Positions 1 through 64,000 of a stretch of 64,000 nt of DNA are shown here, one piece after another. The stretch is from Streptomyces sp. WMMC500 (GTDB lineage: Bacteria; Actinomycetota; Actinomycetes; Streptomycetales; Streptomycetaceae). The notes under the pieces are model-generated. The model did no database searches. It was given only the letters and a program-made list of their open reading frames with translations, and was not told the origin of the DNA. The position numbers and the translations under genes were made by a program. The stretch is from assembly GCF_027497195.1 (NCBI RefSeq), contig NZ_CP114905.1, positions 6,955,001 through 7,019,000 on the forward strand. Reading direction: 5' to 3'. How positions within the stretch are numbered: the stretch's first letter is position 1; every line of letters begins with the position of its first letter.

Positions 1-142
1 GCTCCCGTGCCCCCGGAACGACCCCGGCCACCCGTGCCGCACTACTGCGCACGCGGCCGTTCACCGGGCACCATTCGGTTACGTGCGTCGGCGCGCGCGA
101 TCCGCGGGCCGGCGCTTGGACGTCAGCAGTGAGGAGCCCTCG

Positions 143-961
143 TTGTTGCGCACAGCCTCGGCGCGCCGGTACCTGATGTGCCCACCGGCACACTTCGCCG
201 TCACGTACTCCATCAACCCGTGGATGGACCCCGCCAAACCCGTCGACCTCCAGCTCGCGCTCGCGCAGTGGGAGGACCTGGTCGCCCGTCAGCGCTCCCT
301 CGGCCACACCGTCGAGCTGCTGGAACCCGACCCCGCCCTGCCGGACATGGTCTTCGCCGCCAACGGCGCGCTCGTCGTCGACGGCCGCGTGCTGGGCGCG
401 CGCTTCGCGTACCCGCAGCGCAGCGGCGAGGCCGCCGCCCAGCGCCGCTGGTTCCGCGCGCACGGCTTCGCCGACTACCACCTGCCGGAGTTCGTCAACG
501 AGGGCGAGGGCGACTTCGCCGTCACCCGCTCCTGGATCCTGGCCGGCCGGGGCTTCCGCAGCAGCCCGGAGTCACACGCCGAGGCGCAGGAGTACCTGGG
601 CCGCCCGGTCGTCGGCCTCGACCTGGTCGACCCGCGCTTCTACCACCTCGACACCGCGCTGTGCGTCCTGGACGACTCCACCGACGCCGACGTCATGTAC
701 TACCCGGCCGCCTTCTCGCCGGGCAGCCGCGACGTCCTCGCCCGGCTCTTCCCCGACGCCCTCCTGGCGGGCGAGGAGGACGCGCTCGCGCTGGGCCTGA
801 ACGCCGTCAGCGACGGCCGGCACGTGCTGTTCCCGCAGGCGGCGGCCGGGCTGGTCGCGCCGCTGCGGGCGCGGGGCTTCGAGCCGGTCCCGATGGATCT
901 GACGGAGCTGCTCAAGGGGGGTGGCAGCGTGAAGTGCTGCACGCTGGAGCTGCGCGCGTAG
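143..961 (+). CDS. ddaH: dimethylarginine dimethylaminohydrolase (DDAH-like)
   Basis: About 272 aa, of the arginine-modifying (amidinotransferase/DDAH) superfamily. These enzymes hydrolyse N-methylated arginines to citrulline and methylamines in the cytoplasm. Visible signatures are MCPPAHFAVTYSINPWMD near the start, the acidic FVNEGEGDF segment, the catalytic-histidine motif FYHLDTALC, and the nucleophilic cysteine in the C-terminal GGGSVKCCTLELR. The frame stays open back to a GTG at 83. However, a GAGGAG at 131-136 lies 6 bases before a TTG at 143 (another TTG is at 146), so I prefer the shorter form. It stands alone, convergent with the next gene. The family call is firm. The exact substrate (dimethylarginine or another guanidine) is inferred. 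Confidence 0.88.
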   Translation: MLRTASARRYLMCPPAHFAVTYSINPWMDPAKPVDLQLALAQWEDLVARQRSLGHTVELLEPDPALPDMVFAANGALVVDGRVLGARFAYPQRSGEAAAQRRWFRAHGFADYHLPEFVNEGEGDFAVTRSWILAGRGFRSSPESHAEAQEYLGRPVVGLDLVDPRFYHLDTALCVLDDSTDADVMYYPAAFSPGSRDVLARLFPDALLAGEEDALALGLNAVSDGRHVLFPQAAAGLVAPLRARGFEPVPMDLTELLKGGGSVKCCTLELRA

Positions 962-1090
962 GGGTACGGCGCGGGACGACGGCATCCGGCCGGCTTCGGG
1001 GACGACCGGGGCGGGGCGCGGTGCCGTCGTGCCGCCCCGGCCGCCCCGGCCGGAAGCCGCAGGCCGACGCGGTGCGGGGCGTCCGCGCGG

Positions 1091-2101
1091 TCAGTCCCCC
1101 GGCGCCGGCGGCCACGCGTCGCCCCACCGCACGTCGCGGGCGGCGCGGTAGCGGGGGCCCTGCCGCTTGGACACCGTCGTACGGGCCAGCCCCTCGTCCG
1201 CCGTGCACAGCTCCAGCAGCACCTGCCCCTTGCGGAGCTGCGGATGCCGTACGACGCGCGCCGGGGCCGGGCCCGGGCCTGGGGAAGCGGCGGCGGAGCG
1301 TACCGCCGCCACGTACGCGAACTTCTCGTCCTCGTGCCCGAGCTCCCCGCCCTTGACCCGGCGGTGCAGCGCCGAGCGCTGCACCCGGGCGGCGAAGTGG
1401 CACCAGTCCGCGGTCCCCTCCATGGGACACGCCGCGCTGTGCGGGCAGGGCGCGAGCACGGTGAACCCGGCGTCGACGAGCTGCCGCCGGGCCTCGAGCA
1501 CCCGGCGGTACCCCTCGGGCGTCCCGGGTTCCACGACCACGACGCCGCCGCCCGCGCCGCGCGCCGCCTCCGCGACGACCACGCGCCGGACGTCGCCGGA
1601 CAGCTCCCCGAGCACGTACGACACGGTCACGAGCCCGGCCCTGCCAGGTCCTGGGTCCGCCGGGGCGGCACCGAGCGGGTGGCGGCGCCACTCGGCGCCG
1701 CGTACCGCCGGGGCCGCGGCGCCGGCCGCCAGCTCGCGGCCGAGCGCCAGGGCCGGTTCCGCGTGGTCGAGGACGACGGTCGGGCGCGCCCGGTCCGGCC
1801 AGACGGCCGCCGCCGCCCACACCGCGGCGCCGGTCCCGCCGCCCACGTCGAGGTGGCCGTCCGGCTCCCAGCCGGGCGCGGCGCCGGCCAGCGCGCCCAG
1901 GGCGGCCCGCACGGCCCGGAACGTGGCGGGCATACGGTACGCGGCGTACGCCGCCACGTCGTCCCGGTCCCGCAGCGCGGGGGCGGGGCCGCCGCCCCGG
2001 TACCCGGCGACGAGCCGCTCCACCGCCGCGGCGGTGCGCCGCGCGCCCGCCCCGTCGAGCAGCCGCCCGAGCCCGGCGCGGAGATCATCCTCGGCATTCA
2101 C
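1091..2101 (-). CDS. Rsm22-family SAM-dependent methyltransferase
   Basis: 336 aa, matching the Rsm22 (small ribosomal subunit) family. Members are SAM-fold proteins associated with ribosome assembly and commonly carry a metal-binding cysteine set. The SAM-binding glycine loop is HLDVGGGTGA near residues 83-92 and the SYVLGEL motif is at 161-167. The cysteine cluster is C219, C225 and C234 in CPHSAACP...DWCHF, with a fourth cysteine near residue 300 in LLELC. The tail is rich in basic residues. It is transcribed leftward, with a 54-bp gap after the polymerase-like gene upstream. The bacterial substrate is not established, so only the family is asserted. Confidence 0.85.
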   Translation of the reverse strand: MNAEDDLRAGLGRLLDGAGARRTAAAVERLVAGYRGGGPAPALRDRDDVAAYAAYRMPATFRAVRAALGALAGAAPGWEPDGHLDVGGGTGAAVWAAAAVWPDRARPTVVLDHAEPALALGRELAAGAAAPAVRGAEWRRHPLGAAPADPGPGRAGLVTVSYVLGELSGDVRRVVVAEAARGAGGGVVVVEPGTPEGYRRVLEARRQLVDAGFTVLAPCPHSAACPMEGTADWCHFAARVQRSALHRRVKGGELGHEDEKFAYVAAVRSAAASPGPGPAPARVVRHPQLRKGQVLLELCTADEGLARTTVSKRQGPRYRAARDVRWGDAWPPAPGD

Positions 2102-2155
2102 GGCCCCGAGCCTACGGCCCGCGCCGCCGTAGCGCCGCGCCTGCGGGCCGGCCGC

Positions 2156-3802
2156 TCAGCGCAGCCGCTTGTGCGCGTCCGGCCGGAACGTCGACACCAG
2201 CGCCAGACAGAGCACCGCGATCCCGATCCGCCCGGTGGCCTGCAGCAGCGGCCCGCGCAGCAGGATGAAGGAGTACCCGGCGATCAGCGGGACCACCGTC
2301 GCCATCACGTTCCCCGGGTCCCGCGACATGTGCCCGGACTCCGCGAACCTCCGGTCCGTACGCGCCGCCCCGTACCCCACCAGCAGCATCCCGCCCGCCA
2401 TGCCCAGCGGCCCGAAGTCGAGCCACAGCTCCGTCCACAGCGGCGAGGAGAGGTTGACGTTCGTCATCCCCATCCACGTGCCCACCTTGACGCCGGAGTC
2501 GCGCTGCTTGCCGTCCCACACCGAGCGGGGCACGAAGAAGAACGCAGACGACGCCAGTTGCTTGCCGTACGTGTGACCCGCACCGGCGTCCGCGTACGAG
2601 ATGGTGTTCGCGAACATCACCGTCTGGTCGTAGTCCTTCACCACCAGCGGCTCCAGCACCGAGCCCGACTGCGTCTGCCTCCGCGCGCTCTCGTCGTAGC
2701 GGAACTTGTCCGCGAACGGGAACAGCAGCACCGCCATCGCCACGCCCCCCGCGAGCGCCGCCCGGTAGACCACGGGGCTGCGCGGGAACGCGGTGAACAG
2801 CAGCGCGAAGGCGACGGTGAGGAACCAGTACCGCGGGTTGGAGATCGGGTTGTTGACGATCACGTTGATCAGGACGAGACCCGCCCACGGCAGCACCACG
2901 GCCGGCTGCCGCCTGGCCCGCCGCGACATCACCAGCCAGCGCGTCATCATCAGCAGCGCCAGCAGCGCGGGCACCGTCCCGAAGCCGCGCAGGAACGCCG
3001 AGCCGACCTGCGAGCCGGACGTGCCGCCGCCGGTCAGCTCGTCGCTGATCGCCTGGCGGCTGCCGAAGAACGGCGCCGGGCCGCCGAAGGAGGCGATGAG
3101 CAGGGCGCTGCCCGCGTACGCGACGATCACCAGCAGGTACAGGCGGCGCTTGTTGACCGACGCCACCGGGCGCGGCCGGCTCACCCGCGCCGCCGAGGCG
3201 TGCCGCGACAGCAGCGCGCCGACGTCGAAGGCGACGAAGCCGGCGAGGACCAGGGCCACCGCCCTCGTGAAGTCGCCCCGGGTGCCGACGGCGGGCGTCG
3301 GCGTCTGCTCCAGCACGATCTGCGCCAGCGGCGCCAGCCCCATCGCGACGTAGCAGAAGAGCCAGACCGTGCCCTGGATGAGCCGCCGCCGGGTGGTGAG
3401 GATCATCGCGGACAGCCGGGCGCCCGCGTAGCAGGTGGTGGCGAGCTGGAGCCAGAACACCGCGTCGCGGACGTCGGGCTGGGAGCGGCCGGCGACCGCC
3501 AGCGGCAGCACGAAGACGAGCAGGACGACGAGCGGGACGGCCAGCGCGCGGGAGAGCACAGCGCGCGGGGCGGGGCTCTTCGGGATGACGAACGGCGTGA
3601 ACGGGCGGCGGGCCGGGGCGCCGGTACGGGTATCGGTGCCGGTACCCGCGCCGGGGCTCGTGCCCGCCGCGGCCCGCGCGCGGCGCGCGGCCTTCGCGGC
3701 CAGCGGCGCCATCCGGATCTGGACGGTCTCGTCGAGCGGCGCGCGGGCGTCGCCTTCGCCCTCACCCTCGCCGGGCCGCCGCCCGCCCGGTTGGTCCGCC
3801 AT
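2156..3802 (-). CDS. O-antigen/oligosaccharide repeat-unit polymerase-like membrane protein (Wzy-like)
   Basis: About 548 aa, with a charged N-terminal cytoplasmic stretch of roughly 100 residues followed by about ten hydrophobic segments and short charged loops. This is the layout of Wzy/WaaL-type polysaccharide polymerases. A large extracytoplasmic loop with aromatic and charged residues (KFRYDESARRQTQ, DQTVMFANTISYADAG) sits in the C-terminal half, as in that family. These proteins join lipid-linked oligosaccharide repeats outside the membrane. The start at 3802 (MADQPGGR) was chosen over 3850 because it follows a G-rich stretch; both are in frame. It diverges from the GT4 gene. The role rests on topology and neighbours, because Wzy sequences are poorly conserved. 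Confidence 0.6.
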   Translation of the reverse strand: MADQPGGRRPGEGEGEGDARAPLDETVQIRMAPLAAKAARRARAAAGTSPGAGTGTDTRTGAPARRPFTPFVIPKSPAPRAVLSRALAVPLVVLLVFVLPLAVAGRSQPDVRDAVFWLQLATTCYAGARLSAMILTTRRRLIQGTVWLFCYVAMGLAPLAQIVLEQTPTPAVGTRGDFTRAVALVLAGFVAFDVGALLSRHASAARVSRPRPVASVNKRRLYLLVIVAYAGSALLIASFGGPAPFFGSRQAISDELTGGGTSGSQVGSAFLRGFGTVPALLALLMMTRWLVMSRRARRQPAVVLPWAGLVLINVIVNNPISNPRYWFLTVAFALLFTAFPRSPVVYRAALAGGVAMAVLLFPFADKFRYDESARRQTQSGSVLEPLVVKDYDQTVMFANTISYADAGAGHTYGKQLASSAFFFVPRSVWDGKQRDSGVKVGTWMGMTNVNLSSPLWTELWLDFGPLGMAGGMLLVGYGAARTDRRFAESGHMSRDPGNVMATVVPLIAGYSFILLRGPLLQATGRIGIAVLCLALVSTFRPDAHKRLR

Positions 3803-3942
3803 CGCCCGAACTGCCCCCGCCCCGTATCGCCCCGTACAACCGTCTTGCAACCCAAGACAGTCTAAGGAGGCGCGGGGTTGTGCGCCGGGTAGGCTCCGGG
3901 AACGTACGTACGGTACCGGGGGGTGCCGGGGAGGGGACCGTC

Positions 3943-5085
3943 TTGCGAATTCTGCATGTCGTCACGTTGCACACGCCCACGAACGACTTCGGCGGGCCGA
4001 CGCGGGTCGCGCTCAACCTGTCCAAGGGGCTGCGGGCCCGGGGCGTCGACTCGCGCATCGCCACCCTCGGCGACGGCTTCGACGGCCCGCTGCCCCGCGA
4101 CATCGACGGCGTGCCCACGTGGATGTACCAGGCCAAGCACGTCCTGCCGCGGTTCGAGGTCAGCGGCATCACCTCGCCGGCGCTGCTGGCCCGCGCCCGC
4201 CGCCTGGTCCGCTCCGCGGACGTCGTCCACGTCCACCTCATGCGGGACCTCATCACCCTGCCGTTCGCCCTCATCGCGCAGCAGGCCGGGGTGCCGGTGG
4301 TGCTGCAGACGCACGGCATGATCGACCCCACCGAGAAGCCGGTGGCCCGCGCCGTCGACGTGCTCGGGCTGCGCCGCGCGCTGCGCAGGGCGGACGCGAC
4401 GCTGTATCTGACGGAGTTCGAGCACGGCGAGATCCAGGCCGTCATCCCGGACACGGCCCTCACCCGGCCGCGCCGCCTCGTCAACGGCGTGCTGCCGCAG
4501 GAGCGCAGGCCCGCGCGGACCGAGGGGCCGCCCACCGTCGTCTACGTCGCGCGGGTGCAGGAGCGCAAGCGGCCGGAGGACTTCATCCGGGCGATCCCCG
4601 TGGTGCTGGCGAAGTACCCGGACGCCCGCTTCGTCCTCGCCGGACCGGACACCGGCGCGCTCGCCGAGCCGATGATGCGGCTCGCCGCCGACCTGCGGGT
4701 GGCGGACTCGGTGTCGTACGTCGGCTCCCTCACCCCCGACGAGGTGCTGGCGCAGCACCGTGCCGCCGACGTCTACGTGCTGCCGTCGGTCGTCGAGCCG
4801 TTCCCCGTCTCCGTACTGGAGGCCATGTCGGTCGGCGTCCCCGTCGTGATCACCCGCACCTGCGGCCTCGGCCCCGACGTGGCGGAGGCCGGCGCGGGCC
4901 GCGTTCTCGACAGCCGCGCCGGCGCGGACAACGGCCCGCTGGTCGGCCAGGCCGTGCTGGAACTGCTGGACCCTGCCGCCAACGAGGAGGCGTCGCGGGC
5001 CGCCTGGCGGCTCATCAACGATCGCTTCGCGATCGACGGCGTGGTGGACACCCTGCTGGGCGTCTACGACGAGGTGCGCCGCTGA
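3943..5085 (+). CDS. family 4 glycosyltransferase (GT-B fold)
   Basis: About 380 aa. The N-terminal acceptor half begins MRILHVVTLHTPTNDFGGPTR, the usual glycine-containing opening loop of GT4 enzymes. The donor half has VVYVARVQERKRPEDFIRA and PSVVEPFPVSVLEAMSVGVPVV, the E-x7-E nucleotide-sugar region. It transfers a sugar from a nucleotide donor to a lipid-linked or polysaccharide acceptor at the inner membrane face. The TTG at 3943 lies about 8 bases after GGGGAGGGG and gives the canonical N-terminus, so it is preferred over an in-frame GTG at 3880. It is divergent from the Wzy-like gene. The donor and acceptor sugars cannot be told from sequence. Confidence 0.88.
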   Translation: MRILHVVTLHTPTNDFGGPTRVALNLSKGLRARGVDSRIATLGDGFDGPLPRDIDGVPTWMYQAKHVLPRFEVSGITSPALLARARRLVRSADVVHVHLMRDLITLPFALIAQQAGVPVVLQTHGMIDPTEKPVARAVDVLGLRRALRRADATLYLTEFEHGEIQAVIPDTALTRPRRLVNGVLPQERRPARTEGPPTVVYVARVQERKRPEDFIRAIPVVLAKYPDARFVLAGPDTGALAEPMMRLAADLRVADSVSYVGSLTPDEVLAQHRAADVYVLPSVVEPFPVSVLEAMSVGVPVVITRTCGLGPDVAEAGAGRVLDSRAGADNGPLVGQAVLELLDPAANEEASRAAWRLINDRFAIDGVVDTLLGVYDEVRR

Positions 5086-5103
5086 GCCGCCCGGGCGCGC
5101 GGT

Positions 5104-5484
5104 TCACTTCCGCGCTCCCTCATGTGCCGGCCGGGGCAGTTCGGCGGCGCAGGTGGCTCGGCCGTGGGGGCCGGTGGCGGTGGCGCGTTGGCGGTGTTCG
5201 CCGGCGACGGTGAGGGTGCAGGTGGCGCTCGTGCCGTCGGCGGGGAGGACGACGGTGAGGGTCGCCTCCTCGCTCAGCGGCACGTCGACGGAAGCCGTCC
5301 AGGGCAGCTCGGCGTTGGGCAGGACGGTGGCGGTGCCCTTCTCGCCGTTCCCGAGGTAGGTGAGATGGGCCTTGCCGCTGCCTTCGACCGCGTAGGTGAC
5401 CGGGGCGGTGGGCACGTGGCGTTCGGGGGGCGCGGGGTCGTCGCCGTGAGCCACGCCGTAGGCGAGGAGTCCGACCGCGGCCAT
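5104..5484 (-). CDS. MmpS-like secreted/membrane protein
   Basis: About 126 aa. A short hydrophobic N-terminus (MAAVGLLAYGVAHG) is followed by a beta-rich domain with VTYAVEGSGKAHLTY, PWTASVDVPLS and CTLTVAGE. This pattern is typical of the MmpS domain, small membrane-anchored extracytoplasmic proteins that in mycobacteria partner MmpL transporters. No MmpL gene is present here. The frame is open far upstream but offers no ATG, GTG or TTG between the MerR gene region and the internal ATG at 5484, and the hydrophobic stretch TLALALSAMAAVGLLAYG begins before that ATG. The gene may therefore have lost its true start or need a non-standard one (ATT), or carry a frameshift. Confidence 0.6.
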   Translation of the reverse strand: MAAVGLLAYGVAHGDDPAPPERHVPTAPVTYAVEGSGKAHLTYLGNGEKGTATVLPNAELPWTASVDVPLSEEATLTVVLPADGTSATCTLTVAGEHRQRATATGPHGRATCAAELPRPAHEGARK

Positions 5485-5773
5485 GGCCGAGAGCGCGAGA
5501 GCGAGGGTGAAGGTTCGGCGGTGTCGGGGTGGGTGTGGGTGGGATTCCCATTCTGTGGCCTGGGGAATCGATGGAGAGCGTAGCGGGCGTCGGGTCCGAA
5601 TGTCATTGGTGAGGCGAGGGTTGTGGGGTTCTCTGGTTCCTTTCTGCCTCGGCGATGAGTTCCGCCGGGTTGGGGGTTTGCGGGCCCGGTCTAGGTGTTG
5701 CTGGCCAGCATGTTGTTGACGGCGGTTAGCCACCAATGCTCCTGCCCATAGGCGGGAGCTCTGTACGCAGGCG

Positions 5774-6187
5774 TCACGCCCTCGTCGTGGGTGTGGCGTG
5801 AGTCGTTGCGGCGATGGCGGCGCGTTCGGCGACGTCTGTGGGTGCAGCGGCGATGACGTCGTCGAGCGCGGAACGGGAGGTCTGCAGATCGGTGATGGCC
5901 TGGGAGATCCGTTTGCGTTCGGAGAGCAGGTCGGCGAGGAGGTTGGCGCAGGTGGGCACCAGGCGCTCCTCCTCCTCGCGCAGGCAGGGCAGGATCGTCG
6001 CGATGGTGGCGGTGGAGAGGCCGGCGGCGAGGAGGCTGCGGATGCGGCGCACGGTCGTGACGTCGTCCTCGCGGTATTCGCGGTAGCCGCTGGGCCGTCG
6101 CTCGGGGGAGAGCAGGTGCTGCTCTTCGTAGTAGCGCAGCAGCCGTTCGTGGACGCCGGTCCTGCGGGACAGCTCACCGATCCGCAC
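5774..6187 (-). CDS. MerR-family transcriptional regulator
   Basis: About 137 aa. The N-terminal MerR winged helix is RIGELSRRTGVHERLLRYYEEQHLLSPER followed by GYREYREDDV. A coiled-coil dimerisation helix follows, and there is a variable, Thr/Ala-rich C-terminus. There are two cysteines in the effector-side half (LPCLREEE and PTCANLL), spaced in a way that could sense a thiol-reactive or hydrophobic ligand, though that is inference. The GTG at 6187 is placed by a GAGGAGG a few bases upstream. It is divergent from the MFS gene, and an MerR-type operator lies between them, so it most likely represses or activates the efflux gene. Confidence 0.9.
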   Translation of the reverse strand: MRIGELSRRTGVHERLLRYYEEQHLLSPERRPSGYREYREDDVTTVRRIRSLLAAGLSTATIATILPCLREEEERLVPTCANLLADLLSERKRISQAITDLQTSRSALDDVIAAAPTDVAERAAIAATTHATPTTRA

Positions 6188-6228
6188 GTGATCCTCCTCG
6201 CGGGTGCCTTGAGGCTGGGCAGTGCTAC

Positions 6229-6260
6229 TTGACTCTAACATCCATGTGAGACTTTAGCGT
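6229..6260 (+). promoter_or_regulatory. MerR-type promoter/operator of the MFS gene
   Basis: TTGACT (6229-6234) and TAGCGT (6255-6260) are separated by 20 bases, longer than the normal 17 and typical of MerR-controlled promoters. The spacer holds an imperfect inverted repeat, ACTCTAACAT-CC-ATGTGAGACT (6232-6253), with 8 of 10 positions paired. The expected transcription start falls at or next to the ATG at 6268, so the transcript is probably leaderless; no clear ribosome site precedes the ATG. Confidence 0.7.
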
Positions 6261-6267
6261 CCGGGGT

Positions 6268-7452
6268 ATGGACAAGACCTTTGCCAGGCTCGCCGCCTTG
6301 TGCGCGAGCGTCTTCGTTGTCGGTACGTCGGAATACCTGGTCGCGGGCCTGCTGCCCGAGGTCGGTGCGGATCTGGAGGTGTCGCAGGGCACCGCCGGGC
6401 AGGCGGTGACCGCGTACGCGCTCGGCGTGGTGATCGGCGGACCGGTGGTGACCATGCTGACCGCACGCCTGCCCCGTAAAGGTCTGGCGATCGGGCTGAT
6501 GCTGCTGTTCGCCGCGGGCAGCGCGGTGAGCGCCCTGGCGCCGACGTTCACGGTGCTGCTGGCCGGGCGGGTGGTCTCCTCGCTCAGCCACGCCGCATTC
6601 CTGGCGCTGGCGTTGGTGATGGCCACCGGTCTGGTGGACGAGGACAAGACCGGCTCCGCCATCGCCACCGTGGCGTCCGGCTTCACCGTGGCCACGTTGC
6701 TCGGGGTACCGCTGGGGTCGCTGCTGGGGCATGCTGCCGGGTGGCGCGCCCCGTTCTGGGTGCTCACCGCGCTCACCCTGGTCGCCATCGCGCTGCTGGC
6801 GCCGGTGCTGCCCAGGCAGCAGGCGCCGGCCACCCGCCCGCGGGACGAGATCGGGGTGATGCTGCAAAAGCCGGTGCTGCTGGCGGTCGCCACCACCGCG
6901 GTCGGCTTCTCCGGCGTCGCCGTCGTCTACACCTACATCACACCGCTGCTCACCCGCGTCGCGGACTTCTCCCCGACCGCCGTGTCCGCCCTGCTGCTCG
7001 CCTACGGCGCCGGCAGCTTCCTGGGCAACCTGATCGCCGGCAGGCTCACCGACAAGGCCATGTCCCAGACCGTGCGCGGGGTGTTCGGCGGGCTGACCGG
7101 CGTGCTCGCCGCGATCCCGCTCGCCGTCGCATGGCAGCCCACCGCGGTGCTTGCCGTCCTGGTCCTGGGGCTCCTCGCCACCGCCACGATCGCCCCGCTG
7201 CAGGGGCTGATCATGCGCCACGCCGGGGCCGCCCCGAACCTGGCCACCGCCGTCAACGTCGGCGCGTTCAATCTCGGCGTCGCCGCCGGCTCCGCCCTGG
7301 GCGGGCTCATCGTGGCCGCCGGGGCGCTGCGCTTCACCGGCCTGGCCGGGGCGGCGCTGAGCCTGCTCGGCCTGGCCCTGACCTACCTGGTCCTGCCCCG
7401 CACACGGACCGGCGAGCACCCGGACAACCCGGCGGTTCCCACCGCTGCTTGA
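6268..7452 (+). CDS. MFS drug-efflux transporter (DHA1 family, Cmx/AraJ-like)
   Basis: 394 aa, about 12 membrane helices. The first helix contains the DHA1 pattern FVVGTSEYLVAGLLPEVGADL typical of the AraJ/Cmr/Cmx exporter branch. Motif A is degenerate at MLTARLPRKGLAIG and motif C-like glycines appear in LLGVPLGSLLGHAAGWRAPFW. It should export drugs or small solutes in exchange for protons. It is the first gene after the MerR operator and is followed 31 bases later by the oxidoreductase fragment, suggesting one transcript. Closest named relatives include chloramphenicol exporters, but the substrate here is inferred only at family level. Confidence 0.88.
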   Translation: MDKTFARLAALCASVFVVGTSEYLVAGLLPEVGADLEVSQGTAGQAVTAYALGVVIGGPVVTMLTARLPRKGLAIGLMLLFAAGSAVSALAPTFTVLLAGRVVSSLSHAAFLALALVMATGLVDEDKTGSAIATVASGFTVATLLGVPLGSLLGHAAGWRAPFWVLTALTLVAIALLAPVLPRQQAPATRPRDEIGVMLQKPVLLAVATTAVGFSGVAVVYTYITPLLTRVADFSPTAVSALLLAYGAGSFLGNLIAGRLTDKAMSQTVRGVFGGLTGVLAAIPLAVAWQPTAVLAVLVLGLLATATIAPLQGLIMRHAGAAPNLATAVNVGAFNLGVAAGSALGGLIVAAGALRFTGLAGAALSLLGLALTYLVLPRTRTGEHPDNPAVPTAA

Positions 7453-7483
7453 TCACCACATCCTCAACTTTGGAAGGACCCCT

Positions 7484-8104
7484 TTGATCATGCGTGCGGT
7501 CCAGATCGACCGCCACGGCGGCCCCGACGCCCTGATCGTCCGCGAAATAGCGGAACCCGCCCTCGCCCCGGGCGAGGTCATCATCCGCGCGGCGGCCAGC
7601 AGCCTCAACCCGGTGGACTGGAAGACCCGCGCCTGGCAGGTCGGACCGCGGCTGCCGGCCACCCTCGGCCGGGACCTGGCCGGCCGCGTCGTCGCCGCCA
7701 ACGACACCGCCCAAGAGGGGGGCGCCCCGGTGATTGCGATGTCCGCGCAGATCGCCACCGGCCGCGGCACCTGGTCCGACCTGGTCACCCTGCCCGGCCA
7801 CCTGCTCGCCCCCGCGCCGAGCAGCATCGCGCTGGCCGATTCTGCGTCCCTGCCTCTGACAGGGACGACCGCCCTGCAGGCGCTGCGCAGCGCAAGAACG
7901 GTGGCCGGCGAGCGCATCCTGGTCATCGGCGCCGCCGGGGCGGTCGGCGGTCTGGCCGTCCAACTCGCCCACCTCGCCAAGCTCATCGACACTCACGAGC
8001 TGCGCCTGCGCGTCGCTGAGTGCTACCCGCTCGACGACATCCGCTCTGCCTACGAGCGCTTCGAGGCCGGCGGCCTGATCGGCAAGGTCCTCATCACCTT
8101 CTGA
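7484..8104 (+). pseudogene. NADPH:quinone oxidoreductase with internal in-frame deletion
   Basis: 206 aa where zinc-free quinone oxidoreductases (MDR superfamily) usually have about 305-320. The GroES-like N-terminal half is intact (MRAVQIDRHGGPDALIVRE, SSLNPVDWKTRAW). The first Rossmann strand is present (ILVIGAAGAVGGLAVQLAHLA). The sequence then jumps straight to the family's usual C-terminus (DTHELRLRVAECYPLDDIRSAYERFEAGG...KVLITF). About 100 residues covering the rest of the nucleotide-binding fold are missing without loss of frame. The TTG at 7484 or ATG at 7490 both suit the AAGGA at 7474-7478. It is probably non-functional, though it could still make a stable protein. Confidence 0.75.
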
Positions 8105-8189
8105 TGCTCATCCCGCCCGGCGGCTGTGGATACGCCGCCACTCGTACGCAGCTCAACGGGCAGGGGCATCTGCTGGCCCTGCCCCAACC

Positions 8190-9230
8190 ATTCACTGACG
8201 GAAGAATCCTCTTGCCACACGCCAACGCACCACTATCTGTCGAAGGGCGCCGTCGCCTCATCGAACGATGCGAGAGCCGCCCGATCACTCACGGCGCTTC
8301 CGAGATGGGCATCTCCCGCGCCTGCGCATCGAAGTGGGTGAACCGCTTGCCAGCACGGCGAACTCGGTCTGCTGGACCGTTCCTCAACACCACGACGCCA
8401 GCCGACCGCCACCAACGCCGATGGAGTCGCCGGGATCGATGTGCTGCGCCGGTCCGCGAAGTGGTCGGCGACGCGGATCGCCTTCGAGCTTCAGACCGAG
8501 GGCATCTCGATCAGTCGCCGCACGGTGTCGCGTCATCTGCTCGCGCTGGGGCTGCACCGCCGCAGGTTCATCGACCCCCCGGGGACACGAACCGGGAGCC
8601 ACGGAAGATCACCGCCCGCTGGCCTGGCCATATGGTCCACATCGACGTCAAGAAGGTCGGCCGGATGCCGGACGGCGGTGGCTGGCGGGCCCGGGGACGC
8701 GGCAGCCGCCAGGCTAAGGCCGTCGAGCGTCGCAAGAATAAGAGGGAACGCGGCGGCTACGTCTACCTTCACTCCGCCGTCGACGGATTCAGCCGGCTCG
8801 CCTACACCGAAGCCTTGCCCGACGAGAAGGCCGCCACCGCCATCGCGTTCCTGCATCGAGCCAGAGCCTGGTTCGAAGCCCATGGCATCACCCGGATCGA
8901 ACGCATCGTCACAGACAACGGCGCCTGCTACCGCTCCAGCGTGTTCTCCCGGGCCCTGTTCGGCACACGTCACCAGCGCATAACCCCTACACGCCTCGCC
9001 ACAACGGCAAAGTGGAGCGCTATAACCGGATCATCGCCGAAGATTCCTCTACGCCCGAACCCGGCTGCCCGAAGACCAGCGCCGTGAGGCTCTCGGCATC
9101 TGGAACATCCATGACAACTACCACCGATCCCACAGCGGAGCAGGAGATCAACCACCAGCCCGGAGACTATGCGAAGGCGTAACGAACGTCCTGGCCTCCT
9201 ACATCTAGGGGTGGAGCGGATGTCACGTCT
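8190..9230 (+). mobile_element. degenerate IS481-family insertion sequence
   Basis: The stretch encodes one IS481-type transposase broken into at least five frame segments. The approximate limits are those of the coding remnant plus a few flanking bases. I could not find convincing terminal inverted repeats or a target-site duplication on either side, so the ends are uncertain and may have been lost. It sits directly after the oxidoreductase fragment. Confidence 0.7.
8212..9209 (+). pseudogene. IS481-family transposase, multiply frameshifted
   Basis: The N-terminal HTH (HANAPLSVEGRRRLIER) starts at a TTG at 8212. Homology then passes through different frames: LLDRSSTPRRQPTATNAD and SRRTVSRHLLALGLHRRRF; the DDE catalytic core with HIDVKKVGR, YVYLHSAVDGFSR and IVTDNGACYRS; PYTPRHNGKVERYNRI; GIWNIHDNYHRSHSG; and the terminal TNVLASYI before TAG at 9207. 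Frame changes fall near 8347, 8582, 8984, 9043 and 9180. The first two catalytic aspartates are visible, but no continuous protein can be made. The gene is clearly dead. Confidence 0.85.
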
Positions 9231-9563
9231 CCCACTTGGCGGGAATTAGCCATCTGTGGCTGAACGTCGGCGTGCGGTGGGTGCGTGGGCGGTGGGTGGG
9301 GTGTTCTGGTGGGTTGACCAGGGCGGTTATGGGTGTCGTTGGGTGTGCTGGGCGCTACGGTGCGTTGCTGCTTGAGGAGATTTTGTCAGAGTTTCGTTGT
9401 GTATCGGTGTGTGGTTGACAGGTGCATTGCGGTCCGTTGAGGATCGCGTTGCCCCCCACGTGTTGTGTGCGCTGTGCTGGCCGGGCACAAGCCCGTCCGG
9501 TTGTTCTGCATGCCGTTTTCCGCGTGTCTTGGTGCGCGTGGAATGTGTTGTGGGGGGCGTGGG
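9210..9563. other. non-coding stretch of atypical composition
   Basis: This stretch is richer in T on the + strand than anything around it, with many GTG/TTG triplets. It lacks the strong third-position G/C bias of real Streptomyces genes. I see no supportable gene. It looks like the leader region that precedes the Rhs-like remnant. Confidence 0.4.
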
Positions 9564-9830
9564 ATGCGGGCTCGGCTGGCGCGGTTAGTTTCGTCGGTGG
9601 TTATGGCGACGCTTTTGGAGGCGTTGCTGCCGCAGCCGGCTTTTGCGGCGGGTTCCACTCCCGGGCTGGGCGGGACGGTGAACGCGGTCACCGGCTGGTT
9701 CACCGCAGACGATGACGACGAAGGCTTTGCCGGCGGCGAAGCCGGTGAAGAAGCTGCTTGGTCGGCGCACGCCCGAGGCGCGGTTCTGGCGGATGTCGGA
9801 CGGTAGAACTACGCCTACCCCGCAGCCGCA
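9564..9830 (+). pseudogene. 5' remnant of an Rhs/YD-repeat protein gene
   Basis: From ATG 9564 the product starts with a long signal peptide (MRARLARLVSSVVMATLLEAL...PQPAFAAG), then VNAVTGWFTADDDD. Around 9715 the homology continues in the next frame as KALPAAKPVKKLLGRRTPEARFW and MSDGRTTPTPQP. That resembles the KPV-x-EL-x-x-KRT...SDGR motif found just after the signal peptide in large Streptomyces Rhs/YD-repeat proteins. No YD repeats, core or toxin domain follow; similarity ends near 9830. So this is the frameshifted start of a deleted polymorphic-toxin-type gene. The family assignment rests on motif memory and should be tested by a protein search. Confidence 0.55.
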
Positions 9831-9998
9831 CTTGCGTGCAACACGGGTCCGGCAACCGTCACACCGGACACCACCGCTGCCGCCCGGACGGGGCAGCCCG
9901 CGTGCACCGCCCGGACTGTCAGCGGCCGGCACATGGTGCCGCGATGCCCACCGATCACATGCCCGTATGAGATCCGAGTTCGCACAAGGAGACCTTGC

Positions 9999-11531
9999 AT
10001 GACAGTGCCATCCAGACCGGGAAGACGCCGCTCGCCCAGGAGCCACCGCCGTACGGCCACAACTCGTGTTCTCGCAGCGCTGGCAGGTGGCCTGCTGGTG
10101 ATCACCTTCGGGGGCAGTGCCTCAGCGGTGACCGGCGAACCTGCCTCAGTATCCGGCCGCGACGGGGACTTCAACGGCGACGGCTACACCGATCTCGCCG
10201 CCTCCGCCCCCAATGCCACGGTCGACGGCGTGGTCGAGGCAGGGGCCGTCACCGTTGCCTACGGTTCCGTCAGCGGTGCGGGCGCCGTCCAAGCCGACCG
10301 TGTCACGATCAGCCAAAACACCCATCGTGTTGACGGAGTGGCACAGGCCGACGACCACTTCGGATTTTCCGTGGCCATCGCCGACTTCAACAACGACGGC
10401 TATGACGATCTCGCCGTCGGCACCCCGGGCGAGGACGTTGGGGTGGCTCAGGACACCGGCACCGTTCAGATCCTGTGGGGCTCGCCGATCGGTCTCTCAG
10501 GCAGCACCATGCTCACCGATCCCACCAGCACTGACCAGGACGCACACGGGCGGACTCTGGCCGCTGGTGACTTCAACGGCGACAGCAAAAGCGACCTGGC
10601 TGTCGGCAACACTTCGGCGCAAGCCTGGCTGTACGAGGGTGGTATCACCAAGTCCGGTGTTGCCAGGGGTACCTATCCGCTGGGCAACCTCAATACCTGG
10701 GGCGGTGAGGTCGTCGCCCTGACTGCCGGTGACGCCAACGGCGACGGAGCGGACGACTTGCTGTTCAACCACTATCTGCTCTATGAGAGCGGAGGTGACG
10801 CGAGCACGTTGGGCCTCAAGTCGACGCCCATCGAAGTCGGCTACAGAGGTGGCTACTCCTCAGTCCTCGGGGACTTCGACAACGATGGTTACGAGGACAT
10901 CATCGTGGGCCATGAGGGCGGACAGGGTGGCGAATACACCTACCTTCCGGGGCGCCCTTATTCCGAGACAGACCGCACCTGGACACCGGACTGGAACCTC
11001 ATCTACACGCACACGCAAGCCGCCTTCGGCACACCTGGTGACGCCGACCTCTACGACCGCTATGGCGCCGGACTTGCCGCGGGCGACATCAACGGCGACG
11101 GCTACGACGACCTTGCCATTGGCGATCCCAACGAGGATAGCGACGACGACACCGTCGCCGATTCCGGGCATGTGACAGTCATGTACGGCGGTTCCATCGG
11201 GCTCACGACCACCAACCGCCAAGTCTTCCACCAAGGCACCGACGGCGTCCCCGGTGAGGACGAGCCCGGCGACGGCTTCGGCTCACAGTTGCTGCTCAGT
11301 GACATCAACGGCGACGACAGGAAGGACCTGACCATCGCGGCGCTCGGCGAAGACAACGACAGCGGCGCACTCACCACGCTCCTCGGCACAGACAGCGTCA
11401 TTACGGTCACCGGAGCCCGCAACCTGACCCCGACGTCCTACCTGCTGTCGACCGAGGGTCAGCCGCACCTCGGGAGCAGTCTTCAAGGGCACCCACCGAT
11501 AACGCCTCAGCCGCTTCCCCCCGCCGGGTGA
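9999..11531 (+). CDS. secreted FG-GAP repeat (integrin-alpha-like) protein
   Basis: 510 aa. A basic twin-arginine-containing N-terminus (RPGRRRSPRSHRRT) leads into a hydrophobic stretch (VLAALAGGLLVITFGGSASA), so it is exported. The rest is a seven-fold beta-propeller pattern of calcium-binding repeats: DFNGDGYTDLA, DFNNDGYDDLAVG, DFNGDSKSDLAVG, DANGDGADDLLF, DFDNDGYEDIIVG, DINGDGYDDLAIG and DINGDDRKDLTIA. Such proteins bind ligands or surfaces, and some are fused to hydrolases; no enzyme domain is seen here. The ATG at 9999 follows AAGGAGA at 9986-9992. Codon use is less G/C-biased than neighbouring core genes, fitting an acquired origin. A 13-bp-arm hairpin follows it. Confidence 0.85.
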   Translation: MTVPSRPGRRRSPRSHRRTATTRVLAALAGGLLVITFGGSASAVTGEPASVSGRDGDFNGDGYTDLAASAPNATVDGVVEAGAVTVAYGSVSGAGAVQADRVTISQNTHRVDGVAQADDHFGFSVAIADFNNDGYDDLAVGTPGEDVGVAQDTGTVQILWGSPIGLSGSTMLTDPTSTDQDAHGRTLAAGDFNGDSKSDLAVGNTSAQAWLYEGGITKSGVARGTYPLGNLNTWGGEVVALTAGDANGDGADDLLFNHYLLYESGGDASTLGLKSTPIEVGYRGGYSSVLGDFDNDGYEDIIVGHEGGQGGEYTYLPGRPYSETDRTWTPDWNLIYTHTQAAFGTPGDADLYDRYGAGLAAGDINGDGYDDLAIGDPNEDSDDDTVADSGHVTVMYGGSIGLTTTNRQVFHQGTDGVPGEDEPGDGFGSQLLLSDINGDDRKDLTIAALGEDNDSGALTTLLGTDSVITVTGARNLTPTSYLLSTEGQPHLGSSLQGHPPITPQPLPPAG

Positions 11532-11547
11532 GGACAGTCCGGACACA

Positions 11548-11589
11548 GGATGGTCCGGGCCGAGGATCAGATCACTGCCCGGACCATCC
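11548..11589 (+). terminator. hairpin terminator after the FG-GAP gene
   Basis: A perfect 13-bp inverted repeat, GGATGGTCCGGGC (11548-11560) and GCCCGGACCATCC (11577-11589), with a 16-base loop begins 16 bases after the stop codon. There is no T-run, as is usual for actinomycete terminators. Confidence 0.6.
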
Positions 11590-11682
11590 GCCTGATCACC
11601 ACGATAGTCATGCAGCGCGGCACACCCCCGTCAGAAACTAGCTGACGACATCGGGACCCGCGCTTCGTGGTTCCGGCGGGGG

Positions 11683-11928
11683 TCAGGGGTGGGTGGGGGT
11701 GTGGGTGAGGAAGGTGGTCCAGGCTTCGGGGGTGAAGCAGAGGTGGGGGCCCTCGGGGTCCTTGGAGTCGCGGACGTGGACGGCGCCGGGGACGGGGGCT
11801 ACCTCGACGCACTCGCCGCCTTCGTTGTCGCTGTGGGTGGACTTGCGCCAGGCGACGGCGACTTCGACGCAGGCGCCGCCTTCACTGTCGCTGTAGCTGG
11901 ACTTGAACCAGTCGAGCCTGTCCTTCAT
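11683..11928 (-). CDS. DUF397 protein with duplicated core motif
   Basis: 81 aa. DUF397 proteins are small partners of Scr1-type HTH regulators in Streptomyces; the paralogous sets include the bldB/whiJ-region genes. The core motif appears twice in tandem, [18 protein letters not shown] and [18 protein letters not shown], whereas most members have one. The usual C-terminal part follows once ([11 protein letters not shown]...[12 protein letters not shown]). The ATG overlaps the upstream HTH gene's stop by 4 bases (ATGA) and has a GGAGGAGC ribosome site, so the two genes are translationally coupled. It presumably modulates its HTH partner by direct binding. Confidence 0.9.
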
Positions 11929-12740
11929 CGCTCCTCCAGGAGCCGCGTGATGAACCGTAGGGAGTCCCCCGGGCACAGAGCCTCGCGGGTGACCATGTCG
12001 TGCCGTCGCATCACGATACTGACCTTCTCCGGATCAGCGTAGAGCAGTCCGGAGGTATGGCTTTCCTCGTAGGCGAGATGCTCGTGCTCTGGTGTCTCCA
12101 GGAGTACGAACGAGCCACGGAGGCCGGCGTGGAGGCCACGGTCGGACGGCATCACTTGCAGGGTGACGTTGCGTCGCTCCGCGGCTTCCAGTAGTCGGTG
12201 CAACTGCCGTTTGTACGCCTCCTCATCGCTGAAGCGGCGGCGCAGCACTGCCTCCTCGATGACGAAGCTGAACGAGCGGGACTCGATCTCCAGCAACGCC
12301 TGCCGCTCCAGGCGGGCCTTGACCCGTTCTTCGAGCGTCTCCGCGTCCAGTGGCGGCAGGTTTGACGCCAGTACTGCGCGGATGTACTCCTCTGTCTGCA
12401 ACAGGCCGGGCAGGTACCGCGACTCGTACCAGCTCAGGGCCACCGCCTCGGCCTCGTACACCATGTACTCGTGCGAGTACGACGCGAACTTCTCCGGCTG
12501 CAGGTACCCCAGCGCCGCCACCAACAGCCCCTGCGCATCGCACATCTCATCCGCCACCTGCAGCGCCCGCGGCGTCGGCCGGCGGCGGCCCTGCTCCATC
12601 ATCTTCACGTAGTCGAGGCCGTACCCCGCCTCATCGGCCAACTCCTCCCGGCTGATCCCCGCCCGCTGCCGCCACCGCTTGATCTGGTTGCCGCAGTACC
12701 GCCACTGCCCCGGCGGCTGGGAGTTCTCAAGCGTCGTCAC
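11925..12740 (-). CDS. Scr1/WhiJ-type helix-turn-helix regulator (XRE HTH + DUF5753)
   Basis: About 271 aa. The N-terminal XRE helix-turn-helix covers [21 protein letters not shown] and [16 protein letters not shown]. The long C-terminal DUF5753 domain includes [52 protein letters not shown] and a terminal [16 protein letters not shown] block. Such regulators occur in large families in Streptomyces and act in developmental or stress control together with a DUF397 partner, which is the next gene. GTG starts at 12773, 12749 and 12740 are in frame. The last follows AGGTGAGG at a good distance and gives the usual [15 protein letters not shown] N-terminus. Confidence 0.88.
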
Positions 12741-12806
12741 CGCGTTCACCTCACCTGTGGTCCCTCGACTCACAGTAGCGAGTCAGAGTCACTCCGTGAG
12801 GGGAAA

Positions 12807-13646
12807 CTAGACGCTCTTCTCGCGGGTCTTCAGGCCGATCTGCCAGCGGTAGAAGCTCATCGCCAGCGCGTAGTCAAGACCGGCCCGCCCGTCGAGGAAG
12901 CCGCGCTTGTACACGTAGGCGTACGCGAACGACACCAGCGGCTTCAGCGGCGCCCGGTGGAACAACTGCCCTTGTCGCGTTTTCGCCTGGCGGATCTCCT
13001 CCCGTACCTCCGGGTGGAGTTCCAGCCACGCCTCCCAGTCCGAGTAGCGGTTGTGCCGCTCGAACCAGGTGCGCACCGGGTCCAGGTCCTCGTGCTCCAG
13101 CGTTGCCTTAAGCCGTACCACCGGGCCGTCCGCGAGCGGCTGGTAGTGGCCCTCCTGTTCGCCCATGCCGGGCGCGTCCAGGTCTCCCAGCTCCGGGAAG
13201 CGGACGCGGGTGCGGTCCATCAGGGCGCGCTTGACGATGGTGTAGCCGTGGCGGAGGCGCTTGCCCGCGAACCAGTAGCCGAGCGGGATGTCGAACGCGG
13301 CCGGCGCCACCTGGAGCGAGCCGTCGATCGCCGGGTCGAAGATGCGGTGCAGTTCGGCGAGCAGCTCCGGGCTCGGGGTCTCGTCGCCGTCGACGAAGAG
13401 CATCCAGTCCAGTTCGGGGTGGATGTGGTCCAGGCACCACTGCTTCTTCTTCGGGTACTTGCCGTCCCACTCATACGGGACGATCTCGGCGCCCTGGTCC
13501 GCCGCCAGGGCGCGGGTGTCGTCCGTGCTGTCCGAGTCGACCACCACCACGGCCTCGAAGTGGTCGATGACGGACCGCACCGTCGTCGCGATGTTCTCGG
13601 CCTCGTTCTTGGTCGGTATCGCGACGACGATGGGCAGTCTCTTCAA
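12807..13646 (-). CDS. family 2 glycosyltransferase
   Basis: 279 aa, GT-A fold of the WaaE/KdtX-like branch. The N-terminus has VVAIPTKNEAENIATTVRSV and the donor-binding VVVDSDSTDDT. The metal-binding DxD-like motif is MLFVDGDETPS, and a WYFAGKR-like acceptor region is seen as GYWFAGKRLRHGYT. The C-terminal helix-rich part ends FYRWQIGLKTREKSV, as in relatives that add a sugar to lipopolysaccharide or exopolysaccharide cores. It is the last gene of a leftward operon with gmd, the propeller protein and the lipoprotein, with only 9 bases between it and the lipoprotein gene. The sugar is unknown. Confidence 0.85.
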   Translation of the reverse strand: MKRLPIVVAIPTKNEAENIATTVRSVIDHFEAVVVVDSDSTDDTRALAADQGAEIVPYEWDGKYPKKKQWCLDHIHPELDWMLFVDGDETPSPELLAELHRIFDPAIDGSLQVAPAAFDIPLGYWFAGKRLRHGYTIVKRALMDRTRVRFPELGDLDAPGMGEQEGHYQPLADGPVVRLKATLEHEDLDPVRTWFERHNRYSDWEAWLELHPEVREEIRQAKTRQGQLFHRAPLKPLVSFAYAYVYKRGFLDGRAGLDYALAMSFYRWQIGLKTREKSV

Positions 13647-13655
13647 GCCGCTCTC

Positions 13656-14114
13656 CTACAGCAGGTCTTCGTACTGGGGGCACAGGGTGTGGATCGCGTC
13701 CTCGGCGTTGGCGATGTCGCCGGAGCGGATGGCCTCCCGGGCCAGCTCGTCGTCCGTCGCCGCGGCGCTCTCGATCTTGGCGCAGGCCTCCTCGCCCGCC
13801 TCCAGGATCGCCGCCGGGTCCACACCCTCGGGCACCCGGTCCTTGAGGTACGTCTTCTCCTTCTGGGAGAACTCGCCCTCGGCGGGCGCCAGCTCCTCCT
13901 CCGGCACCTTCTCGGTGTCGTCGTCCTTCCCGGCCTCCGGGCCGGGGTCCTGCGGGGCGCGGTCGCCCTCCTGCTGGGACGCCGGGGGCTTGGCGGCCCC
14001 CGTGTCGTCCCCGTCGTCGCCGCCGCTGCAGCCGGCGAGGGCGAGAGCCAGGGCCAGGGCGGTGGCCGCCGTCGCCAGTGCCGCGCGTGCGCCGCGCGTC
14101 GTACGGGCGCTCAT
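13656..14114 (-). CDS. small acidic lipoprotein
   Basis: 152 aa. The signal peptide ends in the lipobox LALAGCSGG. A low-complexity acidic linker rich in D, E, K and P follows. The C-terminal 60 residues carry two cysteines (EEACAKIES and HTLCPQYEDLL) and alternating helices. No known domain is recognised. Its ATG shares a base with the stop codon of the propeller gene upstream (TGATG), so translation is coupled, and the GT2 gene follows after 9 bases. It probably works on the cell surface with the propeller protein. The function is not known. Confidence 0.75.
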   Translation of the reverse strand: MSARTTRGARAALATAATALALALALAGCSGGDDGDDTGAAKPPASQQEGDRAPQDPGPEAGKDDDTEKVPEEELAPAEGEFSQKEKTYLKDRVPEGVDPAAILEAGEEACAKIESAAATDDELAREAIRSGDIANAEDAIHTLCPQYEDLL

Positions 14115-16237
14115 CAGTCCGCTCCGAACGTCAGCGTCAGCTTCGGCGCGTACGAGGTCTCGCGCGCCCGCACCCACCAGGCGTCGGTGCCGTCGCTCGT
14201 CAGCGCCACGTCCAGGGTGTCGCCCAGTGAACCGCTGAGCTGGGCGGCGGACAGCGACGCGGTGTAGTCGGTGTCCAGGGCCGTCGTGCCGGTGAACGTG
14301 CCCAGCACCGTGGACGACAGGGCCGGCCGGTTCGCGTACGTCACCGCCGACTCCGACCAGGTGCCGGTGACCGGCTGCACGCTGACGGTGTCCGGGGTGC
14401 CGGCGCTGGCGTCGGTCGTGGTGCGCAGCGTCAGTTTTGCGGACTTCAGCGTCATCCCGCTGGGCGCCGCCGGCAGCGAGAACCGCAGGTAGCTGAGGTA
14501 CGCGGAGGTCTTCCTGACCAGGAGCTGGTTGTGCGTGCCGTAGTTGGCGCTCGTCGCGGAGCCGTTGACGTAGGCGTCGGCGGTCGCGGTGCGCTCGACC
14601 GTCGTCTCCGTGGGCGTGCCCGGCGTGGTCACCGTGACCGCCGCGGACTTGGCGGTGGTGTTGCCGGCGGCGTCGCTTGCGGTGATCTGGTAGCTGTACG
14701 TGGTGCCGGACTTGACCGAGGTGTCGGTGAACTCGCCCTGCGGCAGTGTCCAGAAGTTGGAGTCCAGCGTCGGCTTGGTCGCCAGCGCCTCGCCGTTGCG
14801 GTAGATCGTGTACGTCAGCTTGCTGTCGTCGCGGTCCCAGCCGGCCTTCCAGCGCAGCCGTACGCCGTCCGAGACGTTCGCCGCCGTCACGCCGGTGGCG
14901 CCGGCCACCGGCTTTCGGCTGTCCGGGGTGTTGGCGAAGCGGACCAGGCCCTGCTGGAGCTTGTTGCCGTTGGACTGGATGCGGGTGAACTCGCCGCCGA
15001 TCCACATGTAGTCCTTGCCGCCGCTCGACGACGTGACCATCACGCGCGGACCGATCTGCTCGGTGCCGGACGGGCCGTCGTCGGTGTCGGGGAACCAGGA
15101 CAGCAGCGGCTTGGGGTTGTCGACGGACTCGGCGAGCATGTGCTGCCGCTCGTTCAGCTCCGGGAACTGCCCCATGCTGCCGCAGTTGTGCGCGTGCGAG
15201 ACGCTGTACAGCACGTCCTGGTAGACGGTGACGTCCTGCGTCGCGCCCAGGCAGGTGTCGCGCCAGCGCTGGGTGAAGGTGCCGTTGAGGTTCATCGCCA
15301 GCCGGCCGTCGAAGACGCCGCCGCCGTGGCCCTCGTGCGCGGTGTAGATGCCGGTCTCGTCGATGTGGATGCCCTTGACGAGGGAGTTCCAGTGCAGCTC
15401 GTACGGGTTGTTCCTGTTGTTGCTGACGCCCTTGAAGGCCCGTACGGTCGCGCCGGTGTCGGCGCGGACGACGGCGAGGCCGTGCACGCTGCTGTCGCCG
15501 TTGAGGCCGTTGAAGTCGCCGCCGACGACGACGTGCTGGCCGTTCGGGGTCTCCTCGATGACCCGGCCGGCCCGGTCCGGGCCCGCGTTGGCCTTCCAGG
15601 AGTTCAGCGCGCCGGTGGTCGCGTTGAGGGCGGCGAACTTCACCCGGCTCTCGCCGCGGACGGTCTTGAAGTCGCCTGCCATGTACAGCCGGCCGCTCGC
15701 CGCCGCGTCGAGCCCGTAGACCCGGGCGGAGACGCTGCCGGCGTTGAAGCCGGTCTTTACTGTGCACGAGGCGATGTCGATCGCCGCCACGCGGCTGCGC
15801 GAGACGCCGTTGACGGTGCCGAACTCGCCGCCCGCGTAGAGCGTCTTGCCGTCGGGGGAGACGGTCAGCGCGCGTACGGTGGCGGTGCCGGAGCCGATGG
15901 TGAAGTTCAGCTTGCAGTTCGTCGGCTCGCCGGTCGCCGCGTTGAACGCGGCGAAGTTCGCGACCTTCGTCTCACTGGTCCCGGCCGCCGCGCCGGGCGG
16001 GCGGATGGCGGAGAACGTACCGCCGGCGAAGACCGTGCCGTTCGCCTCGGCCATGGACCACACCACGCCGTTGGTCTGCCACGTCGACAGGTCGTCCGCG
16101 GTCATCGCCACCGGCGGGGTGACCGCCTCGGCCGCGGGCGAGGAGTACGTGACGCCGACCGTCACCAGCGTGCCGGTCACCACCGCCAGGGCGACGCCGA
16201 GCGCCCCCCACTTCCGCGTCCTTCTGTGCTTGTTCAT
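14114..16237 (-). CDS. secreted beta-propeller protein with FN3 and DNRLRE domains
   Basis: 707 aa. A signal peptide (RRTRKWGALGVALAVVTGTLVT...SPAAEA) is followed by about 400 residues of propeller-type repeats (GTVFAGGTFSAI, TLYAGGEFGTVNG, RLYMAGDFKTV, VVVGGDFNGLNG, YMWIGGEFTRI). A fibronectin type III domain lies at about residues 435-530. A C-terminal DNRLRE/CBM96-like domain has ATADAYVNGSATSANYG, YLRFSLP and WWVRARETSYAP. DNRLRE modules occur in secreted polysaccharide-binding proteins. It lies 63 bases downstream of gmd in the same direction, within a polysaccharide locus, so binding or anchoring the locus's own glycan is a reasonable guess. No catalytic residues were identified. Confidence 0.82.
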   Translation of the reverse strand: MNKHRRTRKWGALGVALAVVTGTLVTVGVTYSSPAAEAVTPPVAMTADDLSTWQTNGVVWSMAEANGTVFAGGTFSAIRPPGAAAGTSETKVANFAAFNAATGEPTNCKLNFTIGSGTATVRALTVSPDGKTLYAGGEFGTVNGVSRSRVAAIDIASCTVKTGFNAGSVSARVYGLDAAASGRLYMAGDFKTVRGESRVKFAALNATTGALNSWKANAGPDRAGRVIEETPNGQHVVVGGDFNGLNGDSSVHGLAVVRADTGATVRAFKGVSNNRNNPYELHWNSLVKGIHIDETGIYTAHEGHGGGVFDGRLAMNLNGTFTQRWRDTCLGATQDVTVYQDVLYSVSHAHNCGSMGQFPELNERQHMLAESVDNPKPLLSWFPDTDDGPSGTEQIGPRVMVTSSSGGKDYMWIGGEFTRIQSNGNKLQQGLVRFANTPDSRKPVAGATGVTAANVSDGVRLRWKAGWDRDDSKLTYTIYRNGEALATKPTLDSNFWTLPQGEFTDTSVKSGTTYSYQITASDAAGNTTAKSAAVTVTTPGTPTETTVERTATADAYVNGSATSANYGTHNQLLVRKTSAYLSYLRFSLPAAPSGMTLKSAKLTLRTTTDASAGTPDTVSVQPVTGTWSESAVTYANRPALSSTVLGTFTGTTALDTDYTASLSAAQLSGSLGDTLDVALTSDGTDAWWVRARETSYAPKLTLTFGAD

Positions 16238-16300
16238 GTGCCCCCCTGGGCCGTCGTCCCCTGCGGTCGCGCATCGCGGGTCAAGGGAGAGAATATCCGC

Positions 16301-17314
16301 TTACCTGTCGATTCGGACGGTGGTTCCGGCGAGTTCGGCGTCGAGCGCCTCGATGTCCGCCTCCACCATGATCCGGGCCAGCTCGGGCCACCTCACCTGC
16401 GGCTTCCAGCCGAGCAGGTCGCCCGCCTTCGTGGCGTCTCCGATGAGCGCGTCGACCTCGCTGGGGCGTTCGTACTTGGGGTCGAAGCGGACGTACTCCG
16501 TCCAGTCGAGGCCCGCGGTGGTGAACGCGGCCTGAAGGAACTGGCGGACGCTGCCGGCCTCGCCGGTGGCGACGACGTAGTCGTCCGGCACGTCGCGCTG
16601 GAGCATCAGCCACATCGCCTCGACGTACTCCGGCGCGTAGCCCCAGTCGCGTATCGCGTCGAGGTTGCCCATGTAGAGGCGGTCCTGGAGGCCCGCCCTG
16701 ATCCGTGCCACGGCGCGGGTGATCTTCCGGGTGACGAAGGTCTCGCCGCGGCGGGGCGACTCGTGGTTGAACAGGATGCCGTTGACCGCGAAGAGGTCGT
16801 ACGCCTCCCGGTAGTTCACCGTCGACCAGTAGCCGAAGACCTTGGCGCAGCCGTACGGGCTGCGCGGGTGGAAGGGGGTCCGCTCGTTCTGCGGCGGCGG
16901 GGCGGAGCCGAACATCTCCGAGGACGACGCCTGGTAGAGCCGGGTGTCGATGCGGGCGGCGCGGACGGCCTCCAGCAGGCGCATGGAGCCGAGGCCGGTG
17001 ACGTCCGCGGTGTACAGCGGGGCGTCGAAGGAGACCCTGACGTGCGACTGGGCGCCGAGGTTGTAGACCTCCTCGGGCGCGAGATCGCGCAGCAGGTTGA
17101 CCAGCGCGACGCCGTCGGAGAGGTCGGCGTGGTGCAGCACCAGCCGGCGGCCGGGCTCCTGCGGCTCCTCGTAGATGTGGTCGATGCGCTCGGTGTTGAA
17201 CGACGAGGAGCGCCGCACGAGTCCGTGCACCGTGTAGCCCTTGGCGAGCAGCAGTTCGGCGAGGTACGAGCCGTCCTGGCCGGTGACGCCGGTGATGAGG
17301 GCCGTCTTGCCCAT
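16301..17314 (-). CDS. gmd: GDP-mannose 4,6-dehydratase
   Basis: 337 aa, an extended short-chain dehydrogenase. It converts GDP-D-mannose to GDP-4-keto-6-deoxymannose, the first step to GDP-L-fucose. The NADP-binding loop is [19 protein letters not shown], the substrate region has [13 protein letters not shown], and the catalytic set is in [10 protein letters not shown] and [11 protein letters not shown]. Further signatures are [16 protein letters not shown] and [14 protein letters not shown]. The ATG at 17314 follows GGGGGAAGGATCCC; the frame is open further upstream but only through the short intergenic space shared with the divergent fucose synthase gene. It heads a leftward operon with the propeller protein, lipoprotein and GT2. 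Confidence 0.97.
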
Positions 17315-17343
17315 GGGATCCTTCCCCCTGATCATTCCGCCGG

Positions 17344-18330
17344 ATGGCAGAATCCGTACTTGTGATGCCATCGAACGAACTGTCCCCACCTGCCGGCGCC
17401 GGCGATCTCCTTCCGCCCGGCGCGCGCGTCTTCGTCGCGGGCCACCGCGGTCTCGTCGGCTCCGCCGTCGCGCGCCGCCTGGCCGCCGACGGCTACCAGG
17501 TACTCGCCCGCACCCGGGAGGAGCTTGACCTGCGCGACGCCGAGCGGACGGCGGCCTGGCTGGCGGCCGTCCGGCCCGACGCGGTGGTGCTGGCGGCGGC
17601 CAGGGTCGGCGGGATCATGGCGAACAGCCGCTTCCCGGTGCAGTTCCTGGAGGACAACCTGCGCATCCAGTTGAGCGTCATCGCCGGCAGCCATGCCGCG
17701 GGCGTGCGGCGGCTGTTGTTCCTCGGCTCCTCGTGCATCTACCCGAAGCTCGCCGACCAGCCGATCCGCGAGGACTCGCTGCTGACCGGGCCGCTGGAGC
17801 CGACGAACCAGGCCTACGCGCTGGCGAAGATCGCCGGGATCGAGCAGGTGCAGGCGTACCGCAGGCAGTACGGCGCGGCGTACATCTCGGCGATGCCGAC
17901 GAACCTCTACGGCCCCGGTGACAACTTCGACCTGGAGACGAGCCACGTGCTGCCGGCCCTCATACGGCGCTTCCACGAGGCGCGGGAGTCGGGGGCGGAG
18001 GAGGTCGTGCTGTGGGGCACGGGTACGCCGCGGCGGGAGTTCCTGCACGTGGACGACCTGGCGGGGGCGTGCCTTGCGCTGCTGCGGGGGTACGACGCGG
18101 AGGCGCCGGTGAACGTGGGGTGCGGCGAGGACCTGACGATCCGCGAACTGGCGGAGACCGTACGGGACGTGGTCGGTTACCGGGGGCGTATCGCGTTCGA
18201 CGCGGGGCGCCCGGACGGGACGCCGCGGAAGTTGCTGGACGTCTCGCGGATCACGGAGCTGGGGTGGCGGCCGGAGATCCCGCTGCGGGAGGGCATCGCG
18301 GCCGTATACGAGAGCTGGCGCCGGCCCTGA
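17344..18330 (+). CDS. fcl: GDP-L-fucose synthase
   Basis: Up to 328 aa. It is an epimerase/reductase completing GDP-L-fucose synthesis from the Gmd product. The NADP loop is [18 protein letters not shown]. The family-specific [23 protein letters not shown] (catalytic Ser/Cys) and [10 protein letters not shown] (Tyr/Lys) are present, as are [13 protein letters not shown] and [12 protein letters not shown]. It is divergent from gmd across about 30-50 bases, so the two promoters must overlap. ATGs at 17344 and 17365 are both possible, and neither has a strong ribosome site. The stop codon lies inside an 8-bp-stem hairpin that probably terminates transcription. Confidence 0.96.
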
Positions 18331-18346
18331 GGGGCTGCGCCCCTCA
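18328..18346 (+). terminator. hairpin at the end of fcl
   Basis: TGAGGGGC-TGC-GCCCCTCA is a perfect 8-bp stem with a 3-base loop, and its first three bases are the fcl stop codon. A related GGGGC-TGC-GCCCC copy lies at 18382-18394. Confidence 0.6.
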
Positions 18347-18653
18347 GCGACCCCGCGGCCGGCCGCCGGCCGGGCCTCCGTGGGGCTGCGCCCCTCGGGC
18401 ACCCCGCCCGTTGCGGCTTCGCCGCGTGCGGGTGGCGGGACCGCAAGCTGTGTGAGCGGGCCGGCCTGGCCTGGCCGGCTGGTGCGACGTGGGTGGGCCC
18501 CGCCTGCCGCCGCGGCTTCGCCGCGTGTGGCCGGGGCGCCGGCCCCCGGCGCAGCGTGCGGCGGCCGTCCGGGGCGCGGTGCCACCGCGACGCGGACGGC
18601 CGGCCGCGCCGCCTCAGCGGCCGCGCGACGCACGCAGCGTGGTGTCCCGCGTC
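18331..18653. repeat. intergenic stretch with repeated hairpin modules
   Basis: No gene is supportable here. The stretch holds two GGGGC-TGC-GCCCC hairpins (18331-18343 and 18382-18394) and two identical GCGGCTTCGCCGCGTG elements (18413-18428 and 18512-18527). The first hairpin type is the same module that forms the tandem array at 31.9-32.1 kb. Confidence 0.6.
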
Positions 18654-20144
18654 TCAATACGCCCCCCGGCCGTCGACGACCGCGCGGAGGGTGCGGGCCA
18701 TCACGTCCATGTCGTGGGCGAAGGACCAGTTCTCCACGTAGTGCAGGTCCAGCGCGATCGTCTCGTCCCAGGTCAGGTCCGAACGGCCGCTGACCTGCCA
18801 CAGACCCGTCATCCCCGGCTTCACCGCCAGCCGCCGCAGCTCCGTGTCGCTGTAGCGGGCGACCTCCTCCGGCAGCGGCGGGCGCGGGCCCACGAGGGAC
18901 ATCTCGCCGCGCAGCACGTTGAACAACTGCGGCAGTTCGTCCAGTGAGCTGCGGCGCAGCACCTCGCCGACGCGGGTGACCCGCGGGTCGCGGCGGATCT
19001 TGAAGATCGGGCTGCCGTCGTGCTCGTTGACGACCGACAGTGCGGACTTCCGCTGCTCCGCGTCCTCGACCATGCTGCGGAACTTCCACATGGTGAACGG
19101 CGCACCGCCCCGGCCGAGCCGGGTCTGCCGGTGGAACACCGGGCCCGGGGAGGTGAACTTGACCGCCGCCGCGATCACCGCGAACACCGGGGAGAGCACC
19201 GCGAGGCCGACGGCCGCGGCGACGCGGTCGCTCGCCGCCTTCAGCGTCGACTGCGCGCCGCGCCGCAGCGGCGGGGCGATGTGCAGCAGGGTCAGGCCCG
19301 CCGCGACCGACAGCCGCAGCCGCCGCTCGGCGACCTCGGCTATGCCCGGCAGGACGGCCAGCGGCAGCCCCGCGTCGTGCAGGGCCCACGCCAACTGCCG
19401 CAGCCGGGCCGCCGGCAGCAGCGGGCCGGGGGCGGCGAGTACGAGCTCGGCGCCGTGTTCCGCGGCGGCGGAGAGCACCGCCTGGGCGTCCCAGCCGGCC
19501 CGGTCGGAGGGGACCCGGCCCAGCCGCGCGGCCTCCGGGGCGCCGCAGGACAGCGGGGCCTCGCCGACCGGGACGACGCCGACGACGACGTACTCGTGGT
19601 CCGTACGCGCCGCCAGCCGGCCGACGACGTGGTCGGCGGTGGCCGGTTCCGCGACCACCAGGACGCGCCGTACGGCGTGGCCCTCCCGCCGGGAGGCGAC
19701 GAGGTGGTGGTGCAGCAGTTTCGCGGTGACGACGGCCAGCACCAGACCGGGCAGCAGCGCGAGCAGCGCCGGCTGCGGCTCCACGGCGCTGCCGGCGCCG
19801 TCGGCGGTGAACGCGCGGACGACGGCGAGCACGCCGAGGAGCAGGAGCCAGTCCTGCAGCACCGGCACCACCGCGCCCGACTCGCCGAGCTGCCGCGCGG
19901 AGTAGCGGCGCCGCGCGGCCCGTACGGCGAGCCAGCCGCCGGCGGCCACCGCGGCGCAGAGCGCCGGATAGGGCTGCCGGGTGGTGACGAAGACGAGCAC
20001 GACGGGGATGGCGATCCCCGCCGCGTCGGTGACGAGGGCGGCCGGCAGGTACCACGCCGGCTTCGCCGCGGCGGAGCGGACGCGGGAACCGCGTCTCGGC
20101 TCCGCCGTCATGATCCCGGTATCGGCCACTCCGATACGCCGCAT
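18654..20144 (-). CDS. polyprenyl-phosphate sugar-1-phosphate transferase (WbaP/CpsE family)
   Basis: About 496 aa. Four or five N-terminal membrane helices are followed by a middle nucleotide-binding-like domain (VRRVLVVAEPATADHVVGRL). The catalytic bacterial sugar transferase domain has KFTSPGPVFHRQTRLGRGG, FTMWKFRSMVEDAE, SSLDELPQLFNVLRGEMSLVGPRPPLPEEV and GMTGLWQVSGRSD. It starts glycan assembly by moving sugar-1-phosphate onto undecaprenyl phosphate at the inner membrane face. The ATG at 20144 follows GGGGGG. With the Wzy-like gene, gmd/fcl and two glycosyltransferases it defines the polysaccharide locus. No flippase or chain-length regulator is visible in the window. Confidence 0.93.
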   Translation of the reverse strand: MRRIGVADTGIMTAEPRRGSRVRSAAAKPAWYLPAALVTDAAGIAIPVVLVFVTTRQPYPALCAAVAAGGWLAVRAARRRYSARQLGESGAVVPVLQDWLLLLGVLAVVRAFTADGAGSAVEPQPALLALLPGLVLAVVTAKLLHHHLVASRREGHAVRRVLVVAEPATADHVVGRLAARTDHEYVVVGVVPVGEAPLSCGAPEAARLGRVPSDRAGWDAQAVLSAAAEHGAELVLAAPGPLLPAARLRQLAWALHDAGLPLAVLPGIAEVAERRLRLSVAAGLTLLHIAPPLRRGAQSTLKAASDRVAAAVGLAVLSPVFAVIAAAVKFTSPGPVFHRQTRLGRGGAPFTMWKFRSMVEDAEQRKSALSVVNEHDGSPIFKIRRDPRVTRVGEVLRRSSLDELPQLFNVLRGEMSLVGPRPPLPEEVARYSDTELRRLAVKPGMTGLWQVSGRSDLTWDETIALDLHYVENWSFAHDMDVMARTLRAVVDGRGAY

Positions 20145-20391
20145 GTTCCCCCCTGGCACATCGCGACTGATGAGGCGCACGCGATCCTCCCCTGGTCGAC
20201 GTGCGCCTGACGCTCCCGGAACTTTAGGCCAGATTTACGAAGAACACCCAGGGTTCACACAAAAAGGGCCTTATGTGTAGCGAGCTTCACACCAGGTCGG
20301 CGACGCCGTGCGAGTCACGACGTACGACTCGCGAGAGGGGCCGAGGGATGTACGGAGTTTTACGGCAGTTTCGATTGCCTACCGCGGCCGG

Positions 20392-21957
20392 TCACCCACC
20401 CCGCTTCCGCAGCCTGATCACGTTCCACGACACGCACGGCAGTTCGGCCTCAAGCTCGCCGTCTGCGCTGATCCGCGTGGTGGCGGCGGACCGCGGCAGC
20501 ACGCGCCCGGGTTCCGCCTCGGTGTTCGCCGCGTCGGGGTCGTCGTCGGCGAGGACCAGGTGTTCGAGGACCGTGTATCCGTCCGCCCCGGCGCCCGCCC
20601 CACCGCGAGCCCCGCCGCCCGCGCCGAAGCCGCGCAGCGCGACGGAGAGCCGCAGCGGCTCGTCCTGGGCCCGGTTGACGGCCAGGATCGTCAGGTCGCC
20701 GCTCTCCTCGTCGTACGTCACCACGTGGTCGAGCGCGGGGACGTCGCCGTGCTGCGGCGTCTCGACGCGCGAGCCCGCCGGGTCGGCCGCGGTGCGCAGC
20801 ACCGTGCCGCGGGCGAACCGGGCGGCCTGCGCGAAGGGGTGGAAGATGGTCTGCCGCCAGGCGGGACCCGCGGGCTCGCTGCGGATCGGCGCGATGACGT
20901 TGACGAGCTGCGCCAGGCACGCCACGGCGACCCGGTCGGCGTGGCGGAGCAGGGTGATGAGGAGGGAGCCCACCACGGCCGCGTCGGTCACGGAGTACGT
21001 GTCCTCGATCAGCCGCGGCGTCTCGGCGGTGGCCAGGTTTCGTTCGCCGGGGAAGCGGGCGGCGTACCAGACGTTCCACTCGTCGAAGGAGAGCCGGATC
21101 CGCTTGTCCGCGCGCCGTACGGCACGGACGTGGTCCGCGGTGGACACCACGTCGGCGATGTACTGGTCCATGTGCGCGCCGGAGGCGAGGAAGCTCGCCC
21201 GGTCGCCGTCCAGTTCCTCGTAGTAGGCGTGCAGCGAGAGGTAGTCGACCTCGTCGTAGGTCTCCTCCAGCACCTCGCGCTCCCAGGTGCCGAAGGTCGG
21301 CATCTGCGCGTTGGAGCTGCCGCAGGCGACCAGCTCGATCGACGGGTCGACCTGGTGCATGGCCTTGCCGGCCTCGGCCGCCAGCCGCCCGTACTCCCGC
21401 GCCGACTTGTGGCCGGTCTGCCACGGGCCGTCCATCTCGTTGCCCAGGCACCACAGCCGCACGCCGTGCGGCTCGGCGACGCCGTGCTTGATCCGCAGGT
21501 CGGACCAGGCGGTGCCGCCGGGGTGGTTCACGTACTCGACGAGCGCGCGGGCGGCGTCGATGCCGCGGGTGCCGAGGTTGACGGCCATCATCGGCTCCAG
21601 ACCCAGCCCCCTGGCCCAGGTCAGGAACTCGTTCGTGCCGACCTCGTTGGACTCCACCGACCGCCAGGCGAGGTCGAGCCGCCGCGGCCGCTCCGCGACG
21701 GGACCGACGCCGTCCTCCCAGTGGTAGCCGGAGACGAAGTTGCCGCCGGGGTAGCGGACGAGGCCGGTGCCCAGCTCGTTGACCAGCGCGGCGACGTCGC
21801 CGCGGAAGCCGGCGGCGTCGGCGGTGGGGTGGCCGGGCTCGTAGATCCCGGTGTAGACGCAGCGGCCCATGTGCTCGACGAACGTTCCGTACAGGCGCGG
21901 GTCCACCTCGCCGATGACGAACTCGGGGTCGACGGTGAACCTGGCGGTGTGCGGCAT
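20392..21957 (-). CDS. abfA: alpha-L-arabinofuranosidase, GH51
   Basis: 521 aa with no signal peptide, so intracellular. GH51 enzymes release terminal arabinofuranose from arabino-oligosaccharides with retention. The acid/base glutamate is E174 in GNEMDGPW and the nucleophile is E293 in SFDEWNVWY. N-terminal RLYGTFVEHMGRCVYTGIYEPGH and LVRYPGGNFVSGYHWEDGVGP are family signatures. A Gly/Ala-rich loop (GAGGGARGGAGAGADG) is inserted in the C-terminal beta domain, which is unusual. It is the last gene of the leftward ABC-transporter operon, 63 bases after the second permease, so it hydrolyses the imported sugar. Confidence 0.97.
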   Translation of the reverse strand: MPHTARFTVDPEFVIGEVDPRLYGTFVEHMGRCVYTGIYEPGHPTADAAGFRGDVAALVNELGTGLVRYPGGNFVSGYHWEDGVGPVAERPRRLDLAWRSVESNEVGTNEFLTWARGLGLEPMMAVNLGTRGIDAARALVEYVNHPGGTAWSDLRIKHGVAEPHGVRLWCLGNEMDGPWQTGHKSAREYGRLAAEAGKAMHQVDPSIELVACGSSNAQMPTFGTWEREVLEETYDEVDYLSLHAYYEELDGDRASFLASGAHMDQYIADVVSTADHVRAVRRADKRIRLSFDEWNVWYAARFPGERNLATAETPRLIEDTYSVTDAAVVGSLLITLLRHADRVAVACLAQLVNVIAPIRSEPAGPAWRQTIFHPFAQAARFARGTVLRTAADPAGSRVETPQHGDVPALDHVVTYDEESGDLTILAVNRAQDEPLRLSVALRGFGAGGGARGGAGAGADGYTVLEHLVLADDDPDAANTEAEPGRVLPRSAATTRISADGELEAELPCVSWNVIRLRKRGG

Positions 21958-22020
21958 GCGGTGCCTTTCTCACGGAGATGTGCGGGTGGTGCGTGCTGCG
22001 GGGCGGCGCGCGTGAAGGGG

Positions 22021-22923
22021 CTACTTCAGGCCCGTACCGGCGATGCCCTCGACGATGCGGCGCTGGAAGAGCGCGAAGACGACGAGCAGCGGGATGGCGC
22101 CCAGCACCGCGGAGGCCATGAGCTGCGCGTACGGGATGCCGAAGGCGTCCTGGACGGAGTTGAGCCCGACCGGCAGCGTCATCATCTCGGGGTCGGTGAC
22201 CACCAGCAGTGGCCACAGGAAGTTGTTCCACACGGCCACGAAGACGAAGATCGTCACGGCCGAGACGGCGGGCCGGGACACGGGCATCACGATCTGCCAG
22301 TACGTGCGCAGCCAGCCGGCGCCGTCGGCGCGCGCGGCCTCGATGAGCTCCCGGGGGATGCCGTCGAAGAACTGCTTGAAGACGAAGACGGCGACGACGT
22401 TCGGCACCTGCGGTAGCACCACGCCCCAGTACGTGTTGAGCAGGCCGACCTCCTGCAGGGCGAGGAACTGCGGGATCATCAGCACCTGCATCGGGACCAT
22501 GATCCCGGCGAGCAGCAGCAGGAACACCCCGCGGCGGAAGCGGAAGCGCACCTGGGAGAGGCCGAAGGCGGCGAGCGAGGCGGTGACGACGGTGAGCACC
22601 GTGGTCAGCAGCGAGACGATGAAGCTGTTGGCGTACCAGTAGGGCAGCTTGCCCTTGTCGAAGAGGTCCTCGTACGCCGCGAAGGTGGGGTTCGAGGAGA
22701 ACCAGGACGTCGGGTCGACGGCTATCTCGTCCGCCGGCCGGAGGGATATCGCCGTCGCGAACAACAGCGGCACGAGCCACAGCAGGGCGAAGGCGAGGAG
22801 GACGCCGAGCGCGACGCGGTTGAAGAGCTTCTCGGCGTCGTAGCCGCGCCGGGGCGCGGGGGCGGTGTCCGCGCGGGCGGGCGCGGCGGCGGGGGCGGCG
22901 GGGCTTTCCTTGGTGTGGGCCAT
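22021..22923 (-). CDS. carbohydrate ABC transporter permease (MalG/AraQ-type)
   Basis: 300 aa with six predicted membrane helices after a Pro/Ala-rich cytoplasmic N-terminus. The EAA loop that contacts the ATPase is EAARADGAGWLRTYWQIVMP, and the C-terminus GIAGTGLK is typical of MalG-type subunits (the usual ending is G-x-x-x-G-A-V/L-K). It pairs with the permease gene 3 bases upstream. No ATPase gene is in this operon; as in other Streptomyces CUT1 systems, the shared MsiK ATPase is the probable energiser, which is inference from known biology. Confidence 0.95.
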   Translation of the reverse strand: MAHTKESPAAPAAAPARADTAPAPRRGYDAEKLFNRVALGVLLAFALLWLVPLLFATAISLRPADEIAVDPTSWFSSNPTFAAYEDLFDKGKLPYWYANSFIVSLLTTVLTVVTASLAAFGLSQVRFRFRRGVFLLLLAGIMVPMQVLMIPQFLALQEVGLLNTYWGVVLPQVPNVVAVFVFKQFFDGIPRELIEAARADGAGWLRTYWQIVMPVSRPAVSAVTIFVFVAVWNNFLWPLLVVTDPEMMTLPVGLNSVQDAFGIPYAQLMASAVLGAIPLLVVFALFQRRIVEGIAGTGLK

Positions 22924-22926
22924 GGC

Positions 22927-23862
22927 TCAGCTCTCCTTCTCTGCCCGGCGGACGAGGAAGAACCAGACCAGGGAGATCAGCAGGATGACGAGGAAGAGGA
23001 AGAGGGAGACGACCGAGGCGTAGCCGGTGCGGCCGTCGGTGAAGCCGGTGTCGACGATGTACTGCAGCGTCGGCCGGGTGGAGCCGTCGGGGCCGCCGCC
23101 GGTCATCATGTAGATCTGGTCGAAGACCTTCAGCGAGGCGACGATCTGGAGCACGGTGACGAGCGTCGTCGTCCGCCCCAGCATGGGGATGACGATGTGC
23201 CGGATCCGCTGCCAGGGCCCGGCGCCGTCGATCGCCGCGGCCTCGTGCACGTCCCGGGGGATCTCCTGCAGACCGGCGAGGTAGAGCACGAAGTTGAAGC
23301 CGACGGTCCACCAGACGGTGACGCCGGCCATCGACCACATCGCCCAGCTCGGGTCGCCCAGCCAGGACGGCGGGGTGTCGACGCCGAGCGACTTCAGCCA
23401 GTCCTGGGCGAGTCCGGTCTGGTCGGCGAGCACGCCCCACATGAAGATCAGCGAGACGGACGCGGACGGGATCACGTACGGCGCGAAGAACGCGAAGCGG
23501 AAGAACCAGCGGCCCCGGACGAACCGGTCGGCGAGGATCGCCAGCATCAGCGCCAGCAGCACCAGCGGGATCGTGGTGAGCACAGTGAACCACAGCGTGT
23601 GCTTGAGCGTGCGCCAGAACTCGGAGTCGCCGAGCACGTCCGCGTAGTTGGTGAAGCCGACCCAACTGCCGAAGCCGTCGCGCAGCAGGCTGCCGTTGAA
23701 GAAGCCCGCCACGAAGGTGTAGATCAGCGGGCCGACCAGGAAGATGACGTAGAAGAACGCGAACGGCGCGATCAGGGCCGGGCCCGCGAGCCGTCCGCGG
23801 ACGGCGCCGGCGGCGCCGGTGCGGTCGGGGGTGAGGGCGCCGGTGCCGGCTGTACTCGCCAC
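22927..23862 (-). CDS. carbohydrate ABC transporter permease (MalF/AraP-type)
   Basis: 311 aa, six membrane helices and a long second periplasmic loop. The N-terminal helix is IAPFAFFYVIFLVGPLIYTFVAGF, and the EAA loop EAAAIDGAGPWQRIRHIVIPM is complete. It is co-transcribed with the binding-protein gene (39 bases upstream) and the MalG-type partner (3 bases downstream). Together they form a CUT1 sugar importer whose cargo, judging by the adjacent GH51 gene, is probably an arabinose-containing oligosaccharide. Confidence 0.95.
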   Translation of the reverse strand: MASTAGTGALTPDRTGAAGAVRGRLAGPALIAPFAFFYVIFLVGPLIYTFVAGFFNGSLLRDGFGSWVGFTNYADVLGDSEFWRTLKHTLWFTVLTTIPLVLLALMLAILADRFVRGRWFFRFAFFAPYVIPSASVSLIFMWGVLADQTGLAQDWLKSLGVDTPPSWLGDPSWAMWSMAGVTVWWTVGFNFVLYLAGLQEIPRDVHEAAAIDGAGPWQRIRHIVIPMLGRTTTLVTVLQIVASLKVFDQIYMMTGGGPDGSTRPTLQYIVDTGFTDGRTGYASVVSLFLFLVILLISLVWFFLVRRAEKES

Positions 23863-23901
23863 GGGGATGCCTTTCGTTTGCGGGGGTGTCGGCGGCGGGG
23901 T

Positions 23902-25320
23902 TCAGATCGGGGACTCGACGTCCGCGAGCGTGCGCAGTGCGCTGCGGACCCGTTCCGCGGTGGCCCTCGGGCTCGACCGGCCGGTGAGCGCGGCGGTGAC
24001 CGCGTCGCCCACGTCGTTCTGCAGGTTGCTGCCCGCGCCGCCGTACCAGGCGACGGGGTCGTACACCGCGCCCTCGGCGGCGGCGGTGTAGTGGGACTGG
24101 GGAGTCAGCTCCCGGTACGCGGCCGAGTGCTGGGTCGGCAGCCACGCGGGGACGTGGCCGCCCTCCGCCCAGAGCTTGCTGGAGTCCAGCAGGGAGGCGG
24201 CGAACTCCAGCGAGAGGTCGAGGCGTGCGTCGTCCTGCTTCGGCGGCCGGGGAAGCACCAGGGCGTGGCTGTCGGCGAAGCAGGCGTACGGGGCGTCGGA
24301 GAAGATCCGCGGCAGCGGCCGCATGTCGAACTTCACCCCCGCGTCCAGGACGGCGATGATCTGCCACACGCCGTCCATCAGGAACCCGGCCTCGCCGTTG
24401 GTGAGCAGGGTGATGGCGGCCTGCCCGTTCGCGCCGGTGGGGATCAGCTTCTCCTTGCCGAGGCGCTGGACGTACGCGAGCGCCTCCTCGGCTGCGTCGA
24501 GGTCGACCTGCACGGTGGCGCCGGCGTCGGCGACCAGCGGCCGGCCGCCGAGCTGGGTGTAGAGGGACAGGAAGAGGCGGAACTGGGTGGCCGTGTCCTT
24601 GACCGAGGCGATCGAGCCGCCCCAGACGCCGGTGACCTCCTTCGCCGCGCGCAGCGCGTCGGCGAACTCGTCGGGGCCGTCGATGTCGACCAGTTCGCCG
24701 CCGTCGAGCAGGCCCGCCTTCTCGGCGATGTCGGTGCGGAAGTACAGGGCGAAGGGGTGGGTGTCGAGGGGGACGCCATAGAGGCGGTCGTCGACGTGGG
24801 ACTTGCGCCACGGCTTGGTGTCGAACTTCTCCGGCATCATGCCCTGCTTGGCGAGCGCGTCTGCGGGCAGCTCGGTGAGCAGGCCGGCCTGGGCGAGCAC
24901 CGGCAGCTTCGACAGGTGCGCGATGGCGACGTGCGGGGGGCGGTCGCCGACCGTGGCGAGGCTGAGCTTGGTGTAGTACGGGTTGCCCCAGACGAAGGTG
25001 GTGGCCCGCAGGGAGTTCTCCGGGTGCGCCTTCTCGTACTCCTCCTGCATGGCGACCATGCGCTCGCCGTCGCCGCCGGTGAACGGGTTCCAGAAGTTGA
25101 GCCGGTCCGCGGCGGGTTCGCCGCCGGTGAAGCCCTGGGCGATGGTGCTGCCGCAGCCGCTGAGCGCCGCGGTGGTGGCGGCGCCGGCGGCGAGGGCGGC
25201 CCCGCCGCGCAGCAGGGCGCGGCGGGAGGGGGCAGACGCAGTGCGTCGGGAGGGGGCGGATGCGGCGCCGCGGGCGGGGTCGGGCGCCGCGCGGCCGGGG
25301 GAGTCGAGGCGTCGGAGCAT
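23902..25320 (-). CDS. sugar ABC transporter substrate-binding lipoprotein
   Basis: 472 aa. An extended basic N-terminus with twin-arginine pairs (SRRTASAPSRRALLRGG) leads to a hydrophobic stretch and the lipobox ALSGCGS. Export is therefore probably by the Tat route, with lipid anchoring. The mature part is a cluster B binding protein (LNFWNPFTGGDGERMVAMQEEYEKAHP, GEAGFLMDGVWQI). The N-terminus contains a repeated SAPSRR segment and may be annotated too long: another in-frame start is possible downstream. It is the first gene of the operon and lies directly behind the LacI-type operators. Confidence 0.93.
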   Translation of the reverse strand: MLRRLDSPGRAAPDPARGAASAPSRRTASAPSRRALLRGGAALAAGAATTAALSGCGSTIAQGFTGGEPAADRLNFWNPFTGGDGERMVAMQEEYEKAHPENSLRATTFVWGNPYYTKLSLATVGDRPPHVAIAHLSKLPVLAQAGLLTELPADALAKQGMMPEKFDTKPWRKSHVDDRLYGVPLDTHPFALYFRTDIAEKAGLLDGGELVDIDGPDEFADALRAAKEVTGVWGGSIASVKDTATQFRLFLSLYTQLGGRPLVADAGATVQVDLDAAEEALAYVQRLGKEKLIPTGANGQAAITLLTNGEAGFLMDGVWQIIAVLDAGVKFDMRPLPRIFSDAPYACFADSHALVLPRPPKQDDARLDLSLEFAASLLDSSKLWAEGGHVPAWLPTQHSAAYRELTPQSHYTAAAEGAVYDPVAWYGGAGSNLQNDVGDAVTAALTGRSSPRATAERVRSALRTLADVESPI

Positions 25321-25349
25321 GGCGGATGTCCCTTTCCGCGGCGAACTTG

Positions 25350-25385
25350 TACAACGTTGTAATCGGTTCTTGGTGCAACGTTGTA
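25350..25385. promoter_or_regulatory. tandem LacI-family operators
   Basis: TACAACGTTGTA (25350-25361) is a perfect 12-bp palindrome with the central CG typical of LacI-family sites. A second copy, TGCAACGTTGTA (25374-25385), differs at one base. Their centres are 24 bases apart, so two dimers would bind close to the same face. They lie between the binding-protein gene and the divergent lacI-type gene and should control both. Confidence 0.85.
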
Positions 25386-25471
25386 TATCGCCGTGCGCAC
25401 CACGTCAACAGCCTGCGCAGCAAGGCGTAGGGTGTGCGCAGCCAGAACCGCGGAGGAATCGGGAGGAAGCC

Positions 25472-26500
25472 GTGTCCGGGGCCCGTCTCAAGGACGTCGC
25501 AGAGCGCGCCGGTGTCTCCATCAAGACCGTCTCGAACGTCGTCCGCGGCGCCGCGCGCGTCGCCGAGCCGACCCGCGCCCGCGTCCTCGCCGCCATCGAC
25601 GAACTCGGCTACCGCCCGCACGCCTCCGCCCGCCACCTGCGCACCGGCCGCAGCGGCGTCATCGCGCTGGCCGTCCCCGAACTCGTCGCGCCCTACTTCG
25701 CGGAGCTGGCCACCTGCGTCATCGCCGCCGCCAAGGAGTCCGGGCGGACCGTCCTCATCGAGGTCACCGGCGGCGACCCGGCCGAGGAGCTGCGCATCGC
25801 CTGCGGCCTCAGCGACCCGCTCATCGACGGCGTCCTTCTCAGCCCCCTCGGTCTCGACCAGGCGGCGCTGGCCGCCCGCGAACGCCGCGTGCCGCTCGTG
25901 CTGCTGGGCGAGCGTGACTACGAAGTCCCCGCCGACCACGTGCTCATCGACAACGTCGCCGCCGCCCGCGACGCCACCCGGCATCTGGTTTCCCTCGGCC
26001 GCCGCCGCATCGGCGTCATCGGCTGGCAGTACGGCGAGCGGACCACCGCCACCGCCCAGCAGCGCATGCAGGGCCACCGCGAGGCGCTGGCCGAGGCCGG
26101 CCTCGCGTACGACCCGGCGCTGGCCCCGCCCGTGGGCGCGTACACCCGCGCGGGCGGCGCGGCGGCGATGCGGGAGCTGCTGGCGCTGCCGCGGCGGCCC
26201 GACGCGGTGTTCTGCTTCACCGACATGATGGCGTCGGGCGCGATGCGCGTCGCGCACGACGAGGGCCTGGCGATCCCGGCCGCCCTGGCGGTGGTCGGCT
26301 TCGACGACGTCCAGGAGGCGCGGTACATGGTGCCGTCGCTGACCAGCGTGGCGCCGGACAAGCAGGAGCTGGCCAGGCTGGCGGTGAAGGCGCTGCTGGC
26401 GCGGATCGAGGGCCCGGCGGAGGCCCCGCCGACGACGCTGCTCGCGGGGTACGACCTGGTGCCGCGGGAGTCGAGCGCGCCGGTGCCCGCCGGGCCGTAG
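25472..26500 (+). CDS. LacI-family transcriptional repressor of the arabinoside operon
   Basis: 342 aa. The N-terminal LacI helix-turn-helix and hinge read RLKDVAERAGVSIKTVSNVVRG...ELGYRPHASARHLR. The periplasmic-binding-protein-like sensor domain follows (SGVIALAVPELVAPYFAEL, IDNVAAARDATRHLVSLGRRRIGVIG, DAVFCFTDMMASGAMR, VVGFDDVQEARYMVPSLTSV). The GTG at 25472 follows GGGAGGAAG. It is divergent from the binding-protein gene with two matching operators between, so it is expected to repress that operon until an arabinose-derived inducer binds. Confidence 0.95.
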   Translation: MSGARLKDVAERAGVSIKTVSNVVRGAARVAEPTRARVLAAIDELGYRPHASARHLRTGRSGVIALAVPELVAPYFAELATCVIAAAKESGRTVLIEVTGGDPAEELRIACGLSDPLIDGVLLSPLGLDQAALAARERRVPLVLLGERDYEVPADHVLIDNVAAARDATRHLVSLGRRRIGVIGWQYGERTTATAQQRMQGHREALAEAGLAYDPALAPPVGAYTRAGGAAAMRELLALPRRPDAVFCFTDMMASGAMRVAHDEGLAIPAALAVVGFDDVQEARYMVPSLTSVAPDKQELARLAVKALLARIEGPAEAPPTTLLAGYDLVPRESSAPVPAGP

Positions 26501-26506
26501 GGCCCG

Positions 26507-26546
26507 TCCGGCGGATCATCTCCGGGTCCGCGGACGATCCGCCGGA
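26507..26546. terminator. bidirectional hairpin terminator
   Basis: TCCGGCGGATC (26507-26517) and GATCCGCCGGA (26536-26546) form a perfect 11-bp stem between the convergent lacI-type gene and the aldo/keto reductase gene. Confidence 0.65.
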
Positions 26547-26562
26547 GTGGCCCCCACGGTTC

Positions 26563-27543
26563 CTACCTCAGCAGCCCCTCGACCTCCGCCAGTTGCTCCG
26601 CGGTCAGCGGGCCCGCCGCCAGCGCGCCGGCGTTCTGCTCCGCCTGTGCCACGGTGCGGAAACCGGGGATCGGGACCGTGTGCGGGCTGCGGGCCCAGAT
26701 CCACGCCAGTGCGCCCTGTGCCAGGGTGCGGCCCTCGGAGGTGAGGATGTCGCGGATCGCCTCGATGCGGGGCAGCCAGCCCGGCGCCATCCGGCCGTCC
26801 GGGCCGAAGTACTTCAGCCAGGGCGGCGGCGCGGAGCGGATGTCTCCGGCGCCGACGTGGGCGCCCGCGTCGTACTTCCCGGAGAGCAGCCCCATGGCCA
26901 GCGGGCCGCGGTTGACGCTGGCGAGGTTCAGCTCCGCGCACAGCGCCAGCATCTCCGGCGCGTCCTCCAGCACGTTGAGCTGGTGCTGCACCGCCGCGCA
27001 GTGCAGGCCCTCGGCGAAGAGCGCGGCGCGTGCGGGGTCGTCGGTGCTCCAGGCGTACGCGCGGATCAGGCCCTCGCGGACGAGTTCCTCGCACGCCTCG
27101 CGCAGCGCCACCGCCGCCTCCGGGTCGGCGTCGCCGATGTGCAGTTGGTACAGGTCCACGCGGTCGGTGCCCAGCCGCCGCAGCGACGCGGTCAGCGCCC
27201 GGCGCGCGTAGCCGGGGGTCAGGTCGCGGGAGATCGTCGTCCGGCGGTCGGCGTCGAAGGTGTTGCCCCACTTGGTGGCGATGACGACGTCGTCCCGGCG
27301 GCCCGCGAGGGCGCGGCCGAGCACGGTCTCGCTGTGTCCCGTGCCGTAGACGTCGGCGGTGTCGAAGAAGGTGACGCCGTCGTCGAGGGCGCGGTGCACG
27401 GCCCGCACCGACTCCTCGTCGTCCACCTTGCCCCAGCCCAGCGGGCCGCCCCCGGCGTCCCACCACTCGCCGCCGATCGCCCAGCAGCCGAAGCCGAGTG
27501 CGCTGACCTCGATGCCCGTACGTCCCAGAGTGCGCGTCTGCAT
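26563..27543 (-). CDS. aldo/keto reductase
   Basis: About 326 aa, an (alpha/beta)8 NADPH-dependent carbonyl reductase of the AKR superfamily. The N-terminus is RTLGRTGIEVSALGFGCWAIGG. The catalytic tetrad is visible as Asp and Tyr in FFDTADVYGTGHSE, Lys in VVIATKWGN and His in LYQLHIGD. The cofactor-binding end is HTVPIPGFRTVAQAEQN. A start at 27555 (MLVPM) is also possible. It is convergent with the lacI-type gene and separated from it by a hairpin, so it is not part of that operon. The substrate is unknown. Confidence 0.93.
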   Translation of the reverse strand: MQTRTLGRTGIEVSALGFGCWAIGGEWWDAGGGPLGWGKVDDEESVRAVHRALDDGVTFFDTADVYGTGHSETVLGRALAGRRDDVVIATKWGNTFDADRRTTISRDLTPGYARRALTASLRRLGTDRVDLYQLHIGDADPEAAVALREACEELVREGLIRAYAWSTDDPARAALFAEGLHCAAVQHQLNVLEDAPEMLALCAELNLASVNRGPLAMGLLSGKYDAGAHVGAGDIRSAPPPWLKYFGPDGRMAPGWLPRIEAIRDILTSEGRTLAQGALAWIWARSPHTVPIPGFRTVAQAEQNAGALAAGPLTAEQLAEVEGLLR

Positions 27544-27588
27544 GGGTACGAGCATGCACCTTCGAGTGCGCTCGCGCGCAAGCCGTTT

Positions 27589-28245
27589 TCAGGCGCTCAG
27601 CGGGTCGGCTCCCTCCAGCTCCCGGAAGACCGCCACGTTGTAGGCGAAGGCCCGGTGGCACTCCTCGACGATCCGCTTCTTCTCCAGGTCGTCGACGGGC
27701 AGCTCGTCGAGCAGGCGCCGGTAACCGCGCTTGTACGCCGCCGGGTTGGCCACCCGCTCGAAGACGTAGAAGCGGACGCCGTCGCCCTTGCGGTCGAAGC
27801 CCCAGGTCTTCTCCGCGGTGCCGCGCACGACCTGGCCGCCGGAGAGGTCGCCGAGGTAGCGGGTGTAGTGGTGCGCCACGTACCCCGCGGGCCAGTCGCG
27901 CGCGCACTGCGCGATCCGGGCCGCGTACGCCGCCGTCGCCGGCAGCGGCGCCGCCGTGGCGCGCCAGCCGGTGCCGCCGTGCAGGAAGTCGAGGTCGCGC
28001 GCCAGCTCGGGGACGCGGGCCAGCTCGGGCTGCACGAAGGGGCCCGCGACCGGGTCACCGGCGAGCGCGTCCCAGCCGTCCTCGAGAGCGCGGTAGACGA
28101 ACCAGAGCTGCGCGGTGTAGCGGCGGTAGGCGTCGATGCCGAGGGCGCCGCCCAGCATGTCGCTCATGAAGGTGGAGTGGTTGGCCTCGTGGTGCTGGTC
28201 GTGGGATTCGGTGCGCAGCACGGTGGAGAAGGGCGTCGCGTCCAA
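27589..28245 (-). CDS. hmuO: heme oxygenase
   Basis: About 218 aa, an all-helical enzyme that cleaves heme to biliverdin, CO and iron. The proximal-helix region is LRTESHDQHHEANHSTFM, containing the heme-ligand histidine. The distal-helix glycines are in YLGDLSGGQVV, and FYVFERVANPAAYKRGYR is a typical later helix. The TTG at 28245 follows GGAGG by 6 bases and gives the normal N-terminus; a GTG at 28263 is in frame but poorly placed. A DmdR/DtxR-type iron box lies 47-65 bases upstream, so the gene should be induced by iron shortage. Confidence 0.95.
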   Translation of the reverse strand: MDATPFSTVLRTESHDQHHEANHSTFMSDMLGGALGIDAYRRYTAQLWFVYRALEDGWDALAGDPVAGPFVQPELARVPELARDLDFLHGGTGWRATAAPLPATAAYAARIAQCARDWPAGYVAHHYTRYLGDLSGGQVVRGTAEKTWGFDRKGDGVRFYVFERVANPAAYKRGYRRLLDELPVDDLEKKRIVEECHRAFAYNVAVFRELEGADPLSA

Positions 28246-28291
28246 GGCAAGCCTCCGAGGCACGGCAGGGGCGGTGGGCCCGACGATTCTC

Positions 28292-28310
28292 TTTGGTTAG
28301 GCTTACCTAA
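28292..28310 (-). promoter_or_regulatory. iron box (DmdR/DtxR-type operator)
   Basis: The 19-bp sequence TTTGGTTAGGCTTACCTAA matches the actinomycete iron-box consensus (TTAGGTTAGGCTAACCTAA) at 17 of 19 positions. Its core TTAGG-CTTA-CCTAA is palindromic. It lies just upstream of the heme oxygenase gene. Confidence 0.85.
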
Positions 28311-28350
28311 GTCAATAGGTTCCCGACGCCGTGTCGGTATACCCGCGCGG

Positions 28351-29211
28351 CTACGGCAGGGTCAGCACCTCCGCGCCCGACTCCGTCACCACGAGCGTGT
28401 GCTCGAACTGCGCCGTGCGCTTGCGGTCCTTGGTCACCACCGTCCAGCCGTCGTCCCACATGTCGTACTCGTACGTCCCGAGGGTCAGCATCGGCTCGAT
28501 CGTGAACGTCATCCCGGGCCGCATCACGGTGGTCGCGCGCGGGTCGTCGAAGTGCGGGATGATCAGGCCCGAGTGGAAGGCGGTGTTGACGCCGTGGCCG
28601 GTGAAGTCGCGCACGACGCCGTAGTCGAAGCGCTTGGCGTACGACTGGATGACCCGGCCGATGACGTTGACCTGCCGGCCCGGGCGGACCGCCTTGATCG
28701 CCCGGTTCAGCGCCTCGCGGGTGCGCTCGACCAGCAGCCGGGAGGGCTCGTCGACGTCGCCGACGAGGTACGTGGCGTTGTTGTCGCCGTGCACGCCGCC
28801 GATGAACGCGGTGACGTCCAGGTTCACGATGTCGCCGTCGCGCAGCACCGTGGAGTCCGGAATGCCGTGGCAGATCACCTCGTTGACCGACGTGCACAGC
28901 GACTTGGGAAAGCCGCGGTAGCCGAGGGTGGACGGGTACGCGCCGTGGTCGCACAGGTACTCGTGCGCCACCCGGTCCAGCTCGTCCGTCGTCACCCCGG
29001 GCGCGATCCGCTCCGCCGCGGCGGCCATCGCCCGGGCGGCGATCCGCCCGGCGACGCGCATCCGCTCGACGGTGTCCGCGTCCTGGACCTCGGGCCCGGT
29101 GTAGGGCGCGGGCCCCTTCTTCCCGACGTACTCGGGGCGGGGGATGGCAGCGGGAACGGCGCGGGGCGGGGAGAGGGTTCCGGGCGCGAGCAGAGACGAC
29201 TGGCCAGACAT
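28351..29211 (-). CDS. map: methionine aminopeptidase, type I
   Basis: 286 aa. It removes the initiator methionine from nascent proteins. Metal ligands are visible in [16 protein letters not shown] (two Asp), [11 protein letters not shown] (His), MTFTIEPML (Glu) and AQFEHTLVV (Glu); the substrate-side histidine is in [10 protein letters not shown]. An N-terminal extension of about 40 residues ([23 protein letters not shown]) is typical of one of the paralogous actinobacterial forms. The ATG at 29211 (MSGQSSLL) was chosen over longer in-frame starts. It is divergent from the small 80-aa gene. Confidence 0.96.
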
Positions 29212-29290
29212 GGATCCGAGTCTATCGGCGGGGGATCGGGCACGATGGGCGGCGGCAGACCGCGCAGGCACGGCCCAGGTGAGGAGCGAG

Positions 29291-29533
29291 ATGGCGCTGT
29301 TCAGGAAGAAGAGGGCGGGCAAACCGGGCGAGTGGTACTACTGCCTGGAGCACGGGCGGGTCGAGGAGGGGCCGCAGTGCAGGGCCCTGAACCGCCTCGG
29401 GCCGTACGCGACGCCGGAGGAGGCGGGGCGCGCGATCGAGACGGCGGAGGCGCGGAACGAGGAGTGGGACGAGGACGCGCGGTGGAACGACGACGCGGGA
29501 GGCGCGGGGGGCGAGGGCGGGTCGGGACGGTGA
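29291..29533 (+). CDS. small conserved hypothetical protein
   Basis: 80 aa, starting at an ATG with a clear GGTGAGGAG ribosome site. The sequence [22 protein letters not shown]...VEEGPQC has two cysteines and a conserved-looking WYYC...HGxVE core. It then has a helical [31 protein letters not shown] segment and a Gly-rich tail. It resembles a small soluble actinobacterial protein of unknown function. It is divergent from map, so it may share that promoter region. Confidence 0.75.
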
Positions 29534-29591
29534 GGGGGTAGGGGGCGGTCGGGGGCGGTGCCGCGGCGTCACGTTGCGGTCACGTTGGGCG

Positions 29592-30941
29592 TCACGTTGC
29601 CGGGTCCGGGGCCGGGGTGCCGTCCGGGCCGCCGGGCGCCGGCTTCCCCGCCTTCTCTGCCGCCGCCGCGGCGCGGCGCTCCCGTTCCCGTACCGCGTGC
29701 TCGTTCGTGCGCGCGTCGTACGTCATCAGCTTCGGCAGGCACGCCGCCAGCAGCACCACCGCCCCCGCGCACAGCACCCCGCCCGACCAGATCGACGTCC
29801 GCACGCTCGTCAGCGCCGCCACTCCGCCGGAGCGGAACTGCCCGGCCACCGGGCCGACCGAGTACGAGAGCAGCTCGATGCCGGCGAGCCGGCCGCGTAG
29901 CTCGTCGGGGATGGTCTGGTTCCACATCGCCGCCCGGAACACCCCGCTGACCATGTCGAACGCGCCCGCCACCATGAGCAGCGCCAGCACCGTCCACGCG
30001 TTCGGCATCACCCCCGCCGCCGTGATCGCCAGCCCCCAGCCGGCCGCCGACAGCATGACCGCGCGGCCGTGCCGGTGCACCCGCCGGGTCCACCCGCTGG
30101 TCAGGCTCACGAGCAGCGAACCCGCGGGCAGCGCCGCGTACATCAGCCCCAGCGCCCACGGCGCGTCCAACTCGTCCGCGAGGAACGGGAACAGCGCGAG
30201 CGGGAAGGCGAAGAACATCGCCGCCAGGTCGATGGCGTACGTACCCAGCAGCTCCTTGCGGTGCCAGGCGTAGCGCGCGCCCTCCGCGATAGCGCGCAGG
30301 CTCGGCGCCACCGCCTCGCGCGCGGCGGGGGAGGGGGCGAGGAGCAGCGCCAACCCGACGGAGACGGCGAACGTCCCGGCGTCCAGGGCGTACGCCCAGG
30401 GCAGGCCGGCGTACGCGACGATGAAGCCGGCGAGCGCGGGTCCGGCGATGCCGCCGAGCTGCCAGCGCAGGGAGTTGAGCGCGGCGGCGGCGGGCAGGTG
30501 CTCGTGCGGCACGATGCGCGGGACGATCGAGTCGAGGGCCGGGCGCTGGATGCCGGTCAGGGCGCTGGTCAGCGCGGCGACGACGTACAGGGGCCAGAGC
30601 ATCGGGTCGGGCAGCAGGCTGTTGACGAGCAGGACGGCGGAGGCGAGGCCGAGTCCCGCCTCGCTGTAGATGATCAGCTTCCGTTTGTCCATGGCGTCGG
30701 CGAGGGCGCCGCCGTAGAGGCCGAAGACGATGAGCGGGACGAGCTCGACGGTGCCGATGGCGCCGACCGCGAGGGCCGAGCCGGTCAGCTCCTTCACCTG
30801 GACGGGGAGGGCGACGAAGGTGAGGAAGCTGCCGAAGGCGGTGATGAGGCCGGCGACCCACATGAGGCGGAAGTCGCGGGAGGCGTGCCAGGGGGCGAGG
30901 TCGGGGAGGAGGTCGCGGTAGGCGCGGGATTCGTCGGCCAC
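29592..30941 (-). CDS. MFS transporter (EntS/Tet-type exporter)
   Basis: 449 aa, 12 predicted helices. The N-terminus DFRLMWVAGLITAFGSFLTFVALPVQV is characteristic of the enterobactin-exporter/macrolide-efflux-like branch of MFS. Motif A is in FGLYGGALADAMDKRKLI and the middle has LNSLRWQLGGIAGPALAGFIV. The C-terminal tail is long, charged and Pro-rich (ERERRAAAAAEKAGKPAPGG). It probably exports a small molecule. No biosynthetic partner genes are nearby and the substrate is unknown. Confidence 0.85.
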   Translation of the reverse strand: MADESRAYRDLLPDLAPWHASRDFRLMWVAGLITAFGSFLTFVALPVQVKELTGSALAVGAIGTVELVPLIVFGLYGGALADAMDKRKLIIYSEAGLGLASAVLLVNSLLPDPMLWPLYVVAALTSALTGIQRPALDSIVPRIVPHEHLPAAAALNSLRWQLGGIAGPALAGFIVAYAGLPWAYALDAGTFAVSVGLALLLAPSPAAREAVAPSLRAIAEGARYAWHRKELLGTYAIDLAAMFFAFPLALFPFLADELDAPWALGLMYAALPAGSLLVSLTSGWTRRVHRHGRAVMLSAAGWGLAITAAGVMPNAWTVLALLMVAGAFDMVSGVFRAAMWNQTIPDELRGRLAGIELLSYSVGPVAGQFRSGGVAALTSVRTSIWSGGVLCAGAVVLLAACLPKLMTYDARTNEHAVRERERRAAAAAEKAGKPAPGGPDGTPAPDPAT

Positions 30942-31105
30942 GAGGGGCCATGGTCGGGTGGGTGGGGGGCGGGCCGCAAGAGAATTACCGGGCGGAGGTC
31001 GCCGGGGCGGGGCGGCGGCGGGACCGGGGGTACGAGCGGGGCGGTGGCCGGCCGGGGGCCGGTGGCGAGGCGGCGGCCGGCCCGGGGACTCCGACGGGCG
31101 GTGGC

Positions 31106-31138
31106 GGTTCGGCGGCGGTTCGGCGGCGGTTCGGCGGC
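31106..31138 (+). repeat. three copies of an 11-bp repeat
   Basis: GGTTCGGCGGC occurs three times head to tail in the 276-base gap between the MFS gene and the next gene. The rest of the gap is GGC/GGT-rich low complexity without a supportable gene. Confidence 0.6.
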
Positions 31139-31217
31139 GACCCGAGGTCGCCGGTGGGGCGGTGGTGGGCCCGGGGGCACCGGTGGGGCGGAGGGTCGCC
31201 GCGGCGGCCGGGCCGGG

Positions 31218-31850
31218 TCACCAGCGGGGCGGTGGCGGGGACGAGAGCACTTCGGCGAGGCGGGCGAGGCGGTCGCGGAAGCCGGAGCGGGCGGAGGCGG
31301 CGGCGGGCGCGCCGTTGTCGCCGGCGGCGGCGGTGCGGTTCTCGCCGGCGGCGGCGCTGACGAGGTGCTGAACGGTTTCCAGGTCGATGTCGCCGCTGTC
31401 GCCGGGCACGGTGAGCAGTTCGTGGGCGAGCCCGGGCAACTCGGTCGAGCCGCCGTCCAGCGCGAGCACCGCGGCCCCGGCGCGGCGGGCGTCGCCGACG
31501 CGCTCCAGCAGCGCGTCGCCGGGCTCGTCGGGGGCGACGACGAGCAGGGTCTCGCCGCGCCCGGCGGCCTCCAGCCGGCCGAGCCCGACGCCGAGGTGCG
31601 CGGGGCCGGCGGGCGGCACGCGGTGGCGTACGAGGGTGGGGGAGAGGGCGGGCAGCCCGGACCAGGCGGCCTCGTCGTCGAGGTGGGCGGCGAGATGCCA
31701 CGGCTCGTACGCCTCGGTCCCCACGAGCAGCAGCCCGCCGCCCCGCGCCTCGACGGCGCCCCGCAACACCCCGGCGAACCGCCGGGCGGCGCCGGGCCAC
31801 TCGGTCCCGGCCAGCACTTCCCGCAGCAACGCAACGCGCACGGCATCCAT
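31218..31850 (-). CDS. hypothetical protein
   Basis: About 210 aa from the ATG at 31850 (MDAVRVALLREVLAGTEWPG). It has an alternating strand/helix pattern suggesting an alpha/beta fold (GGLLLVGTEAYEPWHLAAHL, ETLLVVAPDEPGDALLERV, AAVLALDGGSTELPGLAHELL). This looks reminiscent of sugar-isomerase (SIS)-like or phosphotransfer proteins, but no motif is decisive. The C-terminus is Ala/Pro-rich. The strong third-position G/C bias supports a real gene. It is followed 276 bases later by the MFS gene in the same direction. Confidence 0.6.
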   Translation of the reverse strand: MDAVRVALLREVLAGTEWPGAARRFAGVLRGAVEARGGGLLLVGTEAYEPWHLAAHLDDEAAWSGLPALSPTLVRHRVPPAGPAHLGVGLGRLEAAGRGETLLVVAPDEPGDALLERVGDARRAGAAVLALDGGSTELPGLAHELLTVPGDSGDIDLETVQHLVSAAAGENRTAAAGDNGAPAAASARSGFRDRLARLAEVLSSPPPPRW

Positions 31851-31937
31851 GCGGCGCGATGCTGCCGGACGGGGCCGCCTCCCGCGGCGAAACGGACGCG
31901 GTATCACCGGATCGGGGCGGACCCGGCCGGGGGTCCA

Positions 31938-32126
31938 GGGGCCTGCGCCCCCGGACCCCCCGGTGGGGGCTGCGCCCCCGGACCCCCCGGTGGGGGCTGC
32001 GCCCCCGGACCCCCCGGTGGGGGCTGCGCCCCCGGACCCCCCGGTGGGGGCTGCGCCCCCGGACCCCCCGGTGGGGGCTGCGCCCCCGGACCCCCCGGTG
32101 GGGGCTGCGCCCCCGGGCCCCCCGTG
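31938..32126. repeat. 27-bp tandem repeat array of hairpins
   Basis: Seven units stand head to tail. The five from 31965 to 32099 are identical 27-mers, and the first and last are variants. Each unit contains the hairpin GGGGGC-TGC-GCCCCC followed by GGACCCCCCGGT. Because 27 is a multiple of three, all frames stay open and would give 9-residue repeats, but there is no gene-like codon bias and no start signal. I treat it as non-coding. Confidence 0.9.
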
Positions 32127-32544
32127 GTCCCCGTAGAGGCTTCGTGCCCGGCCTCATCGGGGCGTCGCCTGGACACCCCCGAGGCTCCCCCAGCCCTCGG
32201 GGCCGGGGCCTGCCCCGGGGCCCGGAGGGGCCTCGTGTCCGGACCTCCATGGGGCTTCGCCCCCCCCGACATCCGGACGCCCGCGGGCTCGCCCCCCAGC
32301 CCTCCGCGGCGTTTGCCCCCGTGCCCCGCCGGGTCTCGCGCTTCGACCTCCGTGGGATGTGCCCCCGGACATCCTGCGGGGCCCATCGGGCTTCGTGGCC
32401 GGACCACCCCGGGATCTGCCCTCGGAACGCTCCATAAGGCTTTGCGTCCGCACACCCCGCCGGGCTCGCCCCCAAACCCCACGTGGCTCCGCCCCGGGGC
32501 CGCCGCGACGGCCGCTCCGCCCCCCGGGTCCGCCGCGATCCGCG
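32127..32544. repeat. degenerate continuation of the hairpin repeat
   Basis: Downstream of the perfect array the sequence continues as diverged modules of the type (G)GGGCTTCGCCCC and CTCGCCCCC...CCGGAC at 30-60 base intervals, up to the PhoX stop codon. No gene is supportable. This looks like an older, decayed part of the same array. Confidence 0.6.
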
Positions 32545-33702
32545 TTACGCGCGGAACGGGCCCCGGACCTCGTAGGTCACCCCGTCCGTGCCCGCCGCGG
32601 AGCCGCTCGCGCCCCGCTGGGAGGAGAAGTACAGCCGCGAGCCGTCCGGCGAGAACGCCGGGCCCGTGATCTCGGACTCCGGGTGGCCGTCGATCCGCAC
32701 CACCGGGGCCACCGTGCCCTCGGGGGTGATGATGTTGATCTCCATGTTGCCGCCGTCCTCGGCGACGTAGAGGTCCCCGCCCGCCCGGCCCGTGATGTTG
32801 TCGACCCCGCTCAGCGGGGTGTCCGCGTCGTAGACCATGGCCAGGGTGTTCGCGCCCGCGTCGTAGCCCCACACGCGGTTGTCGCCCTTCGTCGTGAAGT
32901 AGCAGACGCCCGCCTGCGGCGAGTAGTAGCAGCCCTCGCCGCCGTCGAAGTGCAGCGCCTCGTCGACCTGCGCCCGCGTCTGCTCCCACGGCCAGGGCGC
33001 GTCAGGGTCCGGGACCTCGCGCCATTCCACCGCCCCGCCGCCCGCGTCGCACAGCACGTCCAGGCGGCCCGACGACAGCGCGCCCCACGCTCCCCAGGAC
33101 GTCGGCGTGAAGCGGTAGAAGCAGCCGTCGTCCTCGTCCTCCGTGAGGTAGACGACCCGGCGGTCCGTGTCGCACGCCGCCGCCTCGTGCTTGAAGCGGC
33201 CCATCGCGCCGTACGAGGACGCCGAGCGGTTGCCGTACGGGTCCGTCTCGTAGACCTTGCCGCGGTACGTCTCCTCGCACGACAGCCACGTGTTCCACGG
33301 CGTCGCCCCGCCCGCGCAGTTGAGGTTCGTGCCGTCCAGGATGCGGCGGGCCGCCGTCACCGAGCCGTCCGCCCCGAAGCGGATCGCGGAGACGCCGCCG
33401 ATCAGCGGGAGTTCGGAGTTGGAGACGTAGATCCAGCCGTCGCCGTCCGCGAAGCACGCGCCGCCGTCCGGCGCGCCGTGCCACGTGATGCCGCCGACCG
33501 GGCGGGTGGAGCGGGCGACGACGCGGCCGGTGAAGCCCTGGGGCAGCGCCAGGCCGTTGGCGTCCGGGGGCAGCAGCGGCCCGTACGGGCTGTTCGCCGC
33601 CGCTGCCGCCGCCGGGGTCGCGGCGGCGTGCCAGAGTCCGCCGGTGACGGCGACGGCGCCGGTGCCTGCGGTGACGGCGCGGAGAAACGAGCGACGCTCC
33701 AT
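32545..33702 (-). CDS. PhoX-family phosphatase, Tat-exported
   Basis: 385 aa. The Tat signal is MERRSFLRAVTAGTGAVAVTGGLWHAAA. PhoX proteins are calcium/iron beta-propeller alkaline phosphatases. Typical blocks seen are GGITWHGAPDGGACF, NCAGGATPWNTWLSCEETYRG, GRFKHEAAACD, VYLTEDEDDGCFYRF and EGCYYSPQAGVCYFTTKGD. This is the shorter, DUF839-type form. The ATG at 33702 follows GGAGGACC. A single GTTCACCCGTCAC element at 33781-33793 (minus strand) resembles one PHO-box half, but no second direct repeat was found, so phosphate control is only possible. Confidence 0.92.
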   Translation of the reverse strand: MERRSFLRAVTAGTGAVAVTGGLWHAAATPAAAAAANSPYGPLLPPDANGLALPQGFTGRVVARSTRPVGGITWHGAPDGGACFADGDGWIYVSNSELPLIGGVSAIRFGADGSVTAARRILDGTNLNCAGGATPWNTWLSCEETYRGKVYETDPYGNRSASSYGAMGRFKHEAAACDTDRRVVYLTEDEDDGCFYRFTPTSWGAWGALSSGRLDVLCDAGGGAVEWREVPDPDAPWPWEQTRAQVDEALHFDGGEGCYYSPQAGVCYFTTKGDNRVWGYDAGANTLAMVYDADTPLSGVDNITGRAGGDLYVAEDGGNMEINIITPEGTVAPVVRIDGHPESEITGPAFSPDGSRLYFSSQRGASGSAAGTDGVTYEVRGPFRA

Positions 33703-33908
33703 GGGGGGTCCTCCCGGTGGGGGTGGTCGGTGGCCGGATAACGGGCGAGGGGATGCCCGCGTCACGATGCCCACGCGGCCGTGACGGGTGAACTGGGGCG
33801 GATCACAAATCTGCGCGAACATTCTGTGACGCCTGGTCCGCGGCGGATGTGACGCAGTCCGCCCGGTCCGCACACGACATCGCGTCAAACAGACGATAAA
33901 ATGGCCGC

Positions 33909-35660
33909 GTGCCTCAACTTCGCCTCGCGCTGAATCAGATCGACGCCACCGTCGGCGACCTCGCCGGCAACGCCGACGCCGTCGTCCGCTGGACCCGGCA
34001 CGCGGCCGACCGCGGCGCCCACTTCGTGGCCTTCCCCGAGATGGTGCTCACCGGCTATCCCGTCGAGGACCTGGCCCTGCGCTCCTCCTTCGTCGAGGCG
34101 TCCTGCGCCGCGCTGCGGGCGCTCGCCGCGCGGCTGGCCGCCGAGGGGCTGGGCGAGACGCCGGTGCTCGTCGGCTACCTCGACCGCAGCGACGAGCGGC
34201 ACCGCTTCGGGCAGCCCGCGGGATCCCCCAAGGACGCCGCGGCCGTGCTGCACCGCGGCGAGGTCGTCCTCACCTTCGCCAAGCACCACCTGCCCAACTA
34301 CGGCGTCTTCGACGAGTTCCGCTACTTCGTCCCCGGCGACACCATGCCGGTCGTGCGCGTCGCCGGCGTCGACGTCGCGCTGGCCATCTGCGAGGACCTG
34401 TGGCAGGACGGCGGCCGGGTGCCCTCGGCGCGGATCGCCGGCGCCGGTCTGCTGGTCACCGTCAACGCCTCGCCGTACGAGCTGAACAAGGACGACACCC
34501 GCCTGGACCTCGTCCGCAAGCGCGCCCAGGAGGCGGGCTGCACGACCGCGTACGTCGCGATGACCGGCGGCCAGGACGAACTGGTCTACGACGGCGACTC
34601 GATCGTCGTCGACCAGCGCGGGGAGGTCGTCGCGCGCGCCGCGCAGTTCGCCGAGGAGTGCCTGATCGTCGACCTCGACCTGCCCGCCGCCCCCGCGCGG
34701 CCGCCGGCCGGCATCGCCGACGACGGGCTGCGCATCCAGCACGTGACGCTGTCGGCGGAGCCCGTCGAGCCGTACGCGCGCCGGTACGCGGGGACCGTCG
34801 CCGCGCAGGTCTCCGACGCCGAGCAGATGTACACGGCGCTGGTCACGGGGCTGCGCGCGTACGTCGAGAAGAACGGCTTCGACTCCGTCCTCATCGGCCT
34901 CTCCGGCGGCATCGACTCCTCCCTCGTCGCCGCCGTCGCCTGCGACGCGGTCGGCGCGGAGCACGTGTACGGCATCTCCATGCCGTCGCGCTACTCCTCC
35001 CAGCACTCTCGCGACGACGCCGCGGAACTCGCCCGCCGCACCGGGCTGCACCTGCGCAGCGTCCCCATCGGCCCGATGTTCGACGCCTACATGGAGTCGC
35101 TGGGGCTGACCGGCCTGGCCGAGGAGAACCTCCAGTCCCGGCTGCGCGGCACGCTGCTCATGGCCGTCTCCAACCAGGAGGGCCCGCTCGTCCTGGCCCC
35201 GGGCAACAAGAGCGAGCTGGCCGTGGGCTACTCGACGCTCTACGGCGACTCGGTCGGCGCGTACGGCCCGATCAAGGACGTCTACAAGTCGGTCGTCTTC
35301 CGGCTCGCGAAGTGGCGCAACGAGGCCGCCGCCGAACGGGGCGAGATCCCGCCGATCCCGGAGAACTCCATCGCCAAGCCGCCCAGCGCCGAACTCCGCC
35401 CCGACCAGGTCGACACGGACTCGCTGCCGGACTACGAGGTGCTCGACGCGATCCTGGAGCTGTACGTCGACCGCGACCGCGGCAGCGCGGAGATCGTCGC
35501 CGCCGGGTACGAGCCGGAGCTGGTGGAGCGGGTGCTGCGGATGGTCGACACGGCGGAGTACAAGCGCCGGCAGTACCCGCCGGGCACGAAGATCTCCCCG
35601 AAGGGCTTCGGCAAGGACCGGCGGCTGCCGATCACCAACCGCTGGCGGGAGCGCGCGTAG
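33909..35660 (+). CDS. nadE: glutamine-dependent NAD+ synthetase
   Basis: 583 aa, two domains. The N-terminal nitrilase-type glutaminase has the catalytic triad E44 (FPEMVLTGYP), K125 (FAKHHLPNYG) and C161 (ALAICEDLWQD). The C-terminal ammonia-dependent synthetase has the P-loop SGGIDSSLVAAVACDAVGA near residues 332-350, and PGNKSELAVGYSTLYGD. It amidates nicotinate adenine dinucleotide to NAD+. The GTG at 33909 is used; the nearby ATG at 33901 is out of frame. The gene stands alone. Confidence 0.97.
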   Translation: MPQLRLALNQIDATVGDLAGNADAVVRWTRHAADRGAHFVAFPEMVLTGYPVEDLALRSSFVEASCAALRALAARLAAEGLGETPVLVGYLDRSDERHRFGQPAGSPKDAAAVLHRGEVVLTFAKHHLPNYGVFDEFRYFVPGDTMPVVRVAGVDVALAICEDLWQDGGRVPSARIAGAGLLVTVNASPYELNKDDTRLDLVRKRAQEAGCTTAYVAMTGGQDELVYDGDSIVVDQRGEVVARAAQFAEECLIVDLDLPAAPARPPAGIADDGLRIQHVTLSAEPVEPYARRYAGTVAAQVSDAEQMYTALVTGLRAYVEKNGFDSVLIGLSGGIDSSLVAAVACDAVGAEHVYGISMPSRYSSQHSRDDAAELARRTGLHLRSVPIGPMFDAYMESLGLTGLAEENLQSRLRGTLLMAVSNQEGPLVLAPGNKSELAVGYSTLYGDSVGAYGPIKDVYKSVVFRLAKWRNEAAAERGEIPPIPENSIAKPPSAELRPDQVDTDSLPDYEVLDAILELYVDRDRGSAEIVAAGYEPELVERVLRMVDTAEYKRRQYPPGTKISPKGFGKDRRLPITNRWRERA

Positions 35661-35741
35661 CCGGCGCCCCCCTTGGGACCGGTGGACCGGGCCGCCCTTT
35701 GGGTCTGGCTGCCGTGAGACCCCCGCCGCAGGCTGGCGGCC

Positions 35742-35933
35742 ATGAAGGAGATCACCTCGGAGCCGGCCGGCGCGCTGCGCGGCCCCGGGCCGCTGGACGT
35801 GGGCACCGAGGCGGGCGCCCGGCTGCTCGAGGAGGCCGTCGGGCTGGTCGCCGCCGGCGTCAACCCGCAGCTCGCCGACGTCGAGACCGCGGTGGCCGCT
35901 CTCGCCGAGGCCCGCGCGGTCACGCCGTACTGA
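35742..35933 (+). CDS. possible small hypothetical protein
   Basis: 63 aa, acidic, with one amphipathic helix-rich segment (GARLLEEAVGLVAAGVNPQLADVETAVAALAEARAV). The codon bias is consistent with coding, but the ribosome site is weak (GGCTGGCGG). It sits 81 bases after nadE, before a convergent gene, so it could be co-transcribed with nadE. No family recognised. Confidence 0.45.
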   Translation: MKEITSEPAGALRGPGPLDVGTEAGARLLEEAVGLVAAGVNPQLADVETAVAALAEARAVTPY

Positions 35934-35957
35934 GCGGCTCCGCCCGGGCTCCCGGCG

Positions 35958-36995
35958 TCACAGGTCCACCGAGGCCCGTACCGGGCGGTGGTCGCTGCCC
36001 GTCTCGCCCAGCACGTCGGAGCTGACCGGCTGCACGCCGCGCAGCAGGATCTGGTCGATCCGCGCCGTCGGGAAGCCCGCCGGCCAACTGAAGCCGAAGC
36101 CGCTGCCCGACGCGCCCTGCGCGGAGCGCAACTGGGAGGTGACGTTCGCCAGCGCGCGGTCGTTCATGGTGCCGTTGAGGTCGCCGAGCAGCAGCACACG
36201 GTCGACCGGCTCGTCCTTGATGGCCTCGCCGAGCGCGTCGGCGCTCAGGTCGCGCTGGTTGGCTGTGAACCCGGCGTCGAGCTTCACCCGCACAGACGGG
36301 AGGTGGGCGGTGTAGAGCGCGAGCGGGCCGGCGTCGGTGGCGACGGTGGTGCGCAGGGCGCGGGTCCAGCCCATGTGGATGTCCACGGGCCGGGTGTCCG
36401 ACAGCGGGTACTTGCTCCACACCCCGACCGTGCCCGCCACCTCGTGGTACGGGTACGCCTCCGCCAGGCCGTCCTCGTACGCCGCCCTGTTGTCCTGCGT
36501 GACCTCCTGGAGGGCGAGCACGTCGGCGTCGGACTCCACCAGCTTGCGGGCGGTGCCGGCCGCGTCGGTGTTCTCCTCGGCGACGTTGTGGCTGACGGCG
36601 GTGAGGTCGCCGCCGCCGCCGGACTTGTCGGTGAGCAGCCCGCCGAAGAGGTTGAACCAGACGAACACCGGCAGCACCAGCGCGCACATCGCCGTCAGCG
36701 ACCGCCGCCACAGCGCGCACACCAGCAGCACCGGGACCGCCAGCCCGAACCACGGCAGGAACGTCTCGACCAGGCTGCCCAGGTTGCCGACCCGGTTGGG
36801 GATCGCCGCGTGGCCCAGCATCACGATGCCGTCGAGCAGCGCGAGCGCGGCGACGACCAGGCCGCGGCGCCAGGTGCCGGGGCCCAGGCCCTCGCGGAGC
36901 CGGCGGCGCCAGTACGCCGCGCGTGACTCCGCGGGGGCGGCCGCGTGCGTGGTCCCGGTGCCGCGTCCGGTCTCCGCCATGTCCACGTGCGTCAT
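35958..36995 (-). CDS. membrane-anchored endonuclease/exonuclease/phosphatase-family protein
   Basis: 345 aa. Three membrane helices in the first 120 residues (GLVVAALALLDGIVML, FGLAVPVLLVCALW, MCALVLPVFVWFNLFG) place the catalytic domain outside the membrane. EEP-superfamily motifs are visible: SHNVAEENTD, LALQEVTQDN (metal-binding Glu), GDLNGTMND and the terminal GSDHRPV (catalytic Asp/His). Such proteins hydrolyse phosphodiesters or phosphomonoesters; the substrate is unknown. It is convergent with the small gene after nadE and downstream of nothing obvious. Confidence 0.88.
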   Translation of the reverse strand: MTHVDMAETGRGTGTTHAAAPAESRAAYWRRRLREGLGPGTWRRGLVVAALALLDGIVMLGHAAIPNRVGNLGSLVETFLPWFGLAVPVLLVCALWRRSLTAMCALVLPVFVWFNLFGGLLTDKSGGGGDLTAVSHNVAEENTDAAGTARKLVESDADVLALQEVTQDNRAAYEDGLAEAYPYHEVAGTVGVWSKYPLSDTRPVDIHMGWTRALRTTVATDAGPLALYTAHLPSVRVKLDAGFTANQRDLSADALGEAIKDEPVDRVLLLGDLNGTMNDRALANVTSQLRSAQGASGSGFGFSWPAGFPTARIDQILLRGVQPVSSDVLGETGSDHRPVRASVDL

Positions 36996-37120
36996 GCGCT
37001 GTTCCTCACGTCACTGCACTTGCCGGTCTGCCCCCGTTACCCCTTACCTGACGAGTGGGACCGCGCCGCGAGTTGCGGACGGGACGTGCCGGAAGGTCAC
37101 CGTAACGAAACCCGGACATT

Positions 37121-38707
37121 TCATCGGTCAGGTGAACGGACGCCGTTCCCCGCGGAGGACACATTCTGCCCGCCCTTCGCCGGCCCGGGCGCGCCGCGGT
37201 CCTTGGGGGGCATGAACGCCGCGGCCACCGCCGCGCCCGCCAGGGCCGTGCCCGCCGCCGCGAGCGACGTCACGTGCATCGCGTCGATGAACGCGTTGTC
37301 GGCCTCCTCGATCAGCTTCTTCCCGGCCTGTCCGGCGCGCTCCGCGAAGGTGCGGGTGGCCTCGATGGACTCGCCCGCCGCGTGCGGCGCCCCCGGAGGC
37401 AGCGTCACCTCGCCGCGGTAGACGGACGACAGCAGCGAGCCGAGCACGGCCACCCCGAGGGCGCCGCCGACCTGCCGGAAGGTGTTGTTGACCGAGGAGC
37501 CGGCGCCGGCCTTCTCGGGCGGCAGCGACTGCATGATCGAGGTGGTGGCCGGCGGCATGACGTGCGCCATCGCGCTGCCCATGAGGAAGAACAGCACCTC
37601 CAGGACCCACAGCGGGGACGACTCGTCCAGCAGCAGGAAGCCGGCGAAGGCGGCGGCGATGGCGAGCATCGCCACCGTGCACACCGCCCGTGCGCCGAAC
37701 CGGTCGACCGCCAGCCGGGACCGCGGCGCGAAGATCAACTGGGCGACGGCCAGCGGCAGCAGGAGCAGCCCGGAGTCCAGCGGAGACAGGCCGCGCACGC
37801 TCTGGATGTAGAAGACCATGAAGAACGTCACGCCCATGAGCGCGAAGAACACCAGGCCGATGACGGCGACCGAGGCCGAGAAGCGCGGGTTGCGGAACCA
37901 CCGCATGTCGAGCGCCGGGTGCCGGCTGCGGCGCTCGTACCAGACGAAGAGCCCGATGACGACCGCGCCGCCGCCGATCGTGCCCCAGACCTCCGGCGCG
38001 CCGAAGTCGGCGCGCTGACCGCCCCGGACCACGCCGTAGACGATCAGCACCAGACCGGCGATGGACAGCAGCACGCCCAGGGGGTCGATCCTCCCGGGGG
38101 CCGGGTCCCTGGAGTCGGGGACCAGCAGCACCATGCCGATCAGCGCGACGCTGATGATCGGCACGTTGACCAGGAAGACCGAGCCCCACCAGAAGTGCTC
38201 CAGCAGCAGCCCGCCGGTGATCGGCCCGATGGCGATGGCCAGGCCCACGGACCCGGCCCAGATGCCGATGGCCCGGGGCTGCTCGTCGCGCTCGAAGACG
38301 TTCACGATGATCGCCAGCGTGGCGGGCAGGACGAACGCGCCGCCCAGGCCCATCAGGGTACGAAAGGCGATCAGCTCGGCCGGGCTGCCGGAGAAGGCGG
38401 CGAGCACCGAGCCCACGCCGAAGACGACCATGCCGGCCAGCAGCGTCCGCTTGCGCCCCACCCGGTCGCCCAGGACGCCCGCGGTGAACAGCAGGCCCGC
38501 GAAGGCCAGGGTGTACGCGTCGATCGCCCACTCCAGCTCGCTCTGGCTGGCGCCGAGGCCGGTGGGGGCGGGGGTGGCGATCGTCTTCATCGCGACGTTG
38601 AGGATGGAGTTGTCGAGGACGACGACGAGGAGGCTGAAGACGAGCACGCCGAGGATCAGCCAGCGGCGGCGGTGGATGTCCGGGGCCGTCTGGTGCGGGG
38701 TGTGCAT
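37121..38707 (-). CDS. MFS drug-efflux transporter, DHA2 (EmrB/QacA) family
   Basis: About 528 aa with 14 helices. The N-terminal signature is [18 protein letters not shown]...[38 protein letters not shown] (motif D and motif A). Motif C is [30 protein letters not shown]. The C-terminus has an extracellular loop ([25 protein letters not shown]) and final helix. It is expected to export drugs or quaternary compounds using proton flow. The ATG at 38707 or an in-frame GTG at 38716 could be the start; no strong ribosome site distinguishes them. No regulator is adjacent. Confidence 0.93.
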
Positions 38708-38933
38708 GAAATCCACGCTAGCGTGCGTCCCGCCACGCCGCCGTTTCGTCACACCGGGCCCCGGCACCCGCGCGGGCGGGGGAAAGTGGCAGGTCACAGG
38801 CTTGACACGCCGGGCGTGCGACCTTCGGCACACGTGCCGGGGCCGGGGTGTCCTTCGCCGTTGACGCGTGCCAGCATGGAGGTGGTCCGGGGACGCCGTC
38901 AGGGCGCCTCGAGATGACGAAGGAGCGTTTGCG

Positions 38934-39821
38934 ATGACGCACGTTTCGCATGCCCCCAAGACGCCCGGCGGCGCCGACTCCGCCCCGGCGCTGTACGGCG
39001 GCGCCGCCGATTCCGCCGGCCGCGGCCGGCGGGTGACCGTACGGGACCTGGCCGCCGCCAAGCGGCGCGGCGAGAAGTGGCCCATGCTGACCGCGTACGA
39101 CTCGACCACCGCCGGCATCTTCGACGAGGCCGGCATCCCCGTGCTGCTGGTCGGCGACTCCATGGGCAACGTCCACCTCGGCTACGACACGACCGTGCCG
39201 GTGACGCTGGACGAGATGACCATGCTCTCCGCCGCCGTCGTCCGCGGCACCCGGCGTGCCCTGGTCGTCGGCGACCTGCCCTTCGGCTCGTACCAGGAGG
39301 GCCCGGTCCAGGCGCTCCGCTCGGCGACGCGGCTCGTCAAGGACGCCGGCGTGGGCGCGGTGAAGCTGGAGGGCGGCGAGCGGTCGCTGCGGCAGACCGA
39401 GCTGCTGGTGGAGTCCGGCATCCCCGTGATGTCCCACCTCGGGCTCACCCCGCAGTCCGTCAACGCCATGGGTTACCGCGTGCAGGGCCGCTCGGACGAG
39501 GACGCCCACCGGCTGGTGCGCGACGCGAAGGCGGCGCAGGAGGCGGGCGCGTTCGCGCTGGTGCTGGAGCTGGTGCCGGCGGAGCTGGCCGCGGAGGTGA
39601 CGCGCTCGCTGGAGATCCCGACGATCGGCATCGGCGCGGGCCCCGACACCGACGCGCAGGTGCTCGTCTGGACCGACATGGCGGGGCTGACCGGCGGCAG
39701 GATGCCGCGCTTCGTCAAGCAGTACGCGGACCTGCGGCAGACCCTCGGCGACGCGGCCAGGGCCTTCGCCGAGGACGTCGGCGCCGCCGCGTTCCCGGCC
39801 GCGGAGCACACCTTCCACTGA
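38934..39821 (+). CDS. panB: 3-methyl-2-oxobutanoate hydroxymethyltransferase
   Basis: 295 aa. It adds a hydroxymethyl group from methylene-THF to alpha-ketoisovalerate, giving ketopantoate, the first step of pantothenate synthesis. Visible signatures are [49 protein letters not shown] and [20 protein letters not shown]. An N-terminal extension of about 40 residues is Gly/Ser/Pro-rich, as in several actinobacterial forms. The ATG follows AAGGAGCG. It stands alone; no panC or panD nearby. Confidence 0.97.
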
Positions 39822-39950
39822 GTCCGCGGGGACGGCGGCGGGCACTCCGGGGCGCCGGAACGATGCGCCGATGCGGTGATCTTATTAACTGCATGCGGGT
39901 GCCCGCCGTCGTGCCGACGCGGCGCGTGCGGGGGCCGGGCGGAGGCTGGC

Positions 39951-40059
39951 GGAAAGACACCGACGGAAGGCGCCGGCGGAAGGACACCGAAGGAAGGACG
40001 CCGACGGAAGGTGCCGGCGGTACGACACCGGCGTACGGACGCCGGCGGAGGACCCCCGC
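39951..40059 (+). repeat. 13-14 bp tandem repeat, eight units
   Basis: Eight imperfect units of the type GGAAGGACRCCGRC run head to tail between panB and the next gene. Unit lengths alternate irregularly between 13 and 14, so no frame stays in register and it is not coding. The rest of the 330-base gap (39822-40151) holds nothing else recognisable. Confidence 0.8.
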
Positions 40060-40151
40060 GCCGGCCGGTTGCGCCGGTTCCGCGGGTACGGCCGGCCCGC
40101 CGGTCCCGTCGGCCAGTCGCCCCCTCGGCCCCGTGGAGAGGAACCCCGCCC

Positions 40152-40490
40152 ATGCCCCCCGGACACCCCGGCCGCCGTCTGCTGCTCACCTGCCTCGCCG
40201 CGCCGCTGCTCTGGGCGGCCGTCACCGCCCCCGCCGAGGCCGTGGCGCCGCCCGCCGGGACGCGGGCCGCCGCCCACGTCCCCGTACAGGAAGACGAGCC
40301 GCACACCACCGGCGACGGCAAGAACCCCGGCCGCGCGCCCGCGATGGGCTCCCCGGGCGCCCCCGCCGTACGCGGCGACGACGCCTGGCCCGCGGTCACC
40401 GCCGGCGGCGTCTTCGCCGCCTCGCTCGGCGCGGCCGTGTACTTCCTCGGCTGGGGCCGCCGCCGCACGGGCCGGCCGGGCGCCGCCTAG
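40152..40490 (+). CDS. small secreted/membrane-anchored protein
   Basis: 112 aa. There is a signal peptide (RRLLLTCLAAPLLWAAVTAPAEA), a Pro/Ala-rich extracellular linker and a C-terminal membrane helix followed by basic residues (AGGVFAASLGAAVYFLGWGRRRTGRPG). This is the layout of a wall- or membrane-anchored small surface protein. The ATG follows GGAGAGGAA. Its last 4 bases overlap the end of the convergent small membrane gene. No known family. Confidence 0.65.
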   Translation: MPPGHPGRRLLLTCLAAPLLWAAVTAPAEAVAPPAGTRAAAHVPVQEDEPHTTGDGKNPGRAPAMGSPGAPAVRGDDAWPAVTAGGVFAASLGAAVYFLGWGRRRTGRPGAA

Positions 40491-40732
40491 CCCGCCGGGT
40501 CCGGGTCCCGGTCGCGGTCCCGGTCGCGAGCCAGCCGTGCGCGGCGTACGTAGAAATACGTCATGTTCGACGACAGCCCGGCCAGCAGCACCCAGACCAC
40601 CCCGATCCAGTAGCCCTTCGCGAAGGACACCACCGCCGCGGCCACCGACAGCACGCACACGACGGTGGCGAAGACGGCGAGCCGGTTCGGCTCGGCGAGG
40701 AGGGACGAGGTCTGGCGGGGCTCGGACGGCAT
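40487..40732 (-). CDS. small two-helix membrane protein
   Basis: 81 aa with two membrane helices (LAVFATVVCVLSVAAAVVSF and YWIGVVWVLLAGLSSNMTYF). The tail is highly charged with repeated RD pairs and an acidic end (LARDRDRDRDPDPAG). The ATG follows CGAGGAGC. Similar short membrane proteins are common in Streptomyces and have no assigned function. Convergent overlap with the preceding gene by 4 bases. Confidence 0.7.
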   Translation of the reverse strand: MPSEPRQTSSLLAEPNRLAVFATVVCVLSVAAAVVSFAKGYWIGVVWVLLAGLSSNMTYFYVRRARLARDRDRDRDPDPAG

Positions 40733-40848
40733 GGGGGCGGGCTCCTCGGGGATAAGGCGTGCGGGTCCATTGTGCCTCCACGCCGTACCCGGGCGGCACC
40801 GCCCCCGGCCGTTCCCGGCCGCCTGCCGGCCGTCCCACGGTTGTCCGT

Positions 40849-40884
40849 CAGACGTCTGTCAGACGTCCCTCACACGTCTGTCAG
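40849..40884. repeat. direct and inverted repeats at the fno 3' end
   Basis: ACGTCTGTCAG occurs at 40852-40862 and again at 40874-40884, 22 bases apart. The first overlaps ACGTCTG-T-CAGACGT (40852-40866), a perfect 7-bp inverted repeat, and CAGACGTCTG (40849-40858). It lies across and just after the stop codon of the F420 oxidoreductase gene and probably helps terminate transcription. Confidence 0.5.
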
Positions 40885-41574
40885 CCGCACCCCGGCGTGC
40901 GCCCGGTAGCGGCGGTTGACCGAGATCAGGTTCGCCACCAGCGACTCGACCTGGTGCGCGTTGCGCAGCCGGCCCGCGTACACGCCGCGCATCCCCGGGA
41001 TCAGCCCGGCCAGCGCCTGCACGACGTCCGTGTCCTCCCGGGACTCGCCCAGCACCATCACGTCCGTCTCGATCCGCTCCACCTCCGGGTCCTGGAGCAG
41101 CACCGCCGACAGGTGGTGGAACGCCGCCGTGACCCGCGACTCCGGCAGCAGCGCCGCCGCCTGCTCGGCCGCGCTGCCCTCGGGCGGCCGGATCGCGTAC
41201 GCGCCCTTCTTGTCGAACCCCAGCGGGTTCACGCAGTCCACGACGAGCTTGCCCGCCAGCTCCGCGCGCAGCGCCGAGACCGTCGCCTCGTGCCCGTCCC
41301 ACGGCACCGCGACGACCACCACGTCGCTGCGCCGCGCGCACTCCGCGTTGTCCGCGCCCTCGACGCCGTTGCCCAGCTCCGCCGCCGCCGCCTCGGCCCG
41401 CTCCGGCTTCCGGGAGCCGATGACGACCCGCTGCCCGGCCCGCGCCAGCCGGTAGGCCAGCCCCCGGCCCTGGTCGCCGGTGCCGCCCAGCACGCCGACG
41501 ACCAGGCCCGAGACATCGGGCAGCGCCCACGGGTCCTTGCGGGCGGGCGGGGTGTTCTGCTCACTCGAAGTCAT
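40870..41574 (-). CDS. fno: F420H2:NADP+ oxidoreductase
   Basis: 234 aa. It transfers hydride between NADPH and the deazaflavin F420, feeding F420-dependent enzymes of secondary metabolism. The Rossmann motif is VVGVLGGTGDQGRGLAYRLARAG. The RKPERAE stretch suits the NADP 2'-phosphate, and VDCVNPLGFDKKGAY, TAAFHHLSAVLL and VMVLGE are family signatures. It is alone on its strand between a small membrane gene and the secreted hydrolase. Confidence 0.94.
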   Translation of the reverse strand: MTSSEQNTPPARKDPWALPDVSGLVVGVLGGTGDQGRGLAYRLARAGQRVVIGSRKPERAEAAAAELGNGVEGADNAECARRSDVVVVAVPWDGHEATVSALRAELAGKLVVDCVNPLGFDKKGAYAIRPPEGSAAEQAAALLPESRVTAAFHHLSAVLLQDPEVERIETDVMVLGESREDTDVVQALAGLIPGMRGVYAGRLRNAHQVESLVANLISVNRRYRAHAGVRLTDV

Positions 41575-41614
41575 GCGCCGATCGTACGGTGATCACCCGC
41601 GCACCGGCAGCGGC

Positions 41615-43681
41615 TCACCCCGCCGGGTCGGCCGTGCACGGCGCGCCGCCGCAGACGTCCACGATCCTGCCGGTGTTCAGGAACGCGGCCATCTGCCGCT
41701 GGGCCGCGGCAGAACTGCGCGGGTCGCCGTGCGGGTCCCGGCCCTCGGCGGGCGGGGTGTTCGTCAGCGGCTGGTACGGGCTGCCGCTGTCCCAGACCAG
41801 CATCCCGGAGCCGGCGTGCGGGTAGCGCAGCTTCCGTATCCCCCAGTACGGCTCCTCGTCCGGGTTGCGCCCCTCGGCCACCGCGGGGGTGTGGATCCGG
41901 GCGCCGACCGTACGGGCCTGCACCTCCGCGGCCGTGGGGGAGACCTGGTGGTCGCCGTACGCGACGTGCATCAGTACCTGATGGCGCGGTGTGCGCGGCA
42001 GCGGCTCGGACGTCATGTGCTGCGCGTAGCCGTTCGCCTCGCCGCGGTCCCAGAGCATCTGCATGAGCGCGAAGCCGAGTTGCTGCCCCAGCTTGTCGGG
42101 GTACGAGCGGTCCAGGACCTGCTGGAACGGCGCGAAGGCGACGCTGCGGTTGAGCAGCGTGCTGTAGTTCATCGCCGGTACGCCGAGCACGGAGCGCGTG
42201 CTGTCCTGCGCCACGGCGGTGTACATGCCGCCCATGATGCCGCCCTGGCTGTGGCCGACGTAGCCGAGCCGGTCGCGGACGTCGATCGCGGGCGCGCCGT
42301 CGGCGCCGCGGAAGGCGTCGTCCGCGGCGAGCCCGTCCGCGTGCCGCATGAGGCGGCCGAGCCAGAGGGTGTTGAGCACGCCCTGCTGGAGCCGGTCGGC
42401 GACCGCGGGGAAGCCGCTGAGGTCCTGGAGCGTGCCCACGATGAACGGGATGTCCTCGTCCGACATGCCCTGCCACTTCGTGGCGCACAGGACGAAGTTG
42501 CCCCGGGCCGCCAGCTCGCGCTGCGTACGGGAGCCGACCTGCGTCTCGTTGCCGAGGAGCCCGTGGCCGTAGAGGACGGGCCGCGCCGCGTCGCCGGGCC
42601 CGTGCGGGCCGCCGAGGGCGGCGCGCGGTATCTCGCACTGGAACGGCACCACTTGGTTGTTGCCGGGCAGCCGGGCGGGCAGCGCGTCCTTGCCGGAGTC
42701 GGCGCGGTGGAAGCCGGAGCCGGGCGGGCCGCCGGGGGCGTCGAGGTAGCTGGGCACGTTGTAGACGCCGCGGACCGTGCGGGCGACGGGGTCGTCCGCG
42801 GGGTGGTCCGTCACCTCGTACACCAGATGCTCGGGTACGCCCTTGCCGAGGCCGGCGAAGGCGTCGTCGCGGATGTGCAGCATCCGCTCGCTCAGGCCGC
42901 GCTCGCTGGCGACGGTGAAGTCCCAGGCCAGATAGAGGCCGCGGGACGAGACGCCGGCGCGGTCGAGGCCGCGCCGGACCTGGCGGTGGTCGCGCTGGCG
43001 CTCGTGCAGCGGGTCGCCCTTGCGCAGCGCGGGCCCGTCGACGCGGCGGAAGGCGGCGGGGGCGGGGAGGGTGCGGCCCCCGGCGTCCTTGAGCCGGCGC
43101 AGGGCGACGATGTAGCGGTGCCCCTCCGCGAGGTTGCGCGCGGGGCGGACGACGAGGGCCCGGCGGGCGGGGTCGGTGGCGTTGGCGTCCAGCTCCGCCC
43201 AGTACGGGTGGCGCTCGCCGGTGTCGGCGTCGAGGAGCACGATGGGCGCGTCGCGGTCGAGGGAGGCGCCGATGTCGGTGAGCGGCGCGGCGCCGGTACG
43301 CCCGAGGTCGAGGCCGGGCACGTGGGCGAGGATCATCGAGCCGGGCGAGAAGCCGTCGGCCCGGTTCCACTCGGCGGGGTCGATGCGGGTGCCGGCGGCG
43401 TTGGCGGGCATGGCGGACGGCTCGAACGCGACCCGGCGGCCGGTGTCCGTGCGGTGGTCCCGCTCGGTGTACCAGTCGTTGGGGAACGGGAGCAGGCAGT
43501 CCGCGGGACCGATGGGGTCGCAGCCGGCGCGCTCGGGCTGCCCGGCCCGTACGGGCACCTCGGCCGGATCGGCCGTATCGGCAGGACCTGCCGGATCGGC
43601 GGGACCGGCGAGCGCGGTGGGGGCGAGGAGGCCGAGCGCGAGCGCCGTGACGGTGGTCAGGACCGTGAGCCGAGGGCGCAC
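41615..43681 (-). CDS. secreted alpha/beta-hydrolase-like protein
   Basis: 688 aa. The signal peptide is RPRLTVLTTVTALALGLLAPTALA, followed by a repetitive GPADPAGPADTADPAE linker. The large C-terminal half has an alpha/beta-hydrolase core with RPVLYGHGLLGNETQVG (oxyanion-type) and the nucleophile elbow GYVGHSQGGIMGG. Acid and base candidates include SGMLVWDSGSPYQPL. The N-terminal half (PFPNDWYTERDHRTDTGRRVAF...) is a beta-rich domain often seen in secreted bacterial lipase-like proteins. The GTG start follows GGAGG. A palindrome just upstream may be a TetR-type operator. The substrate is not known. Confidence 0.82.
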   Translation of the reverse strand: MRPRLTVLTTVTALALGLLAPTALAGPADPAGPADTADPAEVPVRAGQPERAGCDPIGPADCLLPFPNDWYTERDHRTDTGRRVAFEPSAMPANAAGTRIDPAEWNRADGFSPGSMILAHVPGLDLGRTGAAPLTDIGASLDRDAPIVLLDADTGERHPYWAELDANATDPARRALVVRPARNLAEGHRYIVALRRLKDAGGRTLPAPAAFRRVDGPALRKGDPLHERQRDHRQVRRGLDRAGVSSRGLYLAWDFTVASERGLSERMLHIRDDAFAGLGKGVPEHLVYEVTDHPADDPVARTVRGVYNVPSYLDAPGGPPGSGFHRADSGKDALPARLPGNNQVVPFQCEIPRAALGGPHGPGDAARPVLYGHGLLGNETQVGSRTQRELAARGNFVLCATKWQGMSDEDIPFIVGTLQDLSGFPAVADRLQQGVLNTLWLGRLMRHADGLAADDAFRGADGAPAIDVRDRLGYVGHSQGGIMGGMYTAVAQDSTRSVLGVPAMNYSTLLNRSVAFAPFQQVLDRSYPDKLGQQLGFALMQMLWDRGEANGYAQHMTSEPLPRTPRHQVLMHVAYGDHQVSPTAAEVQARTVGARIHTPAVAEGRNPDEEPYWGIRKLRYPHAGSGMLVWDSGSPYQPLTNTPPAEGRDPHGDPRSSAAAQRQMAAFLNTGRIVDVCGGAPCTADPAG

Positions 43682-43700
43682 AGGGGGCCTCCAACGGGGT

Positions 43701-43720
43701 GGTTACCGATCGGTTAACCG
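43701..43720. promoter_or_regulatory. possible TetR-type operator
   Basis: A perfect 10-bp palindrome ACCGATCGGT (43705-43714) is extended by partial symmetry into TTAACC-like flanks. It lies about 25 bases upstream of the secreted hydrolase gene. TetR-family sites often look like this, but no tetR gene is adjacent. Confidence 0.4.
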
Positions 43721-43923
43721 AGGTACTTAGTCAGGGCCGCGGGCGGTGTCAATGGCGGAGGCTTAAGCGATTCCGCACGCGGTTCTCACCCAATCTTCAG
43801 GCCGGAAGGGGACCTTGGGAGTCATGAACGCGCTTGTGCCCGTCTGTCCAGGCTGCGGCCGCGTGCGGTGCATCTGCCCCCCGCGCGCCCTGCGGTGTCA
43901 CCGTCCCGGTGTTGACTGGAGGA

Positions 43924-44337
43924 GTGAACTGCACCTTCTGCGCCATCGCCGCGGGTGACATCGCGAGCCACCGCGTCTTCGAGGACGAGGTCGCGGTGGC
44001 CTTCCTCGACGCCCGGCCGCTCTTCGCCGGCCACGTCCTGGTCATCCCGCGCCACCACGTGGAGACCCTCACCGACCTGCCGGAGCCCGAGGTCGGCCCG
44101 TTCTTCGTACGGGTCCGGCGGCTGACCGGCGCGGTGGAGCGGGCCATGGGCGCGGCGGGGTCGTTCGTCGCGCTGAACAACCGGATCAGCCAGTCCGTGC
44201 CGCACCTGCACGTGCACGTCGTCCCGCGCAACCGCAAGGACGGCCTGCGCGGCTTCTTCTGGCCCCGGACGAAGTACCGGGACGAGGAACACGCCGCTGA
44301 GACCGCCCGACTGGTCCGCGCGGCGCTCGACGGGTGA
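43924..44337 (+). CDS. HIT-family protein
   Basis: 137 aa, a histidine-triad nucleotide hydrolase/transferase. The N-terminal CTFCAIAAGDIASHRVFEDE could bind zinc through its cysteines. The substrate loop is VIPRHHVETL, and the histidine triad is PHLHVHVVPR. HIT enzymes cleave nucleoside phosphoramidates or diadenosine polyphosphates. The GTG at 43924 follows TGGAGGA; an ATG upstream in frame (43834) has no ribosome site. The lipoprotein gene follows 59 bases later in the same direction. Confidence 0.93.
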   Translation: MNCTFCAIAAGDIASHRVFEDEVAVAFLDARPLFAGHVLVIPRHHVETLTDLPEPEVGPFFVRVRRLTGAVERAMGAAGSFVALNNRISQSVPHLHVHVVPRNRKDGLRGFFWPRTKYRDEEHAAETARLVRAALDG

Positions 44338-44396
44338 ACCGGCGCGGGCGGCGGACCCGGAGGGAACCCGACGCGGAGCGGCCCCGTCCGAGAGTC

Positions 44397-45245
44397 ATGA
44401 ACAGAACGAGCCCACTGCGCACATCCGCGGCCACGGCCGCGGCACTCGCCACCGCGGCGCTCGCCGCGGGCTGCGGCTCGGAGGACGCCTCCGGGTCCGC
44501 GGGCGACGGCAGCCGCGACCCCGCCGGCCAGCTCTACCGCGTCCAGGCGACCGTCCTCGCGAACGACGAGCACGGCCCCCAGCTCTGCCGCACGATGGCG
44601 GAGTCGATGCCGCCGCAGTGCGGCGGCCCCGACATCGTCGGCTGGGACTGGGACGACGTACGCGCGCACCGCGCGAGCGGCACCACGTACACCGACCCGC
44701 TGGTCCTCGTCGGCACCTGGGACGGCGAGCGGTTCACCCCGGCGGAGAAGCCGAAGCCCGCCGACGAGGCGGCCGAAGAGCCGGACGCGCCCGACGCCGC
44801 GGACTTCGACACGCCCTGCAAGGAGCTGAAGGAAGGCGGGAAGGACGCCGCCGGCGCCGGGGACGCCGCCTCGCGGCGGGTGCTGGACAAGGCCCAGGGG
44901 ATGCCCGGCTACGCCGGCGCCTGGCTCGACGGCGGCATCGTCAACATCAGGTTCGCCGACGCCGGTGAAGGCGGCGGTCCCGACGCCGCCGAGCGCAAGC
45001 TGCGCGACGTCTGGGACGGCCCGCTGTGCGTCGTCGGCGCCGAGCACACGGAAAAGGAGCTGGCGCGCGTCCAGCGGCAGGTCGGCAAGCACGTCGACGG
45101 CATGCTCAGCTCGGCCGTCGACCCGGTGCGCAACGCCGTGGCCCTCGAAGTCGTCGCCGCCACTCCCGAACTGCGGCGTGAGCTGGACCGGACGTACGGC
45201 GAGGACACCGTCCGGCTGACGGGCTGGCTGCAGCCCGTCGCCTGA
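44397..45245 (+). CDS. lipoprotein of unknown function
   Basis: 282 aa. The lipobox is ALAAGCGSE. The mature part has four more cysteines (LCRTMAES, QCGGPDIVGWDWDD, PCKELKEGG, LCVVGAEH) that could form two disulfides, and a helical C-terminus (VQRQVGKHVDGMLSSAVDP). The middle has an acidic linker (KPADEAAEEPDAPDAAD). No known domain is recognised; similar lipoproteins occur widely in Streptomyces. It is followed by a remarkable 24-bp-arm inverted repeat, probably its terminator. Confidence 0.8.
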   Translation: MNRTSPLRTSAATAAALATAALAAGCGSEDASGSAGDGSRDPAGQLYRVQATVLANDEHGPQLCRTMAESMPPQCGGPDIVGWDWDDVRAHRASGTTYTDPLVLVGTWDGERFTPAEKPKPADEAAEEPDAPDAADFDTPCKELKEGGKDAAGAGDAASRRVLDKAQGMPGYAGAWLDGGIVNIRFADAGEGGGPDAAERKLRDVWDGPLCVVGAEHTEKELARVQRQVGKHVDGMLSSAVDPVRNAVALEVVAATPELRRELDRTYGEDTVRLTGWLQPVA

Positions 45246-45319
45246 CCGCACCGCCCGTGGACCGGGTCCCGCGCCGCTCCTCCCCATCCGGCGCGGGACC
45301 CCGCGCGGCTGGCCGCGGA

Positions 45320-45368
45320 CTCCTCCCGGGGCGGTAGGCGGCGCCGCCGCCTACCGCCCCGGGAGGAG
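45320..45368. terminator. very long perfect hairpin
   Basis: Two 24-base arms, 45320-45343 and 45345-45368, are perfectly complementary with a single base between them. The stem runs CTCCTCCCGGGG...CCCCGGGAGGAG. It lies 74 bases after the lipoprotein stop and 68 before the PAP2 gene, so it separates two units on the same strand. Confidence 0.75.
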
Positions 45369-45436
45369 ATTCCGGCCCTCGTGCGGCACCGGGGGATGAT
45401 CTGACGACCCCTCTCCGTCTGGCAAACTGTCTCCTC

Positions 45437-46333
45437 ATGGGCGCGTCGTATTCCCGGGACCTTGCTCCCCGGCCAGCGGAGATTGCGAGGACTCTGCAGG
45501 ACCGGCGGACCCCCGTTTCCTCGACTGACACGGACGACGGTGAGAGACGTGCTCTCCCGCCGCCGCCCGGGCAGCGCCTGCGCGCCCTCCTCGACCGGAT
45601 GCGCTCGCCGCGCCCCCCGCGGCTGTGGTTCGAGATCATGCTCGTCGCGCTCGTCTACTGGACGTACTCGATAATCCGCAACGCCGTGCCCGAGCAGGAA
45701 GAGCAGGCGCTGAAGAACGCGGACCGCATCTGGAGCTTCCAGGAGGACCTGGGGCTGGCCTTCGAGCGGTCGCTCAACCACGCGGTCGACGGCGTCACCT
45801 GGCTCGTCGTGTCGATGAACTACTACTACGGCACGCTCCACTACGTCGTCACCATCGGCGTGCTCGTCTGGCTCTACCGCCGCCAGTCCGGCCGCTACGC
45901 CGCCGTGCGCCTCGCGCTCGCCGTGACGACCTGCTTCGCCCTCATCGGCTACTACAGCTTCCCGCTGGCGCCGCCGCGGCTGATGGAGGGCATGGACTTC
46001 ATCGACACCGTGCGGGTGCACGAGACCCTGGGCTCGATGTCGCAGGGCAACCTGGCCAACGTCTCCAACCAGTACGCGGCCATGCCCTCGATGCACGTGG
46101 GCTGGTCCGTGTGGGCGGGCATCACCATCGCCGTGCTGGCCAGGCCGCTGTGGGTGAAGGTGCTCGGCGTGCTCTACCCGACCCTGACGCTGCTGGTCAT
46201 CATGGCGACGGCGAACCACTTCTGGATGGACGCGGTGGGCGGGATCATCTGCCTGGCCTTCGGCTTCGCGGTCTCGTACGCCTGGTACGGGACGATCGCG
46301 TACCGGCTGCCGCAGAAGGTGGCCTCCCCCTAG
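45437..46333 (+). CDS. PAP2-superfamily phosphatase / inositolphosphotransferase-like
   Basis: 298 aa with six membrane helices after a charged N-terminus. The PAP2-type catalytic motifs are QYAAMPSMHVGWS and ATANHFWMDAVGG, with the phosphate-binding arginine region further upstream (FPLAPPRLMEG). The motif pattern fits the Ipt1/AUR1-like branch, which transfers inositol phosphate or hydrolyses lipid phosphates at the outer membrane face. It may act in inositol-lipid synthesis or undecaprenyl-PP recycling. The stop overlaps the convergent gene by 4 bases. Confidence 0.85.
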   Translation: MGASYSRDLAPRPAEIARTLQDRRTPVSSTDTDDGERRALPPPPGQRLRALLDRMRSPRPPRLWFEIMLVALVYWTYSIIRNAVPEQEEQALKNADRIWSFQEDLGLAFERSLNHAVDGVTWLVVSMNYYYGTLHYVVTIGVLVWLYRRQSGRYAAVRLALAVTTCFALIGYYSFPLAPPRLMEGMDFIDTVRVHETLGSMSQGNLANVSNQYAAMPSMHVGWSVWAGITIAVLARPLWVKVLGVLYPTLTLLVIMATANHFWMDAVGGIICLAFGFAVSYAWYGTIAYRLPQKVASP

Positions 46334-47052
46334 CGTCGCGGGCGAGGTCCGCGCGCCGTGGTGCGTCCGCGCGGGCCGTCGTCCTCCGTGTCCCGGGACC
46401 GGCGGCGGCGCAGGATCACGATCCCCGCGGTGCCGACGAGCAGCGCGGCGGCGGCGCTGCCGACCGCGTAGACCTTGTTCGAGGAGACCCAGGGCTCGGG
46501 GGACCACTCGTCGTCGGCGCTGGTGCAGGTGAGCCATTCCCCGCGGGTGCCGCCCTGGAAGCAGACCGTCGTGGCGGACGCGGGGGCGCCGTCGCGGGCG
46601 TCGTCCTCGGCGCCGGGGCGCCGCGGGGCGCGTACGCCATCGGAGGCGTCGGCCGGGTCGGCGGCGTCGGCGGCGTGCAGATCCCGGGCGTCCCTTTCGG
46701 TCCTGTCAGGAGCGGCGGTCACCGTCAGCACCCGGCTCGTGCCCGCCGGCAGGGTGATCCGCCACGTCACCTGCTGCCCGTTCGTCCTGGCCCGCGGGCT
46801 CGCGGACACGTACTCCAGGGATTCGGGGAGGAGCTGGGTGACCCGGCCGTGCGGCGCGTCCGCGCCGGAGGTGTTGCGGACGGTGATCGCGTACGTCGTG
46901 CCGCCGTCCGCCGCCGCCCGGCTCTCCAGCGCGATCCGGACCGGCGACGACGGCCCGGCGGGCGGGGGTGCGGCGGGGGAGAGCGGCGGGGAGGTGGCGA
47001 GGGACGCCAGCAGGCCGGCGACCGTCGCCGCGGAAGCGATCGCCGTACGCAT
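46330..47052 (-). CDS. cell-surface protein with DUF11-like domain and membrane anchor
   Basis: About 240 aa from the ATG at 47052. There is a signal peptide (RTAIASAATVAGLLASLATS), then a DUF11/Ig-like domain (GGTTYAITVRNTSGADAPHGRVTQLLPESLEYVSASP, TWRITLPAGTSRVLTVTAAP). An acidic linker rich in AD pairs follows, with a pair of cysteines (VCFQGGTRGEWLTC). A C-terminal membrane helix with a basic tail (AVGSAAAALLVGTAGIVILRRRR) ends the protein. It is an anchored surface protein. The start could also be 47073. Confidence 0.78.
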   Translation of the reverse strand: MRTAIASAATVAGLLASLATSPPLSPAAPPPAGPSSPVRIALESRAAADGGTTYAITVRNTSGADAPHGRVTQLLPESLEYVSASPRARTNGQQVTWRITLPAGTSRVLTVTAAPDRTERDARDLHAADAADPADASDGVRAPRRPGAEDDARDGAPASATTVCFQGGTRGEWLTCTSADDEWSPEPWVSSNKVYAVGSAAAALLVGTAGIVILRRRRSRDTEDDGPRGRTTARGPRPRR

Positions 47053-47274
47053 TCCTGCCACCTCGCTGTCCATGCTGCCCGGCCCGTGCGGACGGTCTAC
47101 CAGCGGGCGCCGTCGAGAAAAAGGGCAAATCGCACGAGCGAGGCGCCGATGCTACGAACGGCCCGCCGGAGCGTCGCCCCTTCGGAGGAACCGGCCGCGG
47201 CGGCGTCCGGGGCCGGCCTCCGGCGTCCGGCGGTCCCGGGCCCCCGGGTCCCGGTGGCCCCGGGCCCGGACGCG

Positions 47275-50200
47275 TCAGTCGCCGTAGAAGATCCGCTCCA
47301 CGACCGCCCGCGCCCGCCGCGTCGTCCGCCGGTACTCCTCCGGCAGCTCGCCGGCCTGCCCCGGGCCGTAGCCGAAGTAGCGTGCCACCGCGCCGAGTTC
47401 CCGCTCGGCGGCGGGGAAGGTGTCGCCGGGCCGGCCGCGTACCAGCATCACCGCGTTGCGCAGGCGCGTCGCCAGCAGCCAGGCGTCGTCCAGTATCCGC
47501 GCGTCGTCCGCGTCCAGCAGGCCCGCGCCGCGCGCCGCGGCCAGCGCCGCGCGGGTTCGGGTCGTCCGCAGCGCGGGCACCGCGCGCGCGTGCTGCAACT
47601 GCAGCAACTGCACCGTCCACTCCACGTCCGCGAGACCGCCGCGCCCCAGCTTCGCGTGCAGCGCCGGGTCCGCGCCGCGCGGCAGCCGCTCCGCCTCCAT
47701 GCGCGCCTTCAGCCGCCGGATCTCGCGTACGGCGTCCTCGTCGAGCCCGCCCGCCGGGTAGCGCAGCGGGTCGATCAGCTCCGTGAAGCGCGCCCCCAGC
47801 GCGGCGTCGCCCGCGACCGGCTCGGCGCGCAGCAGCGCGTGGCTCTCCCACGTCAGCGACCAGCGCCGGTAGTAGGCCGCGTACGACGCGAGGGTGCGCA
47901 CCAGCGGCCCCGACTTGCCCTCGGGCCGCAGGTCGGCGTCGACCAGCAGCGGCGGGTCGGCGCTGGGCAGTTGCAGCAGCCGGCGCAGCTCGTTGGCGAC
48001 GGCGAACGCCGCCGCGCCCGCCTCCTCGTCGGAGACGCCCGGGCGCGGCTCGTGCACGAAGAGCACGTCGGCGTCCGAGCCGTAGCCCAGCTCGTGCCCG
48101 CCGAAACGGCCCATGCCGATCACCGCGAACCGCGTCGGCAGCGTGTCGCCCCAGCGGGCGGCGGTCGCCGCGCGCAGCGCGCCGGCGACGGTGGCGGCGT
48201 TGAGGTCGCTGAGGGCGCCGCCGGTGCGGTCGACGGCGGCGGCGATCCGGGCGTGCTCGTCCCCGTCGTCTTCCCGCCCGTCACCGGCCTCCTCCCCGGC
48301 GAGCGCCGGGTGCGCCCCGTACGCCGTGATGAGGTCCGCCGCCGCGGTACGGAACAGCTCCCGCCGCCGCACTCCGCGGGCCGCCGCCACCGCCGCCTCC
48401 GGGGCCGAGTGCCGGCCCACGGCCGCCAGGATCTCCTGCTCCAGGTGCGCCCGCCCGCGCGGCCGCAGCCCCTGCTCGTCGCCGAGCAGCGCCACCGCCT
48501 CCGGCGCCCGCAGCAGCAGATCGGGCGCGAGCCTGCCCGAGGACAGCACCCGCGCCAGGTTCTCCGCCGCCGCGCCCTCGTCGCGCAGCAGCCGCAGGTA
48601 CCAGGGCGTGCTGCCCAGCGCGTCCGAGACCTTGCGGAAGTTGAGCAGCCCCGCGTCCGGGTCGGCCGAGTCGCCGAACCAGCCCAGCAGCACCGGCAGC
48701 AGCGTCCGCTGGATCGCCGCCTTCCGGCTCATCCCCGACGTCAGCGCCTCCAGGTGGCGCAGCGCCGCCGCCGGGTCCTCGTACCCGAGGGCGACCAGCC
48801 GCTCCCGGGCCGCGTCCGGGGTGAGCCGCACCTCCCCGGGCGCGAGCCGGGCGACGGCGTCGAGGAGCGGGCGGTAGAACAGCTTCTCGTGCAGCCGGCG
48901 CACCTCGAAGGAGTGCCGCCGCCACGCCTTGCGCAACTGCGACACCGGCTCGCCGCGGCCCTCGTCGGGCAGCAGCCGCACCAGCGAACGGCCGAGCGCG
49001 CGCAGTTCGTGCTCGTCCTCGGGCACCAGGTGCGTACGGCGCAGCTTCTGGAGCTGGATGCAGTGTTCCAGCGAGCGCAGGAAGCGGTACGCGGCGTCCA
49101 GCGCGGCGGCGTCGGCGCGGCCCACGTACCCGCCGTCGGCGAGCGCGGCCAGCGCGTCCAGGGTCGTGCCGCTGCGCAGCGAGGCGTCGGCGCGGCCGTG
49201 CACGAGCTGGAGCAACTGCACCGCGAACTCCACGTCCCGCAGCCCGCCCGGGCCCAGCTTCAGCTCCCGGTCGAGCTGCGCCGCCGGGATGTTCGCCACC
49301 ACCCGGCGGCGCATCTGCTGCACGTCCGGCACGAAGTTCGCGCGCTCCGCCGCCTGCCACACCATCGGCGCGATGGCCTCCGCGTACGCCGCGCCCAGCC
49401 CGGGGTCGCCCGCCACCGGGCGGGCCTTCAGCAGGGCCTGGAACTCCCAGGTCTTGGCCCAGCGCTGGTAGTACGCGAGGTGGGAGGAGAGGGTGCGCAC
49501 GAGGGGGCCGTTGCGGCCCTCGGGGCGGAGGTTCGCGTCGACCGGCCAGATGGTGCCCTCGGCGGTGGTGTCGGAGCAGACGCGCATGAGGCGGGCGGCG
49601 AGCCGGGTGGCGGCCTGCACGGCGGCGCGCTCGCGGGCCGGGTCGTCGCCCGGGCCCTCGTCGCGCGGCTCGGCGACGAAGATGACGTCGACGTCCGAGA
49701 CGTAGTTCAGCTCCCGCCCGCCGCACTTGCCCATCCCGATCACCGCAAGCCGGCACTGCGCCGCGTCCTCGGGCTGCTCCTCGGCCGCGATCTCCAGCGC
49801 CGCCCGCAGCGTCGCGGTCGCCAGGTCGGCCAGCTCCGCGGCGGCCTGCACCACGTCCGTCGTCCCGCACACGTCCCGGGCGGCGATCCCCAGCAGCGCC
49901 CGCCGGTACGCCACGCGCAGCGCGTCGGCCCGCGGCATCCCCGCGCCCCGCGCCCCCCACACGCCTTCGGCGAGCGCCCGCTCGAACTCCGAGGTCATCG
50001 GGTGCAGATCGACCGCCTCGTAGGTGGCCAGCGACTCCCAGTCGTCCGGATGCCGCGCCAGGTGGTCCCCCAGCGCCTCGGACGCGCCGAGCACCCCCAG
50101 CAGCCGGTCGCGCAGCGGCTTGGCGGCCACCAGCGTGTCGAGGAGCGCCTGCCGCCGCTCCGGCGCCAGCGCCTCCGCGAGCCGCACGAGCCCGAGCAGC

Positions 50201-50370
50201 GCCCGGTCGGGATCGGCGGTGCCGCCCAGCGCGTCGAGCAGCACCGGATCGTCCCGTACGCCGTCGAGCACCGGCGACTCCAGCAGCCGCCCGGCGTCGG
50301 CCGGTTCGCCGAACCCGTAGCGCAGCAGCCGGGTGAACGCGCTGCTCCTGCGCCCCTGCGGAACCGACAT
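47275..50370 (-). CDS. glnE: glutamine synthetase adenylyltransferase/deadenylase
   Basis: About 1031 aa, bifunctional. Two nucleotidyltransferase domains are visible through their GMG...GG...SD-x-D signatures: GMGKCGGRELNYVSDVDVIFV in the N-terminal (removase) half and GMGRFGGHELGYGSDADVLFV in the C-terminal (adenylylation) half. Each is followed by the DANLRPEGRNGPL / DADLRPEGKSGPL block and a helical GlnD-like regulatory part. It attaches or removes AMP on glutamine synthetase in response to nitrogen state. The ATG at 50370 follows GGGAGG; a GTG at 50400 is in frame. It lies close to a glnA2-like gene and glnII. Confidence 0.98.
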   Translation of the reverse strand: MSVPQGRRSSAFTRLLRYGFGEPADAGRLLESPVLDGVRDDPVLLDALGGTADPDRALLGLVRLAEALAPERRQALLDTLVAAKPLRDRLLGVLGASEALGDHLARHPDDWESLATYEAVDLHPMTSEFERALAEGVWGARGAGMPRADALRVAYRRALLGIAARDVCGTTDVVQAAAELADLATATLRAALEIAAEEQPEDAAQCRLAVIGMGKCGGRELNYVSDVDVIFVAEPRDEGPGDDPARERAAVQAATRLAARLMRVCSDTTAEGTIWPVDANLRPEGRNGPLVRTLSSHLAYYQRWAKTWEFQALLKARPVAGDPGLGAAYAEAIAPMVWQAAERANFVPDVQQMRRRVVANIPAAQLDRELKLGPGGLRDVEFAVQLLQLVHGRADASLRSGTTLDALAALADGGYVGRADAAALDAAYRFLRSLEHCIQLQKLRRTHLVPEDEHELRALGRSLVRLLPDEGRGEPVSQLRKAWRRHSFEVRRLHEKLFYRPLLDAVARLAPGEVRLTPDAARERLVALGYEDPAAALRHLEALTSGMSRKAAIQRTLLPVLLGWFGDSADPDAGLLNFRKVSDALGSTPWYLRLLRDEGAAAENLARVLSSGRLAPDLLLRAPEAVALLGDEQGLRPRGRAHLEQEILAAVGRHSAPEAAVAAARGVRRRELFRTAAADLITAYGAHPALAGEEAGDGREDDGDEHARIAAAVDRTGGALSDLNAATVAGALRAATAARWGDTLPTRFAVIGMGRFGGHELGYGSDADVLFVHEPRPGVSDEEAGAAAFAVANELRRLLQLPSADPPLLVDADLRPEGKSGPLVRTLASYAAYYRRWSLTWESHALLRAEPVAGDAALGARFTELIDPLRYPAGGLDEDAVREIRRLKARMEAERLPRGADPALHAKLGRGGLADVEWTVQLLQLQHARAVPALRTTRTRAALAAARGAGLLDADDARILDDAWLLATRLRNAVMLVRGRPGDTFPAAERELGAVARYFGYGPGQAGELPEEYRRTTRRARAVVERIFYGD

Positions 50371-50480
50371 CGCGCGCACCGCCTCCCGTCCCGTGATCAC
50401 GCCGGGCTACGAGCTTACGACGAGGGGCCCGCGGCCGGGACGGCCACGGGGGCCGGCGGGGGCGGGTGCCTTCCGCGCGC

Positions 50481-51458
50481 TCACGCCAGCGCGATCAGCC
50501 CGATCGCCGCCCCCGCGCACACCAGCCCGGCCGACTGCGGCAGGGTCAGCCGCTCGCGGAGCACGAGCAGGGCCAGCAGCACGGGGATCGCCGGGTACAG
50601 CGAGGCGAGCACGGTGGCGACGGCCATCAACTCCGCACGGGCCGCGTAGAGGTAGAGGACGGTCGCGAGGGTGCCGAGCACGCCGGCGACGGCCACGTGC
50701 GGCGCGCAGCGCCGGGGCAGCACCCACGGTGCCCGGTCCCCCAGCACCGCGACGGCGACGACGGCGACCGACACGGCTCGGCTGACGGTGACGGCCCACA
50801 GGTCGCCTCCCCCGCCGGCTACGCCCTCATTGGCGGGCAGGCGGGCGAGGGCGATGAAGTGGGTGGCGAACCCGGCCCCGGCGATCAGCGCGTCCACCGA
50901 GGGGGATCCGCGCCGCCGGGGGTACGCCGCGGGCCGGGAGGGCCCGTGTGCGCCGCGGTCCGGCTCCGGTGCGTACCGCCGCGGCGGCCCGGGACTCCGC
51001 CGGCCCTCGCCGCCGTCCTGCCCGTCCGGGCCGCGTGAGACCAGCCACAGGGCGGGGAACGCCGCGGCGATGCCCGCGAGGGCGGCGGCGGCAGGGCGTT
51101 CGCCGAGCAGGCTGATGCCGAGGACGACCGGGACGGCCACCGCGGTCACGTCGCTGACCGGCACCACGACGCTCATCGCCCCCGTCGTCAGCGCGCGGTA
51201 GAGGAACGCCACCCCCACGCCGGTGCCCACCCCGGACAACGCGCCCCAGCCCAGCCCGGCCGCGTCCGGGGCGCCCGCGGCCGGTATCGCCAGGGCGGCG
51301 GTCACGCTCACCACCGTGCCGCACACCTGCGCGTACAGCGCGACCGTGACCCCGGCCGTGCGCCGGGCGGCGAGCCCGGCCGCGAAGTGCGTGAGCCCGA
51401 AGCTGACGGCGGACGACAGCGCGAGCAGCTCACCCACCGCGACCACCCTGCCCGGCAC
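50481..51458 (-). CDS. EamA-family (DMT) transporter
   Basis: 325 aa, ten predicted helices in two five-helix EamA repeats (VGELLALSSAVSFGLTHFAAGLAA and the TVLYLYAARAELMAVATVLASLYPAIPVLLALLVLRERL block). There is a charged, low-complexity insertion of about 45 residues (RGPDGQDGGEGRRSPGPPRRY...) between the repeats. These proteins export metabolites or drugs. The GTG at 51458 overlaps the upstream marR-type gene by 29 bases; an in-frame GTG at 51437 is an alternative. The MarR-type regulator probably controls it. Confidence 0.88.
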   Translation of the reverse strand: MPGRVVAVGELLALSSAVSFGLTHFAAGLAARRTAGVTVALYAQVCGTVVSVTAALAIPAAGAPDAAGLGWGALSGVGTGVGVAFLYRALTTGAMSVVVPVSDVTAVAVPVVLGISLLGERPAAAALAGIAAAFPALWLVSRGPDGQDGGEGRRSPGPPRRYAPEPDRGAHGPSRPAAYPRRRGSPSVDALIAGAGFATHFIALARLPANEGVAGGGGDLWAVTVSRAVSVAVVAVAVLGDRAPWVLPRRCAPHVAVAGVLGTLATVLYLYAARAELMAVATVLASLYPAIPVLLALLVLRERLTLPQSAGLVCAGAAIGLIALA

Positions 51459-51972
51459 GCGCGGCCTGCCCGACCGGGCAGAGGTGCTCCCCGGCCAGGC
51501 AGGCGCCGCGGTCGCAGAGCCGGCACAGCACGTCCTCCGAGCCGACGTCCCCGTACACCTCGGTGAGCAGCAGCTCCAGCGCCTCCGTCAGCCCCGCCGC
51601 CTGCTGCGCGGGGAGCGCCGCGAGCACGCGCCGCAGCCCGTCCCGGCGCGCCGCCTGGGCCCGCACGGCCGCGGCGGCCCCGGCCTCGGTGAGCCGCAGC
51701 GCGACCCCCCGCCCGCCGCCGCGCTCCCGCTCGACCAGCCCGCGGCCGACGAGCTGGTCGACCATCCGCGCACACGCGGGCTGGCTCAGCCCGATCCGCC
51801 GCCCCAGTTCCGTGACCCCGATGCCCTCCGCGCCCCGCAGCGTGACGAGCGCGGCGGTGCCGCTGACGCCGACCCCGGAGGCCGCGGCTGCCGCGGCGGT
51901 CATCCGGTCGGCCACGGCGAGCGCGGCGGCGCCGAGGAGGTTCGCGGTCCGGATCTCCTCTGGTTCATGCAT
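51430..51972 (-). CDS. MarR-family transcriptional regulator
   Basis: 180 aa. The winged helix-turn-helix is IGVTELGRRIGLSQPACARMVDQLVGRGLVERER with the beta wing RGVALRLTEAG. It is flanked by dimerisation helices. The C-terminus has a cluster of five cysteines (LCRLCDRGACLAGEHLCPVG). That suggests metal binding or a redox switch, unusual for MarR proteins. It overlaps the downstream EamA transporter gene. Two 9-bp direct repeats cover its start codon and no ribosome site is seen, so it may be translated from a leaderless or autoregulated transcript. Confidence 0.9.
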   Translation of the reverse strand: MHEPEEIRTANLLGAAALAVADRMTAAAAAASGVGVSGTAALVTLRGAEGIGVTELGRRIGLSQPACARMVDQLVGRGLVERERGGGRGVALRLTEAGAAAAVRAQAARRDGLRRVLAALPAQQAAGLTEALELLLTEVYGDVGSEDVLCRLCDRGACLAGEHLCPVGQAARAGQGGRGG

Positions 51973-51984
51973 AACTCATGCATA
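51965..51984. promoter_or_regulatory. direct repeats over the marR-type start codon
   Basis: TCATGCATA occurs at 51965-51973 and 51976-51984, 11 bases apart, one helical turn. The ATG of the regulator is inside the first copy. This fits an autoregulatory MarR site; each copy also contains the palindrome ATGCAT. Confidence 0.6.
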
Positions 51985-52056
51985 GCTCACGCGCGCGGGC
52001 GTCGTCAACGAGCGGGTACCGCGGCGTTGTCGGGCCGCCGGCGTGTGTGACCGGGC

Positions 52057-52737
52057 TCAACCGCTGGCCCGCAGGATCCCTTCCTCCACCAGGGCCGCGG
52101 CGAGCTCCACCTTCTCGTCGTCGCTCAGGTTGCCCGCCAGCTCGCGCACGTAGAAGGCGCCGGTACGGGCGACGAACTCCAGTGCGTCGGCGGCGACGTC
52201 GTTCACGCTGATCAGGATCTCACCGTCCGGCGCGAGCAGATGGACCTCGCTTCTCTCCACCCGGACGCCTTGTCGCCCCGCCTGCTCGTTGACGAGCCGG
52301 CGCCGCAACGTCAGAATCCGGCCGTCATACCAGACATCGGGCAGTTCTTCGCCGAACATGTCCTCGTACTGGTCCTTGAACTCCCCGAACGAAGCCGTGG
52401 GGCGCTCCGGCGGGGCACCCTTCGCCGGCGCCGGCACGGGTGCGTTGCTGGGCGCGTGATGGACGTAGCGGCCGAAGAAACGCTCGCAGAATTCCTGGTA
52501 CTGCACCGTGAAGAGAATGAACTGGTGCCATGCCTCGTCGATCCGAAGCGAGTGCATCCGCCAGGACCGCCCGGGATGCTCGTGCACCAGCACGCAGTAC
52601 CGTTTGACCTCCCTGTAGAGCAGCTCCGCCTCTGCCGGCGAATCGACGATCTTCTCTTTGAGCAGCTTCTCGATCAGGTAGGGCGCCGGATGGTCCACCG
52701 CTGCGGACCGCCGGTCGGTCCGCAGGCTCAGAGCCAC
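52057..52737 (-). CDS. glycine-rich-domain-like protein (PF07173 type)
   Basis: 226 aa. The N-terminal half carries the conserved block found in GRDP/DUF1399 proteins: YREVKRYCVLVHEHPGRSWRMHSLRIDEAWHQFILFTVQYQEFCERFFGRYVHH. It has invariant-looking H, D, WH and FC residues that suggest a metal or ligand site. The C-terminal half is beta-rich, with RILTLRRRLVNEQ and EILISVNDVAADALEFVARTGAFYVRELAGNLSDDEK. The family's biochemical role is unknown. The GTG start follows GGAG and lies 3 bases after the Cys-rich gene's stop, so the two are certainly coupled. Confidence 0.75.
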   Translation of the reverse strand: MALSLRTDRRSAAVDHPAPYLIEKLLKEKIVDSPAEAELLYREVKRYCVLVHEHPGRSWRMHSLRIDEAWHQFILFTVQYQEFCERFFGRYVHHAPSNAPVPAPAKGAPPERPTASFGEFKDQYEDMFGEELPDVWYDGRILTLRRRLVNEQAGRQGVRVERSEVHLLAPDGEILISVNDVAADALEFVARTGAFYVRELAGNLSDDEKVELAAALVEEGILRASG

Positions 52738-52740
52738 CGT

Positions 52741-53223
52741 CTACTCCGGTGGAGACGTGCAGATGCCGCACGGGCTGTGGCAAGGCTGGCAGGGTGAATG
52801 GCAGTCCTCTGCGGACTCGGGGCGCTGCCGCCGGGTGATGCGCAGCCGACCTTCCGACGGCAGGGGAGCGGTCACGCCGTAGACGTCGGCCGCGCTCTCC
52901 TGACGGCGTTGGGTGGCCGCGCCGTAGACGTCGGCGACGCTCTCCTGACGGTGCCGGACGACAGCGGCATCGGAATCGAGCCAGAGCACGGACCCGCCGA
53001 AAGGCAGCAGATGCGCCGGGGCCTCTTCGACGTGCAGAACGTCTGCTCGGCGGATCTCGACGCACTGCGAGAGGTCGTAGAGGTTCGCGTACAGCCGGAT
53101 GTGGTCACTGCTGTTCGCCGAACCAACGTAGCCGCAGAACATCTTCGCTTTCGGCGCGTGTGGCTGCAGGATGCGCAGGAGCGGATGCTCCGGAACGGAC
53201 GTACCGGCTTTGTTGGTCGCCAA
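52741..53223 (-). CDS. Cys-rich hypothetical protein with internal duplication
   Basis: 160 aa. The start is a TTG at 53223 behind AAGGAAG. The N-terminal half looks like a folded domain (MFCGYVGSANSSDHIRLYANLYDLSQCVEIRR, VLHVEEAPAHLLPFGGSVLWLDSDAAV). A 15-residue unit (QESVADVYG / QESAADVYG) is then repeated in tandem, matching a 45-bp DNA repeat. The C-terminus is a short cysteine-rich tail with repeated HSPC (EDCHSPCQPCHSPCGICTSP): five cysteines and two histidines in 15 residues. That could bind metal or be a modified peptide segment. No family is recognised. It is coupled to the downstream gene and near a methyltransferase gene. Confidence 0.7.
   Translation of the reverse strand: MATNKAGTSVPEHPLLRILQPHAPKAKMFCGYVGSANSSDHIRLYANLYDLSQCVEIRRADVLHVEEAPAHLLPFGGSVLWLDSDAAVVRHRQESVADVYGAATQRRQESAADVYGVTAPLPSEGRLRITRRQRPESAEDCHSPCQPCHSPCGICTSPPE
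52876..52965. repeat. 45-bp in-frame tandem duplication
   Basis: Two copies of a 45-base unit, 52876-52920 and 52921-52965, share GCCGTAGACGTCGGC and CGCTCTCCTGACGG. They encode the duplicated QESxADVYG segment of the Cys-rich protein. The high identity at synonymous sites suggests a recent event. Confidence 0.7.
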
Positions 53224-53351
53224 CGTTCTTCCTTCTCTCTGGTTCCACGGGGCTCATGGAAGTCCCGACCGTAGGACCGCAACCGCGAACTCCGCCGACG
53301 ACGCCACTGGACCGTCAGCCGATTTCAGTAAGCGGCACCGCCACTCGCGCC

Positions 53352-54083
53352 TCACAGATGCCGGACGGCGGGCCGCGTGGCGCGGATGATGCGGGTGGTC
53401 ATCGGGAGCCCGCGACCGCGACCGGCGTCGTGGACGGTTTCCACGTCGACGACATCCAGGCCGGCCTGCGCGAGCAGCCGTTCCCACAGCGGGAGGTCCA
53501 GGACCCACCGCTCAAGCGTCACCGGAGTCCCGTCGGTCAGGACGGTGGGCAGTCGGGCGGAACGAACCGACCTCTCGGCGGCCTCGCCGTTGCGATAGTG
53601 GCCCAGAGTGGAGAACACCAGCATCCCGCCCGGCCGAAGGCTCGCGGCGACGGCCGGGAGGAGACGGCGGGGATCGGTGAAGTCCAGGGCGCCGAAGACG
53701 CTGTAGACGAGGTCGAAGGCGGAGGGACGCTCGGCGAGGTGGGAGGCGGCCTCAGCGAGGACCGCGCGGAGCCGCGGCACGTCACCGTACGACCGGCGGC
53801 AGCGCTCGTACATGGAAGCGGACGAGTCCAGCGCGGTCACTTCGGAGGCGGTGCTGCTCCGGGCAAGGTGGGCGGCTTGGCGTCCGGTGCCGGCACCCAC
53901 CTCGATGACGGCGATGCCGTCAAGGGAGCCGAGGATCTCGGCACCCGGCCCGTTGCGCTGGTACCAGTCCCAGTGGAAGGTACCGTCCACCCCCGCAGCT
54001 CTGTCGGCCCGGGCCCGGCGGGCGCCGTAGCACTGCCAGAGGTCGGGGCCGGTGTCCCGCGAGGGTGGTGTCACGGGGCTCAT
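53352..54083 (-). CDS. class I SAM-dependent methyltransferase
   Basis: About 243 aa from the ATG at 54083. The SAM-binding motif I is IAVIEVGAGTGRQAAHLA and the acidic post-I residue is in VTALDSSASMYERC. Motif post-II is FDLVYSVFGALDFTDP, and motif III contains SLRPGGMLVFSTLGHYRNG. The remaining C-terminal part has beta strands typical of small-molecule methyltransferases. A long in-frame N-terminal extension starting at 54155 is unlikely. It is in the same direction as, and 128 bases before, the Cys-rich gene, which suggests but does not prove a shared role. Confidence 0.88.
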   Translation of the reverse strand: MSPVTPPSRDTGPDLWQCYGARRARADRAAGVDGTFHWDWYQRNGPGAEILGSLDGIAVIEVGAGTGRQAAHLARSSTASEVTALDSSASMYERCRRSYGDVPRLRAVLAEAASHLAERPSAFDLVYSVFGALDFTDPRRLLPAVAASLRPGGMLVFSTLGHYRNGEAAERSVRSARLPTVLTDGTPVTLERWVLDLPLWERLLAQAGLDVVDVETVHDAGRGRGLPMTTRIIRATRPAVRHL

Positions 54084-54191
54084 CCTCGACCCCCGGTGGC
54101 GGTCGACGGGGGCATCGGCGCGTGGTTTCCACCCGAAGGGGTTCGGCGACGCCACGTCCCCGCAGACGGGCCGCGCCTGAAACGTCCACGA

Positions 54192-54214
54192 CCCCGCGTC
54201 AGCGGACCGCGGGG
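54192..54214 (-). terminator. hairpin after the glnA2-like gene
   Basis: CCCCGCG (54192-54198) and CGCGGGG (54208-54214) form a perfect 7-bp GC-only stem with a 9-base loop, 44 bases beyond the stop codon of the leftward glutamine synthetase-like gene. Confidence 0.55.
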
Positions 54215-54258
54215 CCGATGCGTCGTCCCACCGGGGACGATCACCCTGACCCCTGCGG

Positions 54259-55620
54259 CTACAGCACCGGGAGGCTCTTGCGCAGCTCGAAGGCCGTGAC
54301 CTCCGAGCGGTACTCCTCCCACTCCTGCTTCTTGTTGCGCAGGAAGAAGTCGAAGACGTGCTCGCCGAGCGTCTCCGCGCAGATCTCGCTGCGCTCCATC
54401 AGCCCGATCGCCTCGCCGAGGTTCTGCGGCAGCGGCTCGATGCCCATCGCGCGACGCTCCGCGTCCGTCAGCGCCCACACGTCGTCCTCGGCGCCCGGCG
54501 GCAGCTCGTAGCTCTCCTCGATGCCCTTCAGGCCCGCGGCCAGGAGCATCGCGTACGCCAGGTAGGGGTTGCAGCCGGAGTCGAGGGAGCGGACCTCGAT
54601 GCGGGTGGAGCCCGTCTTGCCCGGCTTGTAGAGGGGGACGCGGACGAGCGCGGAGCGGTTGTTGTGGCCCCAGCAGATGTACGACGGCGCCTCACCGCCC
54701 GCCCCCGCGGTGCGCTGCGAGCCGCCCCAGATGCGCTTGTACGAGTTCACCCACTGGTTCGTCACCGCGGACACCTCCGCGGCGTGCCGCAGCAGCCCGG
54801 CGATGAAGGAGCGGCCGACCTTCGAGAGCTGGAACTCCGAGCCCGACTCGTGGAAGGCGTTGCGGTCGCCCTCGAAAAGTGACAGGTGCGTGTGCATCCC
54901 GGAGCCCGGGTACTCCGAGAACGGCTTGGGCATGAACGTCGCCTGCACGCCCTGCTCCAGCGCCACCTGCTTCATGATCAGCCGGAAGGTCATGATGTTG
55001 TCTGCGGTGGCCAGCGCGTCCGCGTAGCGCAGGTCGATCTCCTGCTGTCCGGGCGCGCCCTCGTGGTGCGAGAACTCGACCGAGATGCCCATCGACTCCA
55101 GCATCGTGATCGCCTGCCGGCGGAAGTCCATGCCGATGTTCTGCGGGGTGTGGTCGAAGTAGCCCGAGTTGTCCGCGGGCACCGGGCGGCTGCCGTCGAC
55201 CGGCTTCTCGTTCAGGAGGAAGAACTCGATCTCGGGGTGGGTGTAGAAGGTGAAGCCCAGGTCGGAGGTCTTGGCGAGGATCCGCTTCAGCACGTACCGC
55301 GGATCGGCGAAGGACGGCGAGCCGCCGGGCATGAGGATGTCGCAGAACATCCGCGCCGTGCCGGGGGTCTCCGCTCGCCAGGGCAGCACCTGGAAGGTGG
55401 CGGGGTCGGGCTTGGCGAGCATGTCGGACTCGTGCACCCGGGCGAAGCCCTCGATGGCGGAGCCGTCGAAGCCGATGCCCTCGTCGAACGCCTGCTCAAG
55501 CTCGGCGGGGGCGACGGCGACGGACTTCAGGAAGCCCAGCACGTCGGTGAACCACAGCCGCACGAACCGGATGTCGCGCTCCTCCAGGGTCCGGAGCACG
55601 AACTCCTGCTGCTTCTCCAT
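54259..55620 (-). CDS. glnA2: glutamine synthetase-like ligase (GlnA2 type)
   Basis: 453 aa, GS type I fold. The substrate motif DGSAIEGFARVHESDM, catalytic metal-site residues in HPEIEFFLL, GSGMHTHLSLF (usual GS: GSGMHxHxS) and RIEVRSLDSGCNPYLAYAMLLAAG are present. The Tyr of the adenylylation loop is replaced: the segment reads EDDVWALTDAER with Trp at residue 382, so it should not be adenylylated by GlnE. Position next to glnE matches the glnA2 of Streptomyces coelicolor and Mycobacterium. The S. coelicolor GlnA2 has been described as a gamma-glutamylpolyamine synthetase rather than a true glutamine synthetase. ATG at 55620 follows GCGAGG. Confidence 0.93.
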   Translation of the reverse strand: MEKQQEFVLRTLEERDIRFVRLWFTDVLGFLKSVAVAPAELEQAFDEGIGFDGSAIEGFARVHESDMLAKPDPATFQVLPWRAETPGTARMFCDILMPGGSPSFADPRYVLKRILAKTSDLGFTFYTHPEIEFFLLNEKPVDGSRPVPADNSGYFDHTPQNIGMDFRRQAITMLESMGISVEFSHHEGAPGQQEIDLRYADALATADNIMTFRLIMKQVALEQGVQATFMPKPFSEYPGSGMHTHLSLFEGDRNAFHESGSEFQLSKVGRSFIAGLLRHAAEVSAVTNQWVNSYKRIWGGSQRTAGAGGEAPSYICWGHNNRSALVRVPLYKPGKTGSTRIEVRSLDSGCNPYLAYAMLLAAGLKGIEESYELPPGAEDDVWALTDAERRAMGIEPLPQNLGEAIGLMERSEICAETLGEHVFDFFLRNKKQEWEEYRSEVTAFELRKSLPVL

Positions 55621-55993
55621 GGTCCACATCCTCGCAGGTGACTCGGTGGCGCGGGCGCGAGCCCTCAGTATCACGGTAGGGAGTTTCCGCCGCGTTTCGC
55701 ACCCCGCGGGTGCAGGTGCGTGCGGCGGGGCGGGTGTGGCTGGGGGTACGGGTGTGAGCCGGGGGGTGTGACGTGGGGGGCGCGTGGTCACGTGCGTTGC
55801 GGCGGCGGGGCTGGTGGGGCCGGGTACGGGGCCGATCAGGTGCGGCGTGCGTGGGGCGGGAGTGGTGTGGCTGCGGGGCGGGGGTGTGGCGTGGGGGTGG
55901 GGTCGCGTGTGCTGCTGCGGCGGGGCGGTGGGGGGCTGTGGTCGGTTCCGCGTGCGTGCGGTGGCGCCGTCCGTGGGTTTCCGCGGGGCCGGG
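55621..55993. other. G-rich intergenic stretch
   Basis: About 300 bases (55680-55985) have a very strong G-over-C excess on the + strand, with runs of 4-6 G separated by T-rich dinucleotides (GTG, TGG). Several groups of G runs could form G-quadruplexes. No gene is supportable. It includes the promoter region of the glnA2-like gene on the minus strand near 55621-55680. Confidence 0.55.
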
Positions 55994-58177
55994 CTACGAC
56001 AGGGGGCGCAGTGTCGTGCCGTCCGGCAGGGTCGCGCTCAGGTCCGCGCGGGCGCCGCGTTCCGCCGCCGTGGCCAGGAACCGGCCGTCCGCCGCGCCGC
56101 TCACGCCGCCGGAGGCGGTGACCGAGGCGACGTCGCGGCTGCCCGCCGCCAGCACGTACCACCTGCCGGAGCGCGCCTTCCACAGCACACCCGCCAGCGC
56201 GTGCGGCGCCCGTACGCCGCACGCCGTGGTGTCCCGCGCGCGGGCCGCCACCGCGCCCTGCTGCCCCGGGTCGGTCGCCGGCGGCTGGAACTGCGCCAGG
56301 GCCACCCCGCCCGCGCCGCGCCAGGTCTCCGCGCGGGTGCACACCCACGCGGCGGTGCCGCCCGCCTCGGGTAGCGGCTGGCCGGCGAACGTCCAGGAGT
56401 TCACGGACCGTACGCCGTGGGCGCGGAGCTCGGCGAGGTGGCACGCGGTACGGGCCCAGCGGTCGCGGGCCGCGGCCCCGGCGACGTCGGTGGCGGCGGC
56501 CGGGGAGCCGTACGTCAGCCTGGCCGGCACCAGCTCGCCGAGGTCGGTCGTGAGCTGGGCGGGGGCGCCGGTGCCGGCGGAGGGCCGGGTGCGCAGTTCC
56601 AGGGCCGGCCAGGTGGTGCAGGGGCGGCCGGCGGTGTCCGGGTCGTCGGAGGGCGCGCGGGCGCTGGATTCCGCGGGGGTGTCCGAGGGGGCGGTGGTGG
56701 GGAGCGGAGGGCTCGGGACGGGGTCGGTGACGCCGTCCGTGTCACGGCCGACCCGCCGCGGCTCCGCCGCCGGGTCGAGCAGCTCGCGCAGCGAGACGCC
56801 GGAGACCCACGGGGCGGTCAGATAGCGGACGTCGCCGTCCGTGCGGCCGACGACGACGGCCAGCGCGCTCGTCGCGTCCGCCGCGTCGGCGCGGGCGAAG
56901 TCCAGCACCGCGGCGTGCGGTTCGCCCGGCACCTCCGCATATCGCGCCAGCCGCAGGCCGTCGTGGAAGAGGACGACGGTGGCCCGGTCCACGTCCCCCG
57001 CGTACAGCAGCCGCGGCGGTCCCGCGGGCGGCCCGGCGGCGGTGCCGGGCGCCGCCGAGACCCGTACGGACGCGCCCGGCCGGGCCCAGACGGCCAGCGC
57101 CCGGCGCAGCAGCGCGGCGTCGCCGGTACGGGCGCCGCGGGCCGGCCAGGCGGCGAAGTCGGGGCGGCCGGTGCGCCGCCAGTCGTCGCGGCCGGCGACG
57201 GCGAGCCGCGCCGGGTCGAGCGCCTGCTCGGCGAAGGCGTTGCGGGCGTACGGGGCCGCCGCCGCGTCGTCCGCACCGCCCCCGGTGCCGGGGACGCCGA
57301 GCAGGGCCACCACGGCGACGACGGCCGCCGCGGCGGCGAGCGCGGCGCGGGTGTGCTGGCGGCGCCGCAGCAGGTCGGTGGGGCGGGCCTGCAGTGAGCA
57401 GGGGTCGAACTCCGGGGAGTGCAGCAGCCGCCGCTCCGCGCTGCCGGGCGGCTCGGCGACGCCGTCGGCGGCGGCGAGCGCGGCCCCGGGGTCCTCGGCA
57501 CCGGCCGCCGCGAGGAGCCGGCACACGTCGGGGTCCGGCAGCGCTTCGAGGCCGCGCAGCACGTACGCGGCCCGGGCCGGCGCGGGGAGCGCCGCGAGGG
57601 CGCGGTCGAGGGCCAGTTCGTCGGCGCCGCCCGGGCGCGGGTGGAGCCGCAGCCCCCAGAGCCGCGGCAGGGGGCTGGGCAGCCCGCCGGCCCGCGGCAG
57701 GCCCAGCGGGCGCCGGGGCCGCCCGGCGTCGAGGGCGGCCCGTACGATCCGCAACCGCACGTAGGCGTACCCGGCCCCGCCGTCGCCCCCGTGCCACCAG
57801 GCCGCGCCCCCGGCCCCGAGCCCGTCCCCGGACCCGTCCCCGAGCACGTCGAGCCCTCCCGCGCCCCCGTCCGCCCGCTGTCCCGGCACCGCGCCCGCGG
57901 GCACTCCACCGCCCGCCCCGCCGCCCGCCCCGCCGTCCGGTGCCCCCGGCGCGGTGCGGCCCCGCGGCAGCGAGCGCTGCACCAGGCCGTGCGCCGTCAG
58001 CACCCGCCTGCCGCGGTCCTGTTCGGCCGGCAGCAGCAGGTACGCCAGTCGGGTCAGGTGCGCGTAGTGCTCGACGACGGCGGCCTCGGCCTCTTCGACG
58101 TCGACGGGTGAGGAGACGGTGTCCGCGGGCGGTGGCGGCTTCGCGGCCCCCCGGGCGGTGACGGCCTGCTGATCCAC
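55994..58177 (-). CDS. sigma-factor-like N-terminus fused to a membrane and extracytoplasmic domain
   Basis: 727 aa. Residues 25-75 resemble sigma region 2 (VVEHYAHLTRLAYLLLP) and 185-235 resemble region 4 (LDRALAALPAPARAAYVLRGLEALP...VCRLLAAAGA). Between them is a 55-residue Gly-rich insertion. One membrane helix lies at about 277-296. A large extracytoplasmic part follows, with propeller-like or beta-rich repeats and several cysteines (TAWVCTRAETWRG, ACGVRAPHALAG). DNA-binding residues are poorly kept, so it is probably not an active sigma factor but a membrane-tethered relative. The true function is unknown. It is alone in its operon. Confidence 0.7.
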   Translation of the reverse strand: MDQQAVTARGAAKPPPPADTVSSPVDVEEAEAAVVEHYAHLTRLAYLLLPAEQDRGRRVLTAHGLVQRSLPRGRTAPGAPDGGAGGGAGGGVPAGAVPGQRADGGAGGLDVLGDGSGDGLGAGGAAWWHGGDGGAGYAYVRLRIVRAALDAGRPRRPLGLPRAGGLPSPLPRLWGLRLHPRPGGADELALDRALAALPAPARAAYVLRGLEALPDPDVCRLLAAAGAEDPGAALAAADGVAEPPGSAERRLLHSPEFDPCSLQARPTDLLRRRQHTRAALAAAAAVVAVVALLGVPGTGGGADDAAAAPYARNAFAEQALDPARLAVAGRDDWRRTGRPDFAAWPARGARTGDAALLRRALAVWARPGASVRVSAAPGTAAGPPAGPPRLLYAGDVDRATVVLFHDGLRLARYAEVPGEPHAAVLDFARADAADATSALAVVVGRTDGDVRYLTAPWVSGVSLRELLDPAAEPRRVGRDTDGVTDPVPSPPLPTTAPSDTPAESSARAPSDDPDTAGRPCTTWPALELRTRPSAGTGAPAQLTTDLGELVPARLTYGSPAAATDVAGAAARDRWARTACHLAELRAHGVRSVNSWTFAGQPLPEAGGTAAWVCTRAETWRGAGGVALAQFQPPATDPGQQGAVAARARDTTACGVRAPHALAGVLWKARSGRWYVLAAGSRDVASVTASGGVSGAADGRFLATAAERGARADLSATLPDGTTLRPLS

Positions 58178-58242
58178 GCTGGGTTAAACGAGTGAATCCT
58201 CGGATGGTCACCCCGGCCGGGGCCCGGCCCGCCCCCGTCACC

Positions 58243-61200
58243 TCACGCGCTCGTCCAGCCGCTGAACTCCACCGTCCCCCGCACCCCCGCCGCCGCCGAC
58301 ATGAACGGCCCCGCGTCCTGCGCCCCCGCCGTCCCCGGCACCGTCACCGTCGCGACCGTGCGCCACATCGCCCCGCCGTCCGTGGAGAACGCGCCCGTGA
58401 ACGCGTCGCCCGCCCGCGTCAGCCGCAGCGTGACCGGCGCCGTGACGTCCGTGACGCGGCGGTACGTGTCCAGCGTGCCGTCGCCGTTCGAGTCGTACGA
58501 CAGCACCACGCCGTTGGCCGGTGTCACCGCCAGGTTGAGGAACCCGGCCGCGCCCGCCGTCCGCAGGTCGTTGCGGGCGACGATGCCGGCCCGCGCCCAC
58601 GGGCCCGTCGGCGCCTGGGCGTCGACCGTCAGCGTCACCGCGCCGCCGGAGGCCAGCGCCCCCGGCCGGAAGACGGCGCCGAACTCGGCGGTCGCCTTCC
58701 ACATGTCCGCCCCGCCGCCGTCGATCGCCCAGCGGTCGCCGAGCTGCCCGAAGACGGCGGCGTTCGTCGTGACGGTGGCGACGCTGTCGTCCAGCGGCCC
58801 GGCGACGAACAGCGTCCCGGGCGTGTGCACCGTCACCGGGTCCTGCCCCGCCATCCCGTACGCCGTGCGCACCTCGTACCCCAGCGGCGTCAGCGGCTCC
58901 GCGGGCGGCCCGGCGGGCGCCCGTACCTCCCACGCGAACTCCGCCCGCCCCGCCGCCGGCACCGGCGGCAGGGTCGCCGCGCCCGGCGGCGCGGCGTCGA
59001 GGCCGGTCAGCTCCAGCTCCACGGCGCCCGTGGCGGCCAGCCCGCACATGTTGCGGAAGGCGGCGGTCAGCCGCCCCGTCCCGCCCGGCGCCAGGGCGGG
59101 GGGATCCGCGACGGCGGTCACGACACCCTGGTACGGCGCGGTGGCCAGCACGTCGTGGACGCGCCGCGCGACGGCGTGCGCGTCGCCGGAGGGCCGTTCG
59201 GGGTAGGGGTTCCGCTGCCGCGTCCAGGGCTCCTCGACCGCGTACCAGTCGAAGGGCCCGGGCTCCCGCCCCGCGGCCAGCGCGTCCTGGAGCTCCTCCA
59301 GGTACGCGCGCCAGCGCGGCGCGTGGAAGTCGCGGATCAGCCCGGACCAGTCGCGGTTCGCGTAGTCCGCGAGGTGCCCGCCGTCGGCGGTGGGGCGGTC
59401 GGCCCAGGTGGTGACGAGGACCCGCGCGGTGCGCTCCAGCAGCGCGGCCTCCGCGTCGTCGGCGGCCGTCCGGCGGGCGTCGGCGAGCCACGGGCCGAGG
59501 AGGAACGCGCGGTGCGCGCCGGTGGTCTCGTCGCTGAGCGCCATCAGCTTCAGCCACAGGTCGGACAGCGTACGGAACGCGGTCTCGTCCTTCCGCCCGT
59601 ACGCCGCCCTGAGCTGCGGCAGCAGCACCCGCGACCGGCTGGCGAGCGCCTGCCGTGCGAGGTCGACGAGGTCGTGGCGGTACGCGTCCGAGGCGCGCAG
59701 CGCCGGGGCGACGCCCAGCAGCGCGCCGAACGCCCTGTCGAACTCGGCGAGGTCGAAGGCGGGCGTCTTGGTCGCGTAGTACGCGCCCGAGCGGGCGTCC
59801 AGCGACGGGCGGGCGGCGAAGAGCGAGTCGTGCGGGCGGCCGTCGGCGCTGGAGATCGCGTACGCCGTCTCGCGCAGCGCCGCGAACGCCGCGCGCGCCG
59901 CCGGGTCCTCGCCCCCGTAGCGCACGGCGGCGTACTCCTCGAACCACGCCTCGCGGTTCACCGGCTCCGCGCGCCACGCCAGTTCGGTGAAGAGCTCCAG
60001 CGCCGCCGGGTCGCGCTCGGCGGCCTCCGGCATGTACGCGGTGCCGACGCAGGCGCTGCCCGGCTTGTCCCGCCAGGAGGCGAACCGCTCGGCCCACATG
60101 TGGGTCTTGGCGCCGATCGTGGTGCGCCCGCCGAAGTTGGGGATGGTGCCGAAGGCGTAGGGCACGCCGCCCCAGTCCGCCTCGCGGTCGGTGACCCGCT
60201 CCAGGTCGGACAGGCCGTCGACGACGAGCATCCGCTCGGGGTGGGCGAGGCCGTCGAGCAGGTCGCGCCGCGGGTTCTCCTGCCAGCCGAGGATGACCCA
60301 CGTCGCGCCGGGGCGGGCGGTCTGCAGCGCGGTCTCGACGGCGCGCGCGGCCTCCGGCACGGGGACGTCGCCGGGGTCGCCGCCCTCGTGCAGCAGGTCC
60401 ATCTTCAGGTGCGCCACGGGCCCGAACAGCGCTTCCTGGTGGCGGTAGTACGCGGCGGCGACGTCGCGGAAGACCTCGGTGCGCGGGTCCAGCCAGTCGG
60501 GGCGGGGCAGGCCCGCCCAGGTGCCCTGGGGGATGGTGCGGCCGAGGGGGTGGCGGTCGGTGAAGCCGTCGGGGACGGTGCCGAAGTAGCCGGGCAGGAC
60601 GGGGGAGATGCCCAGCTCGCGCATGCGGCCGACGATGCGGCGGCCGAGTGCGGTGCGCTCGGCCAGCAGCGCGGGGCTCACGGGGCCGCCGTAGCCGCTC
60701 ATGTTCTGCAGCAGCCACCACGGCTGGTGGCTGGGGGCGGGCAGCCAGGCGCGGGCCTCGGCGTCGGTGTAGCCGAACTCCGTCAGCAGCCGGTGGTAGA
60801 CGGCCTCGGTGCCGGGGGTGACGAGCACCTGGTTGCAGCCGTGCAGGGCGAGCACGTCGAGGAACCGCTCCCAGCGCGGCCAGTCGTGGTACGGGCCGGT
60901 GTAGCCGTCGTGCGTGTCGTTGAGCGCGAAGCGGGCCGGGACGGTGGCGCGGCGCTCCACCGGCGCCGCGGGCGCCGGCAGGCGGCGCGGGAGCCGGGTC
61001 TGGCTGCCGGACCAGGAGACGACGGCGCGGCAGGTGTACTTCAGATACCAGTGCACGCCGGTGAGCAGCACCGCGGGGCTGGTGCCGCCGACCTCGATCC
61101 GGCCGGGCCGGCCGCTGACGGTGAACCGCTCGTCGCCGTCGAGGGCGGTGAGCACGAACTGCGGGGCGTGGTCGGGCAGCAGCCGCTCCAGCGCCTCGCT

Positions 61201-61350
61201 CGCCGCCGTCACGTCGAACCCCCTGCCCGCTGCCGCGTCCGCCGTGGTGCCGTCTCCGGCCGTCACGCTACGGGCGTGCGCCTGCCCGCCGACGAGTGCC
61301 GCGCCCGCGCCGAGCGCGCCGGCCGTGCCCAGGATCGTGCGTCGCGTCAT
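58243..61350 (-). CDS. alpha-N-acetylglucosaminidase, GH89, Tat-secreted
   Basis: About 1035 aa. The Tat signal is TRRTILGTAGALGAGAALVGGQAHA. The NAGLU (GH89) catalytic region is recognisable by WRRWERFLDVLALHGCNQVLV-type sequence (here WPRWERFLDVLALHGCNQVLV), WWLLQNMSGYGGPV, the acid/base glutamate region LKMDLLHEGGDPG and the nucleophile region LGWQENPRRD. The C-terminal about 200 residues form a beta-sandwich resembling a concanavalin-like carbohydrate-binding domain (WTRAGIVARNDLR-type, VTLRLTRAGDAFTGAFSTDG). It releases terminal alpha-linked GlcNAc. Starts at 61350 and 61359 are both possible. Confidence 0.93.
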   Translation of the reverse strand: MTRRTILGTAGALGAGAALVGGQAHARSVTAGDGTTADAAAGRGFDVTAASEALERLLPDHAPQFVLTALDGDERFTVSGRPGRIEVGGTSPAVLLTGVHWYLKYTCRAVVSWSGSQTRLPRRLPAPAAPVERRATVPARFALNDTHDGYTGPYHDWPRWERFLDVLALHGCNQVLVTPGTEAVYHRLLTEFGYTDAEARAWLPAPSHQPWWLLQNMSGYGGPVSPALLAERTALGRRIVGRMRELGISPVLPGYFGTVPDGFTDRHPLGRTIPQGTWAGLPRPDWLDPRTEVFRDVAAAYYRHQEALFGPVAHLKMDLLHEGGDPGDVPVPEAARAVETALQTARPGATWVILGWQENPRRDLLDGLAHPERMLVVDGLSDLERVTDREADWGGVPYAFGTIPNFGGRTTIGAKTHMWAERFASWRDKPGSACVGTAYMPEAAERDPAALELFTELAWRAEPVNREAWFEEYAAVRYGGEDPAARAAFAALRETAYAISSADGRPHDSLFAARPSLDARSGAYYATKTPAFDLAEFDRAFGALLGVAPALRASDAYRHDLVDLARQALASRSRVLLPQLRAAYGRKDETAFRTLSDLWLKLMALSDETTGAHRAFLLGPWLADARRTAADDAEAALLERTARVLVTTWADRPTADGGHLADYANRDWSGLIRDFHAPRWRAYLEELQDALAAGREPGPFDWYAVEEPWTRQRNPYPERPSGDAHAVARRVHDVLATAPYQGVVTAVADPPALAPGGTGRLTAAFRNMCGLAATGAVELELTGLDAAPPGAATLPPVPAAGRAEFAWEVRAPAGPPAEPLTPLGYEVRTAYGMAGQDPVTVHTPGTLFVAGPLDDSVATVTTNAAVFGQLGDRWAIDGGGADMWKATAEFGAVFRPGALASGGAVTLTVDAQAPTGPWARAGIVARNDLRTAGAAGFLNLAVTPANGVVLSYDSNGDGTLDTYRRVTDVTAPVTLRLTRAGDAFTGAFSTDGGAMWRTVATVTVPGTAGAQDAGPFMSAAAGVRGTVEFSGWTSA

Positions 61351-61426
61351 GTCCGTCATCAGCGGACCGTAGCCACGCGCGGGGGGAGGGGGCAACGGAG
61401 GGAAACGGGTGAAAAGTGACCCTCCG

Positions 61427-62077
61427 TCAGCCGCGGTCCAGGTACGCCAGCACCGCCAGCACCCGGCGGTTGTCGTCGTCCGACGGCGGCAGCCCCAGCT
61501 TGCCGAAGATGTTCGACGTGTGCTTGGCCACCGCCCGCTCCGTGACCACCAGCCGCTCCGCGATGGCCGCGTTGGACCGCCCCTGCGCCATCAGCTCCAT
61601 CACCTCGCGCTCCCGCGGCGTCAGCGTGTTCACCGGCTGGTCCTGCGCCGCCCGCCGGCTCAGCAACTGCGAGATCACCTGCGGGTCCATCGCCGTACCG
61701 CCGCCCGCCACGCGCCGTACCGCGTCGATGAACTGGTCGGCGTCGAACACCCGGTCCTTGAGGAGATAGCCCACCCCGCCCCGTTCGTCGGCCAGCAACT
61801 CGCGCGCGTACAACTGCTCCACGTGCTGCGAGAGCACCAGCACCGGCAGCCCCGGCCGCTTCGCCCGCGCCTCCAGCGCGCACTGCAGTCCCTCGTCCGA
61901 GAACGACGGCGGCAGCCGGACGTCGACCACCGCGACGTCCGGCTCCAGCTCGTCCAGCGCCCGCGCCAGCTCCGGGCCGTTGTCCACCGCGGCCAGGATC
62001 TCGAAGTCATACGCCTCGAGCATGCGGACGAGACCGTCCCTCAGAAGGAAGAGGTCTTCGGCGATGACAGCGCGCAC
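61427..62077 (-). CDS. NarL/LuxR-family response regulator
   Basis: 216 aa. The receiver domain has the acidic pocket in VIAEDLFLLRDG and the phosphorylated aspartate D52 in VAVVDVRLPP. The conserved Lys is in GVGYLLKDRV. The LuxR-type HTH reads LTPREREVMELMAQGRSNAAIAERLVVTERAVAKHTSNIFGKLGL. The GTG at 62077 follows GGAGATTCC. It overlaps the upstream histidine kinase gene by 37 bases, so both are made from one message as a two-component pair. The regulated genes are not evident; GH89 or glnII next door are possible. Confidence 0.96.
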   Translation of the reverse strand: MRAVIAEDLFLLRDGLVRMLEAYDFEILAAVDNGPELARALDELEPDVAVVDVRLPPSFSDEGLQCALEARAKRPGLPVLVLSQHVEQLYARELLADERGGVGYLLKDRVFDADQFIDAVRRVAGGGTAMDPQVISQLLSRRAAQDQPVNTLTPREREVMELMAQGRSNAAIAERLVVTERAVAKHTSNIFGKLGLPPSDDDNRRVLAVLAYLDRG

Positions 62078-63333
62078 GGAATCTCCAGGGTGACCATCGT
62101 GGGGCCGCCGACCGGGCTGTTGACGGCCAGTACGCCGTCGAATGTACCGAGCCTGCGCTCCAGCCCCGCGAGCCCGGAGCCCTTGCCCACCGCCGCGCCG
62201 CCTCGGCCGTCGTCCGTGATCGCGATCCGCAGCATGCCGTCGCGGTGCCCCATGTCCAGCCACACGCGCTGCGCCTCCGCGTGCTTGACCGCGTTCGTCA
62301 GCACCTCGCTGACCGCGAAGTACGCCGCCGACTCCACCGGCTCGGCCGCCCGCCCCGGCGGCGTGCCCAGGTCGATGTCCACCTCGACCGGCACCGGCAT
62401 GCGCAGCGCCAGCGCGCGCACCGCGTCGGCGAGCCCCCGCTCGGCCAGCACCGGCGGGTGGATGCCCCGTACCAGGTCGCGCAGCTCCGTCAGCGCCTCC
62501 GCGGACTCGCCGCGGGCCCGCGACACCAGCTCCTTCGCCTTGGCCGGATCCTTCTCGATGAGCGCCTCGATGGTGCCGAGGCTCATGCCCATGGCGACCA
62601 GCCGGGCCTGCGCGCCGTCGTGCAGGTCGCGCTCGATGCGGCGCAGCTCGGCGGCGGAGTTGTCGACGGCGTCCGAGCGGGTCTCGGTGAGCCGCGCGAC
62701 CCGCTGGGCGAGCTCGACCTCGCGCGGGGCCAGCACGCCCTTGGTCATCTGGAAGTGCAGCCCCAGCAGGCGGTGGCTGGTGAAGAGGCCGACGACGAGC
62801 AGCGCGGTGCCGAGTCCGGCGGCCATCAGCGCGGTGCTCTGCGAGGAGACGGGCACGAAGCCGTACCAGTAGGTGTGGTCGCCGCCGGAGGTGATCGGGT
62901 CCCAGACGCCGGCGGCGAGCACGTACCCCTCCAGCGGGTAGAAGGTCAGCGCGACCGTCACGACGGCGAGCACCGTGCCCGCGATCATGTCGGTGAACAG
63001 CCAGCGCACGTCGCGCCAGGTCGCCGGGTCGGTGAGCATGTGGCGGGTGCGCTGCGCCTGGCCGACGAGCCCGCCGTGCAGGTTCGGCGGCCAGGGGCGG
63101 TACGTGGCGGGGATGCGCACGTCCGACCACTGCGCGGCGAGCAGCCGGCGCAGGTTGGCCTGCATCCGCACGCCCTCCAGCACCCAGGGCGTGGTGATCA
63201 GGCCGATGCCGAGCACGGGTATCAGCACGACGGAGACGAGGGTCAGTACGAAGAGCGTGATCGAGGCCGCGGTGCACAGCACCGTCAGCGCCAGCGCCCG
63301 TGCGCCGGTGAGCGCCCAGTTCCGGAAGATCAT
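62041..63333 (-). CDS. sensor histidine kinase (HisKA_3 type)
   Basis: 430 aa. Four to five membrane helices in the N-terminal half (ARALALTVLCTAASITLFVLTLVSVVLIPVLGIGL and two further pairs) form a sensor region with short extracellular loops. The dimerisation/phosphoacceptor motif is RRIERDLHDGAQARLVAMGM with the active histidine, and the ATPase has VSEVLTNAVKHAEA (N box), ITDDGRGG and GSGLAGLERR (G boxes). This Desk/LiaS-like class pairs with NarL-type regulators, as here. The signal is not known. Confidence 0.95.
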   Translation of the reverse strand: MIFRNWALTGARALALTVLCTAASITLFVLTLVSVVLIPVLGIGLITTPWVLEGVRMQANLRRLLAAQWSDVRIPATYRPWPPNLHGGLVGQAQRTRHMLTDPATWRDVRWLFTDMIAGTVLAVVTVALTFYPLEGYVLAAGVWDPITSGGDHTYWYGFVPVSSQSTALMAAGLGTALLVVGLFTSHRLLGLHFQMTKGVLAPREVELAQRVARLTETRSDAVDNSAAELRRIERDLHDGAQARLVAMGMSLGTIEALIEKDPAKAKELVSRARGESAEALTELRDLVRGIHPPVLAERGLADAVRALALRMPVPVEVDIDLGTPPGRAAEPVESAAYFAVSEVLTNAVKHAEAQRVWLDMGHRDGMLRIAITDDGRGGAAVGKGSGLAGLERRLGTFDGVLAVNSPVGGPTMVTLEIPCALSSPKTSSF

Positions 63334-63490
63334 CTCCGTGTCCCCTCTGCTCCTGCGGGTGCCTGCCGGCTACGTGCCCGTCCCGAGTCACAGTCTGCCG
63401 CGTGGACCTGACGCGGGCACGGGGCCGTACCCCCGGGCCGGGGTGTAGCTAGCACCACCCCGTCGTACGGGAGGCGGGGGACACACCGGG

Positions 63491-63516
63491 TTTACATCCG
63501 GGCAACGGACGGGAAA
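63491..63516 (+). promoter_or_regulatory. possible GlnR site upstream of glnII
   Basis: TTTAC (63491-63495), 6 bases, GCAAC (63502-63506), then GGAAAC (63512-63517), resembles one gTnAC-n6-GaAAC half of a GlnR box, with an A-rich second element. It lies about 100 bases before glnII, which GlnR is known to control in Streptomyces. The match is partial. Confidence 0.35.
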
Positions 63517-63603
63517 CGGCGGCTTGCGAGGCTGCCGGCAGGACGACACCGCACACCGGCGGGACGACCGCGCCCGCCCGCACAGGTACGAAGGACGGCG
63601 ACC

Positions 63604-64000
63604 GTGAGCCACGCATCGAGCCACCCCGCGAGCTACAAGGCCGAGTACATCTGGATCGACGGCACCCAGCCCACCGCCAAGCTGCGCTCGAAGACGAAGA
63701 TCGTCGCGACCGGCGCGGAGCCGCCGGTGTGGGGATTCGACGGCTCCAGCACCAACCAGGCCGAGGGCAGCTCCTCCGACCGCGTCCTGAAGCCCGTCTT
63801 CACCTGCCCCGACCCGCTGCGCGGCGGCTCCGACGTGCTCGTGCTGTGCGAGGTCCTCGACACGGACCTGAGCCCGCACGCCTCGAACACCCGCGCCGAG
63901 CTGCGCGAGGTCGCCGAGCGCTTCGCCGGCCAGGAGCCGGTCTTCGGCATCGAGCAGGAGTACACGTTCTTCCGCGGCTCCCGCCCCCTCGGCTTCCCCG
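63604..64000 (+). CDS. glnII: glutamine synthetase type II, N-terminal part (window edge)
   Basis: 132 residues visible; the gene continues beyond the window. The GTG at 63604 follows GAAGGACGG. YIWIDGTQPTAKLRSKTK, PPVWGFDGSSTNQAEGSSSDRVLKPV and VFGIEQEYTFF mark the eukaryote-like GSII family, of which Streptomyces has one copy (glnII) besides glnA. It makes glutamine from glutamate and ammonia, and this class is not adenylylated by GlnE. The glutamate-binding EQEYTFF is intact. Nothing odd is visible in the part present. Confidence 0.95.
   Translation, partial: MSHASSHPASYKAEYIWIDGTQPTAKLRSKTKIVATGAEPPVWGFDGSSTNQAEGSSSDRVLKPVFTCPDPLRGGSDVLVLCEVLDTDLSPHASNTRAELREVAERFAGQEPVFGIEQEYTFFRGSRPLGFP

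Follow-up and report, generated by a model that had tools for sequence, protein, structure and literature searches.

RiPP systems that bear a recognition element (RRE) typically contain a small gene, whose product combines a conserved N-terminal part with a variable, heteroatom-rich tail, and an adjoining protein that holds this precursor by a winged helix, next to tailoring-type enzymes. Bufferins and other RiPPs modified by MNIO enzymes likewise have a Cys-rich precursor encoded beside modifying genes. Here, we analysed a trio of minus-strand genes in a 64,000-nucleotide stretch of DNA from Streptomyces sp. WMMC500 (the window), which encode a methyltransferase, a small protein with a Cys-rich tail (Cys-tail protein) and a protein with a GRDP-type domain and a winged helix (GRDP-wH protein). 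With a probability of about 50%, we regard the trio as a RiPP-like maturation cassette, undescribed in a judgement made without the literature. The layout resembles RRE-bearing systems in the conserved front and variable tail of a small gene product and in the adjoining winged-helix protein and tailoring-type enzyme. It differs from them in that the proposed leader is a folded beta-domain without a clear match in a PDB fold comparison, that inspection by eye of the genes around the trio and of the related loci L001, L056, L059 and L060 revealed neither a leader protease nor a peptide exporter, and that neither small window protein reaches a Pfam or NCBIfam cut-off (no matches up to E 0.1). A Cys-rich precursor beside modifying genes is also reminiscent of bufferins, but none of the five window proteins scanned matched the MNIO family.

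Coordinates of the three ORFs agree with the original prediction, including the spacing of 3 bases between the stop of the Cys-tail gene (52741-53223, 160 aa) and the GTG start of the GRDP-wH gene (52057-52737, 226 aa). The Cys-tail gene starts with TTG a few bases past GAAGGA, as read by eye from the sequence, and its product shares the first residues MATN with the homolog P0002. On the same strand, 128 bp upstream, lies the gene of a class I SAM-dependent methyltransferase (53352-54083, ATG at 54083, 243 aa; Pfam Methyltransf_25, E 1.3e-14). The trio is located between two genes which we take, from their sequences, to be glnA (54259-55791) and glnE (47275-50400); genes of a MarR-type regulator and an EamA-family transporter follow the trio in the same slot, the latter being two genes downstream. 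A promoter and terminator scan found none on the minus strand. Antisense to the glnE-like gene, a plus-strand ORF of 1674 aa (45625-50649) looks like an artefact of high GC content.

The Cys-tail protein ends in CHSPCQPCHSPCGIC (residues 141-155, 52759-52803), which contains five Cys and two His as had been pointed out before. A first search yielded ten proteins including the query (alignment A1) and a profile search yielded 34, the ten included; further alignments of this family were A5 and A6, the latter being the basis of later searches and of the structure model and omitting P0003-P0005, P0150 and P0152-P0154. P0154 is apparently out of frame at its start and P0005 lacks its first residues. 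Named members come from Streptomyces, Kitasatospora and Streptosporangium. The ten proteins of A1, the window's own among them, share all five tail Cys without exception, and at least one CxSxC motif occurs in the tail of 31 of the 34 proteins, mostly behind the conserved N-terminal domain; it is absent from P0150, P0152 (a 99-aa piece) and P0153. The tail is thus conserved and not a product of chance. About 95 N-terminal residues are conserved across the family, and the end is variable yet remains in register, as seen in CQSRCNTCQSRCSVCQS, CTSRCQVCTSRCQVCTSRC, CSSPCSTCHSECGVCQSTC and CFSTCMDCLSWCSCSICSS. This is the anatomy of a RiPP precursor, and on anatomy we infer that the protein may serve as one. 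The Ser residues of the CxS units are about as conserved as the Cys (S143 and S150 near-invariant, S157 invariant in A6), and CxxCH does not keep its His throughout the wider family. AlphaFold models the N-terminal domain (residues 12-92, 52948-53190) as a helix and six strands with block means of pLDDT between 88 and 96, and the tail at low confidence. The linker in between carries the predicted 15-residue tandem duplication, two 45-nt copies (52870-52914 and 52915-52959) of 80% identity; this is a local feature, which in A1 is shared by P0002-P0004 only and absent from P0005-P0010.

In wider genome sets, profile A6 matched two of 296 genomes of the class and four of 249 genomes of the family. 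The two new ones among these, G1093 and G1197, hold more distant relatives that match over the N-terminal domain only, and a full-length GRDP-wH gene was found in neither. The relative in G1093, which belongs to another genus of the family (L067, 7953-8381), joins the distant N-terminal domain to an unrelated end, KWHLECDQDEGGRYCWPEPGEE.

The 226-aa protein had been labelled PF07173-like, for which we found no support: a Pfam scan opened to E 10 (its filters discard most hits weaker than about 0.1) returned one sub-threshold match, to another family, and none to PF07173. Our search found 534 relatives, and among these the best 120 are all assigned to PF27765 by the protein database; several bear the NCBI name 'glycine-rich domain-containing protein'. 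Outside Streptomyces, the named sources of relatives include Nonomuraea, Streptosporangium, Sinorhizobium and Mesorhizobium. The window protein shares the motif VDxxWHxFIL...YxxFC...HHxP with GRDP proteins. In its structure model (mean pLDDT 93.5), a helical domain, in which Asp and His residues are conserved, is joined to a C-terminal winged helix (residues 142-226, 52060-52314). The latter is similar to that of ribosomal oxygenases; to RREs it bears a lesser, weak likeness. Compared to the ribosomal oxygenases MINA53, NO66 and YcfD, the GRDP-type helical domain takes the place of the JmjC oxygenase. The GRDP-wH profile matches 213 of 392 Streptomyces genomes, mostly over the GRDP part, and four of the matching Streptomyces proteins, when scanned, stayed below the cut-offs of all Pfam and NCBIfam families. 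We fetched 26 Streptomyces loci for the GRDP part alone, each being the best partial match of its genome. At least three Cys are present among the last 40 residues of 22 of these 26 GRDP ORFs, with tails such as CSQCHAGCSDSP. Most of these Streptomyces GRDP proteins carry a Cys tail of their own; in the window type, a winged helix takes this place and the Cys tail belongs to another protein.

The original prediction proposed to test whether the three genes occur together. For the pair of Cys-tail and GRDP-wH genes, they do: the Cys-tail profile matches four of 392 Streptomyces genomes (G000, G033, G067 and G259), and the same four contain a full-length GRDP-wH match (E below 1e-100), with the two genes close together. 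By our own arithmetic, which ignores kinship, the odds of hitting an identical four independently are about 1 in 10^9. Among the 392 Streptomyces genomes, the pair is real. The two genes are adjacent in the window and in G033 (locus L001), and one gene intervenes in G259, in G067 and on a plasmid of Streptomyces sp. NBC_01136. Further pairs, e.g. P0146 with P0038 and P0007 with P0013, are linked indirectly, by contigs of equal length. A frameshift splits the Cys-tail gene of G067 (L005, 1381-1935).

The intervening protein (L056, L059 (L004) and L060 (L005)) ends in the same winged helix as the GRDP-wH protein. Its front half displays an HxH...H pattern, presumably that of cysteine dioxygenase-like enzymes. 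A single sequence gave weak matches to 3-mercaptopropionate dioxygenase (E 0.25 and 0.34), a three-row profile gave no match to this enzyme, and Pfam returned nothing. We call the protein thiol dioxygenase-like only tentatively. A rare and patchy distribution (four of 392 genomes), with one sister locus on a linear plasmid, would also suit a toxin-antitoxin or defence module. We consider this very improbable, as PADLOC models match the methyltransferase only, as a part of mad2 (E 1.4e-13), and the GRDP-wH protein had no match to a phage record at E 1e-5.

But does the methyltransferase belong to the unit at all? The strict three-gene version of the original prediction fails, because 16 kb of sequence at each of L059, L060 and L056 (three of five loci) gave no relative of the window's enzyme, and the methyltransferase of L001 is from another subfamily. 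The pair might thus be a two-gene unit, with the methyltransferase as an unrelated neighbour in a slot for accessory genes, an arrangement that fits either reading of the tail and to which we assign a little less than even odds. It would agree with the three loci just named, with the 128-bp gap and with the MarR and EamA genes in the same slot. Relatives (E 1e-25 or better) also occur in 32 of 61 Streptomyces genomes, the window's own included, so that mere presence means little.

Several observations speak against a chance neighbour. A methyltransferase relative lies within about 1.5 kb in 15 of the 26 loci fetched for GRDP (one partial, one fused with the GRDP gene). For comparison, 146,364 bases from elsewhere, a non-random set comprising the window and five loci, gave the window's own enzyme as the sole match. 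In the reverse direction, three of 20 loci fetched for the methyltransferase contain a GRDP gene, with the tails CTPCRPGEDGH, CGPCHPGNDSH and CAPCHPGSDSH. The subfamily tree places all three linked enzymes within the clade of seven (99/98) that includes the window's enzyme, so that three of its six relatives adjoin Cys-tailed GRDP genes; the other three, including its nearest relative (L078), stand alone. In G051, a GRDP-methyltransferase pair occupies the slot of the window, flanked by a glnE relative of 76% identity and a glnA relative of 92%, the only such case in 28 loci checked. L001, too, has a methyltransferase gene, which overlaps the GRDP-wH stop by 4 bases. As members of the subfamily often, though not always, adjoin genes for GRDP-domain proteins that carry a Cys tail themselves, the presence of the window's enzyme is probably not accidental, but the link is weaker than the pairing of the Cys-tail and GRDP-wH genes. 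The window's enzyme scored below the cut-off of the daptide methyltransferase family NF041820 (40.6 bits versus 175). In G282 (L035, 760-1830), GRDP and methyltransferase parts are found in one ORF without a Cys tail.

GRDP genes also have neighbours of other kinds. A GRDP protein with the tail CGCSGKGCGAGCSCNSR is encoded on E. coli plasmids beside an ABC transporter and a JmjC_2 cupin (23 records, the majority about 7.9 kb in size; gene content read from one plasmid, L057 376-3601). This might be a sister system, carried by a mobilizable plasmid of small size. In G217 (L115, 3764-6143), a GRDP gene with a Cys tail (CSQCHSGCSDSNYAGK) is preceded by a radical SAM gene and a gene for a 158-aa protein; a scan of 28 loci for the Cys motif returned no second radical SAM case. 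In L015 and L012, the GRDP genes have CNPPACC tails and are followed by a 125-aa protein (1915-2292 and 934-1311, respectively) that is alike in both loci; for the L015 copy, neither Pfam nor NCBIfam gave a match at E 0.01. By eye, we presume XRE-type regulators of two families in 11 and 9 of the 28 loci, respectively, and an ATPase family in six.

What could be the function of the tail? The main rival of the RiPP-like reading holds that the tail stays unmodified and serves to bind metal (Zn, Cu or Fe-S) or in redox reactions, with the GRDP-wH protein as chaperone or metal loader and the methyltransferase acting elsewhere. CxxCHxxC is present in the separate tail (CQPCHSPC) as well as in tails of Streptomyces GRDP proteins (CSQCHAGC), and Asp, His and His of the GRDP domain are kept in 74, 74 and 73 of 74 sequences, respectively, as expected of a metal site. 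However, metal binding does not demand a Ser conserved nearly like the Cys, the His of CxxCH is not a general feature, and the tails are accompanied by several kinds of SAM or oxygenase-type genes. We thus consider an unmodified tail unlikely. The related gene sets suggest a post-translational chemical modification of the tail, and we favour the RiPP-like reading because a variable Cys/Ser tail on a conserved carrier, a winged helix in two partners and changing SAM or oxygenase-type enzymes come together.

According to this RiPP-like reading, the 160-aa protein would be the precursor, with its folded N-terminal beta-domain as the recognition (leader or carrier) part and the Cys/Ser tail as substrate or core. 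The winged helix of the GRDP-wH protein may hold the precursor in the manner of RRE domains, and its GRDP domain, with the near-invariant Asp/His/His set, may perform or scaffold a metal-dependent step. The methyltransferase might methylate the tail. In the three sister loci in which its relatives were not found, the tentative thiol dioxygenase-like protein, equipped with the same winged helix, is present. We infer the relation between precursor and enzymes, the binding of the leader and any chemistry, tail methylation included.

Extending this argumentation, we can imagine that Cys/Ser tails have two interchangeable carriers, GRDP-type domains and the new beta-domain, in an undescribed, widespread group of ribosomal peptides, for which methyltransferase, thiol dioxygenase-like, JmjC and radical SAM tailoring enzymes are swapped and the winged helix of ribosomal oxygenases serves as recognition domain. 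We regard this broader view as doubtful, albeit not far-fetched. The RiPP-like reading of the window, if true, would provide a first testable function for bacterial GRDP-type domains, would suggest peptide recognition as a role for the winged helix known from ribosomal oxygenases and would add a family of Cys-tail precursors, whose leader domain is without a clear match in the PDB.
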